NCBI GenBank assembly: GCA_001600355.1
Contig: BCJU01000001.1
Location: forward strand, 2,191,178-2,255,177
Direction of reading: 5' to 3'
DNA from: Meira nashicola
Lineage: Eukaryota; Basidiomycota; Exobasidiomycetes; Exobasidiales; Brachybasidiaceae
DNA length: 64,000 bases
Under the pieces are notes generated by a model. It was not told where the DNA came from and did no database searches. It saw only the letters and a program-made list of their open reading frames with translations. Both the position numbers and the translations under genes were made by a program. Positions 1 to 64,000 of this stretch are shown here, in pieces (position 1 is the first letter of the stretch; every line of letters starts with the position of its first letter).

Positions 1-950
1 CAGAGGCCAATGAAGCAGCCTTGAAATTCGCAAGAAAGTATGCTATGAACACAGCCAAGACAGGGCCTGGAGAGAAATCCGGGCTTGTCTCATTCCACAA
101 TGCATTCCATGGCCGTACGATGGGAGCTTTGTCAATGACACCAAATCCAAAATATCAAGCTCCTTTTGCACCTTTGATCGGAAACGTCAAGACTGGAACA
201 TACAATTCGATAGAGGATATCAGCACCTTGATTGATGACAAGACAGCCGGTGTGCTTGTCGAACCTGTTCAAGGAGAAGGTGGTATTTTTCCCGCTTCAC
301 TAGAATTCTTGCAAGCATTGCGTCGTAGATGTGATGAGGTGGGAGCATTATTGATGTTTGATGAAATACAGTGCGGATTGATGAGAACGGGAACTCTTTG
401 GTGTCACAGTGCATTACCCACAAACGCTCATCCTGATCTTGTAACAATGGCTAAGCCACTTGCGAATGGTTTCCCTATTGGAGCTGTTTTGATGCGACAA
501 AAAGTAGCAGACGCAATTACTGTAGGGGATCACGGTACGACTTTTGGCGGTGGACCGTTAACAAGTAGAATTGCCCATCATGTTTTGGGAAGATTAGCCG
601 AGCCAACGTTATTGAAAGGATTACAACAGTCATCCAAACTACTCTTTGATCGCTTGACACAAATTCGTCAACATTTCCCCGATTTGATCGCTCATGATGA
701 ATCTTCTGGAAAGCACAGCCCAAGAGGAAAAGGTTTGTTAGTCGGAATGAGTTTACGTGAGCCAAGTCATGCAGGCAGAATACTCAAACTTGCAAGGGAA
801 AGAGGATTGATCATTTTAAGTGCAGGATCAGATGCACTTCGATTCACTCCAAGTTTGATCGTTAATTCTGAACAAGTTAATAAAGCATGTGATATCGTAG
901 AAAGCTGCTTGCTGGTATTACAGAAGGAAGTTGCTGCAGAGAGCAAATAA
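1..950 (+). CDS. ARG8: Acetylornithine aminotransferase, mitochondrial (5' truncated by window edge)
   Basis: This is a class-III PLP-dependent aminotransferase of arginine/ornithine biosynthesis. In the family it converts N-acetylglutamate semialdehyde and glutamate to N-acetylornithine and 2-oxoglutarate in the mitochondrial matrix. The frame is already open at base 3 with EANEAALKFARKY, the conserved segment near the cofactor site, so the gene begins before the window. Other visible landmarks are FHGRTMGALS, VEPVQGEGG, LLMFDEIQCGL (the Asp that contacts the PLP ring) and TMAKPLANGFPIGA, whose Lys is the expected Schiff-base residue. The stop is TAA at 948-950. No internal intron is seen. 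The ornithine carrier of the same pathway lies 4.3 kb downstream. Ornithine aminotransferase is the main alternative, but the wording of the motifs fits ARG8 better. Confidence 0.9.
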   Translation, partial: EANEAALKFARKYAMNTAKTGPGEKSGLVSFHNAFHGRTMGALSMTPNPKYQAPFAPLIGNVKTGTYNSIEDISTLIDDKTAGVLVEPVQGEGGIFPASLEFLQALRRRCDEVGALLMFDEIQCGLMRTGTLWCHSALPTNAHPDLVTMAKPLANGFPIGAVLMRQKVADAITVGDHGTTFGGGPLTSRIAHHVLGRLAEPTLLKGLQQSSKLLFDRLTQIRQHFPDLIAHDESSGKHSPRGKGLLVGMSLREPSHAGRILKLARERGLIILSAGSDALRFTPSLIVNSEQVNKACDIVESCLLVLQKEVAAESK

Positions 951-1087
951 GATAATCAAAATTTGAAATAGACACAAAATTGCATTATATTGTTTGTACA
1001 TGTGTGATTAATGAGCATATTTGCAAAGCATGAAATAAATACAGATACTAGAAAGAACGAAATAAAAGTTCCAAAAAGTGGATTATG

Positions 1088-3329
1088 TTAAGCAGCAACA
1101 CTTCCAGATCGTTGCATTGACCATAAGCCAGGTTTAGCTTTAATCTTAATCTCGCCGAAAGGGTCTTCTTGATCGATACGTAAGCAATCCTTGGTACCCA
1201 AGGCAAGAATTTCAAAAAAGAATGCAGAAGCAGCACGACGAGAAGCATTTTTTGTCACTTCGCTAAAGTCCATCTCGCCTTCTTCTTCTTCTTCAGGTGA
1301 TAATTTCGTTTTCAACACTTTAATTGCTCGTAAGGTATTCCTACTCATGCCCACCGCTGATGCGGAAGAAGCTGCAATTGCATCACCATTAGCAGGTGCA
1401 TCGAAAGCACGTAGAGGATAAGAAGGTGTAGGTGAAACATCTTCATAGGAAGAGCCAACCACAGAACCTTCTTCTGGCGTTCCAAGTCTACCCAATTCAC
1501 CTTCTTTTTGAAATGCTGTCCGCCTTCTGATTTCTTCTTCTGCTTCTAAATCTTCTTCTACGTACGTTGGACGCTTACGTTGAGATCTTCTTAAACCGGT
1601 TTGACTTGGTTCAACGATTTCCTCTCCAAGATCGAATCCTGTTGGGCCTAATGTAATTTCACCTTCTGGTTGATTTGCGAATGGATCATAATCATCCATA
1701 GATTCGAATGTCAAATCCGCTCCCGCTCCAAGTTGCATTTGTGTATCCACTGCACGTCTTCCAATCTCACTAGCATAATCTTCTTCTTGCTCTCCTTCTT
1801 CTTCTTCTCCTTCTGCACGAATGCGCTTCTGTGGTCTAGCAGGTACTTGTGTAACATCTTCAATCAATTCCGCCTGTCTTCTTAAAAGAGCCGAGACATC
1901 AACTGTAAAGAGGTTGCTCAGTTCAGGTGCTAATGTACGAGCAGAGTGAAATATTTGCCTTGCATTGTCAATTTGTGAGAATGGCGAAATTCCTTTTAAA
2001 GGATCTGCTTGTAATTCCAAAAGGTGTAAATGACTACGTTTAGCTGGCAAAAATCTTGGTTCTGCTATAACAATTCCAGCCGTTCCTTGTGTTGTTTGAC
2101 GTCTTTGAGTTGAATCATCCAATTGGGTTCGTGAATCGATAATCTGTTTACGCTTTCTTTGTGCTGCTTGAGCACGCTTTTCAGCAGCTTGTTGAACTCG
2201 AAGAGTCGTTCTTGGTGATAGATTCTCCAATCTTACAGAGGATGAACGTGTTTCACGTATCGGCGTCATTGATCTTCTTTGAGCATCAAATTCTTCCAAT
2301 CCTAAATCTAATCCACCTTCCCCTACTCCTGTGATGCCACCTGCAAGGTCGTCTCCCATCATAAAATCATCCATGCCTAGACTATCAAATCCTGTCAAAT
2401 CTCCTGCCGTTAAACTTGGTCTAGCACCTCCCATTTGCATTTGTGCATCTCGTCCGATTCCGATACTGGAAGCATCATCATCTCCTTCGGGTATCAAATC
2501 TCCATTTTCGTCAATCAATCTGCCCTGTGAATCACGTCTTTGTAGGATATCAGGACGTGGTGATTGAAATTCCCCATTAGAAGCGTCTGGATCGAAGAAT
2601 TCTCCTGATGCCCAGCCGAATGAATCACTATTCCTCGCACTTCCTGAGCCGTTTGGATCAAAATACCTTCGAAGAGTTATATCGGCAGGCCTAGCGGTAT
2701 ACCTATCAGAACGTGCAATCGATCTTCGACTTGACAAATCTCCTCCAACGGAACTCTCTGCATCCCATCCTTCCAAAGCTGGATCTGGTAAAGCTAAATC
2801 GAATGCTGTTCTCGTGTTTGGAAGTGTGACGTTGTTGTGTTGTTGATCTTGATCAACTCTAGTAGCAGCAGCTGTATCTGTTGTGAAATCGATTGCACCA
2901 CTTCGGAATGCCTATGATTAACGCGTGAGAAAAAGAATGATTAGTGAGTGACGCGTTCAACAAGACGTGTAAAGTGGCGAACAAGAACTTACTGTTTTCA
3001 GCTTGCTAACAGCATCATTGCAATCTTCTAATAGATATTTTGTCTTTCTCGAATAAATGCGAACAACACCTAACAATAATTGACCAGATAAACGTAGTGC
3101 CATTGGAACTACATCAGGACCAATTATAGAAGCTGAGAAGGGTGGAGAATAAGAGATCTATCAGACTTTTGCTTTACAGTGATAATGACATTTATTCGTA
3201 CTCACAGACTGTTTGTTCGATATCCGTTTGTAATAATTGTGATTTGGTCAACTTTCTCTCAGCATGAGCAGCAAGCCATACTTTGGCCAAAGGACCACGC
3301 TTTGACAAGATGACATCGCTGTAAAACAT
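1088..3329 (-). CDS. RAD21: Cohesin kleisin subunit Rad21/Scc1/Mcd1
   Basis: Kleisin subunit of cohesin, which closes the SMC1-SMC3 ring and is cut by separase at anaphase. Three exons were assembled by eye: 3329-3206, 3132-2993 and 2911-1088. Donors are GTGAGT and GTAAGT, acceptors CAG and TAG, and all joins are in frame, giving 695 residues. The N-terminus reads [20 protein letters not shown], the signature of the SMC3-binding Rad21/Rec8 domain, continuing across both introns through [20 protein letters not shown]. The C-terminal 100 residues ([21 protein letters not shown]) form the winged-helix domain that binds SMC1. The acidic, low-complexity middle would hold separase sites. Rec8 is the alternative, but the length and the canonical N-terminus favour the mitotic subunit. 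It shares a divergent promoter with IPK1 that contains an ACGCGT box. Confidence 0.93.
2912..2992 (-). other. RAD21 intron 2 with two ACGCGT boxes
   Basis: An 81-base intron between RAD21 exons 2 and 3, with donor GTAAGT and acceptor TAG on the minus strand. It holds two ACGCGT hexamers at 2921-2926 and 2951-2956, the core of the MluI cell-cycle box. Any regulatory use is inference. Confidence 0.75.
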
Positions 3330-3648
3330 CTTGTTTTAAGCCTGAATGAATATTGAGATTGTTGTGAGATAAATAAATTGTCGTCAATAAATAAGATATG
3401 ATGATGTTTCGTTAATGTGATGATCGTGAAGAAGGCTGAGCAAGATTGGAATAAAGTGTTGCATTCAATTTCTTTAATCGCGTTGCAGGCTCATAACGCG
3501 TTCGCGTCACGCGCTTTTTATCCAAAGTGTTTGTTTCGAAAGTGGCTTTGCTCACTAAGCATTTCATTAGCGTATAAATTCATGCATGCAAAGCAAGAAC
3601 TTCCAATTGCACGGCTTTCTTCTTGGTCAACATCATTTAAAAATCAAA
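3330..3648. promoter_or_regulatory. Divergent RAD21 / IPK1 promoter region
   Basis: A 319-base intergenic region between two divergent start codons. It contains ACGCGT at 3496-3501, followed by further CGCG-rich sequence, and a TATAAA at 3573-3578 oriented toward IPK1. In budding yeast the RAD21 orthologue MCD1 is a G1/S gene controlled through MluI boxes. Transfer of that logic to this fungus is inference. Confidence 0.5.
3573..3578 (+). promoter_or_regulatory. TATA box of IPK1
   Basis: TATAAA sits 71 bases before the chosen IPK1 ATG and 8 bases before the alternative upstream ATG, which argues for the downstream start. Assigned by sequence and position only. Confidence 0.45.
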
Positions 3649-5121
3649 ATGCCGCCCACACCATTTCATCCAACACATACGACCCCATTCAAATCTTCCA
3701 TATCTTCAAGTCAACAAGCCAAAAAGAGAGAATTTTCGCAATCTTCCAATCCTACAAATGCGCATAATCAAGGTGGTTCTTGGCCTGTTGCTGTGAATGC
3801 AGAACAATTGGACGCTCGACACTGGACATATTTAGCGGAGGGAGGCAAGAATTTGTTATTAAGGTATACAGGTCCAGATGTGTATCCTTTTCTCAATATT
3901 CAAGATGGAAGACGAATGGCATTGCGTATTGGAAAGTCATCACGTCAACAACTCAATGAAAAAGGTGAATCAACTTCGAGTGAGCCTTCATCGTCATCTG
4001 CGAATACCAAAATGGTCTTACAAGATGAACAAGAGATAGATCCGGAAGAATGGCAGAAGCGTATATTATTGCCGGACTTTGCCGATGCAGGAAGTGATAA
4101 GATCTTACCTCCGCTTATTCGAGTTGAATCGACTTCCAAGCCTGCCACTTTGCATTCGTTTCTACGATTGATTGTCTCAAAAATTGAAGGTTTAAGACCG
4201 ATAGAGCGTCGACGAAAGACAGGTATAGATGTGGAAAAACCATCAGACGTCTTTATCACAGAAGATTTGAGTGCACCGGTCCCAAATCACCCTTGCTTGA
4301 TTTTAGAGATCAAACCTAAATGCGGATTTTTACCAGAAGGAGAAAAAGGGAATAGCAATAAATGGAAGCAAAGCATATCCCGCTTTCGAATGCATTCAAT
4401 TTTGAAAGCTGATGCAAAATTGACAAAAGAAGAGTTTGATGCATTGTACGATCCATTGGACTTGTATAGCAGGCAGACTAATCGAATTGAAAAGGCGGCA
4501 ACGGCATTGTATACTTCCTGGCAGCAAAGCCATGGAAATAATCTACGTATCTTTTTGGATGGTAAAAAAGTCGAACATCCCTCTTCGACTGTAGAAGGAG
4601 GCGCTGGTATCTTGAACCAAGCTGAAGCATTGGTCAAAGATCTATACAAAGGTTCCGATATCAACCTTGCTCAAGCTGTTGCCCGTATCCTTGCTTCGGA
4701 GCAAGTTCAAGCCATTTTGACCAGATTGAGTACATTGCAACAGCGCTACGATCCGATTGACGTAGAAGGTGTTGATCAAGAAGCCCGGAGACATGATGGG
4801 AAAAGCCTACTAGACCGGACAGATGAGCAGAGCATATCCTTGGCAGAGTATGAGAGCATGCTTCAAAAGATGGGTAGAGGAAAGGGTACCGAAGCACAGG
4901 ATCTAAATCTTCGCGAATTGATTGCAAGCTTTCTTCTCTCAACATCTTACAAAGATTGTTCCTTGTTCATTCGTATAAGTGATGGACCAAATGAACCTGT
5001 CATTCACACATACCTCGTCGATCTTGATCCAAAACCGGTGATCAAGTTACCTTATCTTTTGTCCATTGATCGTGAGATTAACAAAACGTTTACCGAATGG
5101 GCGAAAGATGTTCAACTGTAA
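3649..5121 (+). CDS. IPK1: Inositol-pentakisphosphate 2-kinase
   Basis: Kinase that phosphorylates inositol 1,3,4,5,6-pentakisphosphate at position 2 to make phytate (IP6), which supports mRNA export and other nuclear functions. The key family motif EIKPKCGFLP lies near residues 218-227. It is preceded by the nucleotide-binding N-lobe (NLLLRYTGPDVYPFL, RRMALRIGK) and followed by the RFRMHS segment and LYDPLDLYS, in the order typical of the family. The protein is 490 residues from this start. An in-frame ATG at 3586 would add 21 residues, but it lies only 8 bases after a TATAAA box and is probably not transcribed as coding sequence. The ATG at 3649 has A at -3 and is preferred. The gene is a single exon, divergent from RAD21. 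Confidence 0.9.
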   Translation: MPPTPFHPTHTTPFKSSISSSQQAKKREFSQSSNPTNAHNQGGSWPVAVNAEQLDARHWTYLAEGGKNLLLRYTGPDVYPFLNIQDGRRMALRIGKSSRQQLNEKGESTSSEPSSSSANTKMVLQDEQEIDPEEWQKRILLPDFADAGSDKILPPLIRVESTSKPATLHSFLRLIVSKIEGLRPIERRRKTGIDVEKPSDVFITEDLSAPVPNHPCLILEIKPKCGFLPEGEKGNSNKWKQSISRFRMHSILKADAKLTKEEFDALYDPLDLYSRQTNRIEKAATALYTSWQQSHGNNLRIFLDGKKVEHPSSTVEGGAGILNQAEALVKDLYKGSDINLAQAVARILASEQVQAILTRLSTLQQRYDPIDVEGVDQEARRHDGKSLLDRTDEQSISLAEYESMLQKMGRGKGTEAQDLNLRELIASFLLSTSYKDCSLFIRISDGPNEPVIHTYLVDLDPKPVIKLPYLLSIDREINKTFTEWAKDVQL

Positions 5122-5198
5122 CAATGTTTCAATGGGTTTATTTACTGGATATATATTGCAATTAAAATTTCTATGAATTGAGTTAACATCAACCTTTT

Positions 5199-6413
5199 CT
5201 ATATTCCCCAATCGTCTGCTAAAGCTTCTAGTCTATTGTACAATAAGAATATCAAAGCGCTACTTGGTGCACTTCTCATACACGTTACACCACATCCTGC
5301 GTATAATCCACGAATACCTCTAGTCTTGTATATATTGGAAAGGGTTGCCAGGAAACCTCTTTGTTTGAATTGCGTTGATCCATTTATACCCGAAGATGCC
5401 CATTCGCGTTCTGTCTGCATGGTAGACTTGACGGAATCAGCTGGAAACAGAACGACATTATAACTTATCCCCGCTAAAGCACCTGCTCCAATTAATTGCA
5501 TCGTCGAAAGATCTTTCTTTGTGATCGTAAGATCCGAACTTGGTGTTGCTTTACGTTTTGCTTCGATCATCGTTCTACATCCATATTCAAATGCTAAGAA
5601 CCAAGCCACACCTCCTCCTGTTTCTCGAAGTAAAGTTCCCGTTTGACCTAGCCAAAGACCACGTATTCCGTCTTGTTTGATCACTTTTGTAAGAATTGTT
5701 AGTGGACCATCCAATCCGGCCACAAAAGCATTGGAAGACATATTTCTCACAGCTGAAGCTCCAGTCGTGGAAGAGATTTGTTTTGAAGAAGATGCTATCG
5801 ATGATGCAGAAGTCGCACTGGAATTTGCTGCTGTTGCTGCTGATGCTGCTTTTGACAGAATATCGACTTCTCTTGCCACCATTTGCACTTGCATTTTGCA
5901 CTTGATCAATTCGACTGGTGTTAGAACGAGACTAGTTATTGATCCAGCACAAGCAGCAGCAATTGCCAAGTATCCCATTGGAAGTGGTTTTTCTGCATCT
6001 TCTTCCAAAGATGAAGAAGAAGAAGGCGTTGAAAGTCCATTATATTGTCTCAATTGACCTTGAACAAAGTTATAAGTAAAGAATAAAGATGCATTTTCCA
6101 AAGTGGCACCAAAAACAGGCATTGATAAACCTCTAAATAATCCACGAGCTCCTTCTTTTACGTATGTTTGACGAAAACAATCAAATGCTCCTTTATACAT
6201 AGCAGGTCTATCTGAAGGTTGAGTTTGTAATCGTACTTTTACCAAATCGAATGGATGTTCAAAAACTTTTGATATCATTCCTGCCAGCGAGCCAAACGCG
6301 ATATCTTTCGATGCTCGACTTAATTTGAAAGGTGGTTGTGGCTTTGTTGAAATAGATCCATCAGCAGATAAAGCAATAGGACCACCATCAAGACTACTAG
6401 AAGACCCAGACAT
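5199..6413 (-). CDS. ORT1: Mitochondrial ornithine carrier (Ort1/Arg11)
   Basis: Mitochondrial carrier family (SLC25) protein of 404 residues that exchanges matrix ornithine for cytosolic H+ or other basic amino acids, linking mitochondrial ornithine synthesis to cytosolic arginine synthesis. Three carrier repeats are visible from their signatures HPFDLVKVRLQ, TPVELIKCKMQ and FPADSVKSTMQ, with paired segments such as GARGLFRGLSMP, GIRGLWLGQTGTLLRE and GIRGLYAGCGVT. The TGTLLRETGGG stretch is typical of the ornithine/carnitine branch. A Ser/Ala-rich insertion (about residues 190-230) lengthens the loop between repeats 2 and 3. The start is the ATG at 6413; the upstream in-frame GTG is not used. 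Carnitine/acylcarnitine carriers are the nearest alternative. Confidence 0.87.
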   Translation of the reverse strand: MSGSSSSLDGGPIALSADGSISTKPQPPFKLSRASKDIAFGSLAGMISKVFEHPFDLVKVRLQTQPSDRPAMYKGAFDCFRQTYVKEGARGLFRGLSMPVFGATLENASLFFTYNFVQGQLRQYNGLSTPSSSSSLEEDAEKPLPMGYLAIAAACAGSITSLVLTPVELIKCKMQVQMVAREVDILSKAASAATAANSSATSASSIASSSKQISSTTGASAVRNMSSNAFVAGLDGPLTILTKVIKQDGIRGLWLGQTGTLLRETGGGVAWFLAFEYGCRTMIEAKRKATPSSDLTITKKDLSTMQLIGAGALAGISYNVVLFPADSVKSTMQTEREWASSGINGSTQFKQRGFLATLSNIYKTRGIRGLYAGCGVTCMRSAPSSALIFLLYNRLEALADDWGI

Positions 6414-6722
6414 CTTCACCTTAAAATTTGCTCTTGATGGTAGCTAGATGCAAATGATACTAAACTCCGAATTTTGTGTAAATCTTCTAAAATTACAACC
6501 ACTGCTTTTGTGCTACCCGATGCACATTATGCTGTGCATACAAACCGGCTTGAATGTATGCACGCGTTTATTGACTGATCAGATATGTGTCGGATGCCGC
6601 ACAATGCTAAAGCTAAATCGCCGAGGTCGCTTTTTATAAATCAGTCTTTTCAATGCATTGGGGCTCAGGGCGGCGTCTAGAGGGGAAATGGTATTAATTC
6701 CAGATACAATGATGATATAATC
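6414..6722. other. Intergenic region between ORT1 start and SppA-like gene end
   Basis: 309 bases holding the ORT1 promoter and the 3' end of the S49 protease gene. One ACGCGT at 6562-6567 is the only motif noted. No gene is seen. Confidence 0.6.
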
Positions 6723-9641
6723 TTAAAATTGAACATGATGGTGACGTTCTAATTTTATTTTTTGCTGTTGTTCCATTGCTGATTGAATCTTTTGAATGAA
6801 TTGAGGATCACTCCATGAACGAACAAAAAGTTGAACGGCCATATCAGAAATGTATTCTCTGACTTGATAACCTAAATTTGCCACAGATGGGAAAAATGTA
6901 GATAATTGCGGTTCATCACCTTTCTTTCTCATTTCTGCCACACGTTCATAAAATGTCTTTTCCTTCGGATAACGTATCAAACGGATATCCGTTGCAAGGG
7001 CCATGACGCCATCTTCAGAAATGGCGCGTTTAGCGCCTGGAAAAACATTTTCACTTGCTTGTTCTAACGTCATACCTTCCTCTTGAACTAATCTATCAAT
7101 TTCACGTTGAACGGAAAGCGATAATGCATAATGAGATGCTTCCCAAATTCCACCAATCTGATCGATCAATCCTCTTCCGTACGGTCCCAATTCGAGCTCC
7201 TTCGATTCGGCGACCGCTCCTTCAGCATCATCTTTGTGATGACCATTCGTCTTTTCGGCTTCTTCGTGTGCGGCCTTTGCTAGACGCGATTCATCATCCA
7301 AATTATCATCGCCGACGACATTCTCTATTGCATCATGAATAGCTTGCATCACTTTTGACTCTTCTGCTTCTTCCTCTTTTTGGGCTGTACCAGTTGTTGT
7401 AGAAGCTCCCATCACATTCTCGTTCTGCTTGCTATCTTCGGAAAAGGGTACCGATTCGATTCTATATGTTTTCATTTCTCCTTCTTTAGCAACATTGACA
7501 GCTTTCCAATCGTTATGCAGATTAACAACCTTAATTGGAGGAACGGCAGTCAGAGCATTTTCCAAATCTTGATCTTGCATTTCCGAACCAGACTGTGTAT
7601 CAGATTTGCTTGCTCCAACCTTTTCATCTAACTTTTCTGTCGATGATGGTTGCTGTTGTGCAATACCTTTCTCATCATCCGAATCAGTAACAGGATTGCA
7701 ACGTACCCAAGCGGCCAAGCCAGTCCATACACGACCACCGGCGAGCTCTTCTACGACGTCCTTGGAGATACTACGGCCTGTACAAACTTTCTCTAAAAAT
7801 TCTTCGTAGGTATCATCGGTATTCTTTGCATGTCTTCTTCTGTTCTCCTGATCAGGCTCATGGAATAAGCTCAACATGTTACTACCACTAAAGATCGTTT
7901 GCATACTTAAACCAATTCGATCGAAAAATTTCTTTGTGACGGTAGGACGTAAGCTTGCAACACCAATCGAACCAGTAACAGTAGATTCACATGCAAAAAT
8001 CGCATCAGCTCCAGCAGCAGCATAATAACCGCCAGAAGCAGAAATGTTACCGAAAGAAGCAATCACGGGCTTCTTGTATTCTTCTTGAACCCTTTTAACC
8101 GCATCCCAAAGTGAATCAGATGCACCAACATCACCACCTCCGCTATTGATACGCAAAACAATACTCGTTACATCTTCATCCTCACCTGCCTCACGTAAAC
8201 CTTTTATAGCTTGTGAAGCGGCAAATTCACCTGGAGCATTACTAATACCTCCCAATAAATACACGATTGCGACATTGAGTCGTTCATCTTCGTTCAATTT
8301 GCGTTCCAAGAGAGTATTTGTCACCCTAGAGTAAGAAGACAGAGATCGCAGCTTCGGCTCTTCGCCTAACTCTTTAATGATTTCTCTTTTGTACTTTGCT
8401 GCTGTGATGAGACCTTTTGCTTCTGCTTCTTTCGCAGTGAATGGACCTTCTTTGAACATTTGCATGACTTTGTCGGCGGCCGATTCATGTTCCATATCTG
8501 GGTACCTGTTCACCCCAACTCCATGTGCAATGCTTCTGCTTAATTCTCCAAGTAGCCGCGACTCATCTTCAAGCTGAGCTGGGGGTAGCTCATCATTTTG
8601 AATGAATGAAGACACCATCGACTTATAATCTTTTCTAGCTTCTGCGTGCACTTTGATACCCAGCCAATCTAATGTTCTTTTGAAAAAGGGAATTTCCATA
8701 CGTGTACCCATCAATGGAATGGATCCTGAAGGTTGAACGTATAACTTTTCGAAAACACTAGCGAGAAGGTATGATCCCTGACTGTCGAAAGTGTCGGCCC
8801 AAGCGATCGTTACCGGTTCATCAACCTGAGGTTTGTTCTCCTCCACCTTGTCAATCTTTGAGTGTTCTCCTGTGAGAGCTTCTGCCTTTTTTGCGACATT
8901 TTCCTTAACATTTGCGTTATCATCCTCGACTCCTTTCATGAATGCCTCTATTTCAAGCTTTTCTGAATCTTCTTTGGGTTCTTTATCGCTAGGAGATGCT
9001 TCTATTCTTGCTTGTTCTATTTGTTCCTTCTGTTGAGCTACTAGCTGTCTTTGTTGCTTTTTGATAATTTTGAATTCATGTATAGCTTCGACAAGTTCTT
9101 CGATTTGAGCAAGTCCAAGAGATTCAGGCGCAACGGAAGAAGGAATATGTAAACCACTGAAATCAGCGAAAAGTCCTTTGATCCTTGGATCATCTCTTGC
9201 CCATTTGATAGCACGCAATGTTTCAAACAAGTCCATCTGTCTTGGCAAATCTTCACCAGGAGTAGGAGTTTGTAATAAGCGTGCAATTGATGGTTGTGAT
9301 TTGCATTCTACTATTGCTCCAGGGTATACTTTCATCACTAACCAAGAATCAGGATGAATATGATCGCGGATATAAGCATCACGTTTGACCAAAGCATAAT
9401 TGATTACACCATATGACACAGCCAACGTTAGCAGAATTGGTCTCCTTCTTGTCCAAATGGTTGATGAAATTCGTCCGAATCGACTTGATCGAGCTCTTTC
9501 ATACCTTCCATGCAGACCTGGAAATCTTCGTGCAAGTATGCCAACAGGTGGAGCATTTTTAACACTTCCAGTGCCGTTTGTACTACCTGTTTGTGACTGC
9601 GGAGCCGAGGTGGCTGCCGCTGGAGATGGTTTCTCAACCAT
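6723..9641 (-). CDS. S49-family (SppA / protease IV type) membrane serine protease
   Basis: A 972-residue protein with the tandem-domain layout of bacterial SppA. After a Ser/Thr/Pro-rich N-tail there is one membrane segment at about residues 68-86 (PILLTLAVSYGVINYALV). The N-terminal S49 domain (about 100-440) is interrupted by a Lys/Glu-rich insertion at 195-275. The catalytic C-terminal domain starts near 455. The Lys in ARKDYKSMVSSF (about K340) matches the general-base Lys of E. coli SppA, and the Ser in ISASGGYYAAA (about S536) matches its nucleophile; RINSGGGDVGAS and TVTGSIGV are further family landmarks. A second acidic low-complexity insertion lies at about 655-800. SppA degrades cleaved signal peptides in bacteria; the role and organelle of the fungal protein are unknown, with mitochondrial location a reasonable inference. 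Confidence 0.85.
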   Translation of the reverse strand: MVEKPSPAAATSAPQSQTGSTNGTGSVKNAPPVGILARRFPGLHGRYERARSSRFGRISSTIWTRRRPILLTLAVSYGVINYALVKRDAYIRDHIHPDSWLVMKVYPGAIVECKSQPSIARLLQTPTPGEDLPRQMDLFETLRAIKWARDDPRIKGLFADFSGLHIPSSVAPESLGLAQIEELVEAIHEFKIIKKQQRQLVAQQKEQIEQARIEASPSDKEPKEDSEKLEIEAFMKGVEDDNANVKENVAKKAEALTGEHSKIDKVEENKPQVDEPVTIAWADTFDSQGSYLLASVFEKLYVQPSGSIPLMGTRMEIPFFKRTLDWLGIKVHAEARKDYKSMVSSFIQNDELPPAQLEDESRLLGELSRSIAHGVGVNRYPDMEHESAADKVMQMFKEGPFTAKEAEAKGLITAAKYKREIIKELGEEPKLRSLSSYSRVTNTLLERKLNEDERLNVAIVYLLGGISNAPGEFAASQAIKGLREAGEDEDVTSIVLRINSGGGDVGASDSLWDAVKRVQEEYKKPVIASFGNISASGGYYAAAGADAIFACESTVTGSIGVASLRPTVTKKFFDRIGLSMQTIFSGSNMLSLFHEPDQENRRRHAKNTDDTYEEFLEKVCTGRSISKDVVEELAGGRVWTGLAAWVRCNPVTDSDDEKGIAQQQPSSTEKLDEKVGASKSDTQSGSEMQDQDLENALTAVPPIKVVNLHNDWKAVNVAKEGEMKTYRIESVPFSEDSKQNENVMGASTTTGTAQKEEEAEESKVMQAIHDAIENVVGDDNLDDESRLAKAAHEEAEKTNGHHKDDAEGAVAESKELELGPYGRGLIDQIGGIWEASHYALSLSVQREIDRLVQEEGMTLEQASENVFPGAKRAISEDGVMALATDIRLIRYPKEKTFYERVAEMRKKGDEPQLSTFFPSVANLGYQVREYISDMAVQLFVRSWSDPQFIQKIQSAMEQQQKIKLERHHHVQF

Positions 9642-10010
9642 TACAAATTCACTTTAATGGAAGTAAGAAAGTGAATTGGCATAGAATGATGACTACAATT
9701 CATCATGTAACCTCCTTTCCCTTTGTTGTACATTAAATTATTATTTATGTAAATGCTTCTTCTCAATCTTCTCGCTTAAAGAGGGTAAGTAAGCCTACGC
9801 GGCTTATGAGAAATGCAATTCTTACTAAGCATAGAGTCCACATTTACTGTACTCAGTCTCGAATACGCTAAAAAGCTGGGAGATCGCTAAAGCTGCACGG
9901 CTGCACCTGTGCACAGCGGTCCGGTTTACCGGCGGCAATAACTCAAGAAGAACGTTGCCAACATAAACAACTACTTCTCCCACCATCCTCATTTCTTTTA
10001 TTTTTGCAAA
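9642..10010. promoter_or_regulatory. Divergent promoter: S49 protease / aldo-keto reductase
   Basis: 369 bases between two divergent ATGs. It contains GC-rich stretches near 9890-9945 and a pyrimidine-rich run just before the reductase ATG, which may mark its transcription start. No further gene is seen. Confidence 0.5.
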
Positions 10011-10967
10011 ATGACTTCTGTTAAATATCCTTCTATTAAAGCCGGAACTGATTCTTTGAAGCTTAATACAGGTGCTACTGTTCCAATACTCGGACTTGGT
10101 ACTTGGAGGTCACCGGACGAAGAAGTTACCAAAGCAGTTGAAATTGCATTAAAAGCAGGAATTCGTCATTTAGACTGTGCATTTGCATACGATAATGAAG
10201 CTGCCGTTGGAAAAGGTATCAAACAATCCGGGATTCCAAGAGAAGAATTATTCGTGACAACAAAGATTTGGGGAACTTTTCATCGTAGAGTGGAAGAAGG
10301 AGTTGATATTTCTTTGCAACGTTTAGGATTGAATTATGTAGATCTTTTACTCATTCATTGGCCTGTAGCTCTTCGTCAAAAGGGAGACGAAAAGATTCCT
10401 TTACGTGAAGATGGAAGTCGTGATATTGATGAAGAACGTACATTGAACGAAACATGGAAGCAAATGGAAGAATTAGTAGCCAAAGGAAAAGCACGTGCGA
10501 TTGGTGTGTCAAATGTATCAAAACCTGTAATGGAAGATTTGTTAAAGACGGCAAAGATTGTACCTGCAAGTAACCAAATCGAATTACATCCTTACCTTCC
10601 CGAACATGAACTCGTTCTTTATTTGCAATCAAAGGGTATCACGCCTGCTGCTTATTCACCTTTAGGTTCAGGTGCTGCACCTGTATTGGAGGACGAAACG
10701 ATTATCAGAATAGCAAAAGCAAAAGGAGCAGAACCAGCACAAGTTGCCATTGCATGGCAAGCACAACGTGGTGTTTTGGTGATTCCTAAATCAGTCACAG
10801 AACATCGAATTATTAGTAATTCCAAATTGATCACATTGACTGAAGAAGAAATGCAAGAGATCAACGAATTGTACAAGCAATCTGGCAAGCATATCCGAAC
10901 TTGCATGCCTCCTTGGGGCGTTGATTTCAAGTTTGATAATTACCCTCCCCCAGGACAAAAGGTTTAA
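10011..10967 (+). CDS. Aldo-keto reductase (Gcy1/Ypr1-like, AKR3 type)
   Basis: A cytosolic NADPH-dependent reductase of 318 residues, the usual size for a TIM-barrel aldo-keto reductase. The catalytic tetrad is visible: Asp55 (HLDCAFAYDNE), Tyr60, Lys85 (TTKIW) and His116 (LLIHWPV). The cofactor-binding part is present as GVSNVSKP, NQIELHPYLP, AYSPLGSG and IPKSVTEHRI. Fungal relatives reduce glycerone/glyceraldehyde, methylglyoxal, xylose or other aldehydes; the substrate cannot be told from sequence. Single exon; ATG preceded by AAA. Confidence 0.92.
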   Translation: MTSVKYPSIKAGTDSLKLNTGATVPILGLGTWRSPDEEVTKAVEIALKAGIRHLDCAFAYDNEAAVGKGIKQSGIPREELFVTTKIWGTFHRRVEEGVDISLQRLGLNYVDLLLIHWPVALRQKGDEKIPLREDGSRDIDEERTLNETWKQMEELVAKGKARAIGVSNVSKPVMEDLLKTAKIVPASNQIELHPYLPEHELVLYLQSKGITPAAYSPLGSGAAPVLEDETIIRIAKAKGAEPAQVAIAWQAQRGVLVIPKSVTEHRIISNSKLITLTEEEMQEINELYKQSGKHIRTCMPPWGVDFKFDNYPPPGQKV

Positions 10968-11042
10968 CTTGTAGATTAAGAAAATGCAATGATGACAAAG
11001 TTGAAATATATTACATTGTCCCTATGTTAAAAGTCCCAACCC

Positions 11043-11885
11043 TCATCTCCTCTTCAAAGCCGCAAAGCGAGCCTCCAAGTCATCCACTCTTTTATCTTCA
11101 TCATTTTTGGTGATAGATGATTGTGGAGTTGAATTGCCAGGTGTTGCTGATGCCGATTTTGTTGTCTTGTTCAGCGCTGATTCTTGAGTTCCTTTATCAA
11201 TCGTACCAGTAGCAGCGGCAATTTCCAAATCAGATTTTGTAGCAGCACTTACGTTTTTCGACAAAGGTTGAGCAGGTAATGGACCTTCAGCGGCTGCATG
11301 AGGTAGGGGATCTGGAATCTTGTCAAGATCATCAGGACCTGTTTCCAAGTAAGGAGAATGGAACTCCACATCGTACGCCTTACAAATTTCTGCAATATAC
11401 ATATCCACCAATTCTTTACTTGGTGTTTCTACCCTTAGTCGACTTGTAACTCTTTCGCTCACACATCCATCTGTATTTTCCATAGCTGCCACCGCGAATT
11501 CACGACCATATTTTGCCATTAGCATTTCCCGTAAGGCGTGCATTTCTCTTAATTCAATTCGAGGCGCAGCATGAATGATTGCACATAAAGGCTCCTTGAT
11601 CGCTGGATCAGGTTCACGTTGATTAAGTTCGAGAAGTGCAAATCTAGCTATCAACATTTCCGAATATAATTCCATAATTTCCAATAATTCTACCATTATA
11701 TCTTCACCTATTATTCCTTCAGTTTTTACTCTTGCCGTTTCCAATTTTCCTCTTTCAATTAAAGAGGCAATCTCCCTTCTTTCCTTCTTTGCTATCGCAT
11801 TCTTCTTTTCTTGTAATAATGAACATCTTTGTGCGGTCAATTTCAATTGTACTTTTGTCTTTGCTCCATTCCAGCCTGGCGCCAT
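11043..11885 (-). CDS. IST1: IST1-type ESCRT-III regulator
   Basis: A 280-residue protein with an N-terminal Ist1 domain (about residues 8-180), an ESCRT-III-like helical bundle: KTKVQLKLTAQRCSLLQEKK, IASLIERGKLETARVKTEGI, ELYSEMLIARFALL. It continues with REMHALREMLMAKYGREF and CVSERVTSRLRVETPS, as in yeast Ist1. A low-complexity linker follows. The extreme C-terminus (DDLEARFAALKRR) looks like an MIT-interacting motif of the MIM1 kind, the site through which Ist1 contacts Vps4. The role is multivesicular body sorting at endosomes through Did2 and Vps4. It is convergent with the aldo-keto reductase, with about 75 bases between stop codons. Confidence 0.9.
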   Translation of the reverse strand: MAPGWNGAKTKVQLKLTAQRCSLLQEKKNAIAKKERREIASLIERGKLETARVKTEGIIGEDIMVELLEIMELYSEMLIARFALLELNQREPDPAIKEPLCAIIHAAPRIELREMHALREMLMAKYGREFAVAAMENTDGCVSERVTSRLRVETPSKELVDMYIAEICKAYDVEFHSPYLETGPDDLDKIPDPLPHAAAEGPLPAQPLSKNVSAATKSDLEIAAATGTIDKGTQESALNKTTKSASATPGNSTPQSSITKNDEDKRVDDLEARFAALKRR

Positions 11886-12271
11886 GTCGAAAAGGGTTTA
11901 TGGTGATCGGAGAGTGGATGTGGTTGCGTGTTTTGAATATCAGCTTCCACTCTTCTGATCTATCTGTTCAATGTCCTATGACGTTAAAAGAGCAAATGTA
12001 AGAGCATTTAAAAGACTTCTTCACGTAAACGAAAGGGTGTGTATGTATGTCAAGATCTTCCTTCAACCCTATCGGCACGGCATCAAGGTCTATACGCAGG
12101 CATAAGCAAAACAAACACAGTTGTCGCGCACGGACTAATTTTGCCTCCACCGCCACATAAACAGAAGAAAGCCAACGAGGATAAATGCGTGTCCTATGTG
12201 TGCGAGCTACAAAATCAGCAACTCATTATTCTTTCTTCTTACCACAACAACACAAAGTCTATATCAACAAT
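11886..12271. promoter_or_regulatory. Divergent promoter: IST1 / Gly-Gln-rich small protein
   Basis: 386 bases between divergent starts. An in-frame ATG at 12185 would extend the downstream protein by 29 residues. No other gene is supported. Confidence 0.4.
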
Positions 12272-12865
12272 ATGGAGAACTTCATCAGCGCTAGCAGACA
12301 ATTCATGAACAACCAAGGTGGTCAAGGAGGTGGTGATCAACAAGGACAGCAAGGCAGTGGTAGTGGTGGCTTTAACATTGGTGATATTGCTGGCATCGTT
12401 AATCACGCTCAAAATCATGATCAATCAAACAATGGTGATCAACAATTGTTCGGTCAAGTTGCTAGCTTTTTACAATCCAGAGCTGGAAGCGTAAAAGGAG
12501 ATGTGAACGAGAACGAATTGATGAATTCTCATGAAAAGGTTAACAATGGCACTGATCCTGTCAATTCTCATGAAATCGGAAATGCTGCCGCTTTGGGTGC
12601 AATCAGAAACGTTTTAGGTAGCGGCGGAAGTGGAGATGGAAATTCTGGTGACTTTCAACAAAAATTAATCGGTGCAGCTATGGCACAAGCAGGTAAATTG
12701 TTTGATCAAAAACAAAGTGCAGGTCAAGCAGGAGGTGGTAGCAAAGAAGATGCAATGAACAAAGCAGGTGAACAAGTGATGAAATTGTTGGTCAAGAACC
12801 AAGTTTCAGGCATGATCGGAGGTGGAAATTCAGGCGGTTTGAGTGGATTGATGAAATTGATCTAA
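12272..12865 (+). CDS. Small Gly/Gln/Asn-rich protein, resembling fungal DUF7721-type proteins
   Basis: A 197-residue protein without a signal peptide or membrane segment. It opens with MENFISASRQFMNNQGGQ, then a Gly/Gln/Ser-rich stretch. A recurring helical pattern follows (LFGQVASFLQSRAG, SHEIGNAAALGAIRNVL, FQQKLIGAAMAQAGKLFDQ) with intervening Gly-rich loops, and the end is MIGGGNSGGLSGLMKLI. This resembles small proteins conserved in many fungi and annotated only by a domain of unknown function. The ATG at 12272 has A at -3 and G at +4. The upstream in-frame ATG at 12185 adds a basic, acid-free 29-residue stretch that could be a mitochondrial presequence, so two isoforms are possible. Family assignment rests on general resemblance. 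Confidence 0.7.
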   Translation: MENFISASRQFMNNQGGQGGGDQQGQQGSGSGGFNIGDIAGIVNHAQNHDQSNNGDQQLFGQVASFLQSRAGSVKGDVNENELMNSHEKVNNGTDPVNSHEIGNAAALGAIRNVLGSGGSGDGNSGDFQQKLIGAAMAQAGKLFDQKQSAGQAGGGSKEDAMNKAGEQVMKLLVKNQVSGMIGGGNSGGLSGLMKLI

Positions 12866-13004
12866 TCTTACACGCAAGTGATTTTAATCTGGTTCAGTTG
12901 TAAGGCATTCGCCCATGAGCACAATTTATTTTTGCTTAGAATACATTTTAGTGTGATGTAGTAGAGTATAAAAATTTTGTTTTGGTGGCAGTGCAAATGT
13001 GATT

Positions 13005-16000
13005 CTATAGTGCACCCCAATTAGAACGCAATGTGGCAATATATCGTAACAATTGATCGGCACCATCAACCAAATCAGGAATTAATTTTGCTATCTCTTC
13101 CATCTTTGGTCGGGAAAGCATTTCAAAAGAAGCCAAAAGTCTGTCATCCAAGATGCCTTTATTGAGCGGTCTTGATACCGTATCGTTACGTACAACTCTA
13201 AAACCACGAGGATTTAAGCCGGCAAAATGCTGCACTGTACGTATAAGTTGACCTTGTAAAAGATGCAAAGTATTAAAAATTTCTTCCTCAACAGGCTGAA
13301 TACGTTGAATAGAACCGTTCATAGAAGCAAGAATGATTTCATTGCTCTTAGAAATACCACCATCTTCGCTTGAAGAACCAGGAACAACCATTCGTCCACT
13401 TGTTTCGTTACATCCGCCGAATTCACTTCGTACCAACAACCTTTGACCTCCTTGACTTGCAGATATATTGGGTGCATAATCGTACAAACGCAAAACACCA
13501 TCTTTAGCGGCTGTTACGATTGTCATTTGATCATCTTGTATCAAGAAACTGCCATGAGATTGATAGATATCACTATAATCCTTACTGACCACCACTAATC
13601 GATAAGGCTCTTCTTGAAAAGCGATCAGCCAAACACTTTTATGAACGTCTGTCAAAATCAAAAAGTTCTTTAATCTTTCCAATCCTGTTGCTTGGAACGG
13701 GGTATCCAAAAAGGCGACCGTTATCATCCATTCATCTTTCTCCAGAGCACGCACGAACAATTTCAATCCCATCATTACGATCAGATAACCATTCATATCA
13801 CTGATAGCAGTAATAGGACCTTTATTTTCATCTTTGACCATCAATCGAAGCTTAAATCGAGCTGCTGGATCATGCTGAGGTGCAACCACTTCTACAATAT
13901 CAAAAATATACGTAGCTCCGCGTGCCGGACGATCTTCACCATGCGAAATGATTGTACCAACGGCGATATAATCCTTCAAACCTGAAACGCTTCCTACACT
14001 ACGCAAGGTGACCAATTCCACACAGCTTATCACTTCGCATTGTTGGAATTCGTAGCCGTCGACTGGCTCACCATCGCCGTCCACGAATAATTCCAACGAA
14101 CTTCTAGGTGCCTTTGCTACTGTTGGATCATTTGCCGGATCTTCCACCACATGACCGTCTTCAGGATCAAACAATACAAACTGTTGGCCAACAACCGAAG
14201 CTGCAACAATGGTTTTTGTGAATGGATGAGGAGCGGTCTTGGTATACGTGCGACCAGTACGTGCTTTCTTTTGATAAGGTATCGGTAGTGAGTAATTTAA
14301 AGATGGCATCCGCGCAACATTGACAATCCCATACTGTACATAGACGAATCGATCTCCCGCGAGAACGTCTAGATGATCCATTGAACCTTCTGCACTCATG
14401 TAAAGGTTTGTTGAGCCTGTATTTTCCCGCAATAGCCAAGCAGGTGCAACGCCTCCAACGAAAAGACCTCTTCGACCAGCTAGATCATCAAAAGGAATGA
14501 GTGAGATACCTTCAACAGATTCACCATTAGGGGCAGACAGTACACCTGATCCAGCAATGTCTAGTTGCTTTGCGATGATTTTGATAAAGCTGAGTGCTAA
14601 AGCATCATCTTGAACTTTTTGAAGTGTTTTAATGGTATCCTCATCGTCTCCGCTAAATGCATTTGCTTCGTAAACATTGACCAATCCGTTCTGGAAACTG
14701 ACAACGAGATGCAAGACATCGCCGATTGGGCAAAGTTGCACTTGAGATAATTCAAGCGAAGGAACTTCTTCTTCTTCATACGTGCCAGACACGTAATCAA
14801 GTCTTAATGGAGCAGGATACAGGGAATTCGATTGCCAAACCCGTTGAAGATTTGGCATTGAGTATATCTGTAGACAAGCTTCACTGGAAGTGAGAATCAG
14901 CCACAATGAGCCCGAGTGCGATGCAGTTTGGGTAGCACTGATACTTTTATTGCTGAGATGTATATCTTCGTCATCATCTTCTCCAAAATCAATTTCATCA
15001 TCCTCATCTTCTTGTCTTGATCGTGTAGAACTCTGCTTTTTACCATTTGATTTTTCCTCCAATTTTGCAGCTGTTCCTCTTTTATGCCATGCAAAAGATT
15101 CAAATATATCTTCAACAACACTAGCGGCAATGAATTTCCTTGCTGATACTTCTTCAGGTAATTCCACTGGCTTTAACTCAGAAGCCGTAATTTCGAGCAG
15201 GTTCAAACTTCCGTCAGTCCAAAGAATTGTCAGATAGGATGAGCAAAGTTCTGCTTTGAAGATGTCCACGTCTGCTGGTTTGCCTTTTTTCAGGTCAGTC
15301 GACCTCTTCTCTGTTCCCTTTTCGTCCATTATTTGTACGGCACGCTCAGTGACACGAATTACATCGTGCTCAGCCGTAGAGTAGGGTATTTTGCAGGCAA
15401 AAATTGTCCGACCTTTAATCTTTGTCGTCGATTGTACAATGCCTTTCGAGTCTACAGAAGCCAGCTCACTGTCAGCGACGTTGGAGGCTAGAAGAAGTGT
15501 CTTCCCATTCACTTCGCTACTTTGTATGACCCACAACCCAGTAGTTGCATTTAGCGCAACCTGCCTCTTTCCTCGAGGTACAATTTGCGGCTCGAGCATA
15601 TTCAAGCCTCCGCTTTGTTTTGCGCCAGAACAAATGACTGTTTGTGCCATCCCTCCTCCATGTTCGAGATCGTCCGAATCTCCAATGACAGCTTGACCAA
15701 CGTGCAAAATCGGTCCAAGATGTTCGACTGTTGCTATTGATTGCAGTTCAAATGTGGTATTTTTCTGTCCGCTTGTGGCGCCGTGTCCATTTATCCCGTT
15801 TGTAGCTGCTGAAGATTCTCCGTACAAGTCATCGTCCAAGTCCATGTCCTCATCATCGCTTTTGCTTGAACTGTTCCCAAGTGCGGAAGACACAACGTTG
15901 GAAACGGTTGTAAGTCGTTTCAACAAATGTGAGTCTCCAACCATACTTCCGACAAATACAAATTCACCAGAAGAGACTGCTGTTGCTACCGAAGGTTGAG

Positions 16001-17324
16001 TCGTGGCCCCTCTCGATTCAAGGCTAATAGACGATAGCGTTCTTCCCTCCAATGCATTTTGAAGAAGCCAAACCTCACCATCTTGTAGGAATAAGAAGGC
16101 TAATGGAGAAGATGTGTCTGGGAAAATAATGTGCGAATTTGATAAATCTAGTTGGATGAGCGCTTTTTCTGTTTCTCCGATCGATCCATTGGTGATGCCA
16201 TTCACATGCCCATTCTGCCCATTCATAGCGCCGTTGACTTTATGTGCGTCTTGTTTCCACCTTGGTAGCGACACTTTGCTTGTCAATGCATGCCAACCGT
16301 TCACTGCAACGCCAATCGTCCGTCCACCTTGATCCATATGTATTAGAGCGGAAGAAGTGGTGATGTACACTCCCCCACCAACACTAGGAGGACAAGCTGT
16401 CAGGTAAAGGGAATCGAAAGGCAGACCGTCTTTGCTTGAGATAACCCTATGAGATGATTCTATTGAAACGCCCAAATCAAGAGTGATAAAACGAACAGCG
16501 CATGTATCGTGTCTTTCATCTAAACGTCCGGTCCATGTTGCATCTTTTTCAAACAAGACTGCAATTGTTGGCCTTTGAAAGCTTGGCAAGAAAACAAAGT
16601 CTCTCACATTTCTGATATCTATGTCTGCCGAAGCTAGCGAGAGCACAAATGATGGTGCATACGGTAGAGATTTCTCCAATGAGATTGATCCACTCACATC
16701 TCCTCCCGCTCGAGCTAAAAGTTCATCCAATTCTTCAGCTGTATCATTGTAGAATGGCAGGATCGCTAATGAATCTTGAGGAAGCAAAAGAGACGCACAT
16801 CTAGATTCCGGATCGACCTGTAAGGTTTGAAAGAAATGAGGTGAAACGCCATCCGATACTTGTGGCGCACGTTCATAAGTATGTATTGATATCGTGATAA
16901 GATCTGCAGCTGCATCTGACCATTGCATCAATGCCATCTTTGCATCTTTGAATGAAATAATCAACGTATCCCGCTCTCCATCAATCGTTTGTTGTGCTAC
17001 ATCATCAACTGCTCCGCTATCTGTTTTGCATCTTCCTAATCCTGTCACCAATCCAAAAATTTGATGAGAACGTATATGATATAACTTTACTTCTTCCGTC
17101 ATTCCTAAAGGATGCTGTGACCGTACTTCATATACATCTACTACATCATCTCTTGCAGTTACTATATGACTAAGCAACTTTCCCCGATGCGAAACGGAAG
17201 CTTTTGAAGATGAAGAGGTAGATGAAGAAGCGATTGCAGGATCGTAGGGAGTAAGCTGCAATGAAACAGCATAGGCCACACCGCTAGGCGGCAAAGGCTG
17301 AGAGTGGTAAGCCGATAAAACCAT
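13005..17324 (-). CDS. CFT1: Cleavage and polyadenylation factor subunit Cft1/CPSF160
   Basis: A 1,439-residue protein built of WD-like beta-propellers, the CPSF160 scaffold of the mRNA 3'-end processing machinery that positions the poly(A)-signal-reading subunits. The N-terminal MMS1-like propeller region starts with YAVSLQLTPYDPA. The C-terminal CPSF_A domain covers about residues 1030-1390, with GTIISHGEDRPARGATYIFDI, NGYLIVMMGLKLFVRALEKD and GCNETSGRMVV. Several acidic low-complexity insertions occur (near 495, 545 and 805), common in fungal orthologues. DDB1 and Rse1 share the architecture; the ending (RPKMEEIAKLIPDLVDGADQLLRYI) and overall order fit Cft1. Single exon. Confidence 0.88.
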   Translation of the reverse strand: MVLSAYHSQPLPPSGVAYAVSLQLTPYDPAIASSSTSSSSKASVSHRGKLLSHIVTARDDVVDVYEVRSQHPLGMTEEVKLYHIRSHQIFGLVTGLGRCKTDSGAVDDVAQQTIDGERDTLIISFKDAKMALMQWSDAAADLITISIHTYERAPQVSDGVSPHFFQTLQVDPESRCASLLLPQDSLAILPFYNDTAEELDELLARAGGDVSGSISLEKSLPYAPSFVLSLASADIDIRNVRDFVFLPSFQRPTIAVLFEKDATWTGRLDERHDTCAVRFITLDLGVSIESSHRVISSKDGLPFDSLYLTACPPSVGGGVYITTSSALIHMDQGGRTIGVAVNGWHALTSKVSLPRWKQDAHKVNGAMNGQNGHVNGITNGSIGETEKALIQLDLSNSHIIFPDTSSPLAFLFLQDGEVWLLQNALEGRTLSSISLESRGATTQPSVATAVSSGEFVFVGSMVGDSHLLKRLTTVSNVVSSALGNSSSKSDDEDMDLDDDLYGESSAATNGINGHGATSGQKNTTFELQSIATVEHLGPILHVGQAVIGDSDDLEHGGGMAQTVICSGAKQSGGLNMLEPQIVPRGKRQVALNATTGLWVIQSSEVNGKTLLLASNVADSELASVDSKGIVQSTTKIKGRTIFACKIPYSTAEHDVIRVTERAVQIMDEKGTEKRSTDLKKGKPADVDIFKAELCSSYLTILWTDGSLNLLEITASELKPVELPEEVSARKFIAASVVEDIFESFAWHKRGTAAKLEEKSNGKKQSSTRSRQEDEDDEIDFGEDDDEDIHLSNKSISATQTASHSGSLWLILTSSEACLQIYSMPNLQRVWQSNSLYPAPLRLDYVSGTYEEEEVPSLELSQVQLCPIGDVLHLVVSFQNGLVNVYEANAFSGDDEDTIKTLQKVQDDALALSFIKIIAKQLDIAGSGVLSAPNGESVEGISLIPFDDLAGRRGLFVGGVAPAWLLRENTGSTNLYMSAEGSMDHLDVLAGDRFVYVQYGIVNVARMPSLNYSLPIPYQKKARTGRTYTKTAPHPFTKTIVAASVVGQQFVLFDPEDGHVVEDPANDPTVAKAPRSSLELFVDGDGEPVDGYEFQQCEVISCVELVTLRSVGSVSGLKDYIAVGTIISHGEDRPARGATYIFDIVEVVAPQHDPAARFKLRLMVKDENKGPITAISDMNGYLIVMMGLKLFVRALEKDEWMITVAFLDTPFQATGLERLKNFLILTDVHKSVWLIAFQEEPYRLVVVSKDYSDIYQSHGSFLIQDDQMTIVTAAKDGVLRLYDYAPNISASQGGQRLLVRSEFGGCNETSGRMVVPGSSSEDGGISKSNEIILASMNGSIQRIQPVEEEIFNTLHLLQGQLIRTVQHFAGLNPRGFRVVRNDTVSRPLNKGILDDRLLASFEMLSRPKMEEIAKLIPDLVDGADQLLRYIATLRSNWGAL

Positions 17325-17730
17325 CGTTTATGTACAATCCAACAGCAAAAGCCCACTCTGATTCCCCTCCTTAATAAAACACAATAATGATTGCTCAATT
17401 GATAGCTTTCCCCGATGCAATGATGATGGGGCAAAAATACATTCTTAACTTTAAGCTCTATGCATAAATCCTTCTTCCGGCTACAAGTGGAAATTAAAAC
17501 ACTCAAAATGTCAAGGCACACGCGACGCCTTCACGCGAAGGTATGAATCAGAACACTCAATGTACCTAGACTATGCATTTACTGTACCTCACCCAGCCGC
17601 AACATGGTAAATTGCCCATTTGCGTGATGGTAGTTGAGACCTGAAATAAATTTGCTCACTCTGAACAGGACTCGCGGAAATCAGTGTAGATTGATACTAG
17701 GATATTTATACAGAATGAGAGAAATACACC
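17325..17730. other. Intergenic region CFT1 start / RPT6 end
   Basis: 406 bases carrying the CFT1 promoter and the RPT6 3' region. No gene or clear element is seen. Confidence 0.6.
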
Positions 17731-18996
17731 TCAGGTGAAGAGCTTATTGACCGATGTACTACCATCTTGTTGACGACGCAAAACCTTGCTGATAGCCAAT
17801 TCAAAATCTTCTTGGCTCACATGTTGACGTCTTTCACGTAAAGCATACATTCCTGCCTCAGTGCAAATACCTCGGACTTCTGCACCGGAACATTGTCCCA
17901 TTTTCTCGGCTAATGCTCGTAAATTGATCCCTCTTTGTAAGCTCATCTTGCGAGAGTGAATGCGCAAAATGGAAACGCGGGCTTCGGGTCCTGGAGGGGG
18001 AAATTCAATCTTACGATCGATACGTCCAGGTCGTAATAGAGCGCTATCCAAAATATCAATACGGTTAGTGGCCATGATCACTTTAATATTCTTTGTTCCT
18101 TCAAAACCGTCCAATTGATTCAACAATTCCAACATTGTTCTTTGTACTTCAGAATCTCCACTTCCGCTACCACCTTCTCCACGCGAGGAACCAATACTAT
18201 CAATTTCATCCATAAAGATGATTGAAGGTGCATGTTCACGAGCCATAACGAAAAGCTCGCGAACCATTCTACTACCTTCACCGATGTACTTCTGAACCAA
18301 TTCGGATCCGGAAACTCGAATGAAACGACAGTCAGTATGATGTGCTACAGCACGCGCTAGCAAAGTTTTTCCTGTTCCTGGAGGTCCATAGAGCAAGACA
18401 CCTTTGGGTTGGGCAATACCGAGACTCTCAAATAATTCTGGATGCTTGATGGGCAATTCAATGACTTCCTTGATTTCTTTGATCTGCTTATCCAATCCTC
18501 CCACCATCTCATACGTACTATCGGGAACTTTTTCCACCAACATCAAACTGACCAAAGGATCAACCTTATTGGGCAAAATCTTGTGTAATTGATACGAATC
18601 TGAACGTAATGCAACGCGGAGAGTAGGAGTCAAAGCTGAAATATCTATGTCATTTGCCACTTCCACCATATACTTTCCCTCCGGCTGCACTTTGACCAAG
18701 ACCTTCTTCCTACCCATGACTTTTACCACTTCCCCGACATAACTTCCAGGCTCCTGTAAAAGCTGTAGCTCTTCTCGCAGCAATCTTACACGAGCGTTGA
18801 GGGCATTCCTTTGTGCTTCCAATCTACGAACATTCTGAGTTCTTTCGTTGATGAGCAGTTCGTATTGTTGAATTTTGGATTGGTAGAAACTCTGAATACC
18901 CAAAGCAGGTGCTGTAACGCCTTGCGTTGGTGGCGGACCGCTTGAGCCTGCAACAGCATTATGGCCAAGGTGTGATACTGCAGTTGTTGCAGCCAT
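17731..18996 (-). CDS. RPT6: 26S proteasome regulatory subunit Rpt6 (PSMC5/Sug1)
   Basis: An AAA+ ATPase of the 19S base, 421 residues. Order: an N-terminal coiled coil (about 35-85, [21 protein letters not shown]), an OB fold (about 85-150, [19 protein letters not shown]), then the AAA domain. Walker A is GPPGTGKT at 204-211 and Walker B FMDEID at 261-266, followed by an arginine-finger region ([14 protein letters not shown]). The protein ends in KLFT, where Rpt6 normally carries a short hydrophobic tail that docks on the 20S ring. The coiled-coil sequence separates Rpt6 from Rpt1-5. Single exon. Confidence 0.95.
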
Positions 18997-19900
18997 TTGC
19001 GATAATATGATTATTCCGTTTTGGCTAAAAATGGTGGTGATGATCTAGGTAGGTAGAATGTTCGACTCAAATCACACATGCACATGCAGACTCTCTCTCC
19101 ACCCAACCAGGTTAGAGTGCAACACTCACCTTATCTTACGCCTAAAGTACGCACGCACATTCTCGCTTGCGCGGCCTGTTTGACGCGAATGGTGTGTGCG
19201 TCAGAGACATATTGCACAGCACGTGTATTTATCTGGTATGACAGGCCCGCAACAGGCTTTCTTGTTAAGGTCTGCATATATCGAACTTCCATGGCTACGG
19301 CTAATCATTCGTGAACGCTATAAGGCAAAAACGGGATACATAGCCCTTCAATCAGACGAGAGTTGAGAATTGGTTCCTTTCTTCTTGGGAAATATGCTAC
19401 CGTGGAAAAAATTGAATGCGCCTTAAAAAATCACAAAGGCTTTGCTTCCCACGGCTAATTTTGTTCTTTCCAATGTGACAAATAAATGATTTTTGTGTAC
19501 AAAGAGCACAAATTAAGATTTGAGATTTAATTTGAGGGAATTAAAGCATTTTAATGGAACAAAGCGATTATATGCACAGAAAAGCATCAAAAATTGTGAA
19601 ATATCAACAAGTATTTTATTTTTTTGACTGCATACATTCAATGAGCGGGGAATAGAAAGGGTAAATTTTGGCCGAAATACATCTGTGCTAGTACTGTGTG
19701 AACCTTGTATGATCTGATGTGAGTGTATCTGGACAGAGCATGTTCCAGCACACAAATAAAATTCTTTTTGCAATCGGGGCAAGAATATATGAGCATGCAT
19801 TTCTTCCTGAACGCTTTCGTGTGCCAACTCCTTAACCACTTCATTTCAACTCCTTACTCCCGCAAAGGTCATTCCTGAGCGCATCTAGAAGACCATAGCT
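18997..19900. promoter_or_regulatory. Divergent promoter region: RPT6 / RING-RRM gene
   Basis: 904 bases between divergent starts. Short ORFs here have no protein-like character. No repeat or RNA gene is seen; the canonical yeast proteasome box was looked for and not found. Confidence 0.5.
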
Positions 19901-22600
19901 ATGAAAAATCTTCAACTGGGCTTGAAACCCATATCTCCTTCACAAATGATGGACGACCAACAAGAATCATGTCCTGTGACACCGATCAATAAATCATTCC
20001 AAGAGCATTTAGATCCAACATTTGCCACCGCTATCCTCTCACCATCTTCCAATGAAGTGTTTGCTGCTCGTACTCGTGCACGCAGTAGAAGTGAGGCATG
20101 TCTCAAGCGCAACGATGTCGAGGATTTGGTGCCAACAGTTAAGAAAGCAAAACTGACGATAAACGCGCATGAATGCACTTCTTTTGAAAATCAAGAGGAT
20201 TCTTCCATCGAACAATCGATGGACGACCTGGATTTTTCCATGAGTCGTTTCAAGATCGATACCCCAGACACTTCTTTGGAATCATATTCGAGTGGCCCTC
20301 GCTCGAATGTCAGCAAAACGCCTGTCAAGTCTGCCCGCAGCTCACTTCACGGTGTAGCTCAAATAAATAATGATCCGGTACACTCTTCCAGTGGTCAAGC
20401 TTATAAACAACCTTACCGCCGCAAAAGCAATACTATCTCTGTGCCCGCAGACAAAAGACCAAATCTCTCAGATGTTTTTGGACCGAAATTGCCTCTGGAG
20501 CAGATTTCCATTCCAATGCAAACCAACGATAGCGAAAACAAAGCTGAAGAAAGACGACCGTTCATTCCACGTCGAATGACCATTGGAGGACCTGCATATG
20601 CTTTGCGCAGTATATCCAGCGCTACTAGGCCATCAGGAAAAGTACAAGCACGTCCAAGCTTAGGAATCGTAGCGGAAGGAGTCGTTTTAGAAACGCTACC
20701 CAGTGAAAACAGCAAATTTGAAGGAGAGGAACAAGAAATCCCAAGAAAATTTTATCCCGCCGCTCATTCTTCCAGCAGTGCTTCAACTCCTGAAGAAGAA
20801 GACGAGAGTTTGAATGCCTTACAACATCTCATACAAGGCATGACAAAAGACCGTGCTCAACATAGCGCTGTTCTTCAAGAGATTGAACCTGTAGGCGATC
20901 AAGGTATCAGCGCAGTGATGGAATATCGCAGTGCCTCACCAACCGGCAAGCATGATCGCTCAAATTCAGGCCCAACTTGCGATCTTTGTGGTGCTATTGC
21001 CCTTCGTATGACAATTTTGGAACCATGCAGGCACTGGGCATGTGCTGCTTGTTGCTCTTCGGGATTAAATCAAGTTACTGCCACACCGCCACGCCCGCAT
21101 GTCTGTGCAGCATGCCACACACCCGTGAGAGGCATCAGTTTGCGCAAAAGTTCTGTATCAGAGACACCCACAAAAAGAGTCCCTTCTAGCGACATGTTCA
21201 TCCCTTCCAGCGTTCAACGCAAACGTCAACAGACGCACAACAGCGAGGAGAGATTTGGACTTTATTCTCACAGTAGATTCCCATCCAGTCCTTCTACAGC
21301 ATTCCCCCACCGATCTTCTTACCGTGAAAAGTACAGCAAGGTAAAAATCAAATCCCACCCAGCAATGACAGAAGTATTCATCTGACATCTCTCTCCTAAT
21401 TCAAAGCACCCTGACTCTGAAGACGCACCAAACTCTTTGATGTTGCGTTCTAGTACTCCAGATCAAGTTTATTCTTTGGTGCATGACATTACTGATTCGA
21501 GCGAGCCTGTGACGGAAGATGCTTCCTTTTTTGCCATCAAAGCTAATCGTCGTAGAATGATGTCTTTGGGTCAAATGAATGTAAGGCCTTCATTCTCAAA
21601 TACGGAACCGAATCTTCTTATTCCCACCTCAAAAGCTGTTCCAGAGAATTCCGAAAGCAATCGTTCGAGCTTTGTAGTACGTTTGGACAACATTCCGTGG
21701 AAGTTGACTTACCATGATATTTTGTCTTGGTTGCCTAAACCAGTAGAGAAGATGCTTCCAAGCAGCGAGAACGTTGCTCAATCTGTGCATATTCCCATTG
21801 ATGTGATTTCTGGAAAGACTTCCAATTGCTGCTTCGTGGAATGCCGTGACAAGGAACAAGCAATGCGTCTAGTCCGTCACCGAAACAATGCCCGCCTGTT
21901 GGGCCGCCCAGTCTGTGAGTCAGGCTATTAAATTCAAATCTAGAAAGCGAGTGCTAAAATGCTTCATCCTCCCAGCTTTGATTCTGACAAACCATGAAGA
22001 TCTTCTGAATGAGGTAAGCATTTTGGAATTTCATAATTTCTAGGGCTGCTTGCTGAACTTTGTACTATTCTAGATCTTCCCTTTCCGTCTCGTGTCTCCA
22101 CGCAAGGAAGAAGAACATTGCATTTATTTCACACCGGGTATCTTATCGCAATTGGTACAACTGTTACGATCCGGAAGTCCGCAATTGAAAGGACCTGCGA
22201 AAGTGGTGGATCTGGCTACCAGCATGATTCGTCTAGTGCCTGCAAGCTTGAACGAAAGCTTGCGCGTGATTTGTGAGTACATTGAAAGCATTTGGTATAG
22301 TCATTGCCCTAACCGTATTTTGGCGTTCTTACATCCAACGTTTAGTATTTGAGAGAATCAAAGGTATATCTGTCTACGATCATTGTAAGCTCAGATAAAG
22401 ATACTCACCCGTCTTTTTTTTCCTCTGCAGAGATCATTTGTACTTGCATTTTGGCCCCGCGTGAGCTGGTAGGCGTACATGAATCACTCAATCGCTTACT
22501 GTTGGCCAGCAGCACTTGTGCATGTTTCACTGTAGCACAACGGATCGACATCTTGGATAGCGCTCGTCAAGCACTGAATACTGTTGCACCGCAGTATTGA
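19901..22600 (+). CDS. RING-like zinc finger plus RRM protein, six exons (unrecognised)
   Basis: A six-exon gene assembled by eye: 19901-21340, 21407-21914, 21976-22013, 22074-22272, 22346-22363 and 22431-22600, together 2,373 bases (790 residues) with all phases consistent. The N-terminal half is Ser-rich and looks disordered. At about residues 358-408 there is a C-x2-C ... C-x-H-x2-C-x2-C ... C-x2-C pattern (CDLCGAI, EPCRHWACAAC, CAAC), a RING-HC-like zinc finger. At about 500-590 there is an RRM-type fold (SFVVRLDNIPWKLTYHDIL, TSNCCFVECRDKEQAMRLVRH). The C-terminus resembles a continuation of an RNA-binding or helical region. RING plus RRM recalls Not4, but order and sequence differ. I do not recognise the gene. 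Exon 5 is only 18 bases. Confidence 0.75.
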
Positions 22601-22962
22601 AAATTGTCCATACAAAATGAGTTACCTTAACAATCTAACAAAACACATCAAAACACATAATGGACATCAGCAACAATTTTCACTGTTCTCCTCCATTCTC
22701 TTTCTCGTTTGTCTCAAATGGAATCGCTTTAAGGATAGTTGAAAAATGTGGATCAAATATTTTCACGTCGAAATAATAATAACATTTGAAGTGATTGCGT
22801 ACAGTATAAGTCGATTGCAGTAATATCAGAAATAAGTGACAGAACCATTTGAGTGATGTGACTTACTCGAAGTAAGCGGTTTGGGATACGTATAAATGCT
22901 GATGAAGGGATATGTGGATATATAATTGATTGGGTGAATTATCATCAATCTCGATCTTGCTA
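22601..22962. other. Convergent intergenic region
   Basis: 362 bases between two gene 3' ends, AT-rich, with no gene, repeat or clear hairpin seen. Confidence 0.6.
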
Positions 22963-25761
22963 TTAGGAAGATGAGCGGTAGACATTACGTGAAGCAACTG
23001 GCGCTTCAGCCAAAGTGCTCAAAAAAAGTTCATTCTGTGGCGTTCTTGAATCATTTAAACCAGGACTGGCAGTTAAACCATCGATAAGGTGACGTGAAAA
23101 AGCGGAAGCAGAGTTTGGTTGATTTCCAAGTGTGATATCAATCGGTCCCGAAGCAGATTGATCGTACGATCCAGCAGCAGCAGCTGCCGATGAACCTTCA
23201 TCAAATATTAACTCTTGAGTTTCTTCTTCGCCATTTGGAGTACCTTCGCCATCTATTCCGGAATATCCGCTGATCATACCACTGGCTCTTGATCGAGAAG
23301 AATGTCTAGGCGATGCATGTGAAGATGCTGCAAGTGTATCACCATTTCCAAACGGAACCGCTGTACTCGAAGAAACAGCAGTATCTGGCCTTTTGATCAT
23401 ATGAACGTCAGTCGATCGAATTGGTGAATCACGATGAGAAGATCCAGATCGTCTACTACTGGGAGTATGACGTGAATCACGAGAAGCTGAAAAGCTTTCA
23501 GCGGCAGAACTTCTCCTTCTACCAGCGCTTAATGACATATCCGTTGTCACTGATCCTCCGCTAACATTTCCGGCACCACCTGTTCCCAATAAAGATGTTT
23601 GATCATGAGAGCTATTTAGACTAGGAATTGTTGAATTTAGAGCTGCTGTTGCATCAACGAAATGTTCTGCTTCAGAAGAATTAGAAGACGCAATCGCAAC
23701 TGCTAAAAGGCTTGGTAGCGGTTCTTCATTCATAGGCGTACTTGCATCGATCGTCGGAATACCTACTGGCTCGTTTTGATCGAAAGCACCAGCTTCTTTC
23801 AATAAAGCTTGTTGCCATGCTTCATCTTCTTCTACATCTTCCTCCAAATCAGCAAACGTTCGACACAGTGGACATGAGAATCCAGGATGATGCATATTCA
23901 ACAAAGGTCGAATGCATTTGTAATGAAAAACGTGCGAACAAGGTGCAATGAATAATGCTTGACAAACGGTAACCGAGAATAAACAAATACAACAATCTGT
24001 AACATTGAGCGATTGTCTATTTGTTGGTACGACTGCAGGAGCAACTGCGGCATCGGATTTTGCTTTGGCTTGAGCTGCCGTTGCTGGATCAGGTAAAGGC
24101 GAACCTTGTAAAGCACGCAATTGTCGTAAAGCATTTACGTTGAATTGATTGGCTCCTCTTTGCCAGCCTCTGTTCAATTCAACTCTCATCTTGACACAAC
24201 GATAAATCTCTTCTGTTCCACCTTGATAATCAACACCTAATTGTACCACATCTCCATCTTTGATTTGAAAAGGTTTACTTTCTACATTGGGCGCAGAAAG
24301 GCGAATGTGATTCAAGAAAGTGCCTGAACTCGATTTCGTATCACGAATGAAAACCTTACCACCGCTTTCGCTCCAAATTTCTGCATGTCCTCTACTGACA
24401 ACTTTACTCTTGAAAGCAATTCTGCCTGTATCCACTCGACCTGCACCACCCGTAGCACTAGGAATTGCTCCTCCACGAGCACCCGGTGTGTTGATAGTAG
24501 AGTTGGCAGTCGATCCAACAGCGCTTGCTGATGCAGTGATAGAACTCAATCCAACAGTCGATCCATTTGCCACGCTGGCTCCTGTTGATTCATTTGCATT
24601 GCCTTGTGCGCCTTGACCACGATCAGTGAATCGTCCGATTTTGACTGCCATTGCACCTTCGATTAAATCACGTTCGATCGGCTCGAAATGTAGTGATCTT
24701 GTTGCTTCGAGATGCGGAACAAGTCTAACACGATGAGCTTGATTATTTTGTGATGATGATTCATTAGATTGACGTGTTGCTTCATTGCTGCTGGAATTGA
24801 TATTGTTTGTACTCGAATTGCCAGAAGGTGTATCACCAACAACGTTTAACATTGTTCCACTTGCAGGTAAAGCAACAGAAGATCGCTGTGAAGAAGATTG
24901 ATTTCCAGACACATTTAATCGATTATTGCTCGATGAATCGGCGTCATTTGTGATTGTGCTCAAATTAGTCGCGGAATTGGAATTGCTCATATTGTTTGAT
25001 GAATTGGCGGCAATTGTGTGTGCCTCATTTGCTGCTGCCATATTTCGGCCCGCTCCTTGACTATACCTTCTAAACATTCGACTAAAGCCTCCAGACGTTG
25101 GCGGACCGCTTGAAGCATTGCCTTGCGAGGATCCGGTACGCGATAAGAGTGGGAAACCTAAGCCAGAATTGGTTTCGTTTGTGTTTGTGCTCATTGCGGA
25201 ACTTGTTCGATTACCACTACTACCGCCAATGCGAATATTGCTGTGTGATTGGCTTGATGAGTGGGATGGCAAGCCAGGTTTACGGGAAGTAGGAGGAACA
25301 GGAGGAGAAGTAGTATTATTATCCTCTGTTGAAGGTAAAAAGACTTGCGAAGATGAATTACTTCTCGGTAATCCGTTACGAGAAGTGAATTGACTTAATC
25401 TGTTTCCTCTTGATGGACTATCAGATGTGTTATTTCCCATTAATTCTTGTCTTGTCGAATCGGCTGAAGAATAATCTGTTCCTCTTGTCGCGTTACCAAC
25501 ACCTCCGCTGCCTAAATTGCCCGCTTCACGTATATTGGTGGCGCTACTTCCATTCGTCGCTGTTCTTGGGCGACGAAAACGATCGAATAAAGCACTTGAT
25601 GATTGCGCCCAAACTCCACTTGCGTTCCTTTGTCGAAAGAAGCCAGAAGTGGATGATGAAGAGGAAGAAGCAACGTTATTAGAAGGTGTTGTTGAATTGC
25701 TGGAAGTAGATCTATCACCTTGCTGTTGTGGCTGTGATGGAGGTGAACGTGTAGTGTTCAT
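22963..25761 (-). CDS. DMA1: FHA-RING E3 ubiquitin ligase, Dma1/Dma2 (Chfr-like)
   Basis: A 932-residue ubiquitin ligase of the spindle-position/mitotic checkpoint family. The first 340 residues are Ser/Asn/Thr-rich and disordered. A phosphothreonine-binding FHA domain follows (about 350-527): AMAVKIGRF, then after an insertion FKSKVVSRGHAEIW, GKVFIRDTKSSSGTFLNHIRL and IKDGDVVQLGVDY, the last motifs including the phosphopeptide-binding Ser/Arg/His and Ser-Ser-Gly. The RING domain (about 590-633) reads CCICL, APCSHVFHYKCI and CPLCR. FHA then RING is the Dma1/Dma2 order. The C-terminal 300 residues are again Ser-rich. Residues about 381-445 are a low-complexity insertion inside the FHA domain. 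Confidence 0.9.
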   Translation of the reverse strand: MNTTRSPPSQPQQQGDRSTSSNSTTPSNNVASSSSSSTSGFFRQRNASGVWAQSSSALFDRFRRPRTATNGSSATNIREAGNLGSGGVGNATRGTDYSSADSTRQELMGNNTSDSPSRGNRLSQFTSRNGLPRSNSSSQVFLPSTEDNNTTSPPVPPTSRKPGLPSHSSSQSHSNIRIGGSSGNRTSSAMSTNTNETNSGLGFPLLSRTGSSQGNASSGPPTSGGFSRMFRRYSQGAGRNMAAANEAHTIAANSSNNMSNSNSATNLSTITNDADSSSNNRLNVSGNQSSSQRSSVALPASGTMLNVVGDTPSGNSSTNNINSSSNEATRQSNESSSQNNQAHRVRLVPHLEATRSLHFEPIERDLIEGAMAVKIGRFTDRGQGAQGNANESTGASVANGSTVGLSSITASASAVGSTANSTINTPGARGGAIPSATGGAGRVDTGRIAFKSKVVSRGHAEIWSESGGKVFIRDTKSSSGTFLNHIRLSAPNVESKPFQIKDGDVVQLGVDYQGGTEEIYRCVKMRVELNRGWQRGANQFNVNALRQLRALQGSPLPDPATAAQAKAKSDAAVAPAVVPTNRQSLNVTDCCICLFSVTVCQALFIAPCSHVFHYKCIRPLLNMHHPGFSCPLCRTFADLEEDVEEDEAWQQALLKEAGAFDQNEPVGIPTIDASTPMNEEPLPSLLAVAIASSNSSEAEHFVDATAALNSTIPSLNSSHDQTSLLGTGGAGNVSGGSVTTDMSLSAGRRRSSAAESFSASRDSRHTPSSRRSGSSHRDSPIRSTDVHMIKRPDTAVSSSTAVPFGNGDTLAASSHASPRHSSRSRASGMISGYSGIDGEGTPNGEEETQELIFDEGSSAAAAAGSYDQSASGPIDITLGNQPNSASAFSRHLIDGLTASPGLNDSRTPQNELFLSTLAEAPVASRNVYRSSS

Positions 25762-27135
25762 GATTGTTGCGCTTTGCTATCAATATGTGTACGCAAAATT
25801 GCAAATTTTATGCGCCAACGCAGAACAGAGTGGTTCCTATCTTTATTGATATGCTTGCACCCTTGCCTAGTGGATCTAAATCTTCATGTACAAGCCCCTG
25901 TGATGCAAAGTCGACACAAGAAATGACTTTTTTCAAATGCTAAAAGAGCAAGATTGAGTTGGAAGCAAGATTGACGATAGATTAAATGTGCCCTTTTTGT
26001 TTGCTCATCAAAATTTTAGCCGAATATGATTCAAATAGAATCTATCTTCAGCCAATTTCGGTCTATGAACTACCGTTTGACTTATTGTGTCATGAAACTG
26101 TTTCTTTAAAATCGGATAAAAAGCGGAAAAAATTAGAATTCCGTCTCCGTCTTTTTTCCTTTTTTCTTTGGTTTCTCTTTTATGCTGCCGCCGCCGCTGT
26201 CTTGAAATACGGAGGCCGCTTTAAATTGATGAGAATGAGATTCTACAAAACGGAATGCTATAGCAGAAAGCAGTAAGGTTCCGAAATCGAATGAAGATAC
26301 ACCTTGAATGAAACGATCGGGTGAGAGTATAATTATGTCGTGAGGGGAATCAAAAGTAGTAATCATCTCTAGACTGCACTCCATATTGTATGTATGTACA
26401 TCACACATCTTATCCTTTTTCTTTTTAGCTTACTGCTTTTTCGACTTTCTTAGTGCATTTCTTCAGATGGATAACCCAAACCGGTGTTTTAATCTTAATA
26501 AAGACACGGGCGCAACGCTCTAATGCATTGATCGTCTTCCGCCCACGCAATGTAAGCAAAGCACGAGTGCACGACTGTCGCTGGCCGCTTGGCTAACATC
26601 TTCCGGTCAAAAGGAGAAATGACGCACAACCCAAGTTCAAGCTAAAAGATAACCAATTTTAGCTAGCTCAAACGCCGCGAATGCACACACACACACACGC
26701 ACACATAAATAAAATTCTCTATGCATCTTTTATATGCGTTTCCAATACAAAAAGCATTTTTACGCCATCGTAAGACATACATGAAATGCAATTTTTTGTT
26801 TTGTTCCGAAAGGATTATTCAAAGACAAGAACGGGTGGTCCATTCCATCGGCTCGAACATCCATTCAAAATCAAATTTACCGGGACTCAAACATTGGCTT
26901 GACCCGAAATGAGGGTAGAAAAGTGATTTGCGCAGTGCATATACAACCAATCTTATTTAGAACTCTTTGGAATTTCGGGCAGATATTTTAAGCTATACTT
27001 TTATATTTGTACACGCCATAAGAATTGCCGCACGGACCTTTTCACGCCTTGAATGCTTCTCATCCCTGGCACTTTTTTTAACAGGTACAACCATCATCAA
27101 TTTTACCTATAAAGACAGCGAATTAAAACTTCGAG
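25762..27135. other. Long intergenic region with CA microsatellite
   Basis: 1,374 bases between the DMA1 start and the small two-exon gene. It is AT-rich with a short CA repeat at 26684-26698. Two overlapping open frames on opposite strands (25986-26276 plus, 26133-26408 minus) exist but have no recognisable homologue. A TATA-like run near 26992-27005 may serve the downstream small gene. Confidence 0.5.
26684..26706. repeat. CA dinucleotide microsatellite
   Basis: About seven uninterrupted CA units followed by a GCACACA tail, in intergenic DNA. Confidence 0.8.
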
Positions 27136-27434
27136 ATGGCATTGCCTAATCTCAGGCGTATTTTTAGGTAAGTGAATAGATGTAAATTACTCCAAAAAAG
27201 GGTCGAATCTCTCATTCTCTTTTTTTCACATTTCCCCTCGATAGCGCCTCTCGAACGCCTACACAAGAAAGAGCAGTTTCACGTCAAGCATTCTTTCGCT
27301 TCGTTTCATTTTTGGCAAGCTGTGTATTGATTGCGCTCTTGAGCAGCCCGAAAAGAAGGGCTGTACTTTTAGGAATAGGAATGGACGCGGCCGCAATGGC
27401 TTCTTCAGCTACAACAGCAACTCTTGCTGCATGA
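27136..27434 (+). CDS. Small two-exon protein with one membrane segment (73 residues)
   Basis: Two exons, 27136-27167 and 27245-27434, joined across a 77-base intron with donor GTAAGT and acceptor ATAG. The total of 222 bases is in frame and ends in TGA. The product begins MALPNLRRIFSASRTPTQER (basic, Ser-rich, acid-poor, like a mitochondrial presequence). It continues with one hydrophobic segment (AFFRFVSFLASCVLIALLSS), a basic PKRRA stop and an Ala/Met-rich tail. Each exon is too short to stand out as an open frame. The consensus splice sites, ATG context (GAG before the ATG, G after it) and a sensible membrane topology support it. I do not recognise the family; a small mitochondrial inner-membrane protein is a guess. 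Confidence 0.5.
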
Positions 27435-27635
27435 AATTCACGATCCATTCTCTAGTATACCCAATCGCAACAAAAAATCAAACGATTCTCGGTAAAACGA
27501 ATGTATTAGTATAAGATCAAAATAAAAAAGATTGTTGACAATAATTAAGTAGAAACAGATGATGGTATTGTTGACGACTTGTGTATGGGAATATGTAGCA
27601 ACAAATTTGAACATGATTTTTTAATTGCGGACAAT

Positions 27636-29786
27636 CTATTTACTGGCTTGCAAGGCAACCTTTTCTCGCAAGCATTCCGGATAAGAATTCATCAAATGGG
27701 CAAGAGATCGCAAATCTTCCGAATCTAGAAGATGAATTGTGATCTTTGGTGCTCCCTTGAACCCAAAAGTACGAATCTTCTTGAATAATTGATCGCCCAA
27801 TTTCTGCTTTTGATCTTGCTCTGAAAGATCTTTTAATCCATCGATGAAGGAATCCGTATCTTTCATAATTGTTGGATCAGCTTTGGGTAACGGTAAACCA
27901 GAGGATTGTGGATTTCCAGCAAGGCGTACAATATCGGCTGCAGGCATTTTGGCAAGATCGGATAGTGTATACGTCTTTGCAGAAGAAGCACTTCCGTTTC
28001 CATTTGCGGCATCTCCCGTCTTAGCAATAGGCGATGTTGACGGTTGCACGTCATCTTCATCGCCGAGCTCCAAGATAATCTTTGCTTCTTCCACCTTGTT
28101 ACGGAGATAATCTTGGTTGAAAAGTGCCATTGCCCTCTCCTTCTTCGGTAGACCTGTCAAAAGATCTGTGATGTCTTCAACCGGCGATCCTGCAGGTAAC
28201 AGCTCTTTGACCTTCTCCAAAAGACGTTCTCGTTCACTTGCTCCGGCTGGTAGATGTGAAGATGTGATAGATGCAGAATCGCTTGCCGTTGGTATTGTTA
28301 ATCCAGCGGGTGCTGCTCCTTGCAAAGAGCGAATTTCGGTAATTCGTTGCTGTAATTGTTGTGGATCGTTCAAGGCTCCGACTGCGTCAGCCAACTTCAA
28401 TTTGCTCAGCTCTGCAATCAGAGTATCAGCTTGGTCGGGTGAGATGTCATCAATTTCCTTGATTTTGCGGCTAAAACCTCCGCGAAGAATATCGCCTCTT
28501 AATGTAGCATTAACACTTCTTAGTTGTTCCAAATCTAATCCTTCACCCTTTCCACTAGCGGCTGCACGGAAATAGCTATTGCTCATCGGTCTTTGCTTTA
28601 CTTCGACACCATCTGCACCAATTCCTGATGGGCTATCGTTGACGTCAGATGATGCACCGCCAGATCCGACATCGTTTGGTGAATCGGGAACATAAGACGT
28701 TCCAAATTTGTGAGAAAGCTTCTCTTGTCGGAAACTTTTTGGTTCATGTAGTCGTACGATCATTGATTTAGATCCATGTTGCGTGCCGTTCATTGCATTT
28801 AAAGCACGAGTTGCATCTTCTGCAAGACGATAGCTGACAAACCCAAATTCACGACTGACACCTTTCTCATCTCGCATCACACGTGCTGAAACAATCTTTC
28901 CGTATGTCTTGAAAAGTGAAAAGAGTTCGTTAGAATCAATTGCGGGATCCAAATTCTTGCAGAAAAGATTGCATGGATCGACAACGGTCGATCCCGCGGA
29001 GCCAGAGTATTGAAGATTTGTGCCAGGAACATTGAATGTGGATCCTCCAAAAGGCGAGCCAAGGGGAGAGCCTCTTGGCGGTTGAAAAGATGGTGCAGCT
29101 GCATTCATCGAGCTAAAGGATCCTCCGCCAGGAACGAATGGTGCGGCAGAAGCGCTGAAATTTGTACTTTGTGGAGCACTAGGTCTCTTAGCCACATTGT
29201 CAATCGTAACACTGATCGATTTACCTTCTACTTCTGCGCAATGCATCTCAATCTGTGCCCTTTGAGCATCCTCTTCGTCATAATAAATGACAACAGCCAT
29301 GCCACGAAAACCTGTGTGATGACCCGCAGGATTTGTGACGATACGAGCTGCGCTTTGTAGGGGACCGAAAGGACGGAAAAGGTCAAATACATCCGAATCT
29401 TCCGTTCCATGCGGTAATTGTTTGATCAATCGAGGTTTTGCGCTAGGTTTGGGGTCTTGAGAAGGATCTTCATTAATGGAAAGTTGTGGAGATTGAACAG
29501 TAGCGAATGCTCTTTCTGCTTTCTCCAATGTTTGGAATTCAACACTTCCCTTTAAAAGTTGATCTGATCCTTCTACATTTCGATCGATATGTAGGCGAAC
29601 GGGCAAACATGCTGCAAAGATGGCACTTGCTAATTCTTTATCACTGATATTGGCATCGAGATTGTGTATGTATAAGGATGGCGTTGTTAGATAGGGATTT
29701 GGTGGAACATCATCAATTTGATCCAATGGACCTGTACTGCTACCTGGCTGTTCAGCTTGAGATGCAAAGATTGATTCAGATGTCAT
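27636..29786 (-). CDS. rrm4: Endosomal mRNA-transport RNA-binding protein Rrm4
   Basis: A 716-residue protein with three N-terminal RRMs and C-terminal MLLE domains, the layout of Ustilago maydis Rrm4, which carries mRNAs on early endosomes along microtubules by binding PAM2-containing Upa1. RRM1 (about 36-110) has SLYIHNLDANI. RRM2 (about 120-200) has LIKQLPHGTEDSDVFDLFRP. RRM3 (about 275-350) has NLFCKNLDPAIDSNELFSLF and EFGFVSYRLAEDATRALNAM. MLLE-like helices appear near 450-500, 525-590 (RERLLEKVKELLP, ALFNQDYLRNKVEEAKIIL) and 640-716 (GDQLFKKIRTFGFK, NSYPECLREKV). Poly(A)-binding protein Pab1 is the related alternative but has four RRMs and one MLLE. The start is the ATG at 29786; an upstream in-frame TTG is not a start. 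Single exon. Confidence 0.87.
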   Translation of the reverse strand: MTSESIFASQAEQPGSSTGPLDQIDDVPPNPYLTTPSLYIHNLDANISDKELASAIFAACLPVRLHIDRNVEGSDQLLKGSVEFQTLEKAERAFATVQSPQLSINEDPSQDPKPSAKPRLIKQLPHGTEDSDVFDLFRPFGPLQSAARIVTNPAGHHTGFRGMAVVIYYDEEDAQRAQIEMHCAEVEGKSISVTIDNVAKRPSAPQSTNFSASAAPFVPGGGSFSSMNAAAPSFQPPRGSPLGSPFGGSTFNVPGTNLQYSGSAGSTVVDPCNLFCKNLDPAIDSNELFSLFKTYGKIVSARVMRDEKGVSREFGFVSYRLAEDATRALNAMNGTQHGSKSMIVRLHEPKSFRQEKLSHKFGTSYVPDSPNDVGSGGASSDVNDSPSGIGADGVEVKQRPMSNSYFRAAASGKGEGLDLEQLRSVNATLRGDILRGGFSRKIKEIDDISPDQADTLIAELSKLKLADAVGALNDPQQLQQRITEIRSLQGAAPAGLTIPTASDSASITSSHLPAGASERERLLEKVKELLPAGSPVEDITDLLTGLPKKERAMALFNQDYLRNKVEEAKIILELGDEDDVQPSTSPIAKTGDAANGNGSASSAKTYTLSDLAKMPAADIVRLAGNPQSSGLPLPKADPTIMKDTDSFIDGLKDLSEQDQKQKLGDQLFKKIRTFGFKGAPKITIHLLDSEDLRSLAHLMNSYPECLREKVALQASK

Positions 29787-30156
29787 TTTGGGTATTTTGA
29801 TGTCAATGACGAACAAAGAGAAAGAAGAATTGCCACTATATGCGTGACTTTTTCCAATTGAACGGCTGAATATGAGCTAAAATTTGACCATGCTTTGGCC
29901 GTTTTCTTCCTTTTTCTTTAAAAATTAATATATGTATGTAACACGCATTTCACAAGTACAAACTTTAAGCACATGTTTTGTGTCACTTTTATTAGCGCGA
30001 AATTCTCGAAGCAATATTAAACGTGATCACAACCATAACCATATTCGAATGGGCAGACAAATAATGGGCAAAAAGTATCTTTGATGAAGATCAGTTGCAT
30101 ACAACACTTTGTGCTCTTGACTCTTTCTTTTAACCCATCAATATCTGCAAAGCAGT
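29787..30156. promoter_or_regulatory. Divergent promoter: rrm4 / NOSIP-like gene
   Basis: 370 bases between divergent ATGs, AT-rich, with no further gene seen. Confidence 0.5.
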
Positions 30157-31311
30157 ATGGTAAGTACCTCATCATACACTGATCCACTAAATTGACATAC
30201 ACACGACACTGACATAGCTGCATTTCTTGCTCTTGCACAGGTGCGACATTCGAAAAACAATACCGCATCTTCTACATTCACAAAAGCGGAATATGGTAAA
30301 CTTCGTGATGTATGGGGAAGCAAGCAAGCTCGATTAGGCTCTGAGTCTATGCGAAATTTTGATCAATGCGGTTTATGTTTAAATACGGCGATGAATCCGT
30401 GCTTGTGTTCAAAAGGTCACCTATTCTGTAAAGAGTGTATCATTACCTCTTTATTGGATCAAAAGCAAGAAATGTTTAATGTAAAAGCCTCTTTGGATCG
30501 ATTGGAAAAAGAATTTGAACAAGAACGAATCAAAGCAAGGGAAAAAGCTTTGACGCACGTTCAGAATAATTTTGAACTGGTAGATTCCGGAGTGGGTAGA
30601 TTGAATGGATCTAGAAATTATTCGAAAAGACGAAGCAGAAGTCCAGAGAGTAGGATTGAAACATCCAAGCGAGATCGATCACGCTCACCAATAGGATCAA
30701 GCCCACTATCTGATCTACCCGCCCGAATAGCTGCACAAGCTGAAAGAAGACTGGAGGAGACTATGGAACGATTGGCAGAAGAGCATACACAGGCAAAAAG
30801 GGTAAAAATTCCCGCTTATTGGCTTCCTAGCCTGACACCATCTGCAGAAACGAGCAAGGAAGAAATTGTGAAACGTACAGAAGAAGCTCTACGAAAAGGT
30901 CTTGAGACTAAATGCTATATTGGAGACAAGCTGGGGCATGTTGTAACAAGTAAGTCATTGGTTGACGTTCATTTTGTTATCGAATCCAATCCAAATGGAG
31001 AGAAAGGTGATCTGTGGAATAAAGAGCGCAAGATTTGTCCAAGTTGCAAAAAAACACTGAGCAATGTAAACAAGCTTTTTGCTGTTAGAAAGTGTGGTCA
31101 CATTCATTGCTCCACATGCATCGACACTCTCATTCGACCTGCATTAAAACAGGCTGAAAAAGATAAAAAGTTACGACCTACATGCTTAAAATGTGATGTG
31201 ACCATCAAGAGTGATGAAAAAGACATCTTATCACTTCAACGTGAAGGCACTGGATTCACTTCAGCTGGAAACAATGAGGCTAAAAAGATGGGTGTTTCAT
31301 TTCAAGGATAG
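30157..31311 (+). CDS. NOSIP-type RING-domain protein
   Basis: Homologue of nitric oxide synthase-interacting protein, a U-box/RING ubiquitin ligase that in many eukaryotes is also a spliceosome-associated factor. Two exons: 30157-30159 (the ATG alone) and 30241-31311. The 81-base intron has a GTAAGT donor, a CTGAC branch-like site and CACAG acceptor. The spliced product (357 residues) starts MVRHSKNNTASSTFTKAEYG, matching the conserved NOSIP N-terminus, which supports the single-codon first exon. The N-terminal zinc-binding half follows (FDQCGLCLNTAMNPCLCSKG, LFCKECI), then a coiled coil (about 75-110) and a C-terminal RING (CPSCKKTL, RKCGHIHCSTCI, CLKCD). The last 50 residues keep the family's basic end. 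Confidence 0.85.
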
Positions 31312-31660
31312 GGCATGTCAAGGCAATTTGAGTATTGTAATGTATAATAATTCTGTAACATATGTATAATGTATTATTGAGAAGTCAGGAATCGTTCATT
31401 CTTGTGAGCATGGTGTAATGCTGATCTCACGTGTTTTGCAGAACAGGCGCGTATAAAAAATACCTTTTGGCGCGTAAAGAGTGGAGACCAACACATAAAA
31501 AATATTTCAAGACGAAAGTACAATTCTTGACATTCTACGCTGAGCAGCAACACTTGTTTCAGCTTCATCACAACCTCTTAATGCTCATTTGAGCATACCT
31601 ATTCATCAAGCATGACTTGATTCGGATACTCTCAAGCTCACCATTTTATTCACCGCCACG
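31312..31660. other. Intergenic region NOSIP-like / SLX1
   Basis: 349 bases holding the 3' end of the NOSIP gene and the SLX1 promoter. No gene or notable repeat is seen. Confidence 0.6.
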
Positions 31661-33721
31661 ATGACTTCATCAGTGGATTCGCATAGCGTTCCACCTTTTT
31701 ATGCATGTTATTTATTGCGTTCTTATGCAACAAGTTCATCTGCTCGAACTTATATAGGATCAACTCCAGATCCAGCTAGAAGAAAAAAACAACATAATGG
31801 TTTGTTAACACAAGGAGCTCATAAAACTAAAAGGGGAAGACCATGGGAAACGCAAATGCTAGTGTATGGATTTCCAAGCAAGATTGCCGCTCTACAATTC
31901 GAATGGGCATGGCAAAAGCCTCATATGTCAAGACATTTACGAACACATCCTCAAATCTCTGATATTCAACAACCATCATCTTCACAACAACAGCATGTTG
32001 CTATTCCGCTTTTCACAGATACGCCATTAAATCAAATCGTAATCGGTGAGGATGGATGCAAGCCATTGCCTTGCAGTTCAGTCCAAACGAGTTTATTAGT
32101 AGCCAGGGCTCTGCTGAAAAGTGAGCCTTTTGCCGGTTGGGGATTACAAATTGTATTTTTTGAAGAATATTTATGGGCTGCATGGAAGAAATTACAAACT
32201 GTGTATTCTACCATTGCTGTTCAACCAGATGCTATCAAAGTCGGTCTCAACATAGATACTAATCAGACAAGATTAAGTAGAGCTTTACCTCCGCAAGATG
32301 TGTCACCCAACACCATGTGTGACTTCTCAGGCGTAGATGGAGGCAGAAAAAGTATGCTCAAATTCACCGAAGAGGAGAGAAAAGCAGCTAAACTCGAAAG
32401 CCATACCTCCGGTAAAGCAAAAGGGAAGGTATCAGCTGAAGGAAAGCCACCAGGCCTGTGGCCAGAGAAGCTGCCAAAGACTTTAAATGTGCGCTCGATG
32501 GGTGGCACCTGGCAATTGCTGGAAGCGGCACCGTATCCTGCTACTTCTAGTGTCGAAAGAGGAAAGAAGAAGGATGTAGATCAGGAAAGCACAACTCAAC
32601 AATCGTCCAAATTACCACAATTTCACCTAGACGATGAAGACGTGGCTTTCCAATCTTTCAAACGTTTCCAGAGCCTGCTGGATGCCAGATCGCTCTCTAT
32701 AGAAGATGTTTTACCTTTATCAGTTTCTTTAAATAATCGAAGAAATGCAGATAGATTGCAAGGCAAATGTAACATATGCCGCAAAAATGTCGACCTTCAG
32801 GATCATACAAGTTACTCTCTTTGTCCAAGTCCGTTTGAACAATTACAGCCCAAACCGACGACTTCTGCAACAAACAGAACCCAAAATTTATCGCGCTTCG
32901 GCTTTGGAAATTCATCAACAGATGATCCAAAAATCTCAAAGAGAGCGGAGTATCGACATTGCGAATCAATCTTCCATATTCGTTGTCTGGCTGACTCTTT
33001 CCTTAAGCAGAACAATCAAAAGGGAAGGTTTCTTTTACCAACACATGGGTGTTGTCCGACATGTTTTCCGACAAATAGACCATCTGACCTTGGACGACAC
33101 AATCTGAGCACATGGAATGAAGTAATTCGAGGCACATTTAGGCGGCGTGATTATGTTTTACGGGAGGCGAAAATGCTTGATATCGCTAGAATGAAAGCTG
33201 CAAAAGTCGCCATTCAACAAGCAAAAAAAGTGCGCAAGACAGGTGCGAAGAAAGACTCAGTCTCTGCCGCTAAAAAGAAGGTCTCTTCTTCTCAAAAGGT
33301 GAAAGATCCGATTCGTCATGGCGATTCAGATCATGAAGAAGAGCAGGTCTCAAACAGTGAAAAGGAGAATCATATCAGTACAAATTTTACTTCAATTCCT
33401 ACTTTCAGCATTTCCGGGAATGGCGGTCTGATGAGTATGCTAGATCAAATCGAAGATGTGGAAGAATGCGGACAGATTAGCAACGTTGCTGCTTTGGCCT
33501 CTAAGCGCACTGTTCCCAGTAATTGGACACCATTACCAGCAAGAACTGCACCATCAGATCGGATAAATGCCCAAAGAAATGCTTCAGATGACAATTTAGA
33601 AAGCGATCTCGATAGCGCCTCACCGACAAAATCTGCAAATATTGCACATTTTTCAACGATCAACAGAAGATCGGCGGCTCACAGGCTGCCCGCAACTCCA
33701 GATGTGATCGACCTGACCTAA
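31661..33721 (+). CDS. SLX1: Structure-specific endonuclease subunit Slx1
   Basis: Catalytic subunit of the Slx1-Slx4 nuclease, which cuts branched DNA such as flaps and Holliday junctions. The GIY-YIG domain occupies residues about 12-95: FYACYLLRSY, RTYIGSTPDPARRKKQHNG and the catalytic Glu near 81 in LQFEWAW. A Cys-rich zinc-binding domain lies at about 370-480 (CNICRKNV, CESIFHIRCL, GCCPTC), the second half of the Slx1 signature. At 686 residues it is longer than yeast Slx1 because of spacer sequence (about 230-340) and a C-terminal basic, Ser-rich tail with repeated Lys/Ala. The ending PDVIDLT resembles a SUMO-interacting motif (VIDL). Single exon. Confidence 0.9.
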   Translation: MTSSVDSHSVPPFYACYLLRSYATSSSARTYIGSTPDPARRKKQHNGLLTQGAHKTKRGRPWETQMLVYGFPSKIAALQFEWAWQKPHMSRHLRTHPQISDIQQPSSSQQQHVAIPLFTDTPLNQIVIGEDGCKPLPCSSVQTSLLVARALLKSEPFAGWGLQIVFFEEYLWAAWKKLQTVYSTIAVQPDAIKVGLNIDTNQTRLSRALPPQDVSPNTMCDFSGVDGGRKSMLKFTEEERKAAKLESHTSGKAKGKVSAEGKPPGLWPEKLPKTLNVRSMGGTWQLLEAAPYPATSSVERGKKKDVDQESTTQQSSKLPQFHLDDEDVAFQSFKRFQSLLDARSLSIEDVLPLSVSLNNRRNADRLQGKCNICRKNVDLQDHTSYSLCPSPFEQLQPKPTTSATNRTQNLSRFGFGNSSTDDPKISKRAEYRHCESIFHIRCLADSFLKQNNQKGRFLLPTHGCCPTCFPTNRPSDLGRHNLSTWNEVIRGTFRRRDYVLREAKMLDIARMKAAKVAIQQAKKVRKTGAKKDSVSAAKKKVSSSQKVKDPIRHGDSDHEEEQVSNSEKENHISTNFTSIPTFSISGNGGLMSMLDQIEDVEECGQISNVAALASKRTVPSNWTPLPARTAPSDRINAQRNASDDNLESDLDSASPTKSANIAHFSTINRRSAAHRLPATPDVIDLT

Positions 33722-33949
33722 ATTCTGGCTTTTTATATTTGCACGTACGATTTAATTCCTGTATCATATACAATCATCCAACATTTTGTCTCGCCTTCAA
33801 CAAAAGCGTTTGATCATATCTATAGTATCATAAATTGAGGTAATAATAAACATATCTGACAAACAACGTTACTTTTCGTTGCGTCTTGTCTCTATCGAAT
33901 ATAGGTTTTGATAGAAAGGGGAATCTAGCCACTTTAGATGCGAACCAAC

Positions 33950-34702
33950 TTATGCTTTTGCCTTGCGAACGGAATCGATTGGGATTTCACCAGATACAAT
34001 TTTCTCGACAACGTCTTGTACGACGCTCCAATCCTTGAAGAGGGTGTATTTGATGTTGTATTTGTCACAGTAGGTCTTCAAATCGTTATCTTGCTTGTCT
34101 TTAACGAAAAGTACGTCAGCATGTCTGGCAGCAGACATGTCTGAGATACCATCACCGGCAAAGAACAACAAAGGAGGGTTTGGCAATTCACGATAAGGCA
34201 AGATGCTCAAACTCTTATCATGTCCAAAGTGATTATCAGGGTGACGGTAAACCAATTCCCAAGTCTTTCCTTCTTTTTCGGGATCTGTCAATTTGACATC
34301 ATTAGCAATAACGTCAATCTTGCTAGCTTCTTCATCACCGATCAAGTTAGCAAAAATGGAACGCAAGATTGGTTCCATACCACTAGAGACAACAATGATT
34401 GGAATGTCTTGCTTCTTTGCATATTCATGGAAATCCTTGAATTTGGGGTCCAAGGTCACATCTCGACGAACCAATTCTTCCATCTCCTTCAAAGGACGTT
34501 TAACGGATTCCAACATGGTACGGAAACCTTCACGATAGGAAACACGTTCGTGAATGATCTCTTCGTTGATCTTACGACGCTCAGTGTATCCCATTCCGGC
34601 AGTATCAACCATATGATCGTTGGAATCCAACATGGTGATTGTACCATCGAAATCGGTCAAGAAGACCATCTTCTTATCTGCGTATTTCAAATGATCAGCC
34701 AT
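33950..34702 (-). CDS. HAD-family phosphatase, phosphoserine-phosphatase-like (YNL010W/Pyp1-like)
   Basis: A 250-residue cytosolic HAD hydrolase. Motif I is FLTDFDGTI (nucleophile Asp17, Asp19), motif II VVSSGMEPI, and motif IV GDGISDMSAAR with Mg-binding Asps. The cap segment between motifs I and II fits the phosphoserine-phosphatase-like subfamily. The yeast relative YNL010W (Pyp1) acts on small phosphorylated polyols; the substrate here is an inference. Codon use (LTDFDG, GYTERRKINEE with preferred codons) suggests good expression. It is convergent with SLX1, with a 228-base gap between stop codons. Confidence 0.87.
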   Translation of the reverse strand: MADHLKYADKKMVFLTDFDGTITMLDSNDHMVDTAGMGYTERRKINEEIIHERVSYREGFRTMLESVKRPLKEMEELVRRDVTLDPKFKDFHEYAKKQDIPIIVVSSGMEPILRSIFANLIGDEEASKIDVIANDVKLTDPEKEGKTWELVYRHPDNHFGHDKSLSILPYRELPNPPLLFFAGDGISDMSAARHADVLFVKDKQDNDLKTYCDKYNIKYTLFKDWSVVQDVVEKIVSGEIPIDSVRKAKA

Positions 34703-35737
34703 TTTGATTTTAGTTTTGGATCAGGTAGGGGTAATGTAGAAAAGAAAGAATTGTAAAAATGTGTTCTTCTTATAATTATATCATTTGAATTCTTCTCGCT
34801 AAAGATTCCTTCCCCTTGGTCGATTCAACTTCTCTCCGTTTTGTTCCCCTCCAAATTAGAACATGCACTTGATCAGTGTTTTGACCCATAAGCTCTGAGC
34901 GCACGGGCACTTGTTTCGATCGACAGAGGAACTTTATCAAAACGCGCCGGCGCTACGTATGTACACACACCCAGACCCTAAGAATTTAAGGAAATACACT
35001 ACGTCAAACTTTTGGGACAATTAAGTGCCTAAATCTGAATTTCATTTGCATGCATGCAATCGTCGTTTTGCATACAAATCAAATTTCTCTGGGCGTAAAA
35101 GCAGATCGGCGTTCTTTACACGCGAACGGGTCTTGACTTTTGAGTTTTTACCGAAAGGCAGGACTTATCGATAAACAAGTGGTGAGCTGTGCATGGTGTT
35201 CACAACCAAATTGTTCACCATCACGAATGAATATGCAAACGAGGAGCTGCTAATATTTCATGACTCTAATCCTCCCTTTGCGTCAACAGACATTTAATGA
35301 TCATTTATTTTTCAATCATCTTTCTTTTCAACAATGACGTGGCTTAAATCAACGATTAACATGACGCCCACCTAGACACTGCCACCACTGTACTTTTGAC
35401 TCTCTACGCCTTGGATTTTGTTTTATTTGCTTTCAAAGACACAGCTTGGCAACATTTGCATTTGCTCACCCATCCGGGGCAACATAATATGCATGTGTAA
35501 TGCTTTTGAGGTCGAATCATCTCGGACGCCATGGAGTGTGAATTTGCGTACCAGTACGCAAGCAATGCGCATACAGGCGACAAAATTGCGATCAAATGGT
35601 GGCTGTGAACTAATTGATACTTAAGATGTGATTTTTGCCACATTTGCATCTTTGTTACTTATCCTCTTTTCTCTTTCATCCTCATAGCAGGTTCTGATTG
35701 ATAGACAAACGTTCGTACTACTCTTCGTGCAGGCACG
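34703..35737. promoter_or_regulatory. Long intergenic region upstream of the secreted-repeat cluster
   Basis: 1,035 bases between the HAD phosphatase start and the first cluster gene. It has a perfect 14-base palindrome TTGCATGCATGCAA at 35046-35059 and a CCGGGGC box at 35474-35480 that recurs upstream of the other two cluster genes. No gene of its own is supported. Confidence 0.45.
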
Positions 35738-38700
35738 ATGAGTCGAGTCAAAAGTTCTCCATTTTCAGGCCAGGTGCCAAACGTTCTTATGGCTTTTTTA
35801 TTGTTTCTGAGCATTGTCTCTTGTGCAACGCTCAGTCGACGCGATCAACACATTTTTGAGCTGGCTCAAGTTGATAGCAATCGTCAAATCTCGACTTCCG
35901 CTTCCGATCCTACAGCTCAATTCTTGGGAGCATTTTTAGGGAATGAAGCTGCCGATGAAGGATCTTGGAGGAACACAGAATTGGCAGAACCATCTACAAA
36001 CGGACCAATGGTTTATGCAGCTAGTAAACAAGGTTCCAATCTCGGCTCAACCAGTGTCACAAAAATCGTTACCATTGAAGAGCAAGGGGATGAACCTGAT
36101 ATCGTTCATGTCCAACGATCTTGGTTGGACCGTCATCCAAAATCTCGCAATTTGATCGCAACTGGGATTATGGGTTCTGCAATCGCATATGCTCTCACTT
36201 CTGTTCGTAAAGCTTCCCATATGGATCCCGTTCCCGAATCTGTGCAAAATGCATTGGCCATGGTCAATCCAGTAGCAAAACCCACTAGAAATGTCAATCA
36301 AAGTAACAATATTAAGCGTGAATCAGATCTTGATTCACCGTCTTTTGTCAAAAGAGCTCATGGCCGTTGGCGTGCAGGCGCTTTGGGTATGGCTCTCGGT
36401 GGATTTGGTATGTACATCCATTCGAATAAATTGGGCCCTGATATCAAAGAAGCCCTTTGGCCGTCTCGCAATTCCGACAACGGTAATGGCAAGCGAAGCA
36501 TTACGGAAATCATATTTCTTCGTGACGATGAGGAAGAAGATGAGCATAGATATTTACAGAAAAGAGAAGGAGGAAAGAATCTTGCATATCCTGTATATGC
36601 ATCTGCAGCTGCTGTAGGTCTTTATGGTTTGCACAAGTACAGCAACGGAGGCTTCCAAACTCAAGGACAGACTACAATGCAAAAGCGATCAGTTATTCCT
36701 GAAGAAGGTGAAAAGGAAGAGATCAAGCTACAACGCCGTGGCAGAGGATGGAAGGATGCAAACACACTGAATGCTCGCACTTTCGTTTCTCCCTCTCATA
36801 AACAGGTCAAGGTATACTGGAAGGATGATAGTGTCGATCGCTTTGACCGTCAGACGAACAACCCAAATGGTGATAGCGCAGGCGATGAACAAGGCAATTG
36901 GAGACCGGTTCAAAGCTTTGGAGCAAGAGCATTTGTACTTAAAGATCGTGGACAAGTGAAGATCATTTGGAAATCTGGCAATGTTACCTTTTACAATCGC
37001 AATTCGGGCGGTAATGGAGGTCCAATTCCATCCAGCAACACTAACAACAATAACAACAAGACTTCTGATGACTTTGATGATCATCATAACGGTGCCTTTG
37101 CTAGTATACGTATGCGTGGTCATCAAGGTTGTTCTTCTTTTATTTGGCTCATTGTGCTTGCTTTGACTGTCTTTTTGACTCTTGGCAGTGTTTCTGCTGA
37201 AGGTGTTGAAGCTTTTGACGGTCTTCCTCAATCTCAAAGTCTGGAAAAGAGACAATTCATATTTCGTAGGGCAAATTCTACTCCAGCTTGGTTAGGCGTT
37301 CATGATCTCAATGCAGAATCAAAGATTTCACCTTCTCATACACTCGTAAAAGTTATTTGGCATTCTGGCAATGTTACAACTTACAATCGAGCTGATGGTC
37401 AAAGTCCACCTGTTTTGCCAACAATGGTTCTTCCAGATGATGAGCCAGTGTTGTGGAGAACGGTTGGAAGTTTCAATGCAAAAACCCAACTTTCAACAGA
37501 TCATGAACAATTGCGTGTACTTTGGAATTCTGGAAATATTACCAATTTTACGAAATTACCACCTAATCCTCCTCCCGCACCTGCGCCTGCACCCGCCTCT
37601 CCTTCTCCTCCTCCTGCACAACAAGCGTCCAATCCGGTACAAAATCGTAGTCAGATCAACAATGGAGCCCCTTTACAAAAACCCAACAACACAAACAACG
37701 ACTTTGATTCAAATCAATCCAACAATGCAACGATTTCGAAGCTGCGTAGCAAAGCAGGCGGGAGTGTTGGTTTTGCAGGCTTACTTCTTTTTTGGTGTGT
37801 ATTGTTTCTCTTCCCTGGTGATGTTTTGACGGATGAAAGAACAGGAGATAGAATCAATTCTGCTGATCTTGCTAAGCGTTCAAACGTTCTTTTAGCCCAA
37901 ACGTCAACGGACAGCATGGCTGTAATCGAACGGTCGAAATCACAAGCTGGTGAAGAAGAAGGTATTGCTTTAGTACGACGTGGTCCTTACAAGGGCTGGA
38001 CACCATTTTCCGCCATACCTGCAAAATCTTGGATTTCACCCAGACATGATCAACTCAAGATGATACGTCTAGGTGAAGATGGACCAGAATTCTTCATTCG
38101 TGAACAAGATGCAAGAGGTACTCCACTTCCACCTAATAATCAATGGCAACGATTGCGTGATATCAATGCAAAAGCCAGACTTTCACCAGATGAGAATAGG
38201 GTTGCAGTCAGGTGGAATAGTGGCTCGATAACCGAATACATAAGAAGGGAAACACTGAGAAAACGTTCTTTGCCCGGAGAGACATCTACATCCACACATC
38301 TGCATCGTTATCATCGTCGTCATGTTGCGGCAGCGGATCATGATCATGGAACACACGAGCATACTGCCAAAGATTTTCAACTCGGTCGTATTTCTCCTCC
38401 AAGCCATCATGCTAGCTACGATCAAAGAACTAATAATGGAAGCCACGATCAAAAACAGAATCATGGCAAGCATCATAAGAGTTCAGCCAATCATCATAAG
38501 AATTCAACCAATCATAAGAATTCTGCTAGTAGTATTTTGCACAGAAGAGGCTTTGGGATGGAGCTTTATACATTTTGGATTGTTGTCTTGTTTACCTTTT
38601 CGGTATTGTTCTTTGCAAGCGTTTCAAATGCCAGTGGAGAAGAAATTGATCTAGCTTCTAGTTCTATTGCCAAAAGATCAGTCACACAACTTTCTAGTGT

Positions 38701-41551
38701 GTCAACTGTTTCTACTCCTTCTCTGACTGCCAACGTACCATTGCATTTCAATTCAGTTCAAGTCAATTCGATTCCGCATTCGACAATTGACTCACTTCAA
38801 GGATACAAGAGCAATACAGCACGTAAAGCACTACGTGATAGTCACCCTCAAGAACAATCTCAAGTTGAACCAACTTCACGAAAATCTCGCTTAAGACAGA
38901 AGAGAGGACCAGGAAAGTCTAAAATGATGAAAAGAGAGGTGGGTGAAAAAGAAAAAGTGAATGAAAAACCGTTACTGAAAAGATCCATTGCGACCGTATC
39001 CAGCTCAGCTCCTTCTAATGCTCCAATAAGCTCGACTCCTTTTGCAAATTCACAATCATCTACTGCGTTTACACAAGACAATTGGCCGGATGGCAATCCA
39101 GGTAAACCTTCAAGACCGAGAAATTCTGTTGCCATTCATGATGAATTTGTTCTTCAATATGGAAGAAAAGATGGTCTCGAAGATCCTCGTCGAGACCTTA
39201 AAGGAGGCGGTGGTGCAAGAGGTGGTGGCTCGAGGGGTACAGGCGCGAGAGGAGGTGTCCGCGGAGGTGGTGGGTACGGAGGTGGTAGAAGAGGTGGTAG
39301 AGGATCAAAGTCAGATAGTGCAGGTAGCAATACCAAAAACGCCGCTTTAATGGCAGGTGGAGCAGCCGCTGGAACCGCAATAGCGCTGTATGAAGGAGGT
39401 AAAGTCGAAGATAATGCTCGGCCATCAAAGAAGAATGTTGGAAGTGCTGAATCCAGATCGAAGAAGTCAAGACTTAGAAAACAAATGATGTCGACACGAA
39501 GCTTGGAAGATGAAGAAAGTTCTTTGCTTTTCACTAAGCGAGCACTTCAGACCGTATTCAAAGGGGATGAGAGGACCAATGAATCAGTGCTCATCAAGCG
39601 ATCCGTTGCACAAGCTCCCAGCACATTCGCTCCGTCTAGCGCTCCAATCAATTCGTCGCCTTTTGCAAATTCACAATCATCTACTGCATTTACACAAGAC
39701 AATTGGCCGGACGGAAATCCAGGCAAACCCTCAAGACCGAGAAATTCTGTTGCCGTTCATGATGAATTCGTTCGTCAGTATGGGTCAAAAGAAGGAACAG
39801 ACAATATGCATCGAGAGCTCCGAGGAAGCAGTGGAGGTGGTGGTGGGCATAGTGGTAGCGGGCATGGAAGCGGCACTGGAAGTTCTAGTACAAGATCACC
39901 ACCTGGTTATTGCCGCACAAGCACAAGCACAAATACTCGAAGAAGGCACGGAGATTGTGATGACTCAAATGCAGGAAAGAGTAAAACAAAAAGTGCAGCT
40001 CTGATAGCAGCCGGAGCAGCTGCTGGAACAGCAATGGCCTTGTATCATGATGGTGGCGGTGGTGGAGAAGAAGACGCATCAGGGTCAAAGAAGAAAAGTT
40101 CATCTGCTAATACCAAATCAAGAAAGTCAAGGTTGAGAAAACAAATGTTGTCAGAAAGAAGCAAGCAAAGCGAAGATCATCCTATGCTTCTTGTTAAAAG
40201 ATCGTTTCAATCCTCAATCTTTGCTAAAGGTAACAAATCTTTTCTGAAACGCTCAGTAGTTTCAAATACAAGTCACGGAGTACCGATATCTCAATCGATT
40301 TTGCCTTCTGTGACAAGCAGATCTTCTTTATCCAGTCTTCCCAAAAATCTTGCTGATCAACACTCAGATCAATTGAACCAGTATGAATCTATCGCAAAGG
40401 AATATCCTGTTTCACGTAAAATTTTCGATGAAAAGAAAGCATCTGTACGTGATAGCCAACTTCCGCATGGTACAATAAACAATCGAAAAATGCTCAGAAC
40501 AAATGATCAACAAGCAGCTTCCAAATCCGGTAAGAGTACAGCAGGCGCAGTCTCTGCAGGGCTTGCTTTAACTGCTTATGGGGGAGCAGCAGTCAGTCAA
40601 GCAATGACCGAAAGACTGATAGCAAAGAGCAGAAAAGGAGGAACAAGGGGACGACGTATCGCACGACTTGCGACGGTCAATGAACATCAATCTTTGGATA
40701 AGCGTTCGGCACCAGATTTATCTTCTATCATCTTGAAACGCTCTATAATGCCTTATACAGCTCAAACAATACCCGTATCCGAACCAAACCTGCCTTCTGT
40801 GGCTACCAGCTCAACTTCTTCAGGTCTCCCAAGAAGTCTTGCTGATCATCATGTAGATCAAGTGAACCAGTATGAATCTATCGCAAAGAAATATCCCGTT
40901 TCACGTGAAATGTTCGATAGAAAGAAAGCATCGGTACGTGATAGTCAACTTCCAACTCCTTCAAATTCTGACAAAGTAAGATCGTCTGGTCAGGTAGTAA
41001 GAGACAAAAAGTCACATGCAATAACTACAGCTTTGGTAGCGACGGGCGCTGCAGGTGTTGGAGCTGCTGAGGTGCACAGAAGGATGAGAAAAGCTGTGGC
41101 TTTTGAGAAGAAAGGAGGAGTAAAAAAAGTACAATTCGCAGGAATTGATAAGAGATCAATCTTTAGCAAGCGTACTTATGAAGTGAAAGAATTTGTAGAA
41201 AATGAAAGTTCGCGATTGCTACCACGTATCAATTCACCAACAGGCAAAATGGAGAAAGCTCTTTTGATAGGAAGTAGTGGATTACTAGCAGCAGGTAGTT
41301 TAGTTGCAACAAAAGCAGTTTTGACACCTCCAGATCGAATTCGTGAGAAGCGTAATTTAGATTCAATAGAATCTACCACAAGTGACATTTTAATAGAACG
41401 TAGTCCAATCTCTGCTGGTGCAAAAAATATTATGATCGGTCTTGGATCTGCAGCAGCGGCAGGAGGATTGACGTTGCATCTTTTGAATAAAGATGCGATC
41501 AAGAAAGATAAAGGATATGGCGTTGGCAAAATTCCTGATCAAATTTGGTGA
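35738..41551 (+). CDS. Giant secreted repeat precursor with many dibasic (KR) sites; cluster gene A
   Basis: A single open frame of 1,937 residues. It opens with a signal-peptide-like segment (about residues 13-30, NVLMAFLLFLSIVSCA) followed by a dibasic site. There are 21 Lys-Arg pairs, 12 of them KRS, mostly after an aliphatic or polar residue, as expected for Kex2 sites. Three repeat families are present: six copies of a WxxV...NA...SP.H..VKV.W.SGNVT..NR unit (about 338-837), two copies of a WPDGNPGKPSRPRNSVA unit (1081-1142 and 1287-1349), and two copies of a LADxHxDQxNQYESIAK unit (1502-1576 and 1668-1738). Gly/Ala-rich hydrophobic stretches recur near 1202, 1420, 1602, 1762, 1841 and 1893, often next to a basic SRLRK motif. 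Three further hydrophobic segments (466-487, 674-698, 941-963) look like internal signal peptides. I recognise no family; secreted, Kex2-processed repeat protein is the inference. Hidden in-frame introns cannot be excluded. Confidence 0.75.
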   Translation: MSRVKSSPFSGQVPNVLMAFLLFLSIVSCATLSRRDQHIFELAQVDSNRQISTSASDPTAQFLGAFLGNEAADEGSWRNTELAEPSTNGPMVYAASKQGSNLGSTSVTKIVTIEEQGDEPDIVHVQRSWLDRHPKSRNLIATGIMGSAIAYALTSVRKASHMDPVPESVQNALAMVNPVAKPTRNVNQSNNIKRESDLDSPSFVKRAHGRWRAGALGMALGGFGMYIHSNKLGPDIKEALWPSRNSDNGNGKRSITEIIFLRDDEEEDEHRYLQKREGGKNLAYPVYASAAAVGLYGLHKYSNGGFQTQGQTTMQKRSVIPEEGEKEEIKLQRRGRGWKDANTLNARTFVSPSHKQVKVYWKDDSVDRFDRQTNNPNGDSAGDEQGNWRPVQSFGARAFVLKDRGQVKIIWKSGNVTFYNRNSGGNGGPIPSSNTNNNNNKTSDDFDDHHNGAFASIRMRGHQGCSSFIWLIVLALTVFLTLGSVSAEGVEAFDGLPQSQSLEKRQFIFRRANSTPAWLGVHDLNAESKISPSHTLVKVIWHSGNVTTYNRADGQSPPVLPTMVLPDDEPVLWRTVGSFNAKTQLSTDHEQLRVLWNSGNITNFTKLPPNPPPAPAPAPASPSPPPAQQASNPVQNRSQINNGAPLQKPNNTNNDFDSNQSNNATISKLRSKAGGSVGFAGLLLFWCVLFLFPGDVLTDERTGDRINSADLAKRSNVLLAQTSTDSMAVIERSKSQAGEEEGIALVRRGPYKGWTPFSAIPAKSWISPRHDQLKMIRLGEDGPEFFIREQDARGTPLPPNNQWQRLRDINAKARLSPDENRVAVRWNSGSITEYIRRETLRKRSLPGETSTSTHLHRYHRRHVAAADHDHGTHEHTAKDFQLGRISPPSHHASYDQRTNNGSHDQKQNHGKHHKSSANHHKNSTNHKNSASSILHRRGFGMELYTFWIVVLFTFSVLFFASVSNASGEEIDLASSSIAKRSVTQLSSVSTVSTPSLTANVPLHFNSVQVNSIPHSTIDSLQGYKSNTARKALRDSHPQEQSQVEPTSRKSRLRQKRGPGKSKMMKREVGEKEKVNEKPLLKRSIATVSSSAPSNAPISSTPFANSQSSTAFTQDNWPDGNPGKPSRPRNSVAIHDEFVLQYGRKDGLEDPRRDLKGGGGARGGGSRGTGARGGVRGGGGYGGGRRGGRGSKSDSAGSNTKNAALMAGGAAAGTAIALYEGGKVEDNARPSKKNVGSAESRSKKSRLRKQMMSTRSLEDEESSLLFTKRALQTVFKGDERTNESVLIKRSVAQAPSTFAPSSAPINSSPFANSQSSTAFTQDNWPDGNPGKPSRPRNSVAVHDEFVRQYGSKEGTDNMHRELRGSSGGGGGHSGSGHGSGTGSSSTRSPPGYCRTSTSTNTRRRHGDCDDSNAGKSKTKSAALIAAGAAAGTAMALYHDGGGGGEEDASGSKKKSSSANTKSRKSRLRKQMLSERSKQSEDHPMLLVKRSFQSSIFAKGNKSFLKRSVVSNTSHGVPISQSILPSVTSRSSLSSLPKNLADQHSDQLNQYESIAKEYPVSRKIFDEKKASVRDSQLPHGTINNRKMLRTNDQQAASKSGKSTAGAVSAGLALTAYGGAAVSQAMTERLIAKSRKGGTRGRRIARLATVNEHQSLDKRSAPDLSSIILKRSIMPYTAQTIPVSEPNLPSVATSSTSSGLPRSLADHHVDQVNQYESIAKKYPVSREMFDRKKASVRDSQLPTPSNSDKVRSSGQVVRDKKSHAITTALVATGAAGVGAAEVHRRMRKAVAFEKKGGVKKVQFAGIDKRSIFSKRTYEVKEFVENESSRLLPRINSPTGKMEKALLIGSSGLLAAGSLVATKAVLTPPDRIREKRNLDSIESTTSDILIERSPISAGAKNIMIGLGSAAAAGGLTLHLLNKDAIKKDKGYGVGKIPDQIW
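36749..38248 (+). repeat. Six copies of the SGNVT-type repeat in cluster gene A
   Basis: About 34-residue units at 36749-36850, 36899-37000, 37289-37390, 37454-37555, 37997-38101 and 38144-38248. They occur in three pairs, each pair following a KR or RR site and most preceded by a hydrophobic signal-like segment. Core features: an aromatic start (W), NA at position about 10, (S)P.H, VKV.W and SGN(V/I)T with an N-glycosylation sequon. The fifth copy is the most degenerate. Confidence 0.8.
38978..39784 (+). repeat. Duplicated KRS...WPDGNPGKPSRPRNSVA unit in cluster gene A
   Basis: Two copies, 38978-39163 and 39596-39784. Over the aligned 113-base core (39040-39152 against 39661-39773) I count 7 differences, of which only one (Ile/Val) changes the protein. 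Each copy is followed by a Gly-rich stretch, a Gly/Ala hydrophobic segment and SRLRKQM. Confidence 0.85.
40241..40951 (+). repeat. Duplicated LADxHxDQxNQYESIAK unit in cluster gene A
   Basis: Two copies, 40241-40465 and 40739-40951. Each begins with KRS, then a Ser-rich stretch, LP.(N/S)LAD.H.DQ.NQYESIAK.YPVSR..FD.KKASVRDSQLP (given here as a pattern), then a basic linker and a Gly/Ala hydrophobic segment. Confidence 0.8.
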
Positions 41552-41973
41552 ATAGATCTCCTTTATCTTCAGTATTATTGATCTTTTTGTATATACTATA
41601 ACTTAACTCATCATTTCTATACCATGTCACCCTCAACAATGCTTTCTAGTAACCTTCAGTGACTTCGCTAGATTGCGTGGCATAATGTTTCCCATTTCTA
41701 GCTAAGGAATGGTGTCTTGTGATCATCGCATTGTGATATGAATGCACAGCAAAGTATTTATCTCACAATAATATTCAGGATTGCGTACCACAATTCGGGG
41801 CGAAAAGGTACATTATCACGTAAGACTGCTGACTTGCACGAACAATACAACTCAACATACGGCCAAGTGTAGATAACAACATGAAAGCAACATTGAGGCT
41901 GTGATTGTTAGGATATACATATAAATCTCAATCATCTGCATTATAAATCGTCATACTCTTCTGAAATATCATC
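41552..41973. promoter_or_regulatory. Cluster gene B upstream region
   Basis: 422 bases. It holds a TCGGGGC box at 41795-41801, the 12-base TGAGGCTGTGAT element ending at 41905 and a TATAAAT at 41920-41926, 48 bases before the ATG. No gene is seen. Confidence 0.5.
41894..41926 (+). promoter_or_regulatory. Shared TGAGGCTGTGAT element and TATA box, cluster gene B
   Basis: TGAGGCTGTGAT at 41894-41905 is identical to a 12-mer upstream of cluster gene C. TATAAAT follows at 41920-41926. The conserved order element-TATA-ATG in two paralogues suggests a common control site. Confidence 0.5.
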
Positions 41974-42564
41974 ATGAAAATAGTAAAGCCAGCAGATATG
42001 TCTTTTTTGCTCATCATCACTTCTTTGATGATTAGTATTTCTTTTCCCATTTCTGCTACTGAAATCACAATTTCCAAAAGTGTTGATCAAGTTACTATAA
42101 GAGATATTTGGGCTCTTTCATTTCCTGCAAAAGATGATTTGGGCGGTTTAAAGTTAATCAAGAAAAGATCAATCGTACAAGGAAGTGGATCAGCTATTCC
42201 TCCTTCTTCAGTTTCTGTCTCTCATGCTGTCGTTAGTTATAAGCCTCCTACGATCCCAACTGAACCTATTTATCCACTTTATCCGGCAACACAAACACCT
42301 TCACAAGCACCTGCACCTCAAGCAGGAAATGAAGCAGGATTATATCAAGATAGTAAAAGACGCATGCCTAATAAACCAATTCCAAAATCAAAGTCAGGAG
42401 CATCAAGTTCTAATGCTGGTAGAGCAGCAACTGTTGCTGGAGTGGCAGCTGGAGCAACAGCTCTAGCATTACATCAAGGTCCTGTTGAAAAAAATAAAAA
42501 GAGCAAAAATAATAAAGGTGGCGCTCGAGGACGTAAAATCCAAAAGAGTCTATTAAAACAATAA
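41974..42564 (+). CDS. Small secreted KR-site precursor; cluster gene B
   Basis: A 196-residue precursor. The N-terminus has a signal peptide (about residues 9-28, MSFLLIITSLMISISFPISA), then a pro-region to KKRS at about 67-70. The processed part begins SIVQGSGSAIPPSSVSVSHA, which aligns with the first unit of gene C (MVQAGVGNNVPSSSGSISHA). A Pro-rich stretch (TQTPSQAPAPQ), a second dibasic site (DSKRRMPNKPIPK, matching RMPDEPLP in gene C), a Gly/Ala hydrophobic stretch (ATVAGVAAGATALALHQG, like those of gene A) and a very basic tail follow. It therefore joins features of A and C and is a paralogue of both. Single exon; own TATA box. Confidence 0.75.
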   Translation: MKIVKPADMSFLLIITSLMISISFPISATEITISKSVDQVTIRDIWALSFPAKDDLGGLKLIKKRSIVQGSGSAIPPSSVSVSHAVVSYKPPTIPTEPIYPLYPATQTPSQAPAPQAGNEAGLYQDSKRRMPNKPIPKSKSGASSSNAGRAATVAGVAAGATALALHQGPVEKNKKSKNNKGGARGRKIQKSLLKQ

Positions 42565-43380
42565 GGCAATAACTCTTATACGATCACTTCAAACTTAAAA
42601 ATGTCAACTGATGAAACATAACTATCCAATCATCATGACAATTTGAGTCTTTGTCAATCATATTTTTGTGTATAATTCATGTTTTTACTTTGTCATATAG
42701 CCTTACAGTAAATATTCAGCTTCAATACATATGACTTTTATTCTTCAAACCGTGACTGCCAAAACATTAAGCCTAAATTGTGTCCTAGACATTGATAATG
42801 AGAATAATACTATATGCAAACGCAATCAACAAATAATAAGGCAGTGTTTAAAGCAATGAACGTTTTGAATAGTCGCAGATGGAGCTTAATGCTTTAGCAA
42901 AGTGTGAAAGAACTCCATACGCCATAACTTGTATTTTAGGATGAATGTTGTGTACGCAATAATATTGGCTAAATATTTGTACATGGTGAAATCAGATTGG
43001 CTCTTCCGTACGTAATAACATTTATTTCTTTTCACTTTGTGTAAATGCGAAATAATAATTCCAGCAAAACAATACTTTCTGGCGAAATAAAAGTGCAATT
43101 TTTCATCCCTCACTACTTTCAAAACCCACTTCCCGGGGCAAATGATATTGTGCATCACATAATCATGCTTACGTTGATTATTGCAAACCAGTACAAGTTG
43201 AACGCAAACGGGTCAATACGATAACAAAATCAAAAGTGAAAAAGTCATACGCCATCACGATGTACATGTAATCCATTGTTTGCAATGTATCACCCCAAAA
43301 AATGAGGCTGTGATCATAAAGGTATAAAGAGTGACTATTTCTCACTTTCATAATCACTTTCCCTTCATCCTTTTCGCTTC
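42565..43380. promoter_or_regulatory. Cluster gene C upstream region
   Basis: 816 bases, AT-rich. It holds CCCGGGGC at 43132-43139, a CCCCAAAAAA run just before the 12-base shared element, and TATAAAG at 43323-43329, 52 bases before the ATG. No gene is supported. Confidence 0.5.
43303..43329 (+). promoter_or_regulatory. Shared TGAGGCTGTGAT element and TATA box, cluster gene C
   Basis: TGAGGCTGTGAT at 43303-43314 is identical to the 12-mer upstream of gene B, followed by TATAAAG at 43323-43329. Confidence 0.5.
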
Positions 43381-44667
43381 ATGGCAGAAAAGGCACCTTT
43401 AATTATCATGACTCCCTTAAAGTCTCATTCCAAACCTAATTTAGCGCTTGCAATCACAACGACCGTGGTGTTGATGTTGATCAATTTATCCTTGGCGATT
43501 GCAAACAACCTTGAAAGTTATCATTCAGAATCAATGTTTAAACGTGCAATGGTTCAAGCTGGCGTTGGCAATAATGTACCTTCTTCATCTGGTTCTATCT
43601 CACATGCTGCTACTGTTGGTCATTCTACTTTCGATAATGCTTCAGCAGGTGGTATGCTTAGTAAATGGCCCAATGGACAAGATGGCAAACCGAAAAACCT
43701 TCAAGAACATCATGCAAATCAAAGAGCACTCTATGAACGTCCACCTGGCGGATTACCAACCGAACCTTTTCCTTATAATCCACATCCTTTTACCGCAACC
43801 ACACCTTCACCTGCTCCTTCACCTGGCCCATCTGGCAATCCTAAGAAGCAAGGTAGGAATTTATTACGATACACAGATGAAGGTCAACCAAAACCATTGA
43901 AATCACCTCCAGCATCAGGACCAACAGGATCACGAGCTCCTTCTTCAAAATCTTTAGTGCCTTCTCCAGCGCCGGCTCCATCGCCTGAACGTGGTATAGG
44001 ACGAATGCCCGATGAACCTCTTCCAGGAAAACCTCCTCCAATTGGAGCAAAAGGCAGACAATTGTCAGGATCCGGAAAAAGTCGTTTACGTCAAAAGAAA
44101 GGTCCTATCACCAAACGTTCACTGGTTCCAGGTGGTGGAAATGCGCTTAGTGGTGGAGGTAGTGGTGGTGTGAATTTCTCCGGTACGAATGCTCATTCAA
44201 CTTCTGAAACTTCACAATCTGGACAGTTTGGTCGTTGGCCTGATGGTAATGTCGGTAGGCCTCTGCATCCAAAAGAAAGGCAACTGTTTTACCCTTACGT
44301 AGAGCCGCCCGGGTCTCCATACCATATTAGCATGGGACCAGACCCGAAGGTTCACTTTCACACCGGGTCTAATTCTCCCTCTCCTTCACCTGCGCCATCA
44401 AGCAATCCGAAGAAGCAAGGAAGAAAGTTATTAAGATACACGGATGAAGGTCAACCAAAACCATTAAAATCACCACCTGCTTCAGGACCGACTGGATCAA
44501 GAGGCTCATCTTCATCTTTATCGCCAGGACCAGCACCAGCGCCAGGCCCTACGCATGGAAGACCACGAATTCCCGATGAACCTTTTCCTCCTCCATCAAG
44601 TGAAGGATCCGGTAGAAAATTGAGCGAAAGTTCTCGTGGAAAAAATCGTTTGCGTAACAAGCACTGA
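43381..44667 (+). CDS. Secreted Pro-rich two-unit KR-site precursor; cluster gene C
   Basis: A 428-residue precursor with a membrane or signal segment at about residues 20-41 (NLALAITTTVVLMLINLSLA) and two tandem units. Unit 1 starts at FKRAMVQ (about 53) and unit 2 at TKRSLVPGG (about 241). Each has a Gly/Ser-rich start, a W-P-(D/N)-G motif (KWPNGQDGKP, RWPDGNVGRP), a Pro-rich stretch with repeated SPSPAP, the near-identical 33-residue NPKKQGR...SGPTGSR segment, an (R)(M/I)PDEP(L/F)P motif and a basic end (GKSRLRQKKGP, GKNRLRNKH). Single exon. WPDGN links it to gene A, and the RMP...P and SVSHA-like motifs link it to gene B. Function unknown; secreted or cell-wall material or processed peptides are inferences. 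Confidence 0.78.
   Translation: MAEKAPLIIMTPLKSHSKPNLALAITTTVVLMLINLSLAIANNLESYHSESMFKRAMVQAGVGNNVPSSSGSISHAATVGHSTFDNASAGGMLSKWPNGQDGKPKNLQEHHANQRALYERPPGGLPTEPFPYNPHPFTATTPSPAPSPGPSGNPKKQGRNLLRYTDEGQPKPLKSPPASGPTGSRAPSSKSLVPSPAPAPSPERGIGRMPDEPLPGKPPPIGAKGRQLSGSGKSRLRQKKGPITKRSLVPGGGNALSGGGSGGVNFSGTNAHSTSETSQSGQFGRWPDGNVGRPLHPKERQLFYPYVEPPGSPYHISMGPDPKVHFHTGSNSPSPSPAPSSNPKKQGRKLLRYTDEGQPKPLKSPPASGPTGSRGSSSSLSPGPAPAPGPTHGRPRIPDEPFPPPSSEGSGRKLSESSRGKNRLRNKH
43837..44502 (+). repeat. Duplicated NPKKQGR...GPTGSR segment in cluster gene C
   Basis: Two 99-base copies (43837-43935 and 44404-44502) encode the same 33 residues except one Asn/Lys change. I count 13 base differences, 12 of them synonymous. 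Confidence 0.88.
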
Positions 44668-45296
44668 AGCATTCATTCAATACCGTAAAGGAGCATACAT
44701 ACTGAGATGCAGGCATCAAGTACTTTGGCTTCTGTTTATAAATCATTCTGATCGCTTTTCTTTTTCGTTTTTCATTGTTGTAGATTCCTTTACGATAAAA
44801 ACCTCATCATTTCATGAAATTTGATCTTCCGTCTGAAAGTGTCATGATATTGTATCGGAGACTTTTCACTACTCCGAATACACCCCGCCAAAAATAAACA
44901 ACACAGATGTAGTTTAGTCTAAAAAACCCTTTTTAGCTCCACTTTGGGAATTTTTATTTTTCCCTATTATTAAAAAAAAAGTCGCGGCACTTAGACCTGA
45001 TACAGATTTGTTTTTTGGGGCAGAATATTTAAGACTGTCAGCAGCATATGCGAAACAGAAACAACACACAAACACGCGCAGACGCTGTCTGTGTCTGAAA
45101 AATTGGCGGAAGCGAACGTGAATGGTTCTTGAATGACAAGTAAGAATGCGGAGGGTGACGGAGAATGGTGTGTACACATATTTTGAAAATAATACTATCA
45201 CTCTTACCACCAACCCGGCATGTTAAAGGTTGATTTAAGGTTTCATTACAAATAGTCAAGTAGAATTTAAAGTGGTGGGCAAAGGATTGGTTTACG
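44668..45296. other. Intergenic region after the cluster, upstream of the lipase
   Basis: 629 bases, AT-rich, with a short poly-A run near 44971-44980 and an ACACAAACACGCGC stretch near 45066. No gene is supported. Confidence 0.5.
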
Positions 45297-47906
45297 ATGC
45301 TGGGAGGATCGTACCATGCTCAAGCAGCGACAGGTCGTGGTACTTGTGCAAGGGGTATGTCTAAAATCGGACTATCTACACGTTTGAGAGGACCGAATCT
45401 AAGCCTCCAACTTGCTCTGGCCACAACTGTTGCAGCTGCTTGGCTACATCATGCTAAAGTATCATCTTTGGCTTCTACTAATATAGCCAATAGCACAACA
45501 TCAAATGCCACTTCAACTTCACAACGTACACATTCGCATATAAACATTGTCACTCTACACTCAAATGGAACTTTGAATCAGCGTAATAGACATAATTCAA
45601 CACGAAGAGGACAAATACGCTCCTTTGCAACTGTTTCGGAATCGAGATCAAATGATGAAAGCAAAGACCAGTTACCTTTCGATCCCAAACATACTGACTC
45701 CTCCAAAGATTCTGTTGCTCTTTCCGATACAGAAGACATCAATGAGCTTATGCGTCATCCAGCATTACTCAATCATATCAAAGCACCTCGTAATCCGATC
45801 ATCCTTTGCCATGGCTTGTATGGCTTCGATGTTCGAGGTCCCTTTTGGGGCTTAGAGATTCATTATTGGGCAACCGTTTTGGATATATTGCGAAAAAAGG
45901 TTGGAGCAGATGTGATTGTAAGAGGTGTTCCTGGAACAGGTGCGATTGCCGATAGAGCAGAAGCTCTACATAAGTACTTATGTAGCGAAGAAGCAGGCAT
46001 AAAAGGCAAACAAGTCAACTTTATCGGACATAGTATGGGTGGCTTAGATGCTCGTTATTTAATCAGCGTTCTCAAACCTGCACCTGAAGAATATACTCCA
46101 ATCAGCTTGACAAGCCTTAGTACACCGCATCGTGGAAGTCCGTTTATGGATTGGTGTAATGCAAATGTTGGAACAGGAAATGATCGTGTAGAAGCAGAAA
46201 TTCGAGAAGCAAAGCAAAGGCAACAACAAACGGGATCGAGCACGAATACAAAAAGCGCACAACAAGAGGAGGAAGAAGAAGATTTTCAAAAGCATGAAAT
46301 TTCCAAACCTCCATTCAGCTTGAAAACTCCATTATTTGTTCGTCCTTCAGCAAAAGGAAAAGGTACAGAAGTGAACGAAGGAAAGACAGAGCAAAAAGAT
46401 TTTGCTATAGGTGAACTATTGAAGCCTGTCATTTCCGGAGTTACGGCTTCACTTGTTCAGCAGGCTACTTCGCCAAGCTCTTCAGAATCATCAACTGGTC
46501 AAGCAATTAAAGATGGTGCGAAAGAGTTGAAGCAGGAGGCCAAGTCAGATACCGATCAAAAGGAGTCAGGGAAGAAGAAGAAGAACGGGAAAGATTCACC
46601 TTTGATCGATTTCTCCCTTTTCAATCGTGCATTATCATCGATTGGTGGATCATTTTCGTCTTATATGCTCTCCGTTCTTGATCAACCAGCATACGCTATG
46701 CTTTCAACACGATATATGGCTCAAGTTTTTAACCCAACTGTGCCTAATTCTCCAAATGTTTCTTATTTCAGCGTAGCTTCACGAAAGAGAAGCTTACCGA
46801 TCTATCACCCTTTATGGCTACCCAAATTAATCTTAGACGCTGCAGCGGAAAGTAGAACAGCAGGTGGTGAACGTGATGGTAGTGCAGATGCTTTGGGCAG
46901 TAAATCACAAGGAAATGATGGATTGGTATCTGTTGAAAGTGCAAAGTGGGGCAAATTTTTAGGAATAATTGACGGATGTGATCATTGGGATTTACGTGGA
47001 GGAGGAGCGCCAAGATGGAAAGGAAAAGTTAATCCACAAACAGGTAAACCTTTAGTAATTGATGAAAGCAAAGAGAAACAAAAGGTAGAATCAGCTAATG
47101 AAGAGAAAAACAAGAAGGAGAAAGGTAATACATGGAACGATATTAATAGTATAGTACGTAATCTAATAAGTAGTAAAGATAAAGAGACAGGAAAGGAAGC
47201 TGGAAAGGAAGGAGAGAAAATGTCAAAGAAAGAAAAACCGGAAGAAAAAGATGAAAAAGACTCAAGTACACTAAAAGATGTGATTGCTTCGGTTGTTCCT
47301 TCAAAGTCATCCAAGAATGATCATGATCAAGGACTAGTTGATGAAGTTGCCAATTGGATTTCAGATCGATTACCCGAAGGCAATGAAGAGCGTAGAGCAG
47401 AAGCAGAAAGGGCTGCTGATGAATATGCAAAAGAAAATTCTTCATTCGGAAAGAAAGAAGAAGAGATTGAGATCGGACAACAAGACAAGGAAAGAGAAGT
47501 CGGAAAAGAAGAGAAATTCCAAGACCCAAAGAATGACACAACGACCGATTTTAACGATATAAAATTATCCGTAAAATTGCGAAGAGAAGCAGCATGGCAA
47601 GAAGAATTGGGACATTCGGAAACCGCTCGAGAATTACGTAGGGAATTAGCATGGCATAGAGCAGAATGGGATCGTGCTTTGGCTTCTGGTAAGGCCCCCG
47701 CATCCGTTGCAGAACGCTTACAGAGAAACAGTCAATCTTATCCCGCAAGCCGAGAGTTAGATTGGGATGCACATGCAAAGAATAGATCAATGTACAATAC
47801 AAACAATTCATCAACCAACCAAAAGCCCGTTCAAGTAACATCAGCCGATGAATTGGAACGATTTTGGATCGCGCTCTGTCGTCACCTTTGGGCTCATGGA
47901 TTCTAA
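45297..47906 (+). CDS. TGL2: Alpha/beta-hydrolase lipase, Tgl2-like
   Basis: An 869-residue lipase. The conserved fold begins near residue 165: NPIILCHGLYGFD (oxyanion region), GTGAIADRAEALHKYL, and the nucleophile elbow FIGHSMGGLDARYL with Ser about 246. It continues with TSLSTPHRGSPFMDW, and the His of the triad is probably in GCDHWDLRGG (about 562). Yeast Tgl2 is a mitochondrial triacylglycerol lipase; the basic, Ser/Thr-rich N-terminus with a hydrophobic stretch (SLQLALATTVAAAW) fits organellar targeting. Large charged insertions (about 300-440 and 590-750, rich in Lys/Glu) make it much longer than yeast Tgl2. The C-terminus ends with the conserved DELERFWIALCRHLWAHGF. An alternative start is the ATG at 45357. 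Single exon. Confidence 0.83.
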   Translation: MLGGSYHAQAATGRGTCARGMSKIGLSTRLRGPNLSLQLALATTVAAAWLHHAKVSSLASTNIANSTTSNATSTSQRTHSHINIVTLHSNGTLNQRNRHNSTRRGQIRSFATVSESRSNDESKDQLPFDPKHTDSSKDSVALSDTEDINELMRHPALLNHIKAPRNPIILCHGLYGFDVRGPFWGLEIHYWATVLDILRKKVGADVIVRGVPGTGAIADRAEALHKYLCSEEAGIKGKQVNFIGHSMGGLDARYLISVLKPAPEEYTPISLTSLSTPHRGSPFMDWCNANVGTGNDRVEAEIREAKQRQQQTGSSTNTKSAQQEEEEEDFQKHEISKPPFSLKTPLFVRPSAKGKGTEVNEGKTEQKDFAIGELLKPVISGVTASLVQQATSPSSSESSTGQAIKDGAKELKQEAKSDTDQKESGKKKKNGKDSPLIDFSLFNRALSSIGGSFSSYMLSVLDQPAYAMLSTRYMAQVFNPTVPNSPNVSYFSVASRKRSLPIYHPLWLPKLILDAAAESRTAGGERDGSADALGSKSQGNDGLVSVESAKWGKFLGIIDGCDHWDLRGGGAPRWKGKVNPQTGKPLVIDESKEKQKVESANEEKNKKEKGNTWNDINSIVRNLISSKDKETGKEAGKEGEKMSKKEKPEEKDEKDSSTLKDVIASVVPSKSSKNDHDQGLVDEVANWISDRLPEGNEERRAEAERAADEYAKENSSFGKKEEEIEIGQQDKEREVGKEEKFQDPKNDTTTDFNDIKLSVKLRREAAWQEELGHSETARELRRELAWHRAEWDRALASGKAPASVAERLQRNSQSYPASRELDWDAHAKNRSMYNTNNSSTNQKPVQVTSADELERFWIALCRHLWAHGF

Positions 47907-48291
47907 TCTCACATAAATTCTCAACTCCTCACAGATTCTATGATACTGCAGCTAGATCTCTCAATACTCTAATAGACCATCCCTTCAACTGTGCCATCAT
48001 CACATACTGTGCTGTCGAGAATTAGTGAAATGCAAATCATTCTTTTGGGCATGATGCTTATAGTGAAATGTGTACATGTGTGTGTACTCGTGAAAGGTGC
48101 ACATTTTGAGAAGTATGTGTCTGACACGTATGTATCTTTGTATGGGCTGTGAATGAAGATGCGAGAGGCGTTTGTGTATCATACATGCATACACGTTTGA
48201 TAACCTGTTGATAATCAAACGCATAGCTGCTCACCATGGAGGCTTAAAGACGTTTTAAAAGTCTATTTCGTGCACATTGTGAACATTGAAT
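47907..48291. other. Convergent intergenic region TGL2 / RPS17
   Basis: 385 bases between two gene 3' ends; contains GTGTGTAC-like alternating stretches but no gene. Confidence 0.6.
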
Positions 48292-49013
48292 TTAACGACG
48301 ACCAGCACCTGGAACGTTGCGTCTTTGTCTTTCGGGTTGTTGGAAGGCAGCAACTGGTCCGGAAACGGTGACTGGCAAACGGTCAAAGCCAGCAGCGGTC
48401 AACATTTCCTTGGTGTCGGGATCGACGTCCAAACCACCTAAAGCGGAAACGTCCAAAGCAGAAACTTCTGGAACGTATTGATCCTTACGTTCACGTTCCT
48501 CTTCTTGCAATTTGAAACTGATACCGCGGACAGGTCCCTTTTGAATACGCTTCATCAAGTAGGTAACATATCCGGCAATCTTGTTACGGAGACGCTTGCT
48601 TGGGATGATGGCGATTTCATCGATGGTTCTTTTGTTGGTGTGGAAGTCAGCGGCGGACAAACGAGGATAGTAACGCTCGATGATGACTGTATGGCAGAGA
48701 GGTGAAGAGATGGTAAGCATTATGTCCAACAATATCACTGGTATGTTACGGGTAGTGTTGTCAAATCTTTCGAGTCCAGGTTCTTTCGAATGGTCTTATA
48801 GTCTCCAGTAATATCATCAATTAACTCCTTCGCGGCAATCTGCCACCCTCGTCTTGAGACTCTCATTCCCTTCAACCTCCTCTTCTCGCTGTAACCTTTT
48901 CTGACTCATTCGTTTCCCCTCTTTCGCTGTCGATGTCGCTTTAATTCATATCCTTCATCGTGACACTTACCGCGCGAAGCACGCTTTGTGGTTTTTGTAC
49001 GAACGCGACCCAT
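48292..49013 (-). CDS. RPS17: 40S ribosomal protein S17 (eS17)
   Basis: Small-subunit ribosomal protein of 145 residues in two exons: 49013-48971 ([14 protein letters not shown]) and 48686-48292. The 284-base intron has a GTAAGT donor and ACAG acceptor, and the phase is consistent. Conserved segments are [50 protein letters not shown] and [12 protein letters not shown]. The C-terminal extension (about 100-145) is typical of fungal eS17. It is divergently arranged with RPS22, 992 bases away. The first exon is short and separated from the rest by a relatively long intron, a common layout for fungal ribosomal protein genes. Confidence 0.96.
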
Positions 49014-50005
49014 TGTGACTGATGTGTGAAGTCAGAAAGGAAAAGATTGAAGTGATCGATGATGGATCGTATACGTTCCAAAGTTAACTTGCTTACACTT
49101 ATTCTTGGTGTAGGAAGTATTCCTCTGAGCCTGTGCCTAAGACTTCTTCGCGCATTATCACAAATTTGTATTTAGCCTGCCAAAAGCCTCGTACAGTCCG
49201 GCCGATGAATACGGCGTAAAGGGCCACTACACGCGAATATTTGCCTGGTTCGTTTTGACTGCCTTGCAAGCAGCGTTTGTTGAAGACTGCGGATCACGTG
49301 TTCATTTACCGCGGTTGTCTGAATGTCAGCTATAACGCGCTGCCTTTAGACACAGCGCTCTAGCACCTCATACCTTTAGCCTATCAAACAGTCTCGTGAA
49401 CGCAGCCGTCCATAGGTTGTGCTGCGAAGAATAGGTCAGTACGAACAAACGCACATTACAGGGAGTCCGTTCAGCTGCAAACTGAGAGATGAACTAAAGA
49501 TTGAAACTGTCAGACACTCTTATTTCAACTTCTTCTTCATCACGTATCATCCTCAAGCTGACCAAATAAAGGTGAGTACCTCTTTCGGTAGCAGTGAACA
49601 AGGACGACGAGACGAGCGATGTACGAAATGGCTGTGCGATGCATTGAGCGAGGCAAAGTGATCTGAAAATTGAATGTGCAGTATGATCGACAATTGTGCA
49701 AGTCAATGAGGGATTGGGATGTAACGACATGATATTTGTGAGAAGGGAACAGTATATTTGATCCGATATGTAGCAAAGAAGAGCGATCCAGTTCGACTAC
49801 GTAATATTTCGACAACAAAGATCAGCGATTGACGGTTGAAGTGTATTATCGCCTTTTGCTTCATTTCAGGCCAGCTATCGGCATCCTCGCCCGTTCGTCA
49901 CTTTTTTATCTATAGCTGGTCGGAACAGAAGACTGATCATAGCTTCTGCACCCGTCCAGTAGGAATCTATCTCCCTCTTTAATAACAAGATAATAATCAA
50001 CAAAT
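49014..50005. promoter_or_regulatory. Divergent promoter region of RPS17 and RPS22
   Basis: 992 bases between two ribosomal-protein start codons. GC-rich patches occur near 49196-49260 and 49295-49345. A pyrimidine-rich run precedes RPS22 near 49967-49980. An open frame at 49419-49661 has no protein-like features. Co-regulation of the two genes is inferred from the layout. Confidence 0.55.
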
Positions 50006-50827
50006 ATGGTTCGCGTTTCAGTTCTTGTGAGTATAAATATTTGCGACTGATATGGAAATTTCATGATAGGATAAATTGCTGACAATATGGATTGCCTTTA
50101 CAATTCTTTAGAACGATGCTCTCAACTCCATCGTCAACGCCGAGCGTAAGGGTAAGAGACAAGTCTTGATCCGCCCTAGCTCCAAGGTTATCCTCAAGTT
50201 CTTGGGTGTTATGCAAAAGCATGGTGAGTATTTGTGATCTACAACTACGGAAATGGAAAGGCTAGGATTCGGTCAGAAGATGCGGATCTCCTCATTCCCG
50301 ACGAACAGATCGGACTTATAACTGTTGAGCAGACGGCTTTCTCTGTCCACCGTCGTTCATCTTTAAGAGTCCGAGAGATGAATGTGTTTTCACACACGTG
50401 TCTCTATCTTCGATTTTGTGGATGTCGTTTGTATCTCAATTGAGTTCCTACAACGATTTCTATGGAGACGTATGAGGCCGAAATTCTTGCTCTTTTCATT
50501 TTCGAGAGGTGAACATTGTAGACTTTTAACTTTTTGCTGACGAGTGCATTTACTTATCCTTCTTCAGGTTACATCGGTGAATACGAATTCGTTGACGACC
50601 ACAGAAGCGGAAAGATTGTTGTTCAACTTTTGGGACGTATCAACAAGTGTGGTGTTATCTCTCCTCGCTTCAACGTTCCATTGGGACGTATTGAAACCTG
50701 GGTACAACAATTGTTGCCTGCTCGTTCTTTCGGTGTCATTGTTTTGACAACATCTGCCGGCGTTTTGGATCACCACGAAGCACGTAGAAAACACGCTGGT
50801 GGTAAGATTTTGGGTTACTTCTACTAA
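50006..50827 (+). CDS. RPS22: 40S ribosomal protein S22 / S15a (uS8)
   Basis: Small-subunit ribosomal protein of 130 residues, the exact family length, in three exons: 50006-50026 (MVRVSVL), 50112-50223 and 50568-50827. Introns are 85 and 344 bases, with GTGAGT donors and TTTAG and TTCAG acceptors. Visible landmarks are [71 protein letters not shown] and [20 protein letters not shown], ending GGKILGYFY. Highly biased codon use fits strong expression. Confidence 0.97.
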
Positions 50828-51669
50828 GAATATCGTCAAAGAGATTGAATTAGCATGATGATGTTCTCACCTTTGCTTAATCATCCCAGACTTTAATTCT
50901 TGTAGTTTTGATACGATTTCCACACATATACATTGTACTTATGACATCAAAAGGGAGAACATTTCTACTCCCGCGCATATCCATGCAATATTAGAAAACA
51001 TGACCATCATCTATCTTGTTTGTGCCAAGAATTAGTAAGCACAGCTTTTTTCACTCTGCCAAAGTAAAGAGGGTATCACCGTTCTAGCGTTTAACGGATG
51101 AAAGGTACCGTGAAATTGAAATAATTCACACAAAGAAAAGGATTATTTGAACTCCTTCAGATCGAGAGACAAAAGTCTATCTAACATCGGTCTCTGATAT
51201 TCCGAGCAAGATTGAATTTTCGCGGAATTGCCGCCAAATGAGGAGTTTAGCCGTTTTATTAATTCTTTGGAAAAAAAGAAAGATAGACGACTTATTGCAT
51301 TGCGTCTTTCGATTTGAACGAGATCAAACTTACGTGACGAAATGAGAAAAAATAAATGTGCGGTGCCGGCGACGATACAGAAAGTAAGAGGGGACAAAAA
51401 AGAAAAGAGTAATGAGATGATCGGAGTTCCTTTGACTTTTATTGTACTATGTACCTGATGCACGGCACAAAAACTGTTAAAATAATAAATAAAAAAGTGA
51501 TGAAAGTGGCAACGTGTGGGAGAAAGTATATTGCGTGCGCAAAGGTTGATTATTTGATGGTTAACTTGTCTTCACCATCATCATCATCATCATTCACTTT
51601 GTTAAACCTAAAGCTTTTATTTGATCAAAACTATATCAATTCAACTTACAAATCTCAAAATCAAAAAAG
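50828..51669. other. Intergenic region and probable 5' leader of the small secreted peptide gene
   Basis: 842 bases. The distal part is AT-rich and featureless. Near the 3' end is a (CAT)6 repeat at 51576-51593. The last part is probably the untranslated first exon of the peptide gene. An open frame from 51449 would, after splicing, run in frame into the peptide ORF, but its composition is not protein-like. Confidence 0.4.
51576..51593. repeat. CAT trinucleotide microsatellite
   Basis: Six CAT units in the probable leader of the small secreted peptide gene. Confidence 0.85.
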
Positions 51670-51745
51670 GTGAGTGTATCTGATTTAACACATTAACCTA
51701 AATAAAAATAATTAAAAAAAAAAAAAACTTTTCATTTTCGATCAG
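51670..51745 (+). other. Probable 5'-leader intron of the small secreted peptide gene
   Basis: Donor GTGAGT at 51670 and acceptor ATCAG ending at 51745, with a poly-A run and a pyrimidine-rich stretch before the acceptor. The intron is 76 bases, like other introns here, and ends 13 bases before the peptide ATG. Confidence 0.55.
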
Positions 51746-51758
51746 AAAAGGTATCAAA

Positions 51759-51890
51759 ATGCGTATTCACATTTTCGCAACTCTTGCAATCATTCTTGCT
51801 ACTTTCACAATTGCTGCTCCTGTGCCATCAGACAAAAATGCTCCTTTGGAACCAAGACAATTCTGCAAGAGAATATGTGCACCTTATTGA
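51759..51890 (+). CDS. 43-residue secreted peptide precursor with a two-cysteine C-terminal peptide
   Basis: ATG with AAA before it, 44 codons ending in TGA. The product has a clear signal peptide (about residues 1-20: basic Arg2, then IFATLAIILATFTIA, with Ala-Ala-Pro at the cleavage site) and a short spacer (PVPSDKNAPLEPR). The C-terminus is QFCKRICAPY, with two Cys spaced C-x3-C that could close a small disulfide ring, and a possible Kex2 pair inside it. The leader seems to carry an intron. The architecture resembles fungal secreted signalling or RiPP-like precursors, but I recognise no family. It is too short for ordinary gene finders. Confidence 0.6.
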   Translation: MRIHIFATLAIILATFTIAAPVPSDKNAPLEPRQFCKRICAPY

Positions 51891-52290
51891 CATCAAGTCA
51901 ATCTATCTCAATCACAAGTAAAGTTCAGTATTCTTCGAGGAAAAGTACCAATTTCATTCCGTAGTTCGGTATAAGAAATGGTATTCAACAGTCACAAGTT
52001 TATGGTATAATTCAGTCTATTACATTTTCTTTTCTTCGTTGCTAGCATGCACACGCGAACGACTCTTCAATAACAACTTCATTCTCTTTTTGTCTATCAC
52101 ATTTTTCTTCTATGTCAGTTATTCAAATGCTGTAAATATCAATCAGTCGTGATAATGCCACTTTTTCCCTTTCACGTGTGATCATTCATGCTAAGAATAA
52201 TGGTCATAAATTGAAAAGAGAAAATCATCATAAAAAGAGAGTGTGCATATATGCATATATAGATGCATATCGAATGGATAAAGAGATCAT
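51891..52290. other. Convergent intergenic region
   Basis: 400 bases between the peptide gene and the end of the next minus-strand gene; ATGCATATAT-type alternating sequence near 52247-52270. No gene is seen. Confidence 0.55.
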
Positions 52291-53952
52291 TCAATGAGAG
52301 TTTTCAGAAGAGGTAATTGACCCAGCAGATTCACTGAAATGACTACCTTCCAAAACAAGCGTAGGCATGATAAGTTGGTGTACATTTTCTTGGTCTTCAT
52401 GTGTATGCTGGCTTTCCATTGGTGAAGAGATGTAACCATCCATGCTCACATTACTGGCTACACCAAAACCTGCACGAAATTCACCCACGTCAAAAAATCC
52501 TTCAGAAGATGCAGGAGGACTAGACAGATATGCAGTACTTGATCTTCCTTCAGAAGAATGTTGACTTGATCCAGGTTTAGAACTTGGTGGATTACGATAG
52601 CGAACGATACTGTTGCGCATTAAAAATTTAACGTACCGCTCGCTGATTCGTGCAGCTTCGAGCATCCCCCTCACTTGATCAGGTTCCTGATCGGGAAAAT
52701 CGATTCTCAAGACCACGTTGCGCATGTCAGCGGAATTATCTCGATCAATGCACTCTTGCAATCGAACGAACAAGGCAGAATTCCAACTTGCTGGACGGAA
52801 TGTTCTAAGTCTTTCGTCTACGTCGAATGCTCGTTCAATCTGGCAAATCAATCCAGTCCGATGCCTTTGGAAATTCTCATACAAGCGATCAATAGCTTGT
52901 GTAAAGGCTCTATCAGATAATAGTCTGTGACTAGGATCGAAAGGCACAGAATCATTGCCATCACAGGAATCAGGATATCCATCGTCGAATAGCAAGCGGT
53001 GTTGGTCCGGATTGAGTGGAATGTTGAGCATTGTAGTGCAGTACGGAATATATTCTTCTTCTTTGAAGTAATCACTACCACTTTCAGATTCTTCATCCAA
53101 TACAGAAGTTGACTCCGACGATGGACCAGCAGTAACATTGACAGCAGATGACGTTAATGACTCAGGCTCTACTTCGCTGATCTCGTTGAAACTCTTCTCT
53201 TCAATCTTGCGAATAATGAAGAAACGTCCATGCGTGACTTCTGCTTGCCAGTTGTTTACTCCTACCGGGAAGACATTGCGCTTTTGGTTCATATAAGGAG
53301 AACGACGAGTGCTCATTGGCATATTGCCAGATCTGGTAGCTCCTGCTTTTCTACGCATTTTTTGACGTTCTTTTTCCAAATCATCAGCAGCTGCACGAAG
53401 AGCGAGAGGAGCATTGGACATAATTTCAAAGCCCATTCCGCCAGAATGAAAACCTCTAGAAAGTTGTAAACCTACATCAGTGGTCGATCGAGTGTAGACT
53501 GCGTTGACATATGGGTAGGCTGAAGGTCGCTTCAAGCTCCGTGAGAATGTGTGGCGTGATTGATTGAATCCTGATCCTCCTTTTAATTCTCTTACTAATT
53601 GGCGAGCTTGTTTAGCGCCAGGCAGATCAGATCCTTGTCGAATACCCCGAAAGACATTTGTTAGGGCTTCCTTAAATGCATCTTGTGCAGCTATTTCAGC
53701 GTTTATATAGGCATCAAGAAGCCTGTTTGTATTGGTGGCGTCACCTGATCGTTTGTACGTTTCTCTTCCGACAGCTCTACGGCCGGCTTGTCTGAGAGCA
53801 ATGCTTTGTCTGAGAGCTTGCAAGTGAGCTTTATAAGTAGACGATGCGAGTGAGCTGCCACCCACACCTTGTTTCGCTGCTCCACTACGAAGCAAGGTAT
53901 TCTTTAACTGACCCATGAGGCCAGCAAGAAACCCTCCTCCCGTAGCAGCCAT
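52291..53952 (-). CDS. Unrecognised 553-residue protein
   Basis: Single exon, good ATG context, full-length frame. The N-terminal 170 residues are basic and Ala/Arg/Gln-rich with few acids (GGFLAGLMGQLKNTLLRSGA, HLQALRQSIALRQAGRRAVG), compatible with mitochondrial targeting. Further segments (RGFHSGGMGFEIMSNAPLAL, DDLEKERQKMRRKAG) precede an acidic Ser/Glu stretch (about 250-300). The C-terminal part (about 310-470) is a globular-looking region with YIPYCTTMLNIPLNPD, FTQAIDRLYENFQRHR, FRPASWNSALFVRLQECID and RISERYVKFLMRN, followed by a disordered tail. No motif gives a function. It lies divergent to SET1. Confidence 0.7.
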   Translation of the reverse strand: MAATGGGFLAGLMGQLKNTLLRSGAAKQGVGGSSLASSTYKAHLQALRQSIALRQAGRRAVGRETYKRSGDATNTNRLLDAYINAEIAAQDAFKEALTNVFRGIRQGSDLPGAKQARQLVRELKGGSGFNQSRHTFSRSLKRPSAYPYVNAVYTRSTTDVGLQLSRGFHSGGMGFEIMSNAPLALRAAADDLEKERQKMRRKAGATRSGNMPMSTRRSPYMNQKRNVFPVGVNNWQAEVTHGRFFIIRKIEEKSFNEISEVEPESLTSSAVNVTAGPSSESTSVLDEESESGSDYFKEEEYIPYCTTMLNIPLNPDQHRLLFDDGYPDSCDGNDSVPFDPSHRLLSDRAFTQAIDRLYENFQRHRTGLICQIERAFDVDERLRTFRPASWNSALFVRLQECIDRDNSADMRNVVLRIDFPDQEPDQVRGMLEAARISERYVKFLMRNSIVRYRNPPSSKPGSSQHSSEGRSSTAYLSSPPASSEGFFDVGEFRAGFGVASNVSMDGYISSPMESQHTHEDQENVHQLIMPTLVLEGSHFSESAGSITSSENSH

Positions 53953-54875
53953 TTTTGGTCAAAATCGGTGGTGAGAGAAACCGATCAAGATCAAAGATGA
54001 TTGACGAGAAGAAAGAATATACAGAAAATAAGCCGTTCCCGATAATTCCCTATGTAAATAAAAATCTAATCACTCGATTAGACTTTTGACATTTCGGAAA
54101 TGCATTCATGCACAATTCAACACTCATCAAAAGCTGCACAGCCATTTTTTTTTGTTTTAGACTGAATAGTCTACGCCACCCCCGCTCAGCGCTTCGCGTT
54201 AGGGCTTGAAGACACAATTGGCCTGTATACAGGGTCGTGGATTTTAAGATCGGCATGTGATGTGGGAATAGAGTCCTTTTCTTCAAAAGAACAAACGAGA
54301 AGCCCTTTAATCAGAACATTGAACTTGTATCTTCAATATGATTTACGATAAATTGCATTCATTATCTTGCGTAGAAAAGAAAAACGAAGAGAAAATTCTC
54401 AAGCACTTTATCATGCCTTTTTGCTTACATAACATTCAATCAACTAACGCGTGGTCGTATGAGCGGGCGCGTATGTATTGAGCCCATGCACGCCGGCAAC
54501 GCGCTGAACAGAGTGATTCTCGCAAAGTGCCTTTCTTTAGACGAAAAGAACAAACAACTGCCTTCTCTTGACAAATTTGTTTTTGGAGATTTGCTCAATT
54601 CATTCCTCATCCAACAAATCACTTCCGACCATCACTTTCAACAACCCTCAAGCATAAGAACTATCAGAAGTTGATCTTCGTGACAGGGAAGACAGGCTCT
54701 CATTCCTCTTCTCATATAAGTTTGGAATTGTATCTAAACCCTACCAAAAAGTGGATACAAACAGTGATATTTTTTTTTCGAAGACATTACTTGCTTATCC
54801 ATAGCTTTTTGACCTAATCTATGTCCTCTTTGATAAAAGACACTCCATTAAAATGATCTGTCAAACTTGGGAATC
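53953..54875. promoter_or_regulatory. Divergent promoter region upstream of SET1
   Basis: 923 bases between divergent genes. It contains an ACGCGT at 54447-54452 and an 8-codon upstream ORF at 54853-54879 that overlaps the SET1 start. A short open frame at 54459-54674 is not protein-like. Confidence 0.5.
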
Positions 54876-54879
54876 ATGA
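54853..54879 (+). promoter_or_regulatory. Short upstream ORF overlapping the SET1 start codon (ATGA overlap)
   Basis: ATG at 54853 with AAA before it, eight codons, TGA at 54877-54879. Its stop overlaps the SET1 ATG at 54876 in an ATGA arrangement. If transcribed, it would limit SET1 translation to leaky scanning or reinitiation. Confidence 0.45.
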
Positions 54880-57800
54880 TTCAGCGTAACGCTGTATATC
54901 CACACGAGGACCGATCCTGGCCTTCAAAAGCTCGGGATAGGAGCCCATCCTATCGTTCAAGAGCAGAGGATGACTACGGCCAATCAAGAGCAGGTCCAAG
55001 CCGACATCATCAATCCGAATACGAAAGAACGTCAAGCGATGCATATGATGCTCATCGCTCTTACACATCCCGAGAAGCAGAATCTAGACATTCTCGCATA
55101 CTGAATGGCTATGATTCAACAACCACTTCCAGATATAGAGATGAGTACGATCGCCCTAGATACAGTGAAGGCACTCGAGCGTATCATGATTCAAGAGGAC
55201 ACGTAGATAGCAAGGAACATTACAGACGTCGCACCCCTAGTCCTCCTTATCGTTCTTCCAGAGATTATGAACGCTCGAGTACTCGATCTGACAATAGAGA
55301 TGATTCTAGGTCTCGATATGAAATCGACAGAGATCGTCAAAGAAGCGTTCGAGCTGATGATAATCGCAGAGATGATATCTACAGACCTCGTGATAAATAT
55401 TCCGCTTCTCGTCCTGAGAGCAGAATAGAGGAAAGCCGCCAAACAGATAGTAATCGTTCCTCGACTCGGTACGATTCACGAGAAGATCGTCAAAATGGAA
55501 GGTCTCACGAAGATCAAGACTATGAAAAGTCTCGAATAAAATCCGAAAAATCTCATGTAATTTTCAGTCAGAATGGTACAGAAAAAGTTTCCAGTCGAAC
55601 CGAAAGGCGAGCAACACAGGAAGAAGATGATGATGATGGGCTACAGCAACTTTGGCGCAAGTCAAACGGAAGGAAAGAATCACCTTCTCGAGACAAGGAT
55701 CAATCTGTATCTGGAGCACATTCGCGCGATCGCAGGCCAATAGAGAAACCTTCTTTAGCGAGCAAAGTATTGGAAGTGCTGCCTGAAAGAAGTAGAGGTG
55801 ATCTCAACAATGATTCAGATCGACGAGATTATGTTGAAGATGTTCGAAGACATATTCAAGAGAAACAAAAAACCAACGGCCAGAAGGAGAAAAAGAAGAC
55901 CATATCACTCTCATTCCCCGACATTCTCTTACCTCAAGAACTTCTTTCTCCTGAAAATGCTCACCATTTACCATTAGATGCAAAGGGTGAGAAGATGCGA
56001 TCGACGCGTATTAGCTATGATCCAGAATTAGACAAGGAAAAAGACAAGAAAGGTAAACGAGTTCTTTATCACGATCTGACAAAGGAAGTGAATGATCCGC
56101 GGAACAGTGCAATGAAAGGCAAGTCTCGCAAAGAACTTCGACTTTTTCATTGGAAATGGGACATTCATTCGACAAAGTCCAAACCTCCACCTCCTCCGCG
56201 TTCGCTAGTCATTTCTGGTCTTTCGCCAATGACAGTGCTCACAACGGTAAAGAGATTCTTCGCCTCTTTCGGTCGAATTGATGAATGCGAGATTAAATTC
56301 GATTCTAGCGGAATGAGTACGGGAGTATGTTATTTGTCATTTCATCATGATTACGATGATGACTTGAAACTGATGGGAGACGTCAGTGAAGCAAAAGCTC
56401 AAAGAGGTGATCTTGTCGCAAAGGAAGCACGACTTAAGATGAACGGACAAAAGATCGAGATGTCAGTCATTACCATAGCATTTGATGATTTGGATCGAAC
56501 AGCTTTCAAAAAGACATACCGCGACTTATTACAAAAGAAGATTGATGCTGAAACTCAAAAGAAAGAAACCCTTATCCAATCATCAGCCTCTGCAACAGGA
56601 TCAGCCTTGAATCCTTCCATGCCTCCACCTGGTGCACCAAGAGGTCCAAAGACGATAATCAACAGAAATGATTTCACTTCCCCTAAGCCGCTATCGCCCT
56701 TTGCACATGGCACAAGACATACCGACATTAGCCGAAGGGCTAGTCATGACGAGGCAGAAAAGGATGAAATCCATAGTACCCGCCATATTCTTCGTCAGCT
56801 TGATCGAAACGGAACTCCTTTCGTGTACGTGAAGCGAGCGAGGGGAAGTACGGTTGAATATGACGCAATGGAAAAGTTGTTTGCTAATTTGCGACCTGCT
56901 TGGATCAAGAGAGACGGCAGTGGATTTTATATTGCCTTTCACCAAAACGACGGAGCAGATCGTGCGAAAACGGTATTGGACGGAGCAAAGGTATCCGGCT
57001 ATCGTATCAACATCGAAGTACGCAATACAACCGATGAAAGGTCTGATCGAATCACTTCTCGTTCCGTTGATGGAAGTAGAAGGAGTGAAAGTGTCGATCG
57101 GCGGGCTGAGCCTGTGCAAAATATTCCGGAGAAGACTGCTTGGACAGATGAAGAATTGTTTGAAGATAGCAAGCTGCTCTTCATGCATGGACTTGGAAAC
57201 ACATTCAGCAGGGATCTCAGATCAAGGATCTTGAGTTCATTTGTTACGAACATTTTGCAAGCAGACGGCTCATGCGGTAAAGCTTTGAGACAATCGGTGA
57301 AATGTATCGATGAACAATTCGAAGAGGAATTCAAGATCGACTTGGATGCAGAACGGCCGAAGAGTTTTAATCGGGCAGCCAAAGAAGAACGTCGATTGAA
57401 ATTGGCACAGCAGAAAAAAGAAGAGGAAGAAGCTGCTGCGAGAGCATTGGCAAGAGCTAATCAACCTTCTTCAGATGAAGACGATGAAGAAGAAGAAGAG
57501 GTAGCGACCAAGGAGGTCAAGGTAAAACAAAAGAAGGTCAAAGCAAAATCCAAGAAAATTATCGAAGAAGCAAAAGCACCCAAGCCGCAAAAGAAAATTG
57601 TCTATTCGCCAAGTCCTGAACCTATTGATCCATTTGTAAGCGGATTGGTAGAAGAAGAGGAAGATTTGTATTTCTGCCGTTTGGCTCTAGAAATGATGCG
57701 AGAAGGTCAAGATGCACAAGATCTTCCCGATGAAGATGAAAACAAAGAAGATATTGCACCATCTCATGCATCAGGCAGTGCTCGAACTGAAGGATTTTAT

Positions 57801-58448
57801 CGCATTCCACCCGCTGAAAAAGGCAAACATTTGGCCGATCGAAATATGGCTTCTTCAACCGAATGGGGTTCCACTACTGCCGTATCTACCGTCGGCCTTG
57901 CTTCTGCTCGGGATAACAGAGCAGATAGCAGAAGATTCGTTCAAGGCATTGAACAACATAAAAAGGAAACAGCAACCGACACAGACATTCTTAAATTTAA
58001 TCAATTACGTAGTCGAAAAAAGCAACTTAAATTTGCCAAATCACCCATTCACGATTGGGGTTTGTATGCTATGGAAGCCATTCCAGCGGGAGATATGGTG
58101 ATCGAATATGTAGGTGAAATTGTTCGACAACAAGTGGCTGATGAACGTGAAAAGATGTATGAAAGACAAGGTAACTTTTCCACTTATCTTTTCCGTGTTG
58201 ATGATGATATCGTTGTCGATGCAACTAAAAAAGGCAATATCGCAAGATTGATGAATCACTGTTGCACGCCAAATTGTAACGCAAAGATTTTAACTCTAAA
58301 TGGAGAAAAAAGGATCGTATTGTATGCCAAACAATTAATTTTACCTGGACAAGAATTGACTTATGATTACAAATTTCAAGCATCCGGAGATGAAGAAGAC
58401 GCGATCGCATGTCTTTGTGGCAGTCCAGGTTGTAGAAGATTCTTGTAG
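54876..58448 (+). CDS. SET1: Histone H3 lysine-4 methyltransferase Set1 (COMPASS)
   Basis: A 1,190-residue catalytic subunit of COMPASS. The first 300 residues are Arg/Ser/Asp-rich and disordered. An RRM-like domain (about 435-540) includes RSLVISGLSPMTVLTTVKRF, the Set1 RNA-binding region. A second RRM-like region follows near 640-710. The n-SET region (about 930-1045) ends in DILKFNQLRSRKKQLKF. The SET domain spans about 1046-1165 with DWGLYAMEAIPAGDMVIEY, the SAM/substrate motifs ARLMNHCCTPNC and ELTYDYKF. The post-SET Cys cluster CLCGSPGCRRFL closes the protein, as in Set1. The start is the ATG at 54876. Single exon. Confidence 0.93.
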   Translation: MIQRNAVYPHEDRSWPSKARDRSPSYRSRAEDDYGQSRAGPSRHHQSEYERTSSDAYDAHRSYTSREAESRHSRILNGYDSTTTSRYRDEYDRPRYSEGTRAYHDSRGHVDSKEHYRRRTPSPPYRSSRDYERSSTRSDNRDDSRSRYEIDRDRQRSVRADDNRRDDIYRPRDKYSASRPESRIEESRQTDSNRSSTRYDSREDRQNGRSHEDQDYEKSRIKSEKSHVIFSQNGTEKVSSRTERRATQEEDDDDGLQQLWRKSNGRKESPSRDKDQSVSGAHSRDRRPIEKPSLASKVLEVLPERSRGDLNNDSDRRDYVEDVRRHIQEKQKTNGQKEKKKTISLSFPDILLPQELLSPENAHHLPLDAKGEKMRSTRISYDPELDKEKDKKGKRVLYHDLTKEVNDPRNSAMKGKSRKELRLFHWKWDIHSTKSKPPPPPRSLVISGLSPMTVLTTVKRFFASFGRIDECEIKFDSSGMSTGVCYLSFHHDYDDDLKLMGDVSEAKAQRGDLVAKEARLKMNGQKIEMSVITIAFDDLDRTAFKKTYRDLLQKKIDAETQKKETLIQSSASATGSALNPSMPPPGAPRGPKTIINRNDFTSPKPLSPFAHGTRHTDISRRASHDEAEKDEIHSTRHILRQLDRNGTPFVYVKRARGSTVEYDAMEKLFANLRPAWIKRDGSGFYIAFHQNDGADRAKTVLDGAKVSGYRINIEVRNTTDERSDRITSRSVDGSRRSESVDRRAEPVQNIPEKTAWTDEELFEDSKLLFMHGLGNTFSRDLRSRILSSFVTNILQADGSCGKALRQSVKCIDEQFEEEFKIDLDAERPKSFNRAAKEERRLKLAQQKKEEEEAAARALARANQPSSDEDDEEEEEVATKEVKVKQKKVKAKSKKIIEEAKAPKPQKKIVYSPSPEPIDPFVSGLVEEEEDLYFCRLALEMMREGQDAQDLPDEDENKEDIAPSHASGSARTEGFYRIPPAEKGKHLADRNMASSTEWGSTTAVSTVGLASARDNRADSRRFVQGIEQHKKETATDTDILKFNQLRSRKKQLKFAKSPIHDWGLYAMEAIPAGDMVIEYVGEIVRQQVADEREKMYERQGNFSTYLFRVDDDIVVDATKKGNIARLMNHCCTPNCNAKILTLNGEKRIVLYAKQLILPGQELTYDYKFQASGDEEDAIACLCGSPGCRRFL

Positions 58449-58871
58449 GCATTCCCCATCTCTTTACCTTTTTTTTAAAAAAAAAAAAAAGAAATTACCT
58501 TATTCATTTGTACTTTATATTGACGCAAACATTGTCTTGAATCTTTTGTTTTGTAATAATCATGTCAATTTTTAAAATTGAGTTTTAATGTAGCTTTCAC
58601 AAAATTTCGGCTTCGGGCTAAAAGGGTCAGGCGGCTGGGGGAGAATTGGACCTTTTTTTTTGGCCTGGAGCAAATGCCCTCGCACCGCGCAGCGCCTTTA
58701 CATGAGCGATCTAGTGCCATTTCTCCACAAGAACACACTGTTGAACTGAAAGTTAGCTGCAAGCGCCGCGCCTGCGCCGGGTGTCAAAATCGTCTTTAGT
58801 TACTAATGTGTTTATCTGACATCAACACCATCAATCAGAAGTAGATGAAGATTTCACATTCAGTATTATAG
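58449..58871. other. Intergenic region SET1 / YML020W-like
   Basis: 423 bases; a T8-A14 run lies just after SET1 (about 58470-58491), probably in its 3' end region. No gene is seen. Confidence 0.6.
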
Positions 58872-61800
58872 ATGTCGTCATCATCAAAAGGAAAAGGTAA
58901 TGAGACTTCAAAGGCAAATTTAGGAGAAAAGGGTAAACAGAATTCGAATCAGACTGAGAATAACAGCAAAGATGGTTTAGACGTAAATCAAACTGAACGA
59001 AGAAGAACATCATTTGCACGATCACCATCAGGCTTATCATTATCTAGACCTAAATCACTTTTAGCGCCTTCTAGACCATCGCCATTAACGCCATCAGTAA
59101 GCTCTGCGAAAACGGATAATAATCAACCACCGCATTTGCTCAGCGCAAGTCCATCTAGCAGATCAATAATTGATCGTAATCATGCAAGTGGAATTACAGC
59201 TAGTACCAGTAATGCTTCGTTAAATAATCGTGAAGGAATAATTGGTGATAATGGTGGAGGAGCAAGATCGGTTAGTGATGGTGGCGCTTTGAGTAGATTG
59301 AGAAGGGTAGCCAGTAATGCAAGCTTAGCAAGTTCGATTAAACGATTTGAGCCTAGTATCAAAGCGCCATCTATAATGGAAGACGATAAAGGGTCTGCTT
59401 CTGTTGAGACATCTACTAATGTTGACAAAAAGAATGCTGAACAATCGAGTGTTGTTAGTGCTAAAACACCTTCCACAGAAGTAGAAAATACATCTAAACC
59501 CAACGAGGCAACGGAAGAAGATACAATAATGGCTGAAGAAGGCAAAAAGCGAGCATTGGATGGAAATAGTGCAAATGATGCACAAAAGAATCAAAAAAGG
59601 AGAACCTGGTTTGGTTTTATAGGCGGAAGTGAAGATGTTCAAAGCGAACAGTCTATTCCAACTACCACTGCAGCAGAACAACAAAATGATTCAGTTAAGG
59701 CAGACAATAGTCTCGATGTCCCTCCTACTAGAACGGTCACGCATACTTCAGATGATCAAGACGGTCAAAGAACGATTCGTGGTCCACCCTCTACTCTGAA
59801 TGCAGAAGATAATCAGGGCACAATAAAGTCCTGGATCCCATGGAGAAATCAAGAAGATACCGCAAATGATAATGCTGTCGATTCTGATCAAGCAATTCCG
59901 GATCAATCAACCTCATACACGGATAGTGTGAGAAGGTATATTGGCTGGTCATCTACGACAGCTAACGACAACGCTGCTCACCCAACATCCACCAATAGTT
60001 GGGCATGGTCGACATGGAACCCATATGGAACTAATTCTCAAGTAAATGCTGCCAATGATGTTAAGACACAAGAAGTAGCAACCGCACAAGCCCAACCAAC
60101 TACATCATCAACGGTAAATGCAAGAGCTATGGAATTGAAACCAAATGTTAATAAAAAACAAACAGAATCCACAGCATCGACAGCTTCACCATCTCAAAGC
60201 TCTTTTATCTATCGATGGGTGCCAACTTGGTCTCGTGGAACAGCACCTTCACAACAGCCAGCAGAAGATGATAATCAAGATGATGATGATACTCCAGCAA
60301 GAGAGCCAACAACACCAGCTGAACAATATAAAGCTGAAGCGTTGGCATTATTGGATGCTAAAGGTGCAGTGTTAAATCCTGCTACACGATCAACATGGAT
60401 AAATTATTTCAGTAGTCGTTCTGCGGCATCTCAACCGAAAATACCAACAAAGAATTTGGATGAGCCTGAGGTGATGCGAATCGAAAGTGGTACTCCATCT
60501 TCTAGTGCATCGCCTAAATTACCGCCTAATAGCGGAAAGAGTACACCACTCACGCCATCGATTCATTCAAAAAGTGACGTCCCTCAAAAATCTGTTGATT
60601 CATCTCTAAACGGAAAGAGGGTGGATCTCGATAAGCCGAAACCTGATCCTGCACCTGCAAATAGTCGTCCAGCAACGCCTTTGACGAACAACAAGGACGT
60701 TAAAGCTCAGCAAAATTCGCACATCAAACGTTTGAGTTCATCAAATCCAAAAAATCCAAAGCCGACTAAGCCTACCGCACCAAACCTTCTCTTGCCATCT
60801 TTTGATGACACTTTTTCCGCCGCACCAAGATCTATAACGCCAAAAAAGGGAGTATGGGAAAAGACAATTTCCTTGCTGTTCAATTCATCAGCACAAGATG
60901 TAAAAGGTCGAAGGAGTTCGATGTTAAGTCCAGCCTCACAGCAAGATTTGGAATCCAAACCTGGTGATGCACAAGCAAGACTACCAAGATTATGGTCAAC
61001 GATGGGCGAAAAAGAAAGAGCGGCTTCTAAAGGATGCAAAGATGTTCGTAAAGTAACGATTATTGGTATTCATGGCTGGTTTAGTCAAGGTCCTATTCGA
61101 AATTTGTTTGGTGAGCCTACTGGTACTTCCACAAAGTTTGCAAGTATGATGACGAATGCTGTACGTAAGCATTTTGCAGAAGCTGGTTATGAATTGCAAG
61201 ACGAACAAATAACAATCATTGCATTAGAAGCGGACGGATTGGTGTCTGATAGAGTTGATAAATCTTTTTCATCTCTGCTCAGTAATCCAAAATGGGTTAA
61301 AGATCTTCTTGATTCGGATGCAATTTTTGTTGCTGCACATTCTCAAGGCTCAATCGTTGCAACTCATCTCTTAGCACGTTTAGTGGAACAACGTCATTTA
61401 AACCTTCGAAGATCTCGAATCGCTCTTTTGTGTATGTGCGGAATTCATAATGGACCATTTGCACATTTAAAAGGATCGATAACGAGCTATTATATGAACA
61501 CCTTTGAAACGCCTGCAGCTAAAGAATTATTCGAATTTCAAAACGGTCATTCTCCTGTTTCTAGATTATATGCCGCTTCTTTGCGTATCATTCTTGCTGC
61601 TGGTATCAAATTGGTTTATATTGCTTCTTTGGATGATCAAGTCGTTCCGCTTTATTCTGCTTTGCACACAGCAGCTTCTCATCCAAGCATCCTTCGTGGA
61701 ATATTTTGCGATGGTGCAGCTTTTCCAAGAGTTGATTTCTTGACGAATTTATTATCCTTTTGCGTTAATGTTCGAAATGCAGGTATGGGTGATCATCATT

Positions 61801-62333
61801 TGGCAACCTTGCTCTCTTCTTCTGTTGCTGGAAGTTTGTACGGTGGATTAGGACATTCTTTGGTGTATGATGAGCCACAAGTGTACAATTTGGCGGCACG
61901 ATACTGCCTTGAAGTTACTTCTCCTGCAATTTATCCTACAGCAAGGCCAGGTCAACAAATTACATCTGGCGTTCACTCTTCAATCATTCAAAATGCAAAT
62001 CTGCCTCAAGGTATTCCTCCTTTAGATTTAGATGATGAATTCACTATTGCACGAAATCAAAAATGGAATAGTAATCCTTATGCATTACCTTGGAGCTTAC
62101 GTGGTTTATTCGAAGATGAAAGAGTTCGACATTATTTTTCACCACAAATCGATAAGCTCGTTCGTGATTATTTGGATTGGCAACCTACAACAAAGACTTT
62201 GAAAGACGTTCAATTCAGATTAGAGCCAATGCGTTTCATCGCAACAAGCAACAAAAATTTCAAATCCGATGAATCAGCTCCATCTCGTACGCTTTCGGGA
62301 AGCACTGCTACGCCTTCTAATTCGAAGTTGTGA
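58872..62333 (+). CDS. Alpha/beta hydrolase, YML020W-like
   Basis: An 1,153-residue protein. Residues 1-700 are low-complexity, Ser/Asn/Thr-rich, with a few Trp-rich tracts (KSWIPWRNQED, WAWSTWNPYG, YRWVPTWSRG). The catalytic region (about 715-1130) starts KVTIIGIHGWFSQGPIRNLF, has a nucleophile elbow IFVAAHSQGSIVATHLL (Ser about 823), and continues with ALLCMCGIHNGPFAHLKG, KLVYIASLDDQVVPLYSAL and YGGLGHSLVYDE (likely His). The layout matches yeast YML020W and its fungal relatives, whose substrate is not established. Single exon. Confidence 0.82.
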   Translation: MSSSSKGKGNETSKANLGEKGKQNSNQTENNSKDGLDVNQTERRRTSFARSPSGLSLSRPKSLLAPSRPSPLTPSVSSAKTDNNQPPHLLSASPSSRSIIDRNHASGITASTSNASLNNREGIIGDNGGGARSVSDGGALSRLRRVASNASLASSIKRFEPSIKAPSIMEDDKGSASVETSTNVDKKNAEQSSVVSAKTPSTEVENTSKPNEATEEDTIMAEEGKKRALDGNSANDAQKNQKRRTWFGFIGGSEDVQSEQSIPTTTAAEQQNDSVKADNSLDVPPTRTVTHTSDDQDGQRTIRGPPSTLNAEDNQGTIKSWIPWRNQEDTANDNAVDSDQAIPDQSTSYTDSVRRYIGWSSTTANDNAAHPTSTNSWAWSTWNPYGTNSQVNAANDVKTQEVATAQAQPTTSSTVNARAMELKPNVNKKQTESTASTASPSQSSFIYRWVPTWSRGTAPSQQPAEDDNQDDDDTPAREPTTPAEQYKAEALALLDAKGAVLNPATRSTWINYFSSRSAASQPKIPTKNLDEPEVMRIESGTPSSSASPKLPPNSGKSTPLTPSIHSKSDVPQKSVDSSLNGKRVDLDKPKPDPAPANSRPATPLTNNKDVKAQQNSHIKRLSSSNPKNPKPTKPTAPNLLLPSFDDTFSAAPRSITPKKGVWEKTISLLFNSSAQDVKGRRSSMLSPASQQDLESKPGDAQARLPRLWSTMGEKERAASKGCKDVRKVTIIGIHGWFSQGPIRNLFGEPTGTSTKFASMMTNAVRKHFAEAGYELQDEQITIIALEADGLVSDRVDKSFSSLLSNPKWVKDLLDSDAIFVAAHSQGSIVATHLLARLVEQRHLNLRRSRIALLCMCGIHNGPFAHLKGSITSYYMNTFETPAAKELFEFQNGHSPVSRLYAASLRIILAAGIKLVYIASLDDQVVPLYSALHTAASHPSILRGIFCDGAAFPRVDFLTNLLSFCVNVRNAGMGDHHLATLLSSSVAGSLYGGLGHSLVYDEPQVYNLAARYCLEVTSPAIYPTARPGQQITSGVHSSIIQNANLPQGIPPLDLDDEFTIARNQKWNSNPYALPWSLRGLFEDERVRHYFSPQIDKLVRDYLDWQPTTKTLKDVQFRLEPMRFIATSNKNFKSDESAPSRTLSGSTATPSNSKL

Positions 62334-62511
62334 GACTACACACAAAGACCTTTTTTCCCTTTCACTTCCTCAACGGGAGTCAATTCTTATGCAAAACAAA
62401 ACATGTATTTTTACGATTTCAATTGCATCATATATATACCATCGTATACAGATTTTAATTCTATCCTTCTTCTAGATAGATGGGCATGCATCATTTGACT
62501 GACTGATTGAC

Positions 62512-63426
62512 TTACGTCGTCTTTCCCAATCTGACCTTTCGCATCTCCTGTAATGCATTTCTTCCAGCAAAGAGGGTCAAGGTAGAGAAAGCCAACAGCC
62601 ATGGGATCAATTTGAACAAAGTCAATCCGAATCCTTGCCAATAGATAAATGCCAATAATTCTAAAGCCACCAAAGAGATGACAAAAGGTGAAGCTTGTGG
62701 TGAAGGAGTTTGAATGTTGAGAGAAGGAGCGATTTGCTTGTACAAAATGAAGAAAAATGCCCAAGGAATGACTAATGTCAAAAAGGCAACCGTTGTTGTG
62801 ATGCTCTTTGAAGGCATATGATCAGCAGCGGATTCTGAGAATGTATGAAAATGATCTTCATGGCGTCCGAAACCTTGTTGTGCCTCTTTGCGTTGACGTG
62901 GTGTGAGAGGAGCTGAATCTTGCAAGAGAGAAGCAGGAAGTTGGATCGTTGCCAGCGGTAAACGAACAGGTGCAGTAGAATGCTCAAATGAACCGATTAA
63001 AAGTGTAGCTTTAAGCAATCCGCTCTTAGATTGGGTTAATGAAGTAGGGAGACGATTGAATTTCTGATTCCATGTTGCTTTTCCTGAACTGCGCTTAACG
63101 GTAACGATGCTCGTATATGCAATCTCTTCATTCTCTGCATCAGTTAGACTAACAACGATTTGATGAGGTTGTTGAATTGCCGGTAGCTTTTCGCCATCTG
63201 TACCTTGTAAAGTGAAAGCCAATCGAAGAACTTCGTCGGATTCGATCGAAAGAGGTGATGGAATTTTGGGAGATGTATTCAAATCAAAGCCTTGAGAGAT
63301 CCGTGCTGAACCATCAATCGTTGATATAGATAATTTTGCACCTGAAAGTACGATTTGTGATCCACATACAGTTGTGCATAGCAATGCCAGCAAGCAAAGT
63401 AGCACTGTTTGAATGAGCCGTATCAT
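62512..63426 (-). CDS. SWP1: Oligosaccharyltransferase subunit Swp1 / ribophorin II
   Basis: Accessory subunit of the ER oligosaccharyltransferase (N-glycosylation), 304 residues from the chosen ATG at 63426. That ATG starts a classic signal peptide (MIRLIQTVLLCLLALLCTTV, cleavage near CGS-Q). An in-frame ATG at 63534 would add 36 residues before the signal peptide and is not preferred. The lumenal domain has IVLSGAKLSISTIDG and DEVLRLAFTLQGTDGE. C-terminal membrane segments lie at about 202-222 (TVAFLTLVIPWAFFFILY) and 240-295 (FVISLVALELLAFIYW, KLIPWLLAFSTLTLFAG), as in Swp1. Single exon. Confidence 0.88.
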   Translation of the reverse strand: MIRLIQTVLLCLLALLCTTVCGSQIVLSGAKLSISTIDGSARISQGFDLNTSPKIPSPLSIESDEVLRLAFTLQGTDGEKLPAIQQPHQIVVSLTDAENEEIAYTSIVTVKRSSGKATWNQKFNRLPTSLTQSKSGLLKATLLIGSFEHSTAPVRLPLATIQLPASLLQDSAPLTPRQRKEAQQGFGRHEDHFHTFSESAADHMPSKSITTTVAFLTLVIPWAFFFILYKQIAPSLNIQTPSPQASPFVISLVALELLAFIYWQGFGLTLFKLIPWLLAFSTLTLFAGRNALQEMRKVRLGKTT

Positions 63427-63944
63427 TTTTACGGAAACTTGATTTGGTTGCGAGAAAGAAGGTTCTGCGAATTCTAACGATGTGATATTCTTGAAATGTG
63501 GCCCAAGCTCGGCCATTCTTCTCAGTTTACACATGCGCTGGAACTTTTAGCTTGGATTAGCGTGCAAGCTCGCAACACGCGTACCGGCATACAATCTTCT
63601 GTTCTATGTTCATGTGTACTTCCCTGACCTCTCTCTATACTATGAATAAATACGACTGTTTTACTGCGATTTCATTCGTTGCTTTAAAGCCTTGCGAATT
63701 TAATCAAAGCTCCTTTTGAGAGATGGCATAGTCTACTTAGACTTTTCATATGTAAGTGTTCCAAATAGAATATAAATCAGATGATACTCATAATGACATC
63801 ACAACAAACAAATCGAGCTTAAATAATTGCAAACCTTAGCCAGAAGCAATTTCGGCGCCCTTCAGTAAATTTCGCGCCAAGCGCAAAGCATACAGCGCCT
63901 TGAGGGCTTCTTATGTCATTTTTGGTTTAGGGCCCGTACAGAAC
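63427..63944. other. Intergenic region upstream of SWP1
   Basis: 518 bases with GC-rich patches near 63560-63590 and 63850-63900. It is probably the divergent promoter of SWP1 and of a further plus-strand gene. No gene lies within it. Confidence 0.45.
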
Positions 63945-64000
63945 ATGTCATCGTCGGAGAGCCGTGCTAATCTTTCATTGATTAAGGCTTTCTTTGGTGC
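63945..64000 (+). CDS. Possible 5' end of a further gene (truncated by window edge)
   Basis: ATG with AAC before it, followed by 18 open codons (MSSSESRANLSLIKAFFG) up to the window edge. It lies divergent to SWP1 after a promoter-sized gap. Too short to identify; could be chance. Confidence 0.35.
   Translation, partial: MSSSESRANLSLIKAFFG

Follow-up and report, generated by a model that had tools for sequence, protein, structure and literature searches.

Viral polyproteins that use internal signal sequences obtain several secretory products from one reading frame; their later units begin with an internal hydrophobic signal, usually preceded by a stop-transfer helix. Among fungi, the closest described systems are the smut repellents and other KEPs. 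A KEP is defined in PMC7329392 by at least three repeats, each of at least 8 aa and none longer than 100 aa, that lie between Kex2 sites and score above 0.6, and the KEP pipeline described in PMC6339444 drops membrane-located proteins by TMHMM. Rep1 of Ustilago maydis, in the description given in PMC4617103, is a 652-aa protein with twelve amphipathic repeats of 34–55 aa. Amyloid-like surface fibrils are a further criterion for a repellent. The first-pass annotation of a 64,000-nucleotide stretch of DNA from the yeast-like fungus Meira nashicola (hereafter, the window) had proposed a cluster of three secreted precursor genes built in this manner. The three ORFs are present, all on the + strand, and encode proteins of 1,937 (A), 196 (B) and 428 aa (C); the likeness to smut repellents and KEPs holds only loosely. 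The explanation of A that we favour, and to which we give about an even chance, is a secretory polyprotein, restricted to its lineage and processed by Kex2, with internal signal sequences and a presumed topology and product function.

Like the KEPs of PMC6339444 and PMC7329392, A has the make-up of a secreted precursor with many KR sites in Kex2 context and modules between them. Unlike in KEPs, these modules are mostly 130–200 aa long, at most two of them are alike (~60%), and internal signal-like segments are present. When KR-only fragments were compared by pairwise alignment, a test that differs from the KEP authors' program, the only pairs at 0.60 were modules beta1/beta2 of A and the two halves of C, which exceed 100 aa and occur in two copies; no three fragments of at most 100 aa were alike at 60%. 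With Rep1, as described in PMC4617103, A shares the plan of a smut-lineage precursor divided by KR into pieces, among them small hydrophobic or basic ones. The differences, taken from the same description, are that A has only two small pieces (47 and 41 aa), that these do not form Rep1-type tandem repeats of 34–55 aa (they are not alike at a score of at least 45), and that A contains predicted beta domains. The parallel with viral polyproteins lies in the several secretory products per frame and the internal hydrophobic signals; unlike in the viral case, no stop-transfer helix is seen before the internal signals of A. A would work like a Kex2-processed precursor, yet it lies outside the published KEP repeat definition and the Rep1 layout. 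Our literature searches found nothing on fungal polyproteins with internal signal peptides or on internal signal peptides together with Kex2, nothing on multiple signal peptides arising by gene fusion in fungal secreted proteins, and nothing on Exobasidiales secreted proteins or genome or on FA14DRAFT. Meira and Exobasid are absent from the main texts of PMC7329392 and PMC6339444, whose supplementary tables may list these proteins.

Table 1. Features of the locus, in window coordinates (aa numbers refer to A)
Feature	Position	Strand	Remarks
GGCTGTGA	35601..35608	+	137 bp 5' of the ATG of A; weak, putative regulatory element
Gene A	35738..41551	+	1,937-aa ORF, four-unit precursor; full-length homologues P0006 and P0007, colinear alignment
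N-terminal signal-like segment (unit 1), aa 1-33	35738..35836	+	hydropathy 2.05; net N flank +2
Most conserved block, aa 118-317	36089..36688	+	three Gly/Ala-rich segments; sub-block identity 83-91%
Repeat pair 1 (provisional 'WSG' repeat), aa 333-425	36734..37012	+	matches pair 2, 1.2e-10
Internal signal-like segment 2 with KR, aa 453-505	37094..37252	+	hydrophobic core 467-485
Repeat pair 2, aa 512-610	37271..37567	+	AlphaFold2 model, mean pLDDT 82, pTM 0.72
Internal signal-like segment 3 with KR, aa 669-714	37742..37879	+	core 679-697
Repeat pair 3, aa 747-842	37976..38263	+	matches pair 2, 8.5e-5
Internal signal-like segment 4 with KR, aa 936-980	38543..38677	+	core 945-963
Module alpha, aa 981-1056	38678..38905	+	RLR tail
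Module beta1, aa 1083-1268	38984..39541	+	WPDG, Gly-rich stretch, Gly/Ala segment, RLR tail
Module beta2, aa 1289-1488	39602..40201	+	missing in homologue P0007
Module gamma1, aa 1506-1656	40253..40705	+	48% identical to gamma2 over 127 columns
Module gamma2, aa 1669-1806	40742..41155	+	homologues align a WPNG module at this position
C-terminal pieces delta and epsilon, aa 1813-1937	41174..41548	+	Gly/Ala segment in each; identity 66-77%
TGAGGCTGTGAT then TATAAA, before B	41894..41905	+	one of two genome places
Gene B	41974..42564	+	196 aa; related to P0003 (3.6e-16) and A beta1 (4.3e-8)
TGAGGCTGTGAT then TATAAA, before C	43303..43314	+	other of two genome places
Gene C	43381..44667	+	428 aa; two modules, 60% identical over 164 columns; homologues P0002-P0004

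Searches of the 17.9 Mb genome (20 contigs) with A, B, C and parts of A placed all convincing paralogous matches at this locus; two further places matching B (E 0.07 and 0.26) were weak and were taken as chance. The surrounding genes are ordinary fungal ones by Pfam (SLX1-like, HAD phosphatase and DUF676 esterase-like). Cyclic KEP-derived peptides are marked by a nearby DUF3328 gene; DUF3328 is absent from the Pfam matches of 23 window ORFs (22 of the 24 listed, plus B), a scan that spliced or shorter genes fall outside. Two other long ORFs of the window, at 58872-62333 (1,153 aa) and 52291-53952 (553 aa), have no Pfam match at E<=0.001. Upstream of the cluster genes, TGAGGCTGTGAT-N-TATAAA has two exact places in the genome, compared with none for the reversed element and none for the control. 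For its shortened core form, GGCTGTGA, the raw counts in the window are five on the + strand and zero on the opposite strand. With up to two mismatches, TGAGGCTGTGAT is not enriched in the window (8 against 6.4 expected; 31 of 100 shuffles reach 8), and only the two exact copies matter. From TGAGGCTGTGAT and GGCTGTGA we infer that the genes may be regulated in common.

A protein of the same kind is on record as one long chain from two other sources. P0006 of Meira miltonrushii ('uncharacterized protein FA14DRAFT_153377') has 1,876 aa and is 60% identical over the full length, and the second full-length homologue, P0007, has 1,642 aa; both are colinear with A except at beta2 and at gamma2, with which a different WPNG module aligns in both. 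P0007 and the C homologue P0002 both come with 3 contigs, of which the longest has 152,939 bases; A and C may thus be neighbours there as well. When the first 1,086 residues of the three A homologues served as a profile query, nothing beyond these came up. Each of three homologue searches scored only ~7,980 candidates, those sharing most words, so absence beyond Meira-like sources is a limited statement and distant relatives may be missed.

The KR dipeptides of A are in clear excess (21 against 9.1 expected from composition); the excess is not clear in B (2 against 0.7) or C (2 against 1.6). Kex2 prefers an aliphatic P4 residue, according to PMC8528282. At 17 of the 21 KR sites in A, P4 is L/I/V/M/F (background 0.21, p=7.2e-9), which is the site context also used as a KEP criterion, and 12 of the 21 have Ser at P1'. 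Other dibasic pairs in A carry the P4 signature less often (RR 6/13, KK 2/11, RK 2/13), and the P4/P1' context is specific to KR rather than common to dibasic pairs in general. The signature recurs in the homologues (16/22 and 10/18 sites). Sixteen of A's 21 KR dipeptides are kept as KR in both homologues, and three more in the single homologue having the module; the residues of KR pairs are conserved at 32 of 34 positions, compared with 118 of 175 for other K/R (p=8e-4). The sole P_proprotein match of the genome lies in a 940-aa open frame, fitting a single kexin. The P4 signature, the conservation of the sites and this lone kexin-type match bear out the first-pass view of secreted precursors with Kex2-type KR sites, and hydropathy agrees with its N-terminal signal-like segment in each of A, B and C.

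A consists of four units in one frame, of which units 2–4 each begin with an internal hydrophobic segment. In unit 1, the N-terminal signal-like segment is followed by a long pro-part, which holds three conserved Gly/Ala-rich segments, and then by repeat pair 1. Units 2 and 3 run from an internal signal-like segment through a short acidic piece and KR to a repeat pair. Unit 4 has the same beginning (internal signal-like segment, acidic piece, KR) and continues with modules alpha, beta1, beta2, gamma1, gamma2, delta and epsilon; it resembles B and C. The internal signal-like segments, and the six ~38-aa repeats in the first half of A, had been overlooked in the first reading. Two of the three Gly/Ala segments within aa 118–317 sit in pieces of 47 and 41 aa bounded by KR (36356-36496 and 36566-36688). 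These pieces rank among the best conserved in A (83-91%) and are promising candidates for peptides released from the precursor. An own-genome search found no second copy of the aa 118–317 block.

The repeat follows the pattern W...A...S.........V.W.SG.(I/V)T.Y.R over ~38 aa, and its six copies form three pairs, one in each of units 1–3. A whole-genome search with pair 2 retrieved pairs 1 and 3 and nothing else. Pair 2 is predicted by AlphaFold2 to be a small beta domain. For the repeat member reported in full, no Pfam family rises above its cut-off; UnbV_ASPIC (PF07593) matches five of nine repeat-pair sequences (best E 4.7e-4), covering 22 residues of member 1, which scores 20.1 bits against a gathering cut-off of 23.4. 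The PDB yielded no good match by sequence or by fold, and several of the weak structural neighbours in the fold search are beta-propeller blades. As far as Pfam and PDB searches show, the repeat is an undescribed beta module, and the initial impression that the cluster matches no characterised family stands on all three counts (Pfam, PDB by sequence, PDB by fold). It is a speculation that the three pairs might come together in one structure, such as a propeller to which they contribute blades.

The idea of a single module common to all three genes fared less well: B lacks WP(D/N)G and RLR, and the fragment comparison gave no direct hit between A and C of the window at E<=0.05. WP(D/N)G occurs twice in A and also in C, while RMP is found in B and C. 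The Gly/Ala segment and basic tail of B recur in A (4.3e-8 by fragment comparison; 3.7e-4, to beta1, in the genome-wide search), and the match of B to P0003 is to the first module of that protein. C is linked to A only via the WPNG module of A's homologues (3.2e-11 against milA, 1.9e-10 against lgnA). A control with 20 shuffles (58 fragments x 58 queries) gave three matches at E<=1, the best at 3.3e-7, so fragment matches weaker than ~1e-7 are not safe. Tails of the form [SNC]RLR, a relaxation of a stricter pattern, occur three times in A, twice in C (none of 1000 shuffles reaches either count) and not in B; C and its homologues P0002–P0004 terminate at, or a few residues from, an RLR tail. 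Modules beta1 and beta2 are 60% identical (3.9e-52). They also share residues that differ in M. miltonrushii, with WPDG twice here (38984-40201) against WHDG and WQDG in that species, a hint that the modules may have undergone gene conversion.

The central question is the topology of A. Its three internal cores have a mean hydropathy of 2.1–2.3, and a KR begins 16–19 residues past each. At all nine internal segments (three per homologue, in three homologues), the N flank carries a charge of +1 to +3 and the C flank one of -2 to -5, which is the arrangement of a signal peptide; in each of the three proteins, VSA stands ahead of the cut-site position in segment 2. Together with Kex2-type sites on both sides of the segments, the flank charges and VSA suggest that every unit is lumenal. 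A hydrophobic segment reached by an already lumenal chain normally stops transfer, and simple alternation would leave units 2 and 4 of A in the cytosol. Neither hydropathy nor a rough insertion score reveals, between segments 2 and 3 or 3 and 4, another strongly hydrophobic stretch that would return the chain. This conflict between lumenal-type features and standard translocation rules is the scientific interest of the locus.

A might instead be a multi-spanning membrane protein with ordinary, alternating transmembrane helices, cut only at its lumenal KR sites. We regard this as a serious but rather doubtful alternative. Alternation is the textbook default, and the strength of the three cores and a favourable rough insertion score (with our own weighting) agree with it. 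It would, however, have to accommodate flank charges of the same orientation at all nine internal segments and the same type of repeat pair on both sides of the membrane. Past the last internal segment, moreover, 11 of 13 KR sites carry the P4 signature (p=1.7e-6), as strongly as earlier in the chain, which is unexpected if that part stayed cytosolic. The N-glycosylation sequons at aa 545 and 600 of pair 2 are kept in all three homologues and also argue for the lumen, though they lie within a motif common to the repeats.

Alternatively, the long frame might give several products, through internal starts or separate transcripts, each an ordinary preproprotein like B and C. Each unit is indeed laid out like a free gene, and a Met stands directly before segments 2 and 4 (within 15 residues) in the window and in M. 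miltonrushii. In that range, segment 3 lacks a Met in all three homologues, as do all internal segments of P0007, which makes separate starts unlikely; conservation at the protein level continues across the joints, and third-position G+C there is like that of the remaining gene. We consider this reading improbable. StopGo (2A-like) separation was considered and rejected: NPGP is absent from A.

Returning to the polyprotein, B and C would be simple preproproteins, each with a signal peptide, a short pro-piece, KR and one or two modules, and A would be four such precursors fused in frame, three of them carrying a repeat pair and the fourth B/C-like KR-bounded modules. Each fused precursor would have retained its signal-peptide-like segment. 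The sequence itself shows the anatomy, its conservation and the Kex2-type sites; working internal signals, actual cutting, fusion and, least certainly, a surface role are proposals. At the joints of A, a stretch like the basic C-terminal tail of a precursor runs directly into what resembles the signal peptide, pro-piece and KR of another. In-frame fusion of tandem preproprotein genes would be expected to produce such joints, though sequence comparison alone is no proof of it. Comparison of the internal segments with the signal peptides of A, B and C was unremarkable in 9 of 9 pairs (at least 145 of 500 block shuffles reach the score), and descent from those signal peptides is not supported by sequence; it rests on position and charge. 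Among themselves, the internal segments gave scores reached by 120, 39 and 20 of 500 shuffles. The internal segments would act again as signal sequences, with the N end in and the C end in the lumen, and so bring all units into the lumen, where signal peptidase and Kex2 would free small beta domains and Gly/Ala-rich basic peptides. A pattern of one hydrophobic segment per released piece holds only in part (10 of 14 A fragments of at least 40 aa) and is often matched by shuffles. The specific proposal of a cellular, non-viral polyprotein whose translocation restarts several times, and whose four precursors are then split by signal peptidase and Kex2, strikes us as bold and on balance unlikely.

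The freed pieces may remain at the cell surface or in the wall, which is our leading guess for their role, at low certainty. Meira species are known from leaves and mites. These habitats, the lineage restriction and the turnover of modules between relatives would also suit secreted effector-like or antagonistic proteins directed against plant, mite or microbe rather than surface material. This reading appears the least probable to us: conservation in A peaks in the N-terminal Gly/Ala pieces, and nothing links the locus to any host.

If the internal segments work as signals, A would be a natural example of translocation being re-initiated repeatedly in one secreted chain and would show a tandem array of secreted-protein genes turning into a polyprotein. 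Should they be transmembrane helices, Kex2-type sites would be maintained on what is supposedly the wrong side of the membrane. The three strong internal hydrophobic cores suggest that a TMHMM filter would drop A; on either reading, a KEP screen that drops membrane-located proteins, as described in PMC6339444, probably misses such precursors.
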